Part shown: in pieces, positions 1 to 36,617 of the stretch
How the letters are laid out: every line of letters starts with the position of its first letter
Numbering within the stretch: the stretch's first letter is position 1
Assembly (NCBI GenBank): GCA_903851655.1
Contig: CAINOV010000300.1
Span: 1 to 36,617 of the forward strand
Reading direction: 5' to 3'
DNA from: an uncultured Caulobacterales bacterium
Lineage (GTDB): Bacteria > Pseudomonadota > Alphaproteobacteria > Caulobacterales > Caulobacteraceae
Length of the DNA stretch: 36,617 nucleotides
Made by a program: the position numbers and the translations under genes
Notes under the pieces: generated by a model
Seen by the model: only the letters and a program-made list of their open reading frames with translations
What the model was told of the DNA's origin: nothing
The model's database searches: none

Positions 1-441
1 CAGGTCCCACCAGTTCTTCAGCTTCAGGGCGAAGCCGCGACGCTCCCGCCGCCAGCTGGATTCGGAATAGATCTCGGAGAAGGCCGCCTCGATGGTGGCG
101 ACATTGCCGCCGTGGCCATTCAGGAAATAGATCTTCTCGAAGCCGTGCCCGGCGAGGCTGACGCTCCAGTCCCGCAGCGCCGCGATCATGGTCGAGGGCC
201 GCAGGCTGATCGATCCGGGGAAGCCCAGATGATGCTGGGCCATGCCCACATTGAAGGTCGGCGCCACCAAAAGGTCGCCGGTCTCGTGCGCATGGTGGGC
301 GATGATCTCCGGACACATCCAGTCGGTGCCCAGAAGCCCCGTGGGACCATGCTGCTCATTGGAGCCGATGGGCACCACCACGGTTTTCGACCGGGCGATG
401 CGGGCCTCGAGCTCGGGCCAGGTGGAATGGGCCAGCAGCAT
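1..441 (-). CDS. Creatininase-family amidohydrolase (3' end outside window)
   Basis: The first 147 residues of a creatininase-family protein are visible; the C-terminus lies beyond the left edge. Family members are metal-dependent amidohydrolases (creatinine amidohydrolase, or MftE-like and FAPy deformylase relatives). Seen: an N-terminal PIGSNEQHG motif with Glu and His metal ligands, a following GTD, then MAQHHLGFPGS and the hallmark NGHGGN. The ATG at 441-439 shares its A with the TGA of the upstream SDHAF4-like gene (TGATG), so translation is probably coupled and the two form one minus-strand operon. The real substrate cannot be read from the sequence; creatinine itself is only the family name. 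Confidence 0.9.
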   Translation of the reverse strand, partial: MLLAHSTWPELEARIARSKTVVVPIGSNEQHGPTGLLGTDWMCPEIIAHHAHETGDLLVAPTFNVGMAQHHLGFPGSISLRPSTMIAALRDWSVSLAGHGFEKIYFLNGHGGNVATIEAAFSEIYSESSWRRERRGFALKLKNWWDL

Positions 442-656
442 CAGAAATCCACCGCCAGGCCCTTGAGCTCCCAGTCCCCGTAGCGGGTCGGCTCCGGCCC
501 CTCCGGCCCGCCGGTCTCGCCGGTCACGGCGCGGATCTCGGCCAGGCGACGGCGCTCCGCCGCCTCCGCCAGGGCGCGCTGGGCGGCGGGGGTCAGCACT
601 TTGGGCGGCGCCTCCGGCGGGGCGGCCACAGCCTGGTCATCCGATTGTGTCGTCAT
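441..656 (-). CDS. DUF1674 / SDHAF4-like succinate dehydrogenase assembly factor
   Basis: A 71-residue protein ending in the conserved DUF1674 tail: GPEPTRYGDWELKG followed by AVDF. The N-terminal half is Ala/Pro rich and then a charged helix. Proteins of this family (SDHAF4 in mitochondria) bind the flavinated SdhA subunit and help assemble succinate dehydrogenase. The sdhCDAB operon lies in the same window at 27163-30595. The chosen ATG (656-654) gives the usual family length; upstream extensions in this frame are low-complexity shadow. The gene is divergent from rsmB across about 120 bases and overlaps the creatininase-family start by one base. Function is inferred from the family. Confidence 0.85.
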   Translation of the reverse strand: MTTQSDDQAVAAPPEAPPKVLTPAAQRALAEAAERRRLAEIRAVTGETGGPEGPEPTRYGDWELKGLAVDF

Positions 657-779
657 GCGTCGAGCCCTGTGCGGAGAGCCCCAGAGATACGCTCTGGCGC
701 GCCACGGCGCCAGAGGGGAGGCCCGGGTCGGGACATTCGGGCCTTGCCAAGTCCCCGCCCATGGGGCACGCGGTCCCGG

Positions 780-2096
780 GTGACCCAGATCGAGCTCCCA
801 GACCTCTCCGCCAACGGGCTTCCCGCCCGCCGCGCCGCCCTGTCCCTGGTGGACGCCGCCCTCGCCCGCCGCGGCGGCTTCGAGGAGGCGATGAACAGCC
901 CGCCCTTCTCCCTGCTGACCGGCTCCGACCGCGCCTTCGCCCGCAACCTGGCCTCGACCCTGCTGCGGGGGCTCGGCCGCATCGACGCCCTGCTGGACGC
1001 CCGGCTGAAGTCCCCGCCGCCGGCCTCGGCCATGGCCCTGCTCCGCCTCGGGGCGGCGCAGATCCTGTTCGGTCTGGCGCCGGCCTTCGCCGCGGTGTCG
1101 ACCACGGTGGATCTTGCGGACCAGTTCCCGTCCACCCAGAGGTTCAAGGGCCTGATCAACGCCATTCTGCGCGGCCTGGACCGGGACGGGGGCGCGCGTC
1201 TCGCCGAGGCGCTGCCGTCCACCCTGAACGCGCCGGAATGGCTGGTCGCCCGCTGGCGCGCCGCCTATGGGGAGGCCGAGGCCGCCGCGCTCTGCGCCCG
1301 GATCGCCGAGACGCCGCCCACGGACGTCACGCCGAAGCGGGCGGAGCTGGCCGAGGCCCTGGCCGAGGCGCTGGAGGGCGTGGTCCTGTCCACCGGCTCG
1401 ATCCGCGTCACCCGCCGGGGCGATGTGGCGGAATGGCCGGACTATGACGCCGGAACCTGGTGGGTGCAGGACGCGTCGGCGACCCTGCCGGCGCGCCTGC
1501 TGGCCGTCGGTCCCGGCGAGACCGCCCTCGACATGTGCGCGGCGCCCGGCGGCAAGACCCTGCAGCTGGCCGCCGCCGGCGCCCGGGTGACCGCCGTCGA
1601 CCGCTCCGCCCGGCGGCTGCAGCGGGTGGAGGAGAACCTCGCCCGGACCGGGCTGGAGGCGGAACTCGTCACCGCCGACGTGGCGCGGTTCGACGACGGG
1701 CGGACCTTCGACGCCGTCCTGCTGGACGCCCCCTGTTCGGCCACCGGCACCTTCCGCCGGCACCCCGACGTCCTGTGGGGCGCCCGCCCGGCGGACATCG
1801 CCAAACTGGCGGACGTCCAGCTGCGGATGCTGGACGCCGCCGCCCGGCTGACCCGGCCCGGCGGCCGGCTGGTCTATTCTGTGTGCTCCCTCGAGCCTGA
1901 GGAGGGCGAGGCGCAGGTGGAGGCCTTTCTGGCGCGCCACCCGGCGTTTCAGCGCGATCCGGTCGCGCCGGACCGCCTCGGGCTGGCGCCGGAGACCTGT
2001 CCGCGCCCGGGGGAGTTCCGGCTGCTGCCCGGCGCTGCGATCCCGGCGGGGGGACAGGACGGATTCTTCGCTGCGCGCCTCATCCGCGCCGCCTGA
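780..2096 (+). CDS. rsmB: 16S rRNA (cytosine-C5)-methyltransferase RsmB
   Basis: A 438-residue Fmu/Sun-family enzyme that makes m5C967 (E. coli numbering) in 16S rRNA using SAM. The N-terminal NusB-like RNA-binding helices cover about residues 10-140. The methyltransferase domain follows, with SAM loop LDMCAAPGGKT, motif IV LLDAPCSATG (Cys319) and motif VI VYSVCSLEPEE (Cys369). In this family the motif VI Cys attacks C6 of the base and the motif IV Cys helps release the product. The frame is open upstream to an ATG at 645, but that stretch looks like shadow. The GTG at 780 places the conserved N-terminal helices normally, so I choose it. The product assignment is secure; the exact start is less so. 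Confidence 0.93.
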   Translation: MTQIELPDLSANGLPARRAALSLVDAALARRGGFEEAMNSPPFSLLTGSDRAFARNLASTLLRGLGRIDALLDARLKSPPPASAMALLRLGAAQILFGLAPAFAAVSTTVDLADQFPSTQRFKGLINAILRGLDRDGGARLAEALPSTLNAPEWLVARWRAAYGEAEAAALCARIAETPPTDVTPKRAELAEALAEALEGVVLSTGSIRVTRRGDVAEWPDYDAGTWWVQDASATLPARLLAVGPGETALDMCAAPGGKTLQLAAAGARVTAVDRSARRLQRVEENLARTGLEAELVTADVARFDDGRTFDAVLLDAPCSATGTFRRHPDVLWGARPADIAKLADVQLRMLDAAARLTRPGGRLVYSVCSLEPEEGEAQVEAFLARHPAFQRDPVAPDRLGLAPETCPRPGEFRLLPGAAIPAGGQDGFFAARLIRAA

Positions 2097-2272
2097 GACC
2101 CGCCCCATCCGGGAATTTTCCGTCGCGTCGCACCGGCGCCGCATTCGCGCCCGCATCTGGGTCTAGACGCAACCTTGTTCATGTCCGGTTCAGCGCATCT
2201 GCGGCAGGCTGCGACGATGACCGGGCCGCCCGTCGCAGGATGGCGGCCCGAACCGGAATTCAGGAGAGTCCC

Positions 2273-2791
2273 ATGACCACCGTCCTCAGTCGCAAGGCGG
2301 GCAGCCGTTCGGTCGCCGCCAGTCTGACCGTCCTCACCCTGCTGGGCCTCGCCGCCTGCGCCGAGACCCCCGGCCAGGGCCGCTACGCCGCCTATGAGTC
2401 GGGTTCGGTCGCCCATGTGGAGGAGGGCGAGGTCGTGGCCTTCCGTCCCGTCACCATCACGCCCGACAACACCGGCAACGGCGCCGTGATCGGCGGCGTC
2501 GGCGGGGCCGTGGTCGGATCGCAGTTCGGCGGCCGGCGCTCGGATCACGTGGCCTCCGGCGTCGTGGGCGCCGTGGCCGGCGCGCTGCTGGGCAACGCCA
2601 TCGAAAAGAGCAACGAGGCCCAGGGCTTCGCCTACACCGTGCGGGTGCTGCGGACACGGGAGCTGGTGGAGATCGTCCAGCCCGACGCGTCGCCGATCCC
2701 GAACGGCGCGCACGTGGCGATCAGCTATGGCGCCCGGGTGCGCATTGCGCCGATCGGCGGGTACGCCGCTCCGCCGCCGCCGCGTCAGTAG
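2273..2791 (+). CDS. SlyB-like glycine-zipper outer-membrane lipoprotein
   Basis: A 172-residue exported protein. An N-terminal hydrophobic segment ends in LGLAAC, a lipobox with Cys29 as the lipidation site. Around residues 60-110 lie two Gly/Ala-rich segments, the first holding GGVGGAVVG and the second GVVGAVAGALLG, typical of the glycine-zipper 2TM (SlyB/Rick_17kDa) domain. A short beta-rich tail ends in Pro residues. Such lipoproteins sit in the outer membrane and support envelope integrity. The ATG at 2273 is preceded by AGGAG at 2262-2266. It is separated from rsmB by about 175 bases and followed directly by a strong hairpin, so it is probably transcribed alone. Confidence 0.85.
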   Translation: MTTVLSRKAGSRSVAASLTVLTLLGLAACAETPGQGRYAAYESGSVAHVEEGEVVAFRPVTITPDNTGNGAVIGGVGGAVVGSQFGGRRSDHVASGVVGAVAGALLGNAIEKSNEAQGFAYTVRVLRTRELVEIVQPDASPIPNGAHVAISYGARVRIAPIGGYAAPPPPRQ

Positions 2792-2799
2792 CCTGCGGC

Positions 2800-2823
2800 C
2801 CGGCTGCGGACTGCCGCAGCCGG
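2800..2823 (+). terminator. Strong GC hairpin after the glycine-zipper lipoprotein gene
   Basis: A perfect 10-bp stem, CCGGCTGCGG pairing with CCGCAGCCGG, encloses a 4-base ACTG loop. It begins nine bases after the TAG of the lipoprotein gene and precedes rpe. No run of T follows, so this is a terminator-like or mRNA-stabilising hairpin rather than a textbook intrinsic terminator. Confidence 0.5.
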
Positions 2824-2875
2824 AACTCCGGACCAGCGCTTGCCAGACCGCCCGAACGAGGCGTATCCGAAGGAT

Positions 2876-3562
2876 ATGACGAGACCTCCGATCATCGCTC
2901 CCTCGCTCCTGTCGGCGGATTTCTCACGACTGGGGGAGGAGGCGCGGGCGATTGCCGCCGCCGGGGCGGACTGGCTGCACCTGGACGTGATGGACGGGCA
3001 TTTCGTGCCGAACATCACCATCGGGCCGGATGTGATCCGCGCCTTGCGGCCGCACGTGGACATCCCGTTCGACGTCCACCTGATGATTGCACCGGCGGAT
3101 CCCTATCTCGAGGCCTTCCGGGATGCCGGCGCGGACATCATCAGCGTCCATCCGGAAGCGGGGCCCCACCTGAACCGGAGCCTGCAGCGGATCCGCCAGC
3201 TGGGGGCCAAGGCCGGGGTGGTGTTCAACCCCTCGACCCCGCCCGACGTGGTGGCCTACATGCTCGACGACATCGACCTGATGCTGGTCATGTCCATCAA
3301 TCCGGGCTTTGGCGGCCAGTCGTTCATGCCCTCCCAGCTGCGGAAGATCGAGGCGCTGCGGGCCATGGCCGACGCCGCCGGCCGCCCGGACATGATCATC
3401 GAGGTCGACGGCGGCGTGAACCCGGAAACCGCCCGGCGCTGCGTCGACGCCGGGGCCACGGCCCTGGTCGCCGGGACCGCGGCGTTCCGCGGCGGGCCGT
3501 CGGCCTACCGGTCGAACATCGCGGCGTTGCGGGGCGAGCCGGTCGCACCCGGCCTGACCTGA
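2876..3562 (+). CDS. rpe: Ribulose-phosphate 3-epimerase
   Basis: A 228-residue TIM-barrel enzyme that interconverts D-ribulose 5-phosphate and D-xylulose 5-phosphate in the pentose phosphate pathway. Seen: the APSLLSADF start, metal ligands His35 and Asp37 in [13 protein letters not shown], His68 in FDVHLM, the NPGFGGQ phosphate loop and Asp178 in EVDGGV. Length is normal for the family (about 220-230). The frame opens at a TTG at 2840, but the ATG at 2876 matches the usual family start and has AAGGA just upstream, though unusually close. The next gene begins four bases after the stop. Confidence 0.95.
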
Positions 3563-3566
3563 CCAG

Positions 3567-5342
3567 GTGTCGGCGCCCCTGGCTGTCGGCGACGGTCGAT
3601 CCGGCCTGACGCCCCGTCCCCTGCAGGTCCTGGGCGAGTGCGCCCTCGCCCTGGTCCGGCTGGCCCAGCGGCGGCTGTCGGCGGAATGGGCCGGGTTTCC
3701 CCTCTACCGCATCCTGCTGGACCGACCGGCGGCGACCTATCTGGCCTTCACCCCGCGGGATTTCCGCCCGGTCTCCGTCGCGCGGGGCCGGGAGATCCTG
3801 GCCGGGCGTCTGTCCCTGGAGGGCGAGACGGCGGAGATCGGAGTCCACGGCGATCCCTGGGACATGCCCAGCCCGTCCCGCCGGTTCGCCGTCGCCCTGC
3901 ACCGGTTCGCCTGGCTGCCGGACCTGCTGGCCGCCGGCGCGGACGGGGAGCGGGAGGCGCTGCGCCTGTTCGTGACCTGGCGGGCGGAGTTCGAGCCCCT
4001 GTCACCCTTCGTCTGGGGCGTGGAGACCCTCGAGCGCCGGGTCGTCAACCTGGCCTGCGGCGCCCACCGCATGACGCCGCACGCCTCGGAGCAGGAGGCC
4101 CGGTTGCTGGCGGTGATGCTGGCGCGGCATGCGCGGCGGCTGGCGGACATCGCGGGCCCGGACGACCGTCGGGCCGAGCGGCTGGCCGCCGCCTGCATGG
4201 GCGCGGGAGCCCTGGCGGACCCGGTGGGCGGGACCTTGCTGCGACGGCTCCTGGCGCGGCTCGCCCGCGCCCTGGACCAGGCCGTGGCGGAAGACGGCGG
4301 GATCGCGACCCGGTCCCCGCAACAGGGACTGGAGCTGCTGTACGACCTCCTGACGGTGGACGACCTTCTGACCCAGCGCGGCGTCGCGCCCCCGGCGGAG
4401 CTCAGCCGCGCCATCGACGCCCTGAGCGCCACCACCGCCTATCTGAAGCTGCGGGACGGCCGTCTGGCCCGCTTCCAGGGGGGCGAGGCGGTGAGCGCCA
4501 ACGCCGTTGACGGCGCGCTGGCGCAGTTCGATCCGGGCGCCGCGCCGGCCGGCGGCGGCGGCCGCGGCGGCTACCAGCGCATCGCCAGCCGGCGGATCGA
4601 GGTGCTGGCGGACGCCGCGCCCCCGGCCCGGGGCGCGTTCAGCGTGACCGCCTGCGACCAGCCCCTGGCCCTCGAGATCGTCTGCAACGGCGACCGGCTG
4701 ATCACCAACACCGGCTGGTCCCCCACCGGCCACGTGCCCGCGTCGCTGAGGCTTGCGGAGGGCGGATCCACCGCCAGCCTCGGCGAGACGGCGACGGCGC
4801 GCATGCTGACCGGCCTGCGCGGATCGGGACTGGGCGCCCGGCTGACCGGCGCGGCCGGATCCGTCTCGGTCCAGCGAACCGAGACGGAGGACGGCGCCTG
4901 GCTGGAGATGGCGCATGACGGCTGGGCCCGCGCCGCCGGGCTGGTCCATACCCGTCGCCTGTTCCTCGACTACCGGGCCGCCGAGCTGCGGGGCGAGGAC
5001 GCCTTTGTCCGCATCAAGGATCGCCGCCGTCCCAGGGGCGCGGCCTACGCCATCCGCTTTCACGTCGCGCCCGGGGTTCAGGTGTCGCTGGCCCGGGACG
5101 AGCGCAGCGTCCTGATCCGCGGACCTTCCGACCAGGGCTGGTGGCTGCGCAACGACTCCCGGGAGGTGACCCTGGAACCGTCTCTGGTGAACGACCCGGG
5201 CGGCGCCCGGCGCACCACGCAGATCGTCCTGCGCGGCCGGATTCCAGCGGAGGCCGACGACGGACGGGTGCGGTGGAAGCTGTCGCCTGTGGACGCCGCG
5301 GCGGAGCCGGGGCGGCGGCGCGCGCGGGAGGCCGAGGCATGA
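3567..5342 (+). CDS. Heparinase II/III family protein
   Basis: A 591-residue protein of the alphaproteobacterial heparinase II/III-like family. The N-terminal half (to about residue 310) is a helical, Arg/Leu-rich toroid with LSPFVWGVE and LLYDLLTVDDLL. The C-terminal half, from about residue 330, is the beta-sandwich domain, with GGYQRI, VCNGDRLITN and FVRIKDRRR followed by a beta-rich end. Related enzymes are polysaccharide lyases, but this subfamily has no proven substrate and I see no clear Sec signal. It starts at a GTG four bases after rpe, without an obvious ribosome site. Its TGA overlaps the ATG of the next gene (ATGA at 5339-5342). That coupling to a sugar-nucleotide dehydratase suggests a role in surface glycan metabolism. 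Confidence 0.85.
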   Translation: MSAPLAVGDGRSGLTPRPLQVLGECALALVRLAQRRLSAEWAGFPLYRILLDRPAATYLAFTPRDFRPVSVARGREILAGRLSLEGETAEIGVHGDPWDMPSPSRRFAVALHRFAWLPDLLAAGADGEREALRLFVTWRAEFEPLSPFVWGVETLERRVVNLACGAHRMTPHASEQEARLLAVMLARHARRLADIAGPDDRRAERLAAACMGAGALADPVGGTLLRRLLARLARALDQAVAEDGGIATRSPQQGLELLYDLLTVDDLLTQRGVAPPAELSRAIDALSATTAYLKLRDGRLARFQGGEAVSANAVDGALAQFDPGAAPAGGGGRGGYQRIASRRIEVLADAAPPARGAFSVTACDQPLALEIVCNGDRLITNTGWSPTGHVPASLRLAEGGSTASLGETATARMLTGLRGSGLGARLTGAAGSVSVQRTETEDGAWLEMAHDGWARAAGLVHTRRLFLDYRAAELRGEDAFVRIKDRRRPRGAAYAIRFHVAPGVQVSLARDERSVLIRGPSDQGWWLRNDSREVTLEPSLVNDPGGARRTTQIVLRGRIPAEADDGRVRWKLSPVDAAAEPGRRRAREAEA

Positions 5343-7202
5343 CGGGATCAGCGTCGAGGAGCCGGATTCCCCACCGCGTCAGCCAATGGCTGGCCTACGC
5401 CCATGACGTGGGCGTGTCGGTCGCGGTCATGGCCGCCGTGCTGGTCTGGCGCTACCAGTTCGAACCCAAGCCCCTGCCCGCGGAAATGGTGTGGCGGGCC
5501 ACGGCCGCCTTCGCCGCCGTGTCGGTGGTGGTCTATCCGGCCTTCCAGCTGCACCGGGGACTCTGGCGGTTCACGAGCCTGAGCGACGTGCTGCGGATCA
5601 TCCGGGCGGTGGCGTTCGCCAACCTGGTGCTGGTCCCGATCCTGTTCATCACCGACCGGCTGGCGGACTTCCCGCGGACCGGCCTCCTGATCGAGGGGCC
5701 CGTGCTCATCCTGCTGCTCACCGCCTCCCGTCTCTCGGTGCGGGTGTGGCGGCGGGGCGACCTGGCGGCGGCGCTTCGGCTGGAGGACCGCAGCGCGCCC
5801 TGGGCGGTGATCGTGGGCGACCACGGCGCCGCGGCCGACTGTCTGTCGGAACTGCGGCGGGCCGGGGGCCAGCGGTACCGCATCGCCGGGGTCATCACGG
5901 TGAGCGAGCCGGCGGATGGCGGCCTGATCGACGGGGTCGAGGTGCTCGGACAGCTCGACCAGCTGGGGGCGTTCCTCAGCGCCAGCGCCGAGGACGGCGC
6001 CGAGATCCGCGTGGTGCTGGCGGAGCTCCGACCTGGCCGGGAGCTCATGCAGCGGGTGGTCGCCGCCGCGGCGGACACCGGCGCCCGGGTGGTCCGGCGG
6101 CGGGGCGCCCGCCTCGGCCATCGACGCCGCCGACCTGCTGGATCGGCCGCCCCGGCGGCTGGACCATGACCGGGCGGCGGCGCTGATTTCGGGAAAGACG
6201 GTGCTGGTGACCGGCGCCGGCGGCACCATCGGGTCCGAACTGACCCGACAGGTGCTGGCGCTGGGCCCGGCGGCGGTGGCCGTCGTGGACGCCTCGGAAT
6301 ACAATCTCTACGCCATCGACCAGGCCCTTCGCGAGGCTGGCGCGCCGCCGGTCTGGCGGGCGGAGCTGGCCGATGTCCGGGACCGGGTGCGGATGGAGCA
6401 GCTGTTCCGCACGATCCGACCGGACGTGGTGCTGCATGCGGCCGCGCTCAAGCACGTGCCGCTGATGGAAACCCATCCCGCCGAGGCGGTGCTGACCAAC
6501 ATCGCCGGCGCCCGCATCGTGGCGGAGCTCGCCCGCGACCACGCCTCGGTGTTCGTGTTCATCTCCACGGACAAGGCGGTGAACCCGACCAATGTCATGG
6601 GCGCCACCAAGCGGGTTGCGGAGCGCACCGTGCGGGCGGTCTGCCACGGCTCGGGAACCCGGGCGGCGATCGTGCGCTTCGGCAATGTGCTCGGCTCCGC
6701 CGGGTCGGTGGCGCCATTGTTCGAGCGTCAGATCGCCGAGGGGGGGCCGATCACCGTCACCGACCCGCAGATGGTCCGCTACTTCATGACCGTCCAGGAG
6801 GCGGCGAGCCTCGTGCTGCAGGCCGCGGCCCTGCCGGCGGACGCCACGGGAAACGGCGGCGTCTTCGTCCTGGACATGGGCGAACCGGTCCGGATCGACG
6901 ACCTGGCCCGCCAGATGATCCTGCTGCACGGCCTGCGGCCGGACACGGACATCGCCATCACCTATACGGGCCTGCGCCCCGGGGAAAAACTGTTCGAGGA
7001 AATCTTCTACGCCGCCGAGGCGGTCCATCGCACCGATGCGGACGGCGTCTTCTCCGCCTATGAACGGCCGGCGGACTGGGCCGACCTGGCGCCCGAGGTC
7101 GAAGGCCTGGAGGCCGCCGCCCGGGCGCGGGACGAGGCCGAGACGATCCGCCGGCTGAGCGCCCTCGTGCCGGAGTTCGTCCGCACGCCCAGCCGCGGCT
7201 GA
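5339..7202 (+). pseudogene. CapD/PglF/WbpM-type nucleoside-diphosphate-sugar 4,6-dehydratase, frameshifted
   Basis: Two reading frames together spell one membrane-bound UDP-GlcNAc 4,6-dehydratase-like protein of about 620 residues, a normal family length. The first part, from the ATG at 5339, has about four membrane segments and a CoA-binding-like Rossmann domain (WAVIVGDHG), and runs out at a stop at 6167-6169. The second part, in the next frame, carries the catalytic SDR domain: VLVTGAGGTIGSEL for NAD, STDKAVNPTNVMGATK and FGNVLGSAGSV, and LRPGEKLFEE near the end. The frames join around 6100-6110. Dropping one base of the GGGG at 6102-6105 restores a continuous frame into SAIDAADLLDRPPRRLD. 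A separate product from an ATG at 6201 would lack the anchor but keep the SDR fold. A sequencing error is possible. Confidence 0.8.
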
Positions 7203-7213
7203 CCCGTCCGCGC

Positions 7214-8197
7214 CTAGAGCATCGCCGGAATGACCCGGTCCGGCGGTCGATGGCCGTCCATGAAGGTCTTGATGTTGATGATCACCTTCTCGCCCATGTC
7301 GATCCGGCTCTCCACCGTGGCCGACCCCATGTGCGGCAGCAGGACGACGTTGGGGAGCTTCAGCAGCTTGGGATTGATCGCAGGCTCGTTCTCATAGACG
7401 TCGAGGCCGGCGCCGGCGATCTCGCCCCGGGCCAGCATGTTGGCCAGGGCCGGTTCGTCGATCACCTCGCCCCGCGCGGTGTTGACGACGATGGCATGGG
7501 GCTGGAGCAGCTTCAGCCGCCGGGCGGACAGCAGGTGGAAGGTGCCCGGCGTATGCGGGCAGTTGACGCTGATCACGTCCATCCGGGCCAGCATCTGGTC
7601 GAGGCTTTCCCAGTAGGTGGCCTCAAGCTCCTCGGCGATCCGCGGAGAGACGGGCTTGCGGTTGTGATAGTGGATCGACAGGCCGAAGGCCTTCGCCCGC
7701 CGGGCGACGGCCTGGCCGATCCGGCCCATGCCGATGATCCCGAGACGCTTGCCCGCAATGCGCCGACCCAGCATCCAGGTCGGCGACCAGCCGGAAAAGC
7801 CGCCGGTCTGGACGACCTGCGCCCCTTCCACGACCCGCCGGGCCGCGGCGAGGATCAGGGCCATGGTCATGTCCGCGGTGTCTTCGGTCAGCACGCCGGG
7901 GGTGTTGGTCACGGTCACGCCGCGGGCGTTGGCGGTGGCGACATCGATATTGTCCACGCCCGCGCCGAAATTCGCGATTAACCGTAAGTTCGGACCTGCG
8001 CGCGAAAGAATGCGGCTGTCGATTCGGTCGGTGACCGTCGGCACGAGCACGTCGGCGCGCTGCAGCGCATCGACCAGTTCGTCCGGCGTCATCGCCCGAT
8101 CGGTGGAATTGAGTTCGGTGTCGAACAGCTCTCGCATCCGGGACTCCACCGGATCCGGCAGCTTTCGCGTGACCACGACTTTGGGCTTTTGTGCCAT
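7214..8197 (-). CDS. D-2-hydroxyacid dehydrogenase (glyoxylate/hydroxypyruvate reductase-like)
   Basis: A 327-residue NAD(P)-dependent D-isomer-specific 2-hydroxyacid dehydrogenase. Seen: FGAGVDNID in the substrate domain, the Rossmann motif LGIIGMGRIG at about residues 152-161, and the catalytic set Arg242 (VVNTARGE), Glu271 (YENEP) and His289 (LLPHMGSAT). The wording is closest to glyoxylate/hydroxypyruvate reductases, so reduction of glyoxylate or hydroxypyruvate is the likely reaction. It converges with the dehydratase gene, with only 11 bases between their stops. Substrate preference is inferred and formate or glycerate relatives cannot be excluded. Confidence 0.9.
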   Translation of the reverse strand: MAQKPKVVVTRKLPDPVESRMRELFDTELNSTDRAMTPDELVDALQRADVLVPTVTDRIDSRILSRAGPNLRLIANFGAGVDNIDVATANARGVTVTNTPGVLTEDTADMTMALILAAARRVVEGAQVVQTGGFSGWSPTWMLGRRIAGKRLGIIGMGRIGQAVARRAKAFGLSIHYHNRKPVSPRIAEELEATYWESLDQMLARMDVISVNCPHTPGTFHLLSARRLKLLQPHAIVVNTARGEVIDEPALANMLARGEIAGAGLDVYENEPAINPKLLKLPNVVLLPHMGSATVESRIDMGEKVIINIKTFMDGHRPPDRVIPAML

Positions 8198-8309
8198 GGG
8201 CGATCAAAATTCGGGACTGCGGGCGACGACGCCTCAGGGATGTGAGCGACGGACGACTGTCCGGCGCCACAGCGTCTTTAGCAAACGACTTGCAACAGTC
8301 CAATGGCCA

Positions 8310-8843
8310 ATGGCGGCCGGCCGGCTCGCAGGCGTCGCCCTGGCCGCCGCCGCCCTCACCGGCTGCCACAGCGACACCAAGGTCAGCACCGGGTGTCGCG
8401 AGACGCCGTCCGGCCTTCCCGTGCCCCGGTTCGTGTCGCTGAAACACGACCCCGCCAACGCCCGCGGCGGCCCCGGCGACGACTACCGGCTGCTGTGGGT
8501 CTATCACAACAAGGGCTTGCCGTTGCTGGTGTTCGAGGAGACCACCGACTGGCGGAAGGTCCGCGACCCGGAAGGTCAGCTGGCCTGGGTGCACAAGCGG
8601 GTGTTGCTGGAGGGCGCCCGGTACGTCATGCGAACGGCCGCGACCCCCCTCTCGCTTCGGGATCATCCGGCGACGGACGGCCGCGTCACCGCGGTTCTGG
8701 CCAGCCACGCCATCGCCGCGGTGAAGTCGTGCGCCGACAACTGGTGCCAGATCAGCGTGGACCACGCCTCGGGCTGGGCCCCGCGCGCAGAGCTCTGGGG
8801 CGCCGAAGCCCTGCCGCCGGGAGAGGGCTGCAAGGCCCGGTAG
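8310..8843 (+). CDS. Exported SH3-domain protein (SH3_4 type)
   Basis: A 177-residue protein with two bacterial SH3 repeats. The first has the typical wording VSLKHDPANARGGPGDDY, then WVYHNKGLPLLV, WRKVRDPEG and WVHKR. The second runs from about residue 105 and ends in the region of CADNWCQISVD and GWAPR. The N-terminus is a short hydrophobic segment ending in ALTGC, which resembles a lipobox (Cys19), although relatives are often ordinary Sec-exported proteins. Likely periplasmic, binding peptidoglycan or other envelope ligands. The ATG at 8310 is chosen because it places the signal sequence at the start; an upstream in-frame ATG at 8196 would bury it. No good ribosome site is visible, so the start is uncertain. 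Confidence 0.8.
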   Translation: MAAGRLAGVALAAAALTGCHSDTKVSTGCRETPSGLPVPRFVSLKHDPANARGGPGDDYRLLWVYHNKGLPLLVFEETTDWRKVRDPEGQLAWVHKRVLLEGARYVMRTAATPLSLRDHPATDGRVTAVLASHAIAAVKSCADNWCQISVDHASGWAPRAELWGAEALPPGEGCKAR

Positions 8844-8978
8844 GGCGTCCGCCGGCGAAAGTGGCAGGTTGAGGCGAGGCGGGCTCTGTTGTAACGCACA
8901 GGACACACCCTCCGGGCCGGAGCCCGCGCGACGCCGCGCGACACGACATCCAGCCCCCCTCAGGAACGCTTCCCGGGA

Positions 8979-9497
8979 ATGACCGCTCAAAAATCCAGCT
9001 ATGATCGTGAAGACCTGCTCGCCTGCGCCCGCGGGGAGCTGTTCGGCCCCGGCAACGCCCAGCTGCCTGCGCCGCCCATGCTGATGATGGACCGCATCAC
9101 CGAAATCACCGCGGACGGCGGCAAGTTCGGCAAGGGCTACATTCAGGCGGAGCTGGATATCCACCCGGACCAGTGGTTCTTCCAGTGCCACTTCCTGAAT
9201 GATCCGGTGATGCCGGGCAGCCTCGGCCTGGACGCCATGTGGCAGCTGGTGGGTTTCTTCCTCGGCTGGGCCGGCAAACCGGGCAAGGGCCGCGCGCTGC
9301 AGGCCGGAGAGGTGAAGTTCTCGGGCCAGGTCACGCCGAAGATCAAGAAGATCACCTACAAGATCGACATGTCCCGGGTGATTGATCGTCGTCTTGTGAT
9401 GGGAATCGGCGATGCGGTGATGGAAGCGGACGGAAAGCAGATCTATACCGCCAAGGACCTGCGCGTCGGCCTTTTCGATCCCAAGGATCTGCTCTGA
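8979..9497 (+). CDS. fabA: 3-hydroxydecanoyl-ACP dehydratase/isomerase FabA
   Basis: A 172-residue hot-dog-fold enzyme, the same length as E. coli FabA. It dehydrates 3-hydroxyacyl-ACP and isomerises trans-2- to cis-3-decenoyl-ACP, the branch point to unsaturated fatty acids. Seen: [20 protein letters not shown], with catalytic His71 and Asp85 (His70/Asp84 in E. coli). It is the first gene of fabA-fabB-fabI, with spacings of 52 and 38 bases, so the three are probably co-transcribed. The ATG at 8979 gives the standard N-terminus. Confidence 0.97.
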
Positions 9498-9549
9498 GGC
9501 CTGTCCGGGGTCCGTAGTCAAAAAAAGAGATAGCAGGGAAGACCTAGGC

Positions 9550-10776
9550 ATGCGTCGTGTCGCCATCACAGGCATCGGAATCGTCTCGAGCATCGGCAAT
9601 TCGAAGGAAGAGGTGACGGACTCCCTGCGCGAAGCGCGCTCCGGCGTGGTGGCGGCGCAGGACTATGCCGACCTCGGCTTCCGCAGCCGGGTCTATGCGC
9701 CGGTGACGCTGGACTGGGAGGCGGTCGTCGACCGGCGCGCGGCGCGCTTCCTGGCCGACGGCACCGCCTACGCCCATGTGGCCATGGAGCAGGCCATCGC
9801 CGACGCCGGCCTGACGCCGGAAGAGATTTCGGACGAGCGCACCGGGCTGATCGTCGGCTCCGGCGGCCCCTCGGCGAAGACCATCGTCAGCGCGGCGGAC
9901 ACCACCCGGGACAAGGGCCCCAAGCGCATCGGGCCGTTCGCCGTGCCCAAGGCCATGAGCTCGGGCCCGTCGGCCGTCCTGTCCACCTGGTTCAAGATCC
10001 GCGGGATCAACTATTCGATCTCGTCCGCCTGCGCGACCTCGACCCACTGCATCGGCGCGGCGGCGGAGCAGATCATGCTCGGCCGTCAGGACGTAATGTT
10101 CGCCGGCGGCTGCGAGGAGCTGGACTGGACCCTGTCGGACCTGTTCGACGCCATGGGCGCCATGTCGTCCAAGTTCAACGACACGCCATCCGTGGCCTCC
10201 CGCGCCTATGACCGGGACCGGGACGGGTTCGTCATCGCCGGGGGCGCCGGCATGCTCGTTCTGGAAGACCTCGACCGGGCCCGGGCCCGGGGCGCGCCCA
10301 TCTATGCGGAGATCACGGGCTACGCCGCCAATTCCGACGGCCATGACATGGTCGCTCCCTCCGGCGAAGGCGCAGTCCGCTGCATGCGGCTGGCCATGGA
10401 AGGCTTCGGCGGGCGCAGGCCGGGCCGGATCGACTATCTCAACCCGCACGGCACCGGCACGCCGGTGGGCGACGAGAAGGAGATCGGGGCCATCACCGAG
10501 GTGTTCGGCGCCGACATGCCGCCGGTCTCCTCCACCAAGTCGCTGACCGGCCACTCCCTCGGCGCGGCCGGCGTGCAGGAGGCGATCTACTGCCTGCTGA
10601 TGATGAAGTCCGGCTTCATCGCCAAGAGCGCCCATATCGACAACCTCGACCCCGCCTTCGAAGGCGCCAACATCGTCCGGGAGACGATCTCCAACGCCCG
10701 GCTGGACACGGTCATGTCCAACAGCTTCGGCTTCGGCGGCACCAACGGATGCCTGATCATGAGCCGCGTCGACTGA
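9550..10776 (+). CDS. fabB: 3-oxoacyl-ACP synthase I FabB
   Basis: A 408-residue thiolase-fold condensing enzyme that extends cis-3-decenoyl-ACP and other acyl-ACPs using malonyl-ACP. The catalytic triad is visible: Cys161 in SSACATS, His300 in NPHGTGTP and His335 in [11 protein letters not shown]. The C-terminal FGFGGTN glycine loop is also present. Pairing with fabA marks it as FabB rather than FabF. The ATG at 9550 is preceded by a purine-rich stretch with GCAGGGAAG. Confidence 0.97.
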
Positions 10777-10814
10777 TCGTCGCCGACGCCTCGGACCCTT
10801 GAGAGAACACAGAC

Positions 10815-11627
10815 ATGGCTGAAGAGATGAACCTGCCCAAGGGCGACCTGATGAAGGGCAAGAAGGGCCTCGTCATGGGGGTCGCCAACCACAACTCCAT
10901 CGCCTGGGGGATCGCCAGCCAGCTGGCCGCCCAGGGCGCCGAGATCGCCTTCAGCTATATCGAGGCCATGGAGAAGCGCGTCCGGCCGCTGGGCGAGTCC
11001 ATCGGCGTGAAGGTGTTCGTGCCGGCCGAGGTGACCGACGACGCCTCGATGGATGCGGCCTTCGCCACCCTGGAGAAGGAATTCGGGACCCTGGACTTCG
11101 TGGTCCACGCCATCGCGTTCTCCGACAAGAACGAACTTCGCGGCTCGTTCGTGGACAACACCACGCGGGAGAACTTCCTGAATTCCATGAACATCTCCGC
11201 CTATTCCTTTGTCGACGTGGCCCGGCGGGCGGAAAGACTGATGCCCAACGGCGGCTCGATGATCACCCTGACCTATCTGGGGTCGGAGCGGGTGATCCCG
11301 AACTACAACGTCATGGGCGTCTGCAAGGCGGCGCTGGAGGCGGCGACCCGCTACATCGCCCGCGACCTGGGGCCGAAGGGCATTCGGGTGAACGCCATTT
11401 CCGCAGGGGCCATCCGCACCCTGTCCCTGGCCGGCATCCAGGACGGCCGCAAGATGATCGCCCAGGGCCGGCAGTTCTCCGCCCTGAAGGAAGACACCTC
11501 GGTGGAGGGCGTGGCCGGCTGCGCCCTGTGGCTGTTGTCCGAACTGGGCCGCTCGACCACCGGGGAAGTGATCCACGTGGATGCAGGCTTCCACATGATC
11601 GGCCTGCCGGACGAAACGCCGGAATAG
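10815..11627 (+). CDS. fabI: Enoyl-ACP reductase (NADH) FabI
   Basis: A 270-residue short-chain dehydrogenase-type enoyl-ACP reductase performing the last step of each elongation cycle. Seen: the glycine-rich nucleotide loop GVANHNSIAWGIA, and the FabI active-site pattern Tyr154, Tyr164 and Lys171 in LTYLGSERVIPNYNVMGVCK. A SAGAIRTLSL loop follows, which is where the inhibitor triclosan contacts FabI in characterised enzymes. It is 38 bases after fabB and likely in the same transcript. A GC-rich imperfect hairpin follows. Confidence 0.97.
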   Translation: MAEEMNLPKGDLMKGKKGLVMGVANHNSIAWGIASQLAAQGAEIAFSYIEAMEKRVRPLGESIGVKVFVPAEVTDDASMDAAFATLEKEFGTLDFVVHAIAFSDKNELRGSFVDNTTRENFLNSMNISAYSFVDVARRAERLMPNGGSMITLTYLGSERVIPNYNVMGVCKAALEAATRYIARDLGPKGIRVNAISAGAIRTLSLAGIQDGRKMIAQGRQFSALKEDTSVEGVAGCALWLLSELGRSTTGEVIHVDAGFHMIGLPDETPE

Positions 11628-11648
11628 GCCGCCCGGCGCACAGGATCG

Positions 11649-11673
11649 CGGGGTCGCAAAAACTGCGCCCCCG
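11649..11673 (+). terminator. Possible terminator-like hairpin after fabI
   Basis: CGGGGTCGC pairs with GCGCCCCCG across an AAAAACT loop, with one central mismatch. It starts 21 bases after the fabI stop and lies before the AMP nucleosidase start at 11712. The downstream TGTCTCG is not a real T run, so termination is only possible and may be partial. Confidence 0.35.
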
Positions 11674-11711
11674 TGTCTCGCCACTGTCAGGATTGGACGC
11701 TATGCTGCGTC

Positions 11712-13163
11712 ATGACTGACCTGAATACGCCCGATGCGGTCATCGATGCTCTGGAGCGGCGCTACGCCGAGGCCGTGGAGCGCCTGCGCACCGCCCTTCA
11801 CCTCTATCTGACCACGGGCGAGCGGCCGGATCCCGCGGCCCGCATGGACGGCGCCTTCACCTATCCGGAGCTGCGCCTGACCTACCGCCAGGACGGGGCC
11901 ATCCCGCGGCCGCACCGGGCCTACGCCCTGCTGCGGCATCCGGGGGTCTATGCGGTCAGCCTGACCCGGCCGGCCCTGTTCCGCACCTATCTGCGCGAGC
12001 AGCTGCAGCTGCTGATGCAGGACTTTCCGGTGACCGTCGAGGTCCGGTCCTCGGACGTGGAAATCCCTTACCCCTACGTGCTGGATGGGGCGGGCGAGCT
12101 GGACCTGCAGGGCGCCGTCAGCGCCGATCTGGCGCGCTGGTTCCCCACCACGCACCTCTCGCAGATCGGGGACGAGGTGGCGGACGGGGTCTGGGAGCCG
12201 GGCCTGGCCGACGCCGAACCCCTGGCCCTGTTCGACGCCCTGCGCATTGATTTCAGCCTCGCCCGGCTGAAGCACTATACGGGCGCCCCGGCCGAACACA
12301 CCCAACCCTTCGTCCTGTTCACCAACTACCATCGCTATGTGGACGAATTCGTGCGCTGGGGCGTGGCGGAGATCGCCCGGGGCGGGCCCTACACCCAGAT
12401 GTCCTGCTGCGGCGGCGTGCTGATCGACCGCGACACGCCCGATGCGGAGCGGCTGGTGGCCGAGGCGCCCTGGCGCAAGCACCAGATGCCCGCCTATCAC
12501 CTGATGCGCGAGGACGGCCAGGGCGTCACGCTGGTGAACATCGGAGTCGGCCCGTCCAACGCCAAGACCATCACCGACCATCTGGCGGTGCTGCGGCCCC
12601 AGGCCTGGATGATGATCGGCCATTGCGGCGGCCTGCGCCCCAGCCAGACCATCGGCGACTATGTGCTGGCCCACGCCTATCTGCGGGACGATCACGTGCT
12701 GGACGACGCCCTGCCGCCGGAAATCCCCATCCCGCCCATCGCCGAGGTGCAGCTGGCCCTGTCCCGGGCGGCGGAGCGGATCACCGGGGAGAGCGGCGAC
12801 GCCCTGAAGAAGCGCCTGCGCACCGGCACCGTGGTCACCACCGACGACCGGAACTGGGAGCTGCGCTACACCATCTCCGCCCTGCGCTTCAACCAGTCCC
12901 GGGCGGTGGCCATCGACATGGAGAGCGCCACCATCGCCGCCCAGGGCTATCGGTTCCGCGTGCCGTACGGGACCCTGCTCTGCGTCTCCGACAAGCCCCT
13001 GCACGGGGAGCTGAAGCTGCCGGGCCAGGCCAATCAGTTCTACGAACAGGCCATCAGCCAGCACCTGCGCATCGGCATCGCCGCCGTAGACGTGCTGCGG
13101 GACGAGGGCGCCCGCCTGCACAGCCGGAAGCTCCGCGCCTTCGACGAGCCGCCGTTCCGCTGA
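11712..13163 (+). CDS. amn: AMP nucleosidase
   Basis: A 483-residue protein, almost the same length as E. coli Amn (484). It hydrolyses AMP to adenine and ribose 5-phosphate and so controls the AMP pool. The N-terminal regulatory domain covers about residues 1-170. The C-terminal part is a nucleoside phosphorylase-type fold, with VLFTNYHRYVDEFV, GHCGGLRPSQTIGDYVLAHA, VAIDMESATIA and CVSDKPLHGE. The frame is open further upstream, but the ATG at 11712 (MTDLNTPD) gives the family N-terminus. It is followed after 62 bases by a phosphatase gene on the same strand. Confidence 0.95.
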   Translation: MTDLNTPDAVIDALERRYAEAVERLRTALHLYLTTGERPDPAARMDGAFTYPELRLTYRQDGAIPRPHRAYALLRHPGVYAVSLTRPALFRTYLREQLQLLMQDFPVTVEVRSSDVEIPYPYVLDGAGELDLQGAVSADLARWFPTTHLSQIGDEVADGVWEPGLADAEPLALFDALRIDFSLARLKHYTGAPAEHTQPFVLFTNYHRYVDEFVRWGVAEIARGGPYTQMSCCGGVLIDRDTPDAERLVAEAPWRKHQMPAYHLMREDGQGVTLVNIGVGPSNAKTITDHLAVLRPQAWMMIGHCGGLRPSQTIGDYVLAHAYLRDDHVLDDALPPEIPIPPIAEVQLALSRAAERITGESGDALKKRLRTGTVVTTDDRNWELRYTISALRFNQSRAVAIDMESATIAAQGYRFRVPYGTLLCVSDKPLHGELKLPGQANQFYEQAISQHLRIGIAAVDVLRDEGARLHSRKLRAFDEPPFR

Positions 13164-13225
13164 GACCTGACCGGCCGCGATCGACAGCCCTCGCAACCCG
13201 ACGCGCCATCCCGTACAGTAAAGAC

Positions 13226-14008
13226 ATGACCTCCAGCCGAATCCTGACCTTCGAAGGCGTCGACAACTTCCGCGACTATGGGGACTATGCGACCCACCAC
13301 GGCGCCCGCCTCGCCCGGGGCGTCCTCTATCGCTCCGCCCACCACGCCCGGGCCACGGACGCCGACCTGGCGCAGATGGCCGCCCTTGGCCTTGCGACGG
13401 TCGTGGATCTGCGCCGCAAGAGCGAACGGGAGCGGGAACCGTCCCGCCGGCCCACGTCCTTCGCCGCCCGGGTCATCGAGAACGATATCGGCGACGTGGG
13501 CGTAGCGCCGCACATGACCTTCGTCGCCAACAACGAGCTGACCCCGGACTCGGTGCGGGGCTTCATGATCGAGGAGTATCGCCGCATTCCCTTCGAGCCG
13601 CGGCACCTCGACCTCTATCGCCGGTATTTCCAGGCCGTGGCGGCGGCGGACGGGCCAGTAGTGATCCACTGCGCGGCGGGCAAGGACCGGACCGGACTGC
13701 TGGCCGCCCTGACGCACAAGGTGGTCGGCGTGCATGACGACGACATCTACGAGGACTACATCCTGACCAACGCCGCCGCCCGGATCGAGGAGCGGGCGCC
13801 GCTGGTGCAGCAGAACATCGGCGAGGCCACGGGCCGCACCCCGTCGCTTGAGGCCGTCCGCGCGTTTCTAGGGGTGATGCCGGACTATCTGGAGGCCGCC
13901 TTCGCCGAGATTGATTCGGGCCACGGCGCCCTCGACGCCTATCTGGAGCGGGCGCTGGGGGTCGACGCCGACGTCAAGGCGCGGCTCCGGGCCCGGCTGC
14001 TGGCCTAG
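13226..14008 (+). CDS. Tyrosine/serine phosphatase-like protein (Y_phosphatase3 type)
   Basis: A 260-residue protein with the cysteine-phosphatase signature VVIHCAAGKDRTG, catalytic Cys149 and Arg155. The N-terminus has the family's NFRDYG motif, LARGVLYRSA and VVDLRRKSERERE, where the Asp is typical of the fold. The closest family is the Y_phosphatase3 (PF13350) group, which includes phosphotyrosine, phosphoserine and phosphoinositide phosphatases such as mycobacterial PtpB. The substrate cannot be deduced. The ATG at 13226 has only a weak purine stretch upstream. Position after AMP nucleosidase suggests co-transcription but not a shared pathway. Confidence 0.88.
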   Translation: MTSSRILTFEGVDNFRDYGDYATHHGARLARGVLYRSAHHARATDADLAQMAALGLATVVDLRRKSEREREPSRRPTSFAARVIENDIGDVGVAPHMTFVANNELTPDSVRGFMIEEYRRIPFEPRHLDLYRRYFQAVAAADGPVVIHCAAGKDRTGLLAALTHKVVGVHDDDIYEDYILTNAAARIEERAPLVQQNIGEATGRTPSLEAVRAFLGVMPDYLEAAFAEIDSGHGALDAYLERALGVDADVKARLRARLLA

Positions 14009-14009
14009 C

Positions 14010-14024
14010 CTGCCGCTGCGGCAG
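14010..14024 (+). terminator. Small hairpin after the phosphatase gene
   Basis: CTGCCG and CGGCAG form a perfect 6-bp stem around a CTG loop, starting two bases after the phosphatase TAG. No T run follows. It could slow polymerase or protect the mRNA end; as a terminator it is weak. Confidence 0.3.
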
Positions 14025-14131
14025 TGGTGATTCGCAAGCCGGAACGATGCTATGCACGGACCAACCCTGGCGCGCGCCATGCCGCCGGCCGCCAAACCGC
14101 CCCCGCGAGACCGGGCTGAAGCAGGAAGATC

Positions 14132-16423
14132 ATGTCCAACGACCAGCGTAGCCTGACGGACCAGGAAGCCCTCGATTTCCACCGCTATCCCACCCCTGGC
14201 AAGATCGCCGTGGTGGCCACCAAGCCGATGGCGACCCAGCGGGACCTCAGCCTCGCCTATTCCCCCGGGGTCGCGGCTCCGGTCCACGCCATCGCCGCCG
14301 ATCCCGACGCCGCCTATGACTACACCTCCAAGGGCAACCTGGTGGCGGTCATCTCCAACGGCACCGCCATCCTCGGGCTCGGGGATCTGGGCGCGCTGGC
14401 CTCCAAGCCGGTGATGGAGGGCAAGAGCGTGCTGTTCAAGCGCTTCGCCGACGTGGATTCCATCGACATCGAACTGTCGTCCAAGGATCCGGACGAGATC
14501 ATCACGGTGGTGAAGAACATCGGCGTGACCTTCGGCGGCATCAATCTGGAGGACATCAAGAGCCCCGAATGCTTCCGCATCGAGACCGAGCTGCAGGAGC
14601 TGCTGGACATACCCGTCTTCCATGACGACCAGCACGGCACGGCGATCATCTCCGCCGCCGGCCTGATCAACGCCTGCCACATCACCGGCCGGGACATGTC
14701 GAAGATCAAGGTGGTGCTGAACGGGCCGGGGGCCGCAGGCATCGCCACCCTGGAGCTGATCAAGGCCATGGGCGTGCGGCCGGAGAACTGTATCGCCGTC
14801 GACTCCAAGGGCGTGCTCTATCAGGGCCGGACCGAGGGCATGAACCAGTGGAAGAGCGCCCACGCCGTGGCCACGGACAAGCGCACCCTGCTGGAGGCGG
14901 CCCAGGGCGCCGACGTGCTGATGGGCCTCTCGCAGAAGGGCGCGTTCAGCGAGGAGATCATCCGGGCGCTGGCCCCCAATCCGATCATCTTCGCCATGGC
15001 CAATCCCGATCCGGAGATCACCCCGGAAGAGGTCCACGCCATCCGCAAGGACGCGATCATGGCCACGGGCCGGTCGGACTATCCCAACCAGGTCAACAAC
15101 GTTCTGGGCTTTCCCTACATCTTCCGCGGCGCCCTGGACGTCCGGGCGCGGCGGGTGAACAACGAGATGAAGATCGCCTGCGCCCAGGCCCTCGCCCAGC
15201 TGGCCCGGGAGGATGTCCCCGACGAGGTCGCCGCCGCCTATCAGGGTCGCCAGCTGCGCTTCGGACCGGACTACATCATCCCGTCGCCCTTCGATCCCCG
15301 GCTGATGTGGTACATCCCCCCCTTCGTGGCCAAGGCGGCCATGGACACCGGCGTCGCCCGCCGACCCATCGAGGACATGGCCGCCTATCGGGCCAGCCTG
15401 GCCCGCCGCCTCGACCCCTCGGCCGACTTCCTGCAGAAGATCTCCGGCGCCGTGCAGCGCGGGCGGCACAAGCGCATCGTGTTCGCCGAGGGCGAGGAGG
15501 CCAGCGTCATCCGCGCCGCCTACGCCTTCCAGGGCCAGGGCTACGGCCGGGCCATCCTGTGCGGCCGGGAGGAGCTGATCCTGCGCAACATGGCCGACCT
15601 GGGCCTCGATCCGGCGGAGGCCGATCTCGAGATCATCAACGCCCGCCTGTCGGACCGGAACGCCGAGTACGTGGACTTCCTCTACAAGCGGCTGCAGCGG
15701 GACGGCTTCCTGCTGCGGGACGCCCAGCGGCTGATCAACCAGGACCGCAACTCCTTCGCCGCCACCATGGTGGCGCTGGGCCACGCCGACGGCATGGTCA
15801 CCGGCGTCACCCGCAACTTCGACCAGGCCCTGGAGGAGGTGCTGCGGGTCATCGACCCCTCGCCGGAGAGCCGGGTGATGGGCATGAGCGTGCTGCTGGC
15901 CAAGGGCCGGACCATCTTCGTCGCCGACACCACCGTCTCGGAACTGCCGGACTCCAACGTCCTGGCGGACATCGCCGTGGAGGTCGCCCACGCCGCCCGC
16001 CGCCTCGGGCATGAGCCGCGGGTGGCCTTCCTGTCCTATTCCACCTTCGGCAATCCCCCCGGCCCCCGGGGGGAGAAGGTGCGCGAGGCCGTGGCGCTGA
16101 TGGATCGCCGCACGGACCTGGACTTCGAATACGAGGGCGAGGTGCCGCCGGACGTGGCGCTCAGCGTCGAGGCCCGGGCCAACTATCCGTTCCAGCGCCT
16201 GACCGGGGACGCGAATGTGCTGGTGATGCCGGCCATCCACTCGGCCTCCATCGCCACCAAGCTGGTGCAGGCGGTGGGCGGCGCCACGGTGATCGGCCCG
16301 CTGTTGCTGGGCCTGTCCCGGCCGGTGCAGATCTGCCAGCTGTCGGCCTCGGTCAGCCACATCCTGAACATGGCCATCTTCGCCGCCTATGACGTGCGGG
16401 CGAGCCTCGAGCGGGACGTCTGA
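14132..16423 (+). CDS. maeB: NADP-dependent malic enzyme with C-terminal phosphotransacetylase-like domain
   Basis: A 763-residue two-domain protein of the MaeB type, which decarboxylates malate to pyruvate and supplies NADPH. The malic enzyme part spans about residues 1-430. It shows YTSKGNLVAVISNGTAILG, INLEDIKSPECF, HDDQHGTA (metal and substrate region) and the nucleotide loop VVLNGPGAAGIATLEL. The remainder resembles phosphate acetyltransferase, beginning near KRIVFAEGEEASVIRA and containing TVSELPDSNVLADIA. In known MaeB proteins this domain is regulatory (acetyl-CoA sensing) rather than catalytic. The ATG at 14132 follows GCAGGAAG. Its TGA abuts the stop of the convergent transporter gene in a shared TGATCA. 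Confidence 0.96.
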   Translation: MSNDQRSLTDQEALDFHRYPTPGKIAVVATKPMATQRDLSLAYSPGVAAPVHAIAADPDAAYDYTSKGNLVAVISNGTAILGLGDLGALASKPVMEGKSVLFKRFADVDSIDIELSSKDPDEIITVVKNIGVTFGGINLEDIKSPECFRIETELQELLDIPVFHDDQHGTAIISAAGLINACHITGRDMSKIKVVLNGPGAAGIATLELIKAMGVRPENCIAVDSKGVLYQGRTEGMNQWKSAHAVATDKRTLLEAAQGADVLMGLSQKGAFSEEIIRALAPNPIIFAMANPDPEITPEEVHAIRKDAIMATGRSDYPNQVNNVLGFPYIFRGALDVRARRVNNEMKIACAQALAQLAREDVPDEVAAAYQGRQLRFGPDYIIPSPFDPRLMWYIPPFVAKAAMDTGVARRPIEDMAAYRASLARRLDPSADFLQKISGAVQRGRHKRIVFAEGEEASVIRAAYAFQGQGYGRAILCGREELILRNMADLGLDPAEADLEIINARLSDRNAEYVDFLYKRLQRDGFLLRDAQRLINQDRNSFAATMVALGHADGMVTGVTRNFDQALEEVLRVIDPSPESRVMGMSVLLAKGRTIFVADTTVSELPDSNVLADIAVEVAHAARRLGHEPRVAFLSYSTFGNPPGPRGEKVREAVALMDRRTDLDFEYEGEVPPDVALSVEARANYPFQRLTGDANVLVMPAIHSASIATKLVQAVGGATVIGPLLLGLSRPVQICQLSASVSHILNMAIFAAYDVRASLERDV

Positions 16424-17779
16424 TCAGGCCGCGGCCTTCGTCGCCGCCGCCTGCCGGGCGATGTGGCGCGCCAGGACCAGGCACAGCACGACGGCGGGCA
16501 GGCCGAAGGCGGCCGCCCCGAGATAGAACAGGGCGTAGCTGTCCATCAGGCTGCGGCCCTGATGCAGGCCGTCGATCACGGCCCCGGAAAAGCCCTTCAG
16601 CGACTTGCCGGTCCAGGCCAGGGCAGAGGTCATGACTGCGTATTGCGTGGCCGTATAGCCGAGCCGGGTCAGGCTGGACATATAGGCCACCAGCGCCACG
16701 CCGGAAAAGCCGATGGCGAAGGAGTCCAGGGCCATGATCGCCTCGAAGGCGGCGAGGTCGGGCCCGTGGCGCGCCAGCCAGGCGAACAGGGCGATCGCCA
16801 CCGGCTGGATCAGCGCGCCCAGGATCAGCGTCCGGGCGTAACCCAGCCGCACGGCGCACAGACCGCCGAGACTCACGCCGATCACCGTCGCCCACAGGCC
16901 GATGGTCCCCCGCACCAGACCCACCGTGGTCTTGGCGACCCCCAGGTCCTTGTAGAACGGGTTGGTCACCGGCCCCCGCAGATAGTCCGGCAGGTGATAC
17001 AGGGTGATGGTCAGCAGCATCACCGCGGCAAAGGCCCCGTGGTCGGTGAAGAAGTTCACGATCGGCCCGAAGATGGCGTCGGCCACACCCCGCAGGCTGG
17101 TGAGAGGGGCCATCTTCTCCCGGGCCTGGATGGCGGCGTCGGCGGCCTCCGGCTCCTTCGCCATCAGGACCGCCGCCATGCCCACGCCGGTGAGCGCCGC
17201 CATCACCAGATAGCTCGACGACCAGCCGAAGGATTGGGCCATGATCAGGATCAGCGACTCCGTCACCAGCAAGGCGATCCGGTAGCCGAGACTGTAGACG
17301 GAGGTCAGAAGCCCGATCTCGTCCGGATCGTCGGCGATCTCGATCCGCCAGGCGTCGACGACGATGTCCTGGGTGGAAGACGCAAACGCCACCACCAGGG
17401 CCGCAAGAGCCAGGTTCACCAGCCCGCCCCCCGGCCCGATCAGGGCCATGGCGGCCAGGCCCAGGGCGATGACGACCTGCGCCAGCAGCATCCATCCCCG
17501 GCGCCGTCCCAGCCTGCCGGTCAGGGGCGCGCCGATCCGGTCGATCAGGGGCGCCCAGACCCATTTCAGCGTGTAGGCCAGCCCGACCCAGGAGGCGAAG
17601 CCGATGGCGGTGAGGCTGACATGCCCTTCCCGCAGCCAGTAGCCCAGGGTGTTGCCGGTGAGCATGAACGGCAGGCCGGAGGAGAAGCCCAGCGCCAGCA
17701 TGGCCGCCGCCTTGGGTCGCCGCAGCGCGCGGAGGGTGTCGAGCGTCCGGCGGCGGGACGCGGCGGGAGGAGGACTCAT
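16424..17779 (-). CDS. AmpG-type MFS transporter (muropeptide permease family)
   Basis: A 451-residue polytopic membrane protein with about 12 hydrophobic segments. The N-terminal region GFSSGLPFMLTGNTLGYWL and the following WVWAPLIDRI and FASSTQDIVVDAWRIE are characteristic of AmpG. AmpG imports anhydromuropeptides (GlcNAc-anhydroMurNAc peptides) from the periplasm for cell-wall recycling. A cytoplasmic loop around residues 215-235 is charged. The ATG at 17779 follows the hybrid kinase gene on the same strand after 76 bases. The stop is back to back with that of maeB. AmpG-like members with other substrates exist, so the cargo is inferred. Confidence 0.88.
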   Translation of the reverse strand: MSPPPAASRRRTLDTLRALRRPKAAAMLALGFSSGLPFMLTGNTLGYWLREGHVSLTAIGFASWVGLAYTLKWVWAPLIDRIGAPLTGRLGRRRGWMLLAQVVIALGLAAMALIGPGGGLVNLALAALVVAFASSTQDIVVDAWRIEIADDPDEIGLLTSVYSLGYRIALLVTESLILIMAQSFGWSSSYLVMAALTGVGMAAVLMAKEPEAADAAIQAREKMAPLTSLRGVADAIFGPIVNFFTDHGAFAAVMLLTITLYHLPDYLRGPVTNPFYKDLGVAKTTVGLVRGTIGLWATVIGVSLGGLCAVRLGYARTLILGALIQPVAIALFAWLARHGPDLAAFEAIMALDSFAIGFSGVALVAYMSSLTRLGYTATQYAVMTSALAWTGKSLKGFSGAVIDGLHQGRSLMDSYALFYLGAAAFGLPAVVLCLVLARHIARQAAATKAAA

Positions 17780-17855
17780 GGAACCCGTCAGGCTGGATCA
17801 GACCGTCAAGGTGACGGCTCGCCGCGCCCGGGGCAAGGGCGGGTTTCGTCCAGCC

Positions 17856-19526
17856 TCAACCGCAGACCGGATCCCGGGCCTTGCGCGGTCGCCGGGCGCG
17901 GCGGGCGCGCGGCCCGGCAGCGGCGTCTGCAAAGCGGGCGATGGCCGCATTCAGGGCGGCGGGCGCCAGGGGCTTGGTCAGGAAATCGTCCATCCCCGCC
18001 TCGAGGCAGGCGCGACGGTCATCCTCGAAGGCGTTGGCGGTGACCGCTGCGATCGGCGTCGTGACCCCGAGGGCGCGCAGCCGCCGGGTCGCCTCCAGAC
18101 CGTCGACCCCCGGCATCCGGACATCCATCAGGATCAGGTCATACGGGACCGCGGACGCCGCCGCGATCGCCTCTTCGCCGGTGGCGGCGCGGTCCACCAC
18201 GCACCCCATCCGGCGCAGCAGGGCCGTCGCCAGCAGGGCGTTGACGGCGTTATCCTCCGCCAGCAGCACCCGCAGGCCGGATGAGGCGGCGGTCTTGCCG
18301 GCGCGCTCGTCCTCCTGCAGGTCCGGAGGGGCCGCCGCCGGCGCGGCCGGCTGCCCGATCACCGTGTAGAGCCGGGAAATGATGGACGATCGGCGCAGGG
18401 GCTTGATCAGATATCCCTGATACCCCGCGGCGCGAAAGGCGCTGATCCGGTCCCGCGCCTCCGGGGGCAGCATGACGAAGGCCGCCACGCCCCGGGGCGG
18501 CCGGGTCAGCGGCGCGACCCCGTCCGTCGACGGGTCCACCAGCACCGCGTCACAGAACCGGTCAATGGCGTCAAAGCCGCTCGCCAGAACCGCCCGCGCC
18601 CCGCTGGCCCGGATCTGGGCCAGCGCCGCCTCTCGCACCACCGGGGATGCGGAGATCACCGCCACGGTGCGGCCGGACAGGGGGCGAGCGGACGGCGTCA
18701 GCGCCTCGGCCACGGGGAAATCGGCCTCGAACCAGAACTCGGCGCCCCAGTAGGCCTCGTCGGACACCCGCAGATTGGCGACGCCCAGCTCCGCGCCCAT
18801 GGCGTCGGCGATCCGCCGCACAATGGCCAGACCCAGGCCCGCGCCGCCCGCGGCGGCGCCCTGCCGGGTCTGGAAGAACTCGTCGAACAGGCGCGACTGG
18901 GTGTCGGGGGACACGCCGGGGCCCGTGTCGCGGACGGCCAGGCGCAGGCGCACCCGCCGGTCGCCGGCCGGTCGCACCCGGGCGCTGATCAGAACGCCGC
19001 CGCCGCCGCCATGGGCCGTGGTCATTTTCACGGCGTTTCCGGCCAGGTTGAACAGCACCTGCTTCAGGCGGCCGTCGTCGGCGAGGATCGGCGGCGCGTC
19101 CCGGTCGATGGCCCAGGCGATGTCCAGTCCTGCGGCGTGGGCCCTCGGCGACAGAAGCTCGGCGACGCCCATCAACAGGCCCTCCAGCCCCACCGTGCGG
19201 GGTTCGAGATCCAGGCGGCCGGACTCCAGCTTGGCGAGGTCGAGAATGTCATTCACCAGCGTCAGCAGGTGCTCGCCGCTGAGCTGCAGGGCGTTCAGAT
19301 AGGAGCGCTGGGTGTCGTCCAGCGGCGTTTCCGCCAGAAGTCCGGCCATGCCCAGGACGCCGTTGAGGGGCGTGCGGATCTCGTGGCTCAGGGTGGCGAG
19401 GGCGCCGACCCGGGCCAGCAGGCCGCGCCCGCCCGTCGCCGCGCCCGTGACAACGCCTGTCACAGCGCCCGTCGCGGCGCCCGTCGCAGCGTCCGCCGCC
19501 GTCCCGTCTGGATCAACCAAGGCCAT
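17856..19526 (-). CDS. Soluble hybrid histidine kinase with two receiver domains
   Basis: A 556-residue signalling protein with no membrane segment and no PAS, GAF or other recognisable sensor domain. After an Ala/Thr/Gly/Val repeat (residues 13-33) comes a HisKA dimerisation domain with phospho-accepting His48 in ATLSHEIRTPLNG. An HATPase_c domain follows (N-box FNLAGNAVKMT, DTGPGVS, GGAGLGLAIV). A first receiver-like domain at about residues 285-390 has lost the usual acidic pair (VISAS where DD is expected) but keeps VLVDPS and LIKPL. The C-terminal receiver is complete: LLAEDN, LILMDVRMPGVDG and TKPL. It probably relays phosphate internally to the last receiver and on to a separate phosphotransferase. 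It starts 35 bases after the comM stop, so the two may share a transcript. Confidence 0.88.
   Translation of the reverse strand: MALVDPDGTAADAATGAATGAVTGVVTGAATGGRGLLARVGALATLSHEIRTPLNGVLGMAGLLAETPLDDTQRSYLNALQLSGEHLLTLVNDILDLAKLESGRLDLEPRTVGLEGLLMGVAELLSPRAHAAGLDIAWAIDRDAPPILADDGRLKQVLFNLAGNAVKMTTAHGGGGGVLISARVRPAGDRRVRLRLAVRDTGPGVSPDTQSRLFDEFFQTRQGAAAGGAGLGLAIVRRIADAMGAELGVANLRVSDEAYWGAEFWFEADFPVAEALTPSARPLSGRTVAVISASPVVREAALAQIRASGARAVLASGFDAIDRFCDAVLVDPSTDGVAPLTRPPRGVAAFVMLPPEARDRISAFRAAGYQGYLIKPLRRSSIISRLYTVIGQPAAPAAAPPDLQEDERAGKTAASSGLRVLLAEDNAVNALLATALLRRMGCVVDRAATGEEAIAAASAVPYDLILMDVRMPGVDGLEATRRLRALGVTTPIAAVTANAFEDDRRACLEAGMDDFLTKPLAPAALNAAIARFADAAAGPRARRARRPRKARDPVCG
19429..19500. 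repeat. 12-bp tandem repeat inside the hybrid kinase N-terminus
   Basis: Six adjacent 12-base units starting at 19429, 19441, 19453, 19465, 19477 and 19489 are variants of GCGCCCGTCGCG. Read on the minus strand they encode repeats of the type Ala/Val-Thr-Gly-Ala/Val. Because the unit is a multiple of three, a change of copy number would lengthen or shorten the linker before HisKA without a frameshift. Confidence 0.8.
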
Positions 19527-19561
19527 CGGGCGATCCTAGCCGCCCGGGCTTAACGTCAGAC

Positions 19562-21130
19562 TTAAATGTCCGGCCTGAAGGGCGCGGACCCCTCCGGCGT
19601 CACCCCCGGCTGGCCGTCGAACCGCGCCCGACGATACGCCAGCGACTCGGCGATATGGACGCGGCGGACGGCGACCGCGCCGTCGAGATCCGCGATCGTG
19701 CGCGCCAGCCGCAACACCCGGCTCCATCCCCGGGCCGTGAGGGCGCCGGAGTCCGCGGCCCGGGTCAGCAGGGCGTGGCCCGCCGCGTCCGGCCCGGCGA
19801 TCCGCTCCAGCACCCGCCCGTCGATGCGGGCGTTGAGCCCCTCCCCCGCGGGCAGGCCCGCGGCGACCCCACGCTCCAGCTGCCGCGCCCGGGCGTCCGC
19901 CACCCGGACGGCCACCCGGGCGCTGTCCTCCCCATCGGCAGGCAAGGCCATGTCCGCCGCCGAGACCGGGGGCACATCCACGTTCAGGTCGATCCGGTCG
20001 AGCAGCGGGCCGGAGATCCGGCCCTGATAGTCCCTCTGGCATCGGGGCGCCCGGCCGCAGGCGCCCCGCCCGTCGCCGCCGACCCCGCAGCGGCAGGGGT
20101 TCATGGCCGCCACCAGCTGGATGCGGGCCGGATAGCGGACATGGGCGTTGGCCCGGGCCACCACCACCTCTCCGGTCTCGAGGGGCTGGCGCAGGCTGTC
20201 CAGGACCTGGGGCGAGAATTCCGGAAGCTCATCCAGGAACAGGACGCCATTGTGCGCCAGCGACACCTCTCCCGGCCGCGCGCGGGCTCCGCCGCCCACG
20301 AGAGCGGCCATGCTGGCCGAGTGGTGCGGCGCCCGATAGGGCCGCGCACGGGAGAGCTCTCCCCGCGCGATCAGGCCGGCGACGGAATGGACCATGGAGG
20401 TCTCCAGCAGCTCCCGCGCCGTCAGGGGCGGCAGGATCCCCGGAAGGCGACTGGCCAGCATCGACTTGCCCGAGCCCGGCGGACCGCAGAACAGCAGGTT
20501 GTGGCCCCCCGCCGCGGCGATCTCCAAGGCGCGGCGGGCGTGCTCCTGCCCCTTCACATCCTGCAGGTCGGGACCCGGCGGCCCTTCGCGAAGATCGCCG
20601 GCGGACGGCGGGCTCAACACCTGGACGCCGCGGAAGTGGTTGATGAGGCTGATGAGGGAGCGCGCCGCCAGGATCGGCACCTCTCCCGCCCAGGCGGCCT
20701 CGGCGCCGCAGGCCTCGGGACAGATCAGGCCCAGCCCCAAGGACCCCGCCGTCAGGGCCGCGGGCAGGGCCCCGGCGCTGGCCGCCAGCCGTCCGTCGAG
20801 GCTCAGCTCGCCGAAGGCCAGCCAGCCGGACAGCGCATCCTCCGGCACCACGCCCATGGAGGCCATCAGGGCCAGCGCGATGGGCAGGTCGTAGTGACTG
20901 CCCTCCTTCGGCATGTCCGCCGGCGCCAGGTTCACCACCAGACGCTTGGCCGGAAGGGCGAGGCCCAGGCTGGAAAACGCCGCCCGGACTCGCTCGCGGC
21001 TTTCGGCCACGGCCTTGTCGCCCAGCCCCACGAGGATGAAGTTCACCATCCCCGAGCTGGTCTGCACCTCCACATCGACGCGCCGGGCCTCGACGCCCTC
21101 GAATGCGGCCGTGACGATCCGCGCGGCCAC
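19562..21130 (-). CDS. comM: YifB/ComM-family AAA+ ATPase (Mg chelatase-like)
   Basis: A 522-residue AAA+ protein. The N-terminal ChlI-like domain (VDVEVQTSSGMVNFILVGL, VNLAPADMPKEG, YDLPIALALMA) is followed by the ATPase core with Walker A CGPPGSGKS, Walker B VLFLDELPEF, and AMNPCRCG. The C-terminal domain contains YQGRISGPLLDRIDL. ComM is a hexameric helicase that promotes branch migration when single-stranded DNA is integrated during natural transformation. The frame is open to an ATG at 21184, but the GTG at 21130 has a strong GGAGGAGG five bases upstream and matches the family start, so I use it. The hybrid kinase follows on the same strand. Confidence 0.94.
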   Translation of the reverse strand: MAARIVTAAFEGVEARRVDVEVQTSSGMVNFILVGLGDKAVAESRERVRAAFSSLGLALPAKRLVVNLAPADMPKEGSHYDLPIALALMASMGVVPEDALSGWLAFGELSLDGRLAASAGALPAALTAGSLGLGLICPEACGAEAAWAGEVPILAARSLISLINHFRGVQVLSPPSAGDLREGPPGPDLQDVKGQEHARRALEIAAAGGHNLLFCGPPGSGKSMLASRLPGILPPLTARELLETSMVHSVAGLIARGELSRARPYRAPHHSASMAALVGGGARARPGEVSLAHNGVLFLDELPEFSPQVLDSLRQPLETGEVVVARANAHVRYPARIQLVAAMNPCRCGVGGDGRGACGRAPRCQRDYQGRISGPLLDRIDLNVDVPPVSAADMALPADGEDSARVAVRVADARARQLERGVAAGLPAGEGLNARIDGRVLERIAGPDAAGHALLTRAADSGALTARGWSRVLRLARTIADLDGAVAVRRVHIAESLAYRRARFDGQPGVTPEGSAPFRPDI

Positions 21131-21252
21131 CCGTGCCTCCTCCCATGCTGGCGCATTTAGGCGGTCAGGTTTCCGTGATTTCAACCCTGATGGGCTTTTT
21201 CAGACAATCTGTCGCAATCGGAGGGCGCGGAACGGATCGCGCGCGCCGTCGG

Positions 21253-22134
21253 TCACAGGGCCGCGGGCGGCGTCTCCCGCTGGCCGGCGATGTGCGACAG
21301 CACCGCCGCGGCGAACCCCCGGCCCCCGTCCGGAGACTGGGCGAAATAGAGGTCCGGCTCGATCGCCTCGAGCTCCATCAGGGCCAGCCGCCCGTCCAGG
21401 CGGCGGATGAGGTCGATCCGCGCATAGACAATCCCCGCCGGCGCCGCCGCGAGGACGGCCTCGGCCAGATGGAGCGCTTCGCCCTCTGGAACCAGGGTCT
21501 CGAAAAGCCCCCCGAACTGGGGTTGCACCCGGAAATCGGAGGCCGCCGCCCGCTTGCGCACCGCGTGACTGAACCGGCCGGCGAAATAGAACAGGGACAG
21601 CTCGCCCTCCGAATTCACGCTGGGCAGGAAGGGCTGGACCATGGCGCCGACCGCCGGGTCCGGGACCGGGTCGCCGCGGCGGTGGCGCACGGTCCGATGG
21701 GATCCGGCGGACACCAGCGGCTTGATCACCAGGTCCTCGGTTCCGAACGCGTCGCACGCCGCCGACAGCATCTCCGCAGACGCGACCGCGGGCGTCAGGG
21801 TGGGAATCACGGTCACCCCGGAGGCGCCCAGCTCCTGGAGATAGGTCTTGGAGGTGTTCCACCTCAGCACCTGCGGCGGATTGACCAGGGGGAGGGACGG
21901 ATCCCACGTGGCGAGGATCTGGTCCCAGAGCTGCGGCTGGAAATGATAACCCCAGGCGAGGGTCGCCAGCACGCCGTCGACGCCCGACGGAACCGGATCG
22001 ACCCAGGGATGGGCGATCACCTCCACGCCGAACGCGGCGAACAGCGTCCGGTAGGCGCCGATGGGCGCGGGCGTCCCGGTGGTGTAGGTCGGCTCCGCCG
22101 GGTCGGGACACAGGACGGCGATCTGGCGGATCAT
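21253..22134 (-). CDS. ATP-grasp ligase-like protein (RimK/glutathione synthetase fold)
   Basis: A 293-residue ATP-grasp protein. Seen: the N-terminal pre-ATP-grasp strand IAVLCPDP, LATLAWGYH, VNPPQVLRWNTSKTYL leading into the ATP-binding lid, DLVIKPLVSAGSH as the nucleotide-binding Lys segment, and a C-terminal IVYARIDLI and LALMELEAIEPDLYF, which holds the Mg-binding acidic residues. Members of this group join an acyl phosphate to an amine or thiol; the wording resembles cycloserine-synthetase (DcsG)-like and uncharacterised RimK-type ligases rather than canonical GshB. Substrates are unknown. The ATG at 22134 overlaps the TGA of the secreted protein upstream (ATGA), showing tight coupling. 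Confidence 0.82.
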   Translation of the reverse strand: MIRQIAVLCPDPAEPTYTTGTPAPIGAYRTLFAAFGVEVIAHPWVDPVPSGVDGVLATLAWGYHFQPQLWDQILATWDPSLPLVNPPQVLRWNTSKTYLQELGASGVTVIPTLTPAVASAEMLSAACDAFGTEDLVIKPLVSAGSHRTVRHRRGDPVPDPAVGAMVQPFLPSVNSEGELSLFYFAGRFSHAVRKRAAASDFRVQPQFGGLFETLVPEGEALHLAEAVLAAAPAGIVYARIDLIRRLDGRLALMELEAIEPDLYFAQSPDGGRGFAAAVLSHIAGQRETPPAAL

Positions 22135-22568
22135 CGGGGCTCGCGGGGTTGCGGAGTGGGCGGCGCGGCCGGACCGATCGTGGTCTCCCGCGGGAGGGGC
22201 GGCGGGTGGTCCGCCGCCTGACGGTGGGCGACGACCGCGGCGCTGACGCAGTCGGCGGGCGACGGGTCGGGCTGGCCGCGCCGCCGCGGACCGGCGATGG
22301 CCGATGTCACCTTCAGCCCCCGCTCGGTCTCGCGAAAGGCGACGAGAAGGGCGCAGGACTCGAGCCGATAGGTCCACAGGGCGCCTCCTCCCTCCCCATG
22401 GGCGACGTCCGGTTCGCCCAGCAGCTGGCGCACCGCGTCCGGGGACTCGCCCTCCAGCGCATGGGGGGTCACGACCGCCGGTGGCGTCGCCGCGGATCGC
22501 GCCGGGCCCGGCGCGACGGCCCACAGCGCGGTGACGAGGGCAAGGGACAGGGCGGCGCACGGCGTCAT
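22131..22568 (-). CDS. Secreted small protein with BamE/SmpA-like domain
   Basis: A 145-residue protein starting with a Sec-type signal sequence (hydrophobic core ALSLALVTALWAVA, likely cleaved after ARSA or nearby). A small domain at about residues 36-95 reads LEGESPDAVRQLLGEPD, then ALWTYRLESCALLVAF, the pattern of SmpA/OmlA/BamE-like folds that sit at the envelope. The C-terminal 50 residues are Pro-rich and probably disordered. It is the first gene of a minus-strand group running through the ATP-grasp protein. Its real role is unknown; the resemblance is structural and inferred. Confidence 0.7.
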   Translation of the reverse strand: MTPCAALSLALVTALWAVAPGPARSAATPPAVVTPHALEGESPDAVRQLLGEPDVAHGEGGGALWTYRLESCALLVAFRETERGLKVTSAIAGPRRRGQPDPSPADCVSAAVVAHRQAADHPPPLPRETTIGPAAPPTPQPREPR

Positions 22569-22643
22569 CCGGCGGTCCTAGCCCATTTCGGCGGCCGCAT
22601 GAACCGCTTCGGTCTCGGGCGCCCGATCATTTCGTGGCGTCCA

Positions 22644-22671
22644 TTGCCCCGGCGGTGCGTGACGCTATACT
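22644..22671 (+). promoter_or_regulatory. Candidate promoter for the PfkB kinase-his gene group
   Basis: TTGCCC at 22644-22649 and TATACT at 22666-22671 are 16 bases apart. The second element extends to GCTATACT, close to the Caulobacter housekeeping -10 pattern GCTANAWC. Transcription would start near 22678, about 30 bases before the kinase ATG at 22709. No experimental support is available here. Confidence 0.5.
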
Positions 22672-22708
22672 CCGCCCCCCTTGAGCCATCCCCCGAATTG
22701 AGAACCCG

Positions 22709-23704
22709 ATGCCCGCTTCCTACGACGTCTGCGCCGTCGGCAACGCCATTGTCGACGTGATCGCGCCGGCGGACGACGCCTTTCTGGACTCCGAGGGTCT
22801 GACCAAGGGGGCGATGATCCTCATCGACGACAGCCGCGCCGACACCCTCTATGCGCGCATGGCCGCCGGGATCGAGGCGTCCGGCGGCTCGGCCGGCAAC
22901 ACGGTGGCGGGGGTGGCCAGCCTGGGCGGCTCGGCGGCCTATGTGGGAAAGGTCGCCACGGACAAGCTGGGGGAGATCTTCCGCCACGACATCACCGCCC
23001 AGGGCGTCCATTTCCAGCCGCAGCCCCTCCCCGCCGGCGGACCCGGCACCGGCCGCTGCCTGATCAATGTGACTCCCGACGGCCAGCGGACCATGTGCAC
23101 CTATCTGGGCGCCGCCAACCTGCTGACGCCTGCGGACGTGGACGCCGAGGTGGTTCGCGCCTCCTCCATCGTCTATCTGGAGGGCTATCTGTTCGACCCC
23201 GACGAGGCGCGGCTGGCCTTTGTCAAGGCCGCGCGGATCGCCCGGGACGCCGGCCGGAAGATCGCGCTGACCCTGTCCGACGCCTTTGTCGTCGACCGGC
23301 ACCGGGCCTCGCTGCTGGCCTTCATCGACAGCGAGATCGACATCGTCTTCGCCAACGAGGCCGAGGCCCGCTCCCTGTTCCAGACCGACGACTTCGACAC
23401 CGCCGCGGCCCTGCTGGGGGCGCGGACCAAGACCGCCTGCGTCACGCGGGGGGAGCACGGCTCCGTCATCCTGTCCGACGGCGTCCGGGTCGATGTGCCT
23501 GCAGCACCCGCGGCCCAGGTGCTTGACACCACCGGCGCCGGGGACCAGTACGCGGCGGGCGTGATGTTCGGCATGGCCCGGGGCCTTGCGCCGGCGATCT
23601 GCGGGCGTCTGGGTTCCATCGCCGCCGCCGAGGTCATCGATCACTACGGGCCCCGCCCGCAGGTCTCGCTGAAGTCCCTGGCGCGCGCGGCGGGGATCAT
23701 CTAG
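22709..23704 (+). CDS. PfkB-family carbohydrate/adenosine kinase
   Basis: A 331-residue ribokinase-fold kinase. Seen: YDVCAVGNAIVDVI at the N-terminus, the substrate-binding GGSAGNTVAGVASLGG, and the C-terminal PfkB signature DTTGAGDQYAAG, with catalytic Asp279 and the anion-hole GAGD. Alphaproteobacterial proteins with this N-terminus are usually annotated adenosine kinase, converting adenosine to AMP; other nucleosides or sugars are possible. It is followed after 60 bases by hisB, so it may be the first gene of the histidine group. An adenosine-recycling enzyme next to histidine genes would make sense because the pathway consumes ATP and releases AICAR. Confidence 0.85.
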   Translation: MPASYDVCAVGNAIVDVIAPADDAFLDSEGLTKGAMILIDDSRADTLYARMAAGIEASGGSAGNTVAGVASLGGSAAYVGKVATDKLGEIFRHDITAQGVHFQPQPLPAGGPGTGRCLINVTPDGQRTMCTYLGAANLLTPADVDAEVVRASSIVYLEGYLFDPDEARLAFVKAARIARDAGRKIALTLSDAFVVDRHRASLLAFIDSEIDIVFANEAEARSLFQTDDFDTAAALLGARTKTACVTRGEHGSVILSDGVRVDVPAAPAAQVLDTTGAGDQYAAGVMFGMARGLAPAICGRLGSIAAAEVIDHYGPRPQVSLKSLARAAGII

Positions 23705-23764
23705 CGGTCGCCGCCCGCCTCCGGCGCGGGCGGAGATCGCGCATGTCCAAGGAGCTGTCGACCG

Positions 23765-24379
23765 ATGACCGATGCGCGCCCTGACCTTCGGCCCCGCATG
23801 GCCGACGTCGTCCGCGAGACCCGGGAGACCCGGATCCGCGTGAAGCTGGACCTGGACGGAACCGGCGTCTGCCGGATCTCCACGGGCATCGGCTTCTACG
23901 ACCACATGCTGGACAGCTTCGGTCGTCACGGGGGGTTCGACCTGGAGGTCGAGGCGACCGGCGACCTGCACATCGACATGCACCACACCGTCGAGGACGT
24001 GGGCATCGTTCTGGGCCAGGCCTTCGCCCAGGCCCTGCCAGGCTTCAAGGGCGTCCGCCGGTTCGGCCACGCCTATGTGCCAATGGACGAGACCCTGACC
24101 CGCTGCGCCGTGGACCTGTGCAATCGGCCCTATCTGATCTGGAAGGTGCAGTTCACCCGTGACAAGCTCGGCGACTTCGACACGGAGCTGTTCCGCGAGT
24201 TCCACCAGGCCTTCGCCATGAACGCCGGCGCCTGCGTGCATCTCGAAACCCTGTATGGCGAGAACAACCACCACATCGCCGAGAGCGGGTTCAAGGCCCT
24301 AGCCCGGGCCCTGCGCACGGCGGTGGAGATCGATCCGAAGACCGCCGGTCAGGCCGCCTCGACCAAGGGCGTGCTCTAG
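23765..24379 (+). CDS. hisB: Imidazoleglycerol-phosphate dehydratase HisB
   Basis: A 204-residue enzyme that converts imidazole glycerol phosphate to imidazole acetol phosphate (histidine biosynthesis, sixth step). The metal-binding histidine motifs are present: [32 protein letters not shown] and ENNHHIAE, which build the di-manganese centre. It is the monofunctional dehydratase, without the histidinol-phosphatase domain of E. coli HisB. The ATG at 23765 follows AAGGAG nine bases upstream. Five bases separate its stop from hisH. Confidence 0.97.
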
Positions 24380-24384
24380 CGGCC

Positions 24385-25029
24385 ATGCGAACCGTCGCAC
24401 TGATCGACTATGGGTCCGGCAACCTGCCCTCCGCTGAAAAGGCGTTGTGGGCGGCGGCCAGGGACCTGGGCGAGGCCCGGGACATCCGCGCCACGGCGGA
24501 CGCGGACTTCGTCGCCCGGGCGGACAGCATCGTGCTTCCCGGCGTCGGCGCGTTTCGCGCCTGCATGGCCGCCCTCACCGCCCGGGACGGCCTGGTGGAC
24601 GCGATGACCACGGCGGTGCGGGGCCGCGGCGTCCCGTTCCTGGGGGTCTGCGTCGGCATGCAGCTGCTGGCCGATCGCGGCCATGAGTTCGGCGAGGCGG
24701 CGGGCCTGGGCTGGATCGGCGGCGACATCCGCCGTCTCGAGCCCGCGACCCATGAGGCCAAGGTGCCGCACATGGGCTGGAACACCCTCCATCCCCGCCG
24801 GGACCACCCCCTGCTGCGGGGCATGGCGGACGGAGAACACATGTACTTCACCCATTCGTTCGCCTTCCACGCCGCCGACGACGCCGACAGCGCGGCGGAG
24901 GTGGATCACGGGGGCCGGTTCTGCGCCATGGTCGCCCGGGACAACATGGCCGGCGTTCAGTTCCATCCTGAAAAAAGCCAGGCGGCCGGCCTCGCCCTGG
25001 TGCAGCGCTTCCTGGAGTGGCGACCGTGA
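24385..25029 (+). CDS. hisH: Imidazole glycerol phosphate synthase, glutaminase subunit HisH
   Basis: A 214-residue class I glutamine amidotransferase that hydrolyses glutamine and passes ammonia to HisF. The catalytic triad is visible: Cys89 in [10 protein letters not shown], with His194 and Glu196 in VQFHPEKS. The N-terminal [10 protein letters not shown] and LPGVGAF are typical. The stop overlaps the likely hisA start (GTGA at 25026-25029). Confidence 0.97.
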
Positions 25030-25772
25030 TCCTTTATCCCGCCATCGACCTGAAGGGCGGCCATTGCGTACGGCTGCTCAAGGGGGACATGAACGCGGTG
25101 ACCGTGTTCAACGACAATCCGGCGGATCAGGCGGCGCAGTTCGTGCGCGACGGCTTCCAGTGGCTGCACGTGGTCGATCTCGACGGGGCGGTGGAGGGCC
25201 GGTCCATGAACGCGGCCGCCGTCTCCGCCATTCTCCAGGCGGTTGCCGTGCCGGTCCAGGTGGGCGGCGGCATCCGCACCCTGGAGGCGATTGAGGCCTG
25301 GCTGGAGGCCGGGGTCAGCCGGGTGATCCTGGGGACCGTGGCCGTCAGCGATCCCGGCCTGGTCCGCGCCGCCGCCGCCGCCTTTCCGGAACAGGTGGCC
25401 GTCGGCATCGACGCCCTTGACGGCCGGGTCGCCGTCAAGGGCTGGGTCGAATCGTCGGATCTGTCGGCGGTGGACCTCGCCCGTCGCTTCGAGGACGCCG
25501 GCGTCTGCGCCCTGATCGTCACCGATATCGGCCGGGACGGAACCCTGGGCGGCGTGAATGTCGACCAGGTGGGCGAGGTGGCGGACGCCGTGGGCATACC
25601 GGTGATCGCGTCCGGCGGCATGGCCTCCCTGGACGACATCGCGGCCCTGAAGGCGCGGCCGGGCGCGCAGATCGCCGGCGCCGTGCTGGGCAAGGCGCTC
25701 TATACGGGCGCCATCCGGCCGGCAGAGGCGCTGAGCGCCGCCCGGCGCGCCGCGCCGCGGGCGGCGGGCTGA
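25026..25772 (+). CDS. hisA: ProFAR isomerase HisA
   Basis: A 248-residue TIM-barrel enzyme that catalyses the Amadori rearrangement of ProFAR to PRFAR. Catalytic Asp8 (YPAIDLKGG) and Asp129 ([15 protein letters not shown]) are present, as are the phosphate loops VGGGIR and ASGGMAS. I choose the GTG at 25026, which overlaps the hisH stop, starts the protein at the usual ILYPAIDLK and has TGGAG about eight bases upstream. An in-frame GTG at 25017 would add three residues. Confidence 0.95.
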
Positions 25773-25778
25773 ACCGGC

Positions 25779-26537
25779 ATGATCAAGACCCGCGTCATCC
25801 CCTGCCTGGACGTGAAGGACGGCCGCGTGGTCAAGGGCGTGAACTTCGTGTCCCTGCGCGACGCCGGCGACCCGGTGGAGCAGGCCCGGGCCTATGACGC
25901 CGCCGGCGCCGACGAACTGATGTTCCTCGACATCACCGCCTCCTCGGACAATCGCTCGGCGATCCTCGACGTCATCGCCCGCACCGCCGATGTGTGCTTC
26001 ATGCCCCTGTCCGTCGGCGGCGGCGTGCGCACGGTGGACGACGCCCGTCGCCTGCTGCGAGCCGGGGCGGACAAGGTGTCGGTGAACACCGCCGCGGTGG
26101 AGGATCCCGACCTGGTGGCCCGCATGGCCGACGCCTTCGGCGCCCAGTGCGTCGTGGCGGCGGTGGACGTGAAGCGCGTGGCGCCGGACCGCTGGGACGT
26201 GTTCACCTATGGGGGCCGCAAGGACACCGGCATCGACGCCCTGGACTATGTGCGGCGGATCGTCGCCAAGGGCGCGGGGGAGATCCTGCTGACCTCCATG
26301 GACCGGGACGGCGCCCGGACCGGCTATGACCTGCCCCTGCTGCGGACCGTGACCGACGCCGCGCCGGTGCCGGTGATCGCCTCCGGCGGCGCTGGGAGCA
26401 TCCCGCATCTGGTGGCGGCCGTGATCGAAGGCGGCGCCGACGCCGTGCTGGCCGCATCCATCTTCCACTTCGGCGAGATCTCCATCGCCGACGCCAAACG
26501 CGGCCTGGCCGCCGCCGGCGTTCCCGTCCGCCTGTGA
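25779..26537 (+). CDS. hisF: Imidazole glycerol phosphate synthase, cyclase subunit HisF
   Basis: A 252-residue TIM barrel that combines PRFAR with ammonia from HisH to give imidazole glycerol phosphate and AICAR. Catalytic Asp11 ([15 protein letters not shown]) and Asp130 (VAAVDVKR) are in their canonical places, and the phosphate-binding SVGGGVR and ASGGAGS loops are intact. It starts six bases after hisA, and the hisE start follows closely. Confidence 0.97.
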
Positions 26538-26554
26538 CCCCGGCGAGGCCCCCG

Positions 26555-26920
26555 ATGACCCCTGCGCAACCCTCTGTAGAGCCGCCCTCCGGCCCGACTC
26601 TCGGCGAGGTGCTGGCGCGCCTCGAGGCGACCATCGCGTCGCGACACGGCGGCGACCCCGCGGCGTCCTACACGGCGCGACTGCTGACGGACCCCCGCCT
26701 CGCCGCCAAGAAGCTGGGCGAGGAGGCGGTCGAGACGGTCATCGCCGCCGTGGCGGCGGACAAGGCCGCCCTGGCGGCGGAAAGCGCCGACCTGCTCTAT
26801 CACTGGCTGGTGGTGCTGGCGGCCGCGGGCGTCTCCACGGCGGAGGTCGCCGCCCGCCTCGTCCAGAGGGAAGGCGTCTCGGGACTTGAAGAAAAGGCGT
26901 CGCGGGGCGGCATCTCCTAG
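26555..26920 (+). CDS. hisE: Phosphoribosyl-ATP pyrophosphatase HisE
   Basis: A 121-residue all-alpha NTP pyrophosphohydrolase that removes pyrophosphate from phosphoribosyl-ATP (second histidine step). Seen: SYTARLLTD, then [14 protein letters not shown] and [13 protein letters not shown], the acidic helices that bind Mg. The ATG at 26555 has GAGG six bases upstream. A GTG at 26534 overlapping the hisF stop would add seven residues. It is the last gene of the his group; no hisI, hisG or hisD is in the window. Confidence 0.93.
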
Positions 26921-27042
26921 AAATCCCCCCGGACCGCCCGGAATCGCCTTGCGCATCCACGGATTGTTAAGCCGAAGCCTTGCCAAAGTGCCTGCGCATC
27001 AACACTTCCTGAGCCGTCGAGACGCGCCGCGGCGTCGTTTCG

Positions 27043-27070
27043 TTGACTTGCCGGAAGGGGCGTCTAAAAG
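27043..27070 (+). promoter_or_regulatory. Candidate promoter of the succinate dehydrogenase operon
   Basis: TTGACT at 27043-27048 and TAAAAG at 27065-27070 have 16 bases between them. The first element matches the alphaproteobacterial -35 well and the second is a fair -10. Transcription would start near 27077, leaving an untranslated leader of about 85 bases before sdhC. The leader contains a small hairpin at 27124-27138. Confidence 0.5.
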
Positions 27071-27123
27071 TCCGCCCGCGTCCGCCGCCCGGGATGTCCG
27101 GTTGGCGTAACGAAAACTGGACA

Positions 27124-27138
27124 GGCTCGTCGCGAGCC
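27124..27138 (+). other. Hairpin in the sdhC leader
   Basis: GGCTCG and CGAGCC form a perfect 6-bp stem around TCG, 24 bases before the sdhC ATG. It lies between the candidate promoter and the start codon. As DNA it is an inverted repeat that could be a small operator; as RNA it is a stable stem-loop next to the ribosome site. No family is recognised. Confidence 0.4.
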
Positions 27139-27162
27139 GTCGAGCTGGAGAACAGAACGCAT

Positions 27163-27582
27163 ATGGCCGAGGCCACCTCCACCGGAAAGGGCGTCCGGAG
27201 CCGCCCCACCTCCCCCCACCTGCAGGTCTGGCGCTGGCATGTCACCATGGCGGCGTCGATCCTCACCCGCGCCACGGGCGTCGCCCTCTATGGCGGCGCG
27301 GTGATCGCGGCGGTGTGGTTCGCGGCCCTGATGGTGGGGCCGGACGCCTATGGGCCGGTGATGGTCGTTCTCGGGTCCTGGCTCGGCAAGCTGGTGATGT
27401 TCGGCCTGACCTTTTCCGTCTTCTATCACTTGGCCGCCGGCCTTCGGCACCTGGTCTGGGACGCCGGCGCCGGCTTCAACCCGCATACGGCCAACATGAG
27501 CGCGGTGGGGGCTATCGCCTTCGCCCTGGTCGCGGCGGTCGTGGTCTGGGCGCTGGCCATCCAGACGGGAGCGGTCCGTTGA
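27163..27582 (+). CDS. sdhC: Succinate dehydrogenase cytochrome b556 subunit SdhC
   Basis: A 139-residue membrane anchor with three hydrophobic helices. The signature SPHLQVWRWH, then SILTRATGVALY, forms part of the quinone site. FYHLAAGLRHLVWD holds the expected heme b ligand His and the conserved Arg-His. Together with SdhD it anchors the dehydrogenase to the inner membrane and passes electrons to ubiquinone. The ATG at 27163 gives a normal N-terminus. Its TGA overlaps the sdhD TTG start. Confidence 0.95.
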   Translation: MAEATSTGKGVRSRPTSPHLQVWRWHVTMAASILTRATGVALYGGAVIAAVWFAALMVGPDAYGPVMVVLGSWLGKLVMFGLTFSVFYHLAAGLRHLVWDAGAGFNPHTANMSAVGAIAFALVAAVVVWALAIQTGAVR

Positions 27583-27983
27583 GCGGCGGCGGCGAGTTCC
27601 GCACGGCGCTGGGCCGGGCCCGGGGCCTGGGTTCCGCCCACCATGGGGTCAGCGCCTTCATCGTCGAGCGCTCGACCTCCGTCGCCCTGGTTCCCCTCTG
27701 CCTGTGGGCGGTCTATGCGGCGATCAAGGTGGCGCCCCTGGGCTATGAGAGCGCCGTCCTGATGCTGCGCCAGCCGGTCAACGCGATCCTGTCGCTGCTG
27801 CTGGTGGGCGTGTCCTTCCTGCACATGCGGGTGGGCCTGCGGGTGGTCATCGAGGACTATGTGCACACCCCCGCCGCCAAGATCGCGGCCCTTCTGGCCA
27901 ACAGCGCCCTGTGCTGGCTCGGCTGGGCGGTCGCCACCTTCTCCATCCTGTGGGTCGCCTTCGTCGGCGGCCCGGTTCACTAG
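27579..27983 (+). CDS. sdhD: Succinate dehydrogenase membrane anchor SdhD
   Basis: A 134-residue membrane subunit with three hydrophobic helices. LGSAHHGVSAFIVERSTSV is the family's N-terminal signature, and FLHMRVGLRVVIEDYVHT carries the heme and quinone region (His and Asp-Tyr). No ATG fits before the signature. The likely start is the TTG at 27579, which overlaps the sdhC stop (TTGA) and has GGGAG upstream. Translation is therefore coupled to sdhC. Confidence 0.92.
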   Translation: MSGGGEFRTALGRARGLGSAHHGVSAFIVERSTSVALVPLCLWAVYAAIKVAPLGYESAVLMLRQPVNAILSLLLVGVSFLHMRVGLRVVIEDYVHTPAAKIAALLANSALCWLGWAVATFSILWVAFVGGPVH

Positions 27984-28001
27984 TCGGACGGTCAAAAGAG
28001 C

Positions 28002-29789
28002 ATGGCTCAGTACAGCTTCGTCGATCACAGCTATGACGTCGTCGTCGTCGGCGCCGGCGGGTCCGGTCTCCGCGCCGCCCTCGGGTGCGCCCAGGCGGGT
28101 CTGAAGACCGCCTGCGTGTCCAAGGTGTTCCCCACCCGCAGCCACACCGTGGCGGCGCAGGGCGGCATCTCGGCCAGCCTCGGCAACATGGGCGACGACG
28201 ACTGGCGCTGGCACATGTACGACACCGTCAAGGGGTCCGACTGGCTGGGCGACCAGGACGCCATCGAATATCTGTGCCGCAACGCCCCCGCGGCGGTGTA
28301 CGAGCTGGAGCACTGGGGCGTGCCGTTCTCGCGCACGGACGAGGGCCGGATCTACCAGCGCGCCTTCGGCGGCATGACCAAGAACTACGGCGAAGGCCCG
28401 ATCCAGCGCACCTGCGCGGCGGCCGACCGGACCGGTCACGCCATCCTGCACACCCTCTACGGCCAGTCGGTCCGCAACTCGGTGGAGTTCTTCATCGAGT
28501 ATTTCGCCCTGGACCTGATCATGGACGAGGGCGTCTGCCGCGGCGTGACGGCCTGGAAGCTGGACGACGGCACCCTGCACCGCTTCTCCGCCCAGCTGGT
28601 CATCCTGGCCACCGGCGGGTATGGCCGCGGCTACTTCTCCTGCACCTCGGCGCACACCTGCACCGGGGACGGCAACGCCATGGTGCTCCGCGCCGGCCTG
28701 CCCCTGCAGGACATGGAGTTCGTCCAGTTCCACCCCACCGGCATCTATGGCGCCGGCTGCCTGATCACCGAGGGCGCCCGGGGCGAGGGCGGCTATCTGA
28801 CCAATTCGGAAGGGGAGCGCTTCATGGAGCGCTACGCCCCCTCCGCCAAGGACCTGGCCAGCCGCGACGTGGTCAGCCGGGCCATGACCGTGGAGATCCG
28901 CGAAGGTCGCGGCGTGGGCCCGAACAAGGACCACATCCACCTGCACCTGGATCACCTCGACCCGAAGATCCTGCACGAGCGCCTGCCGGGCATTTCGGAA
29001 AGCGCCAAGGTGTTCGCCGGGGTCGACGTGACCAAGGAGCCGATCCCGGTGCTGCCGACGGTGCACTACAACATGGGCGGCATTCCCTGTAACTACCACG
29101 GGGAGGTGCTGACCAAGGTTGGCGGCGATCCGGACAAGGTCGTCCCGGGCCTGATGGCCGTGGGCGAGGCCGCCTGCGTCTCGGTGCACGGCGCCAACCG
29201 CCTCGGCTCCAACTCCCTCACCGACCTGGTGGTGTTCGGCCGCGCCGCCGGCCTGCGCGCCGCGGAGATCGCCGAGAAGGGCGCCAAGGTCCCCGAACCC
29301 AAGGCGGCCTGGACCGACTCGCACCTGGCCCGCTTCGACCGCTTCCGCAACGCCGCGGGCTCCGAGCCCACGGCCAAGCTGCGGCTGGAGATGCAGCGCG
29401 CCATGCAGGAGGACGTGGCGGTGTTCCGCACCGACGAGACCCTGCAGAACGGCGTCCAGCGGATCACCGACGTCTATCAGCGCTCCAAGGACATCCGCGT
29501 CTCCGACCGGGGTCTGATCTGGAACACCGATCTGATGGAGACGCTGGAGTTCGACAACCTGATCGGCCAGGCGGCGGTGACGGTGGCCTCGGCGGCCAAC
29601 CGGCAGGAGAGCCGCGGCGCCCACGCCCGGGAGGACTTCAAGGACCGCAACGACCAGGAGTGGATGAAGCACACCCTGGCCTGGTTCGACCCGAAGACCG
29701 GCGGCGTGGCCATCGATTACCGGCCGGTGCACGCCTATACCCTCACCAACGACATCTCCTACATCGCGCCCAAGGCGCGGGTGTACTGA
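28002..29789 (+). CDS. sdhA: Succinate dehydrogenase flavoprotein subunit SdhA
   Basis: A 595-residue FAD enzyme oxidising succinate to fumarate. Seen: the dinucleotide loop [31 protein letters not shown] with His48, the expected covalent FAD attachment site; FHPTGIYG; and [18 protein letters not shown]. The C-terminal [13 protein letters not shown] is typical of the alpha/mitochondrial type. It starts 18 bases after sdhD. The SDHAF4-like factor at 441-656 would act on this subunit. Confidence 0.98.
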
Positions 29790-29812
29790 CGCTCAAGGGC
29801 CCAGGAAACGTC

Positions 29813-30595
29813 ATGGTTCAGTTCACGCTCCCCCGGAATTCCAAGATCACCAAGGGAAAGCACTTTCCCGCGCCGGAGGGCGCCAAGAAGGTGAAGACCT
29901 TCAAGATCTACCGGTATGACCCGGAGACCGGCGCCAATCCCCGCTGGGACACGTTCGACGTGGCGGTGGACCAGTGCGGACCGATGGTGCTGGACGCCAT
30001 CCTCCACATCAAGAACACCATGGATCCGAGCCTCGCCTTCCGCCGGTCCTGCCGGGAGGGGGTCTGCGGCTCCTGCGCCATGAACATCGGCGGCCGCAAC
30101 ACCCTGGCCTGCACCCACGCCTGGGACGAGGTCCCCGGCGACGCGGTGCAGATCTCGCCCCTGCCGCAGATGCCGGTGCTGAAGGACCTGATCCCGGACC
30201 TGACCCTGTTCTTCGCCCAGTATTCCTCCATCGAGCCCTGGCTGCACACCGACACCCCCATGCCGCAGAAGGAATGGACCCAGTCGCCGAAGGACCGGGC
30301 CAAGCTGGACGGCCTGTATGAGTGCATCCTGTGCGCCTGCTGCACCACCTCCTGCCCCTCCTACTGGTGGAACGGGGAGAAGTACCTGGGTCCCGCCGCG
30401 CTGCTGCAGGCCTATCGCTGGCTGGTGGACAGCCGGGACGAGGCCATCGGCGACCGGCTGGACGATCTCGAGGACCCGTTCAAGCTGTACCGCTGCCATA
30501 CCATCATGAACTGCGCCCAGGTCTGCCCCAAGGGGCTGAACCCGGCCAAGGCGATCGCCGGCATCAAGCGGATGCTAGTCGAACGCGTCGTCTGA
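29813..30595 (+). CDS. sdhB: Succinate dehydrogenase iron-sulfur subunit SdhB
   Basis: A 260-residue subunit with three iron-sulfur centres. The [2Fe-2S] ligands are Cys80, Cys85, Cys88 and Cys100 in CREGVCGSC and TLAC. The ferredoxin-like half has [16 protein letters not shown] (Cys171, Cys174, Cys177 for [4Fe-4S], Cys181 for [3Fe-4S]) and [17 protein letters not shown]. It moves electrons from FAD to ubiquinone. The ATG at 29813 follows CAGGAAA. It completes the operon sdhCDAB. Confidence 0.98.
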
Positions 30596-30623
30596 TCCTC
30601 AGGTCTTCAAGGGGTAACCTGCC

Positions 30624-31295
30624 GTGGCGCGCTCCATGACCCGGCCCGCGGGCTTTCTCGCTCTGGTGCTGGCCGCCGCCCTGGCGGCGACGGCGGCGGT
30701 CGCCCTCCTGGCGTCGCCCGCGCCGGCGGAGGCGCCGGTGGTCCTGCCCAATGGCGGCATCCACAGCCTGACCCGGGACGAGGACAGGATCCGTACGCTG
30801 TTGACCGAGGCCGGCTGGGTCTCCCCCGGTCTGTCGAAGACCCGCTGGCTCTACATGGTGTCGTTCCGCTCGTGCCCGGACTGCATCCGCTTCGAGACGG
30901 AACAGTTTCCCGACGTGCACAAGGCCGGCATCGACACCCGTGTGATCCTGGTCGCCCGGCGCAACCGCTCCACGGCGCCGGAGCGCAGCGGCGTCGCGGA
31001 GATCTGGGCCCACCGGGACTGGAGGACCTTCGAGACCTGGACCGGCATGCCGGTGGACGCCTGGACCGCTGACGGCCTGCCGTCCGCGGACACCGACCCC
31101 GCCCGCGCGGCGCTTCTGGAAAAATCCCGGGCCCTGGTCGACGCCCTGAAGCCGCTTCTGGAAGAAAATGGCGTGCGCTTCGCCTATCCGACCCTGATCT
31201 GGCAGGGCCCGGACGGTCACCTGCGCGGCTGCGCCTGCGAGGACCAGATCACCTATCCCTATATCCGCGCCGAACTGGGCCTGCCCAAGGGCTGA
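30624..31295 (+). CDS. Periplasmic thioredoxin-fold protein with CPDC motif
   Basis: A 223-residue protein with an N-terminal hydrophobic segment (about residues 10-30, signal peptide or anchor). VSFRSCPDCIRFE gives a Cys84-x-x-Cys87 redox motif, and FAYPTLIWQGPDG has the Pro189 expected at the cis-Pro position of thioredoxin folds. A second pair, Cys203 and Cys205, sits in GCACED near the end. The fold suggests a disulfide oxidoreductase or thiol-based sensor on the periplasmic side; no family name is certain. The GTG at 30624 has AAGGGG upstream; an ATG at 30636 is the alternative. It follows sdhB by 28 bases and meets folC in a shared TGATCA. Confidence 0.75.
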   Translation: MARSMTRPAGFLALVLAAALAATAAVALLASPAPAEAPVVLPNGGIHSLTRDEDRIRTLLTEAGWVSPGLSKTRWLYMVSFRSCPDCIRFETEQFPDVHKAGIDTRVILVARRNRSTAPERSGVAEIWAHRDWRTFETWTGMPVDAWTADGLPSADTDPARAALLEKSRALVDALKPLLEENGVRFAYPTLIWQGPDGHLRGCACEDQITYPYIRAELGLPKG

Positions 31296-32612
31296 TCAGG
31301 TCGGCCAGGTGTCCGGCGACAGGCCCAGGGCCTCCCCCGCCAGATAGAGCGACCCGCAGATCAGGATATGGCCGGAGACTCCGGTCCCGGTCGCCATCCG
31401 CACCGCCCGGGTCACGTCCGACGCCGTTTCCGACGCCAGCCCCAGGCCCTGCGCCACAGCGGCGAGGTCCGCCGGCGCCGCCGCCGCAGACGCGCTGAAC
31501 CCGGTCAGTATGAGCCGCGCCCCAAGGTCGCGGAACGGCGCGAGCACGCCGGCGGCGTCCTTGTTGGCCAGCAGTCCCAGGATCACCGTCAGCGGCCGGC
31601 CGTCCCGGGCCTGCAGGCTGCGCAGATGTTCCGCCACGGCGCAGGCGGCGTGGGGATTGTGGCCGCCGTCCAGCCAGAGGTCGGACCCGGACTGCGCCGC
31701 CAGCTCCGCCAGCGGGCCGTCGGTCAGCCGCTGCATGCGGGCGGGCCAGGTGACGGTCTTCAGGCCCGTGGCGAGGGCGTCGGCGTCGATCCGCGGGTCC
31801 CCGAGCGCCAGGGCGGCGGCGATGGCGAGACCGGCGTTGTCCACCTGATGCGCCCCCGGCAGCGCCGGCGGCGGCAGGTCCAGCAGTCGATCCGGTCCCT
31901 GGAACGCCACCCCGTCGCCTTCGCGCCAGATGTCGAAATCCACGCCCATCCAGCCCAGCGTCGCGCCCACGGCCCGGGCCTGCGCCTCGATCGCCCCGCG
32001 GGCGGCGTCCGCCTGGCGGGCGACCACGCCGCGACCGCCCGGCTTCAGGATTCCGGCCTTTTCCCGGGCGATCCCCGCCAGATCGTCCCCGAGGAACTCC
32101 TTGTGGTCGTAGTCCACCGGCGCGATCACCGCGACGTCGGGGCGGGGAATGATGTTGGTGGCGTCGAACCGGCCGCCCAGTCCGACCTCGATGATGGCGA
32201 GGTCGGCCGGATGGGCGGCGAAGGCGTGGAAGGCCGCGGCGGCGGTGATCTCGAAGAAGGTGATGGGCGCGCCGGCGTTGACCCGCTCCACCTCGTCCAG
32301 CACGGCGGCCAGCTCTGCATCGCTGATCAGGGTTCCCGCCAGGCGGATGCGCTCGGCGAAGCGGACCAGATGCGGCGAGGTGTAGACATGCGTCCGCAGC
32401 CCCGCCGCCTCGGCGATCGCCCGGAGAAACGCCGTGGTCGAGCCCTTGCCGTTGGTGCCGGCCACATGAATCACGGGCGGCAGCCGGCGCTCCGGCCGTC
32501 CGAGGGCCACGCACAGGCGGTCGACCCGCTCCAGGGACAGGTCGATCTTTTTCGGGTGCAGCCTCTGCAGCCGCGCCAGCGCCGCGTCATGGGCGCCCAG
32601 ATGGTCGCTCAC
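31296..32612 (-). CDS. folC: Bifunctional dihydrofolate/folylpolyglutamate synthase
   Basis: A 438-residue Mur-ligase-family enzyme that adds glutamate to dihydropteroate and extends the folate polyglutamate tail. Seen: the P-loop [41 protein letters not shown] and the conserved [13 protein letters not shown], then [21 protein letters not shown] marks the C-terminal domain. The start is a GTG at 32612 overlapping the ABC exporter stop (GTGA), so translation is coupled to the exporter. Length is normal (420-440). Confidence 0.95.
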
Positions 32613-34471
32613 CCCTGCGCCTGCTCCACTTCCGGCGACCCGGCGGCGGGCGCGGCGCCGAACTGCAATTCGGCCAGATGGGCGTAGAGGCCGCCACGGG
32701 CGATCAGCTCCGCGTGCCGGCCCTCCTCCACCACCCGGCCCCCGTCCATCACCACGATCCGGTCGGCGTTCTGCACGGTGGCCAGCCGGTGGGCGATGAC
32801 CAGGGTGGTGCGCCCGCTCATGGCCTTGGACAGGGCCAGTTGCACCAGCCGTTCATTCTCTGCGTCCAGGGCGCTGGTGGCCTCGTCCAGCAGAAGGATC
32901 GGCGCGTCCCGAACCAGGGCGCGGGCGATGGCGATCCGCTGGCGCTGGCCGCCGGACAGGGTCTTGCCCCGCTCCCCCAGGGACTGGTCGAACCCGTCCG
33001 GAAGGGCCGCGATGAAGCCTGCCGCCTCGGACGCCGCGGCGGCGGACTCGATCTCCGCCCGGGTGGCGGCTTCCCGGCCGAACCGGATATTGTCGAGGGC
33101 CGAGCCGGAGAAGAGGGACGCGTCCTGCGCCACCAGCGCCATCCGCGCCCGGACCTCGGCGGGATCGGCGTCCCGCAGGTCCACCCCGTCCAGGGCGATG
33201 ATCCCGGACTGGGGGTCATAGAAGCGCAGCAGCAGACGGAGCACCGTGCTCTTCCCCGCGCCGGACGGTCCCACCAGGGCGACGGTCTCCCCCGGGCGGA
33301 CGCTGAAGGTCAGACCGTTCAGCGCCGGCAGGTCCGGACGACCGGGATAGGCGAAGCGGACATCGGCGAAGGACAGGGCGCCCCCCGCCGGCCGGGGCAG
33401 CGCCTTCGGCTGGCTGGGGGCGGCGATGGAGGGCGTGGCGGTCAGGATCTCGTCGATCCGCGCCATGGCCCCGGACGCCTTCTGCACCTCGCCCCACACC
33501 TCGCCCAGCACGCCCACGGACCCCGCCGCCAGCACCGCGAGGAACAGGAACTGCAGGATCTGGCCGTTGCTCATCTCGTGGGCGTGAACCAGGGTGACGC
33601 CCAACCACAGGACCGCAGCGATCCCCGTGGTGACCAGGGAAATGACCAGGGCCGTCATGATCGCCCGGGCGCCCACCCGCGCCACCGACGCATCGAAGGC
33701 CGACTCGACGGACTGGGCGAAGCGCTGGGCGGCGAAGCCCTCACGGCCAAAGGCCTGGACCGTCTCGAGCTGGTCCAGGGTTTCCCCCGCATAGCCGACC
33801 GCGTCGGCGAAGCGGTCCTGCGCCCGGACCGACAGGCCGCGCACCCGCCGACCGAACACGAACAGGGGCACGATGACGATGGGAACCAGGGCGACCACGC
33901 CCAGGGTCAGCTTCACGGAGACGCTGAGCATCATGGCCATGGCGCCCAGGATCATCAGGGCGTTGCGCAGCACCATCGACATGGTGACCCCGGCCATGCT
34001 CTCGACAATGGCCATGTCCGTGGTCATGCGCGACAGCACCTCGCCCGTGCGGACCTGCATGAACCAGGCCTGGTCCAGGGTCAGGACGTGGGCGTAGACG
34101 TTGCGGCGAAGATCGGCGATCACCCGCTCGCCCAGACGCGTGACCCAGTAGAACCGGGCCGCCGTGGCGAAGGCCAGAGCCAGGGCCACCCCGAGCGCGA
34201 CGAAGAAGTCCGTGAGACTGAACCCGTGGTCCACCGCCAGTCGCAGGGCGCTGGTCACGCCCAAGGTCGCCCCGGTCGACAGCAGCAGGAACAGGATCGC
34301 AAGCGCCGCCATCCGCCAGTGCGCCAGGACCAGCGGCGCCAGACGCCGCAGGGGTCGCAGGTCGCGGGACTTCTCGCGCTTGTCCTTCGCGGCCAGGATC
34401 TCGGCGGCCAGCAGCGCGCCGCCGGACGGACGACCCTCGGCCTCGGTTGCGCCCGAAGAGGCAGCAGTCAT
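32609..34471 (-). CDS. ABC exporter, fused membrane and ATPase domains (MsbA-like)
   Basis: A 620-residue half-transporter. The N-terminal 50 residues are a cytoplasmic extension. Six membrane helices of the type I exporter fold follow to about residue 340. The ATPase domain has Walker [10 protein letters not shown] near residue 405, Q-loop [10 protein letters not shown], signature [15 protein letters not shown], Walker [13 protein letters not shown] and switch His in VIAHRL. MsbA-like members move lipid A or other amphipathic molecules outward; drugs are an alternative. The ATG at 34471 is preceded by AGGAG. The gene overlaps folC by four bases and is divergent from rpmE. Confidence 0.92.
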
Positions 34472-34515
34472 GTGGGCGCTCCTGAAATCATCATAACATC
34501 TCGACTCTCGCCCTA

Positions 34516-34531
34516 CCCTATTGCCATAGGG
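34516..34531. repeat. Short inverted repeat between the ABC exporter and rpmE
   Basis: CCCTA and TAGGG flank TTGCCA as a perfect 5-bp inverted repeat, in the 171-base divergent region. The central TTGCCA could also be a -35 for rpmE, but a convincing -10 is missing. It might be an operator; this is weak evidence. Confidence 0.3.
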
Positions 34532-34563
34532 GCAGGCCTTCGTGTACAGGCTCGCGACTTGGC

Positions 34564-34584
34564 GGCCCGCTGGATTGGCGGGCC
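34564..34584 (+). other. Hairpin in the rpmE leader
   Basis: GGCCCGC and GCGGGCC form a perfect 7-bp stem around TGGATTG, about 58 bases before the rpmE ATG. TTCGCTATTCTT follows, so it resembles an attenuator. L31 genes in other phyla have known leader RNAs that respond to the ribosomal protein; none is recognised here. Confidence 0.4.
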
Positions 34585-34642
34585 TTCGCTATTCTTCGCC
34601 CGGGCGCATCCCGCCAGGGCCTTAAGTCGGTTGGACCGCCCT

Positions 34643-34870
34643 ATGAAACAAGACATTCACCCGGACTATCACTTCATCAACGTCGTGATGACCAACGGCA
34701 CCACCTACCGCACGCGCTCCACCTACGGCAAGGAGGGCGCGACCCTGAATCTCGACATTGACCCGTCGACCCACCCGGCCTGGACCGGCGGTCAGCAGCA
34801 TCTGCTGGACCGCGGCGGCCGCGTGTCGCGCTTCAACGCCAAGTTCGCCGGCTTCACCGGCAAGCGCTGA
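34643..34870 (+). CDS. rpmE: 50S ribosomal protein L31
   Basis: A 75-residue ribosomal protein recognised by [19 protein letters not shown], the alphaproteobacterial insert [13 protein letters not shown], and HPAWTGGQ. It has no cysteine at all, so it is the zinc-independent (C-) form. L31 bridges the two ribosomal subunits. A clear intrinsic terminator follows the stop. Confidence 0.97.
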
Positions 34871-34900
34871 ACCGGACCCTCGGGTCACCGGAAGACGACA

Positions 34901-34931
34901 AGCCCCCGCGGCGCGCTGCGGGGGCTTCTTT
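34901..34931 (+). terminator. Intrinsic terminator of rpmE
   Basis: AGCCCCCGC pairs perfectly with GCGGGGGCT across an 8-base loop, followed by TCTTT. It starts 31 bases after the rpmE stop. This is the only clear plus-strand terminator in the window. Confidence 0.85.
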
Positions 34932-34965
34932 GCGTCACGATCCCGGCGGTCGGATCGCGTGGCCA

Positions 34966-35002
34966 GAAAAAAGGGCTGGCCGGAGCTTGTCCGACCAGCC
35001 CT
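34966..35002 (-). terminator. Intrinsic terminator of gcrA
   Basis: On the minus strand AGGGCTGGTCGG pairs with CCGGCCAGCCCT over 12 positions (one G-T) around a 7-base loop, running into TTTTT. A second hairpin, GGGGCCGCG with CGCGGCCCC at 35019-35042, lies closer to the gcrA stop and lacks a T run. Confidence 0.85.
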
Positions 35003-35051
35003 CTCGCCGGAAGTTTGCGGGGCCGCGGTGGGGCGCGGCCCCATCAGACAC

Positions 35052-35591
35052 TCAGATATACCGGCGAAGGGACCGGGCCAGTTCGGAGCCATCGCTCCGG
35101 CGGGCCTTTTTCTGCTGCGGCTGATAGGCGACCCGGGCGTGCTCGACGCAGTAGGGGCCGTCGTCTCCCCCCGTGCGGCGACCGCAGAAGCTGAAGCCGT
35201 CCGTAGCGGGGTCGCCGATGGGCCACTTGCACATGTGGGCGCCCAGGGTCAGCACCGTCGCGGAGCCCGGCTCCTCGTGGCGATAGGCGGGCGCCGAGGG
35301 GGCGGGCGCAGCCATGACCGGCTGCGCCGGCGGCGTCGCGGCTTCCGCGCGCCGGGTCGGGAGCGGCGCCGGCATCACGGGACGGGCCGGCCGGGTGGCC
35401 TTGAACGCCGGGCGAGCGGGCTGCGACGGCGCCGCGCGGCCCGAGAGGCCGAGGCGGTGCACCTTGCCGATCACGGCGTTGCGGGTCACGCCGCCCAGCT
35501 GCTTGGCGATCTGGCTCGCGCTCAGACCGTCGAGCCAGAGCTTCTTGAGCGTCGCAACGCGATCTTCGGTCCAGCCGTTGACAGTCTCCAT
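35052..35591 (-). CDS. gcrA: Cell-cycle regulator GcrA
   Basis: A 179-residue GcrA. The N-terminal helix-turn-helix reads NGWTEDRVATLKKLWLDG, then SASQIAKQLGGVTRNAVIGK and VHRLGLSGRA. A Pro/Ala-rich linker covers about residues 50-115. The C-terminal domain has MCKWPIGDP, FCGRR and YCVEHARVAYQP, whose Cys/His residues are conserved. In Caulobacter GcrA binds domain 2 of sigma-70 and activates promoters methylated at GANTC by CcrM. The ATG at 35591 has AGGGGG seven bases upstream. The gene is divergent from the permease across a control region with CtrA-, CcrM- and DnaA-type elements. Confidence 0.96.
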   Translation of the reverse strand: METVNGWTEDRVATLKKLWLDGLSASQIAKQLGGVTRNAVIGKVHRLGLSGRAAPSQPARPAFKATRPARPVMPAPLPTRRAEAATPPAQPVMAAPAPSAPAYRHEEPGSATVLTLGAHMCKWPIGDPATDGFSFCGRRTGGDDGPYCVEHARVAYQPQQKKARRSDGSELARSLRRYI

Positions 35592-35682
35592 GCGCGCCCC
35601 CTGGTGACGTTCCGCCGGCATCTGGCGGAGCTATATGTTGTGTCCAGCCCCGACGAATTTCCGCGGCTGACACCAGATATCG

Positions 35683-35777
35683 TAAACAAACCCTTAAAGT
35701 CCACAATAGGCGCCTTGGCCTTCGTCCACAGGAACTAGATGTTGAATCGGAAATCCGCGGTCGAGATCCGTGGACAA
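35683..35777 (-). promoter_or_regulatory. gcrA control region: CtrA-like site, GAATC and DnaA-box-like cores
   Basis: TAAA-N7-TTAA at 35683-35697 is a seven-of-eight match, read on the minus strand, to the CtrA site TTAA-N7-TTAA. GAATC at 35744-35748 is a CcrM methylation site. TCCACA cores lie at 35700-35705 and 35725-35730, the latter within TCGTCCACA (two changes from TTATCCACA). CGTGGACAA at 35769-35777 is TTGTCCACG on the other strand. In Caulobacter, DnaA activates gcrA, CtrA represses it, and methylation affects its promoter. The region could also serve the divergent permease. Confidence 0.55.
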
Positions 35778-35814
35778 CCTTGCCAAGGCGGCTGTGAGGA
35801 CGCACATCGGAAGT

Positions 35815-36617
35815 ATGGCTGACCTGATCGCAACACCTCCCGCACCGACGACCCCGAACCCTGCGTCGCGCCCTCATCTCGAGGGGCGCGGCGCCGCCTC
35901 GCCGCCGGCGCCGCGGGTCTATCACGGGGTCAACTGGACCGGATTGCAGACCCTGTATCTCAAGGAGGTCCGACGGTTCTGGAAGGTGGGGCTGCAGACC
36001 ATCGCCGCGCCCGTGGTGACCACCCTGCTGTACATGATGGTGTTCGTGGTGGCCATGCGCAGCGCCAATCCGACGGTGGAGGGCGTGCCCTTCGCCCAGT
36101 TCGTGGCCCCCGGCCTGATCATGATGGCGATTCTGACCAACGCCTTCGCCAACTCCTCCTCCTCGCTAATCCAGGCGAAGATCATGGGCACGGCGCCGGA
36201 CTTCCTGACCCCGCCCCTGTCCCCGTTCGAACTGGCGGCGGCCTTTTCCCTGGGCGCGGCCACCCGCGGGATGGTGGTGGGGCTGGTGACCGCCCTGTCG
36301 GTCTGGCCCTTCGCCCATTCCACCCTCTTCAGCCTCGCCGCGGTTCTCTACTATTCGCTGGCGGCGTCCTTGATCATGGCCTTTGTCGGGGTGCTGACGG
36401 GTCTGTGGGCGGAGAAGTTCGACCATCTGGCGGCGGTCACCACCTTCATCGTGACGCCGCTGACCTTCCTGTCCGGGACCTTTTATACGATCCACCGCCT
36501 GCCGGCCTTCGCCCAGACCTTCGCGGCCTTCAACCCGTTCTTCTACCTGATCGACGGGTTCCGTTACGGCTTTGTCGGCCACGCGGACGGCTCCCTGGCC
36601 ATCGGCGTGGTCTATAC
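35815..36617 (+). CDS. ABC-2 type transporter permease (3' end outside window)
   Basis: The first 267 residues of an ABC-2 permease; it runs off the right edge with no stop. After a Pro/Ala-rich cytoplasmic N-terminus (to about residue 40) come GLQTLYLKEVRRFWKV and several membrane helices. The ABC-2 signature region is present: QFVAPGLIMMAILTNAFAN, then TFLSGTFYTIHRLP, and FNPFFYLIDGFRYGF. It resembles YadH-type permeases, which export drugs or polysaccharide-linked substrates with a separate ATPase. That ATPase is not in the window and may lie beyond the edge. The ATG at 35815 has only a weak ribosome site; a GTG at 35794 in frame is possible. Confidence 0.9.
   Translation, partial: MADLIATPPAPTTPNPASRPHLEGRGAASPPAPRVYHGVNWTGLQTLYLKEVRRFWKVGLQTIAAPVVTTLLYMMVFVVAMRSANPTVEGVPFAQFVAPGLIMMAILTNAFANSSSSLIQAKIMGTAPDFLTPPLSPFELAAAFSLGAATRGMVVGLVTALSVWPFAHSTLFSLAAVLYYSLAASLIMAFVGVLTGLWAEKFDHLAAVTTFIVTPLTFLSGTFYTIHRLPAFAQTFAAFNPFFYLIDGFRYGFVGHADGSLAIGVVY

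Follow-up and report, generated by a model that had tools for sequence, protein, structure and literature searches.

NrdR is an ATP- and dATP-sensing repressor of ribonucleotide reductase genes. According to the account of its operators in PMC12051234, it recognizes 16-bp palindromic boxes in pairs, with a whole number of helix turns from one center to the next. That account gives the core of the box as a regular expression, C.[AT].[A][AT].[AT].G, and its spacing rule works out at 30-33 or 40-43 bp from start to start. The gcrA promoter of Caulobacter crescentus is described in the relevant part of PMC3193534 as activated by DnaA with only one DnaA box. A comparative study from 2010 did not detect the DnaA box of gcrA in Caulobacter with the matrix that it used (PMC2877005). 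Inhibition of C. crescentus gcrA by CtrA has been suggested (PMC8959179). Our literature search found no report that links NrdR with gcrA; most subscription papers and the regulon databases were outside its scope, and an earlier prediction may exist. The accessible text of the NrdR part of a Proteobacteria-wide regulon study does not mention gcrA (PMC5343134).

We analyzed a stretch of 36,617 nucleotides from an uncultured Caulobacterales bacterium (the window). Judged from the sequence, the best-conserved feature upstream of gcrA is a palindromic, NrdR-like array, which was absent from the preliminary description of this DNA. The gcrA coding sequence (35052..35591, minus strand, with its ATG at 35591) encodes 179 amino acids and matches PF07750 at 189.2 bits; it is the only PF07750 match in the source genome. 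A gap of 223 bp separates it from a divergent ABC-2 type permease (35815..36617, plus strand; PF01061, 90.6 bits), which is cut by the end of the window and could instead start at the GTG at 35770. Wherever we found this permease (59 of 86 loci, with 1 duplicate), it is transcribed divergently from gcrA, so shared control of the two genes is physically possible. As a neighbor of gcrA, the divergent permease is strikingly stable, from Caulobacteraceae to Parvibaculum. In genomes G001, G002, and G004, nrdAB shares the strand of gcrA and lies some 4-7 kb upstream of it; in G003, a contig ends in a fragment of nrdB about 4 kb from gcrA. In the source assembly, nrdAB and gcrA are on different contigs, and nrdAB was not found in G005. 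The permease and an open reading frame with a weak match to Asp/Glu racemase lie between nrdAB and gcrA in G004.

We aligned the upstream regions from six genomes of the genus and compared them with 30 further Caulobacteraceae-like loci and 49 more distant alphaproteobacterial loci. The related loci are the best 80 of at least 582. They were grouped by GcrA identity and record title, with some members unclassified, into 36 Caulobacteraceae-like, 33 next-nearest, and 16 most distant loci. Three rows were excluded from the counts: L009 (on the same contig as L007), L001 (the same place as L002), and L008 (a weak paralogue match). To score boxes, we used a matrix trained on 23 nrdA promoters from the family, without any gcrA sequence. 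The training imposed a pair spacing of 30-33 bp, and 16 of the 23 promoters came out at 31. Another 10 of the 33 nrdA loci (L124-L133) were left out of training: these are continuous-barrel matches with no clear tandem boxes.

Upstream of gcrA, conserved islands sit in poorly conserved sequence. Apart from the DnaA, CtrA-like, and GANTC sites taken up below, these islands repeat a single palindromic box that fits a frame of 16 bases. All of the boxes are given on the minus strand. P1 (ATTCAACATCTAGTTC, 35732..35747) lies upstream of the DnaA box, matches the published regular expression, and scores 10.1 bits with the nrdA-only matrix. P0 (TTACGATATCTGGTGT, 35670..35685) scores 12.7 bits, and its distance is 62 bp to P1 and 42 bp to P3; it covers the presumed -10 (TACGAT, 35679-35684) and the likely start site. 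P3 (ACACAACATATAGCTC, 35628..35643) scores 13.2 bits and is presumably in the 5' untranslated region. P1 and P3 of the window fit the strict box CWASATVTWG, and P0 reads CGATATCTGG. P2 (35701..35716), whose register was taken from relatives, is a half-box at best: in the genus, the right half (TATTGTG) alone fits, and the score is 0.2 bits or less, as compared to up to 12.9 bits in other Caulobacteraceae-like loci. At P2, GGCGCCTATTGTG is invariant in all six genus loci, and P2 contains the presumed -35 (TTGTGG, 35701-35706). We assigned the presumed -35 and -10 by eye; a scan with strict sigma-70 criteria returned 0 promoters. With P1 at 0, the other two full boxes are at 62 bp (P0) and 104 bp (P3), all three on the same side of the helix, and the half-box P2 is at 31. 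P0-P3 is the top-scoring pair of the whole window (25.9 bits, versus 8.9 bits for the best pair outside this region).

Two other elements of this region are worth recording. A GCAAG is found within 75 bp upstream of P1 in 6/6 genus loci and in 22 of the 32 Caulobacteraceae-like loci whose register was resolved (see below), and it may belong to the permease promoter. The gcrA leader has a hairpin (GTTCCGCC...GGCGGAGC, 35609-35631) that lies after P3 and before the start codon. By eye, its stem persists in L003 and L004, where pairs have changed, but not in L005; an Rfam search of the leader, up to E = 1, found no known RNA element.

To place the boxes in the relatives, the register analysis imposed a P1-P3 distance of 102-106 bp and sought P0 at 59-65 bp. 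It left 4 of the 36 Caulobacteraceae-like loci (L017, L021, L022, and L023) and 17 of the 33 next-nearest loci unresolved. P0 is weak (5 bits or less) in 15 of the 32 resolved Caulobacteraceae-like loci, 8 of which are titled Brevundimonas. Because the register analysis is circular, we added a search for boxes of at least 7 bits with no spacing imposed. The six genus loci contain 18 such boxes, exactly three each, as compared to a mean of 1.0 in shuffled sequences; the shuffle controls, here and below, ignore kinship, and the compared loci are related by descent and were counted without phylogenetic correction. The distances between these boxes are 41-42, 62, and 103-104 bp in all six loci. 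The 36 Caulobacteraceae-like loci contain 95 boxes (6.7 shuffled), and 81 of the 83 distances between them are 30-31, 41-42, 61-63, 72-73, 102-105, or 114-115 bp, or about 3, 4, 6, 7, 10, and 11 helix turns. In the 33 next-nearest loci there are 93 boxes (10.8 shuffled), with four boxes in 11 of the loci, and in the 16 most distant loci there are 22 (2.8 shuffled). Boxes about 104 bp apart (102-106 bp) were found in 30 of the 36 Caulobacteraceae-like loci and in 16 of the 33 next-nearest loci. Among the 16 most distant loci, 6 have boxes of 7 bits at a distance of 31 bp. The best pair is at 31 bp in 14 of the 16, but this spacing coincides with the geometry of the -35 and -10 and is weak evidence.

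The published description of NrdR operators leads to a similar picture. P1, P0, and P3 match the core of the regular expression in 6/6 genus loci, and P2 fails to match in the register of the array. The P0-P3 distance is 41-42 bp in all six loci, which is within the NrdR spacing rule; a 31-bp pair with P2 was not found, by score, in the genus. The numbers of core matches within 250 bp upstream of gcrA, with the shuffled expectation in parentheses, are 24 (3.6) for the 6 genus loci, 92 (15.5) for the 30 other Caulobacteraceae-like loci, 92 (27.0) for the 33 next-nearest loci, and 25 (8.9) for the 16 most distant loci. Pairs of cores with the right spacing occur in 6/6, 16/30, and 17/33 loci of the first three groups, as compared to means of 0.0, 0.2, and 0.6 across 200 rounds of shuffling, with maxima of 1, 2, and 3. 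The most distant group has such a pair in just 1 of 16 loci (0.1 shuffled) and is therefore negative for pairs by the regular expression alone.

We also asked how the gcrA region ranks against other DNA. Genome G004, a congener, was sampled with 20 chosen stretches totaling 383 kb, or about a tenth of the genome; one stretch was picked for gcrA and nrdAB, and another (L158) was picked for nrdR. In this sample, the nrdA-only matrix ranks the gcrA promoter first, at 30.2 bits (P0-P3, at 42 bp). It is followed by nrdA at 30.0 bits (which was in the training set), a match in a coding sequence at 20.8 bits, and the pair upstream of nrdB at 19.8 bits. When each locus (3 to 5.5 kb) was divided into 230-bp windows, the gcrA window had the top score of its own locus in 36/36 Caulobacteraceae-like, 33/33 next-nearest, and 12/16 most distant loci; the 99th percentiles of the background were 9.2, 11.6, and 10.4 bits, respectively. 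An untrained matrix, built from the NrdR consensus, also places gcrA first, both in the window (29.7 bits) and in the G004 sample (33.4 bits). In the 3.85-Mb source genome, the strict box CWASATVTWG occurs at 11 places, 2 of which are at gcrA. This 10-mer is not rare in every congener: counting both strands, the source genome has 17 matches, versus 128 in G001. When pairs were scored at the 11 places, gcrA was highest (25.9 bits), followed by podJ (18.5 bits) and a place in L114 (15.3 bits).

As for the putative regulator, nrdR is present in all six genus genomes, above the curated cutoff, and in 47 of 49 other genomes (46 of them over the cutoff). Because nrdR is nearly universal, its co-occurrence with the boxes is uninformative. 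The same palindrome is found at nrdA in all five genus genomes in which nrdA was found (of six), with boxes 31 bp apart. The pair upstream of nrdB is weaker, with 16.8 bits in the source genome; in one locus (L152:11802; 19.8 bits), it adjoins a DnaA-like site, TCTGTGGACAA. A strong NrdR-like box is also found, singly, upstream of a gene that we take to be podJ from its N-terminus (L172-L175 and L177; G000:C315:2405 in the source genome). This box is near a DnaA-like TCCACA, and the layout resembles that of gcrA. In the five of six genus genomes where podJ was found, the box scores 17.6, 17.6, 16.9, 18.0, and 10.7 bits, and all but the last outscore the highest of 1435 background windows (12.4 bits). 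At a distance of 30 bp there is a second, weak box. Upstream of ftsZ and mipZ, no box exceeds 5.9 bits in any of the six genus genomes. These genes are activated by DnaA in C. crescentus, as described for that species in PMC3193534. We found no DnaA-like heptamer upstream of either gene in the genus genomes, so their control by DnaA is known only from C. crescentus.

The preliminary description had pointed to plausible sites for DnaA, CtrA, and methylation at GANTC upstream of gcrA, with three DnaA-like cores in a cluster. All of these sites were located in the 223-bp gap. When the window was cut into 7305 overlapping tiles of 95 bp, just 1 held three or more DnaA-like hexamers together with a GANTC and a CtrA-like site (at most one mismatch); of 76287 tiles from the G004 sample, 0 did, so the combination exceeds chance. 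Across the Caulobacteraceae-like relatives, the middle DnaA core and the CtrA-like site held up, the outer DnaA cores did not, and GANTC was patchy. The conserved DnaA box, TGTGGACGA, is on the gcrA strand (35722..35730, minus; core at 35725-35730) and has two mismatches to what we take to be the standard box, TTATCCACA. Its core (TGTGGA or the complement) is kept in 6/6 genus loci, in all 32 resolved Caulobacteraceae-like loci (of 36), and in 11 of the 16 resolved next-nearest loci (of 33). A single DnaA box, conserved in both sequence and position, is supported. This candidate site agrees with the one-box promoter of C. crescentus gcrA. The core at 35700..35705 (minus strand), on P2, is kept in 1/6 genus, 1/32 resolved Caulobacteraceae-like, and 0/16 resolved next-nearest loci, and the core at 35769..35774 (plus strand) is kept in 1/6 genus and 2/32 resolved Caulobacteraceae-like loci. 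Because these two cores are not conserved, we dropped the cluster of three boxes. In the next-nearest group, 7 of the 16 resolved loci have a DnaA-like hexamer upstream of P1.

The CtrA-like site (TTAA-N7-TTTAC; TTAAGGGTTTGTTTAC, 35682..35697, minus strand) lies between the presumed -35 and -10 and overlaps the latter. In the window, it has one mismatch, in its second half. The full site is present in 4/6 genus loci and in 23/32 resolved Caulobacteraceae-like loci, which favors a CtrA input in the Caulobacteraceae-like group, but it is absent from all 16 resolved next-nearest loci. The GANTC (GATTC, 35744..35748) overlaps the edge of P1 and is found in 5/6 genus, 19/32 resolved Caulobacteraceae-like, and 1/16 resolved next-nearest loci; such a patchy distribution does not favor methylation as an input to gcrA. 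An imperfect inverted repeat (CGCCTTGGC..GTCCAC / GTGGAC..GCCAAGGCG, at 35711-35729 / 35770-35790) has two DnaA-like cores in its arms. By eye, the genus alignment does not show it in the five congeners, and we set aside the idea that it is an operator or a hairpin.

Could the palindromes be something other than NrdR operators? If this were an ordinary Caulobacter-type promoter, with DnaA, CtrA, and methylation as its only inputs, then the palindromes would be the -35, the -10, the discriminator, and conserved spacers. The DnaA box (32/32) and the CtrA-like site (23/32) in the resolved Caulobacteraceae-like loci fit this account, as does the DnaA-activated, one-box promoter described for C. 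crescentus gcrA in PMC3193534, and P2 and P0 do overlap hexamers that resemble a -35 and a -10. But P1 and P3 are outside the promoter core, and they lie about 104 bp apart in 30/36 and 16/33 loci. Furthermore, a matrix derived from nrdA ranks the gcrA region first, and the upstream regions of ftsZ and mipZ lack the boxes. We consider the ordinary promoter unlikely.

Alternatively, the same palindrome could be read by another factor. One version is that another S-phase regulator reads it at gcrA, podJ, and the nrd genes alike. Such a regulator might account for podJ, where one strong box (four genomes at 16.9-18.0 bits and the fifth at 10.7 bits) neighbors a DnaA-like site, but the motif fits both the published NrdR expression and the helical spacing rule, and with nrdR in all six genus genomes, a second regulator is not needed; we view this version as quite improbable. 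Another candidate is NtrX, whose site is CAAN2-5TTG and which, as reported for Sinorhizobium meliloti in PMC9223101, binds the promoters of gcrA, ctrA, and dnaA. Although some P3 boxes read CAAGATGTTG, the NtrX site is found in 0/6 P1 and 0/6 P3 boxes of the genus and in just 4/32 P1 and 9/32 P3 boxes of the resolved Caulobacteraceae-like loci, and the same palindrome is also at nrdA. We dropped NtrX as the reader of the array, given the absence of its site from P1 and P3 in the genus, and regard it as very unlikely indeed. MucR and IHF were considered as well; the IHF site is WATCAANNNNTTR, and some P1 boxes resemble it by eye.

Overall, we observe conserved boxes with helical spacing at gcrA and, in the same genus, the motif again at nrdA (with a weaker pair at nrdB), along with nrdR itself. 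At least three inputs probably converge on the gcrA promoter, and the best-conserved elements of the region would be an NrdR operator array through which NrdR would repress gcrA; we hold this with reasonable confidence. The binding of NrdR, its repressive sign, and its timing at gcrA are what we infer. NrdR with dATP and ATP would bind a pair of boxes, chiefly P0-P3; where relatives have a full P2, it would also bind P1-P2. On P0-P3, NrdR would exclude RNA polymerase. Plentiful dATP would thus lead NrdR to lower the transcription of gcrA, as for nrdAB, and when replication forks drain dATP, gcrA and nrdAB would be derepressed together. DnaA would activate gcrA from the single conserved box, and CtrA over the -10 would repress it.

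These putative NrdR sites suggest that the cell-cycle clock may be coupled directly to nucleotide supply. The S-phase delay that excess dNTPs cause in C. crescentus is independent of CtrA and takes a route that the authors call undefined, and they suggest that the helicase DnaB, or else its loader, could be the target; deletion of nrdR causes hyper-spreading and is synergistic with deletion of fssC (all as given in the main account of PMC12186491). Because the route of the delay is undefined, it invites a model in which NrdR acts at gcrA. However, the phenotype of the nrdR deletion argues against a simple role for NrdR in the dNTP-induced G1 delay: losing the NrdR brake should relieve the delay, and yet the deletion strain hyper-spreads. 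It is therefore improbable that NrdR at gcrA alone causes the delay. A broader idea is that NrdR is a general alphaproteobacterial cell-cycle input that co-represses the dNTP-producing nrdAB, the S-phase master regulator gene gcrA, and the polarity gene podJ, as an ancient dNTP gate parallel to DnaA and CtrA, and that it explains part of the CtrA-independent effect of excess dNTPs. We offer this idea tentatively and are inclined to doubt it. If the NrdR operator on gcrA is real, then it puts a dATP sensor inside the core cell-cycle circuit, and models of the gcrA promoter would need NrdR as an added regulator. The proposed link would also make the question of nucleotide supply and the cell cycle testable by simple promoter mutations.

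How does the gcrA array compare to known systems? The C. crescentus gcrA promoter shares the one DnaA box; here, the CtrA-like site is over the presumed -10. For C. crescentus gcrA, no NrdR input was found in the literature we searched. In S. meliloti, NtrX is likewise a metabolism-linked regulator that lowers gcrA expression, as described in the NtrX results of PMC9223101, but its site, CAAN2-5TTG, is not found in the boxes of the present genus. The NrdR operators of nrdAB, nrdHEF, and nrdDG likewise have 16-bp palindromic boxes, paired with 30-33 or 40-43 bp between their starts. PMC12051234 also describes promoters that have three or four NrdR boxes, namely, those of nrdHEF in Streptococcus pneumoniae and nrdAB in Listeria monocytogenes. 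In contrast to the operators of reductase genes, the gcrA array combines three full boxes (at 0, 62, and 104) with a half-box (at 31); its boxes are interspersed with a DnaA box and a CtrA-like site; and the putative target is a cell-cycle transcription factor.
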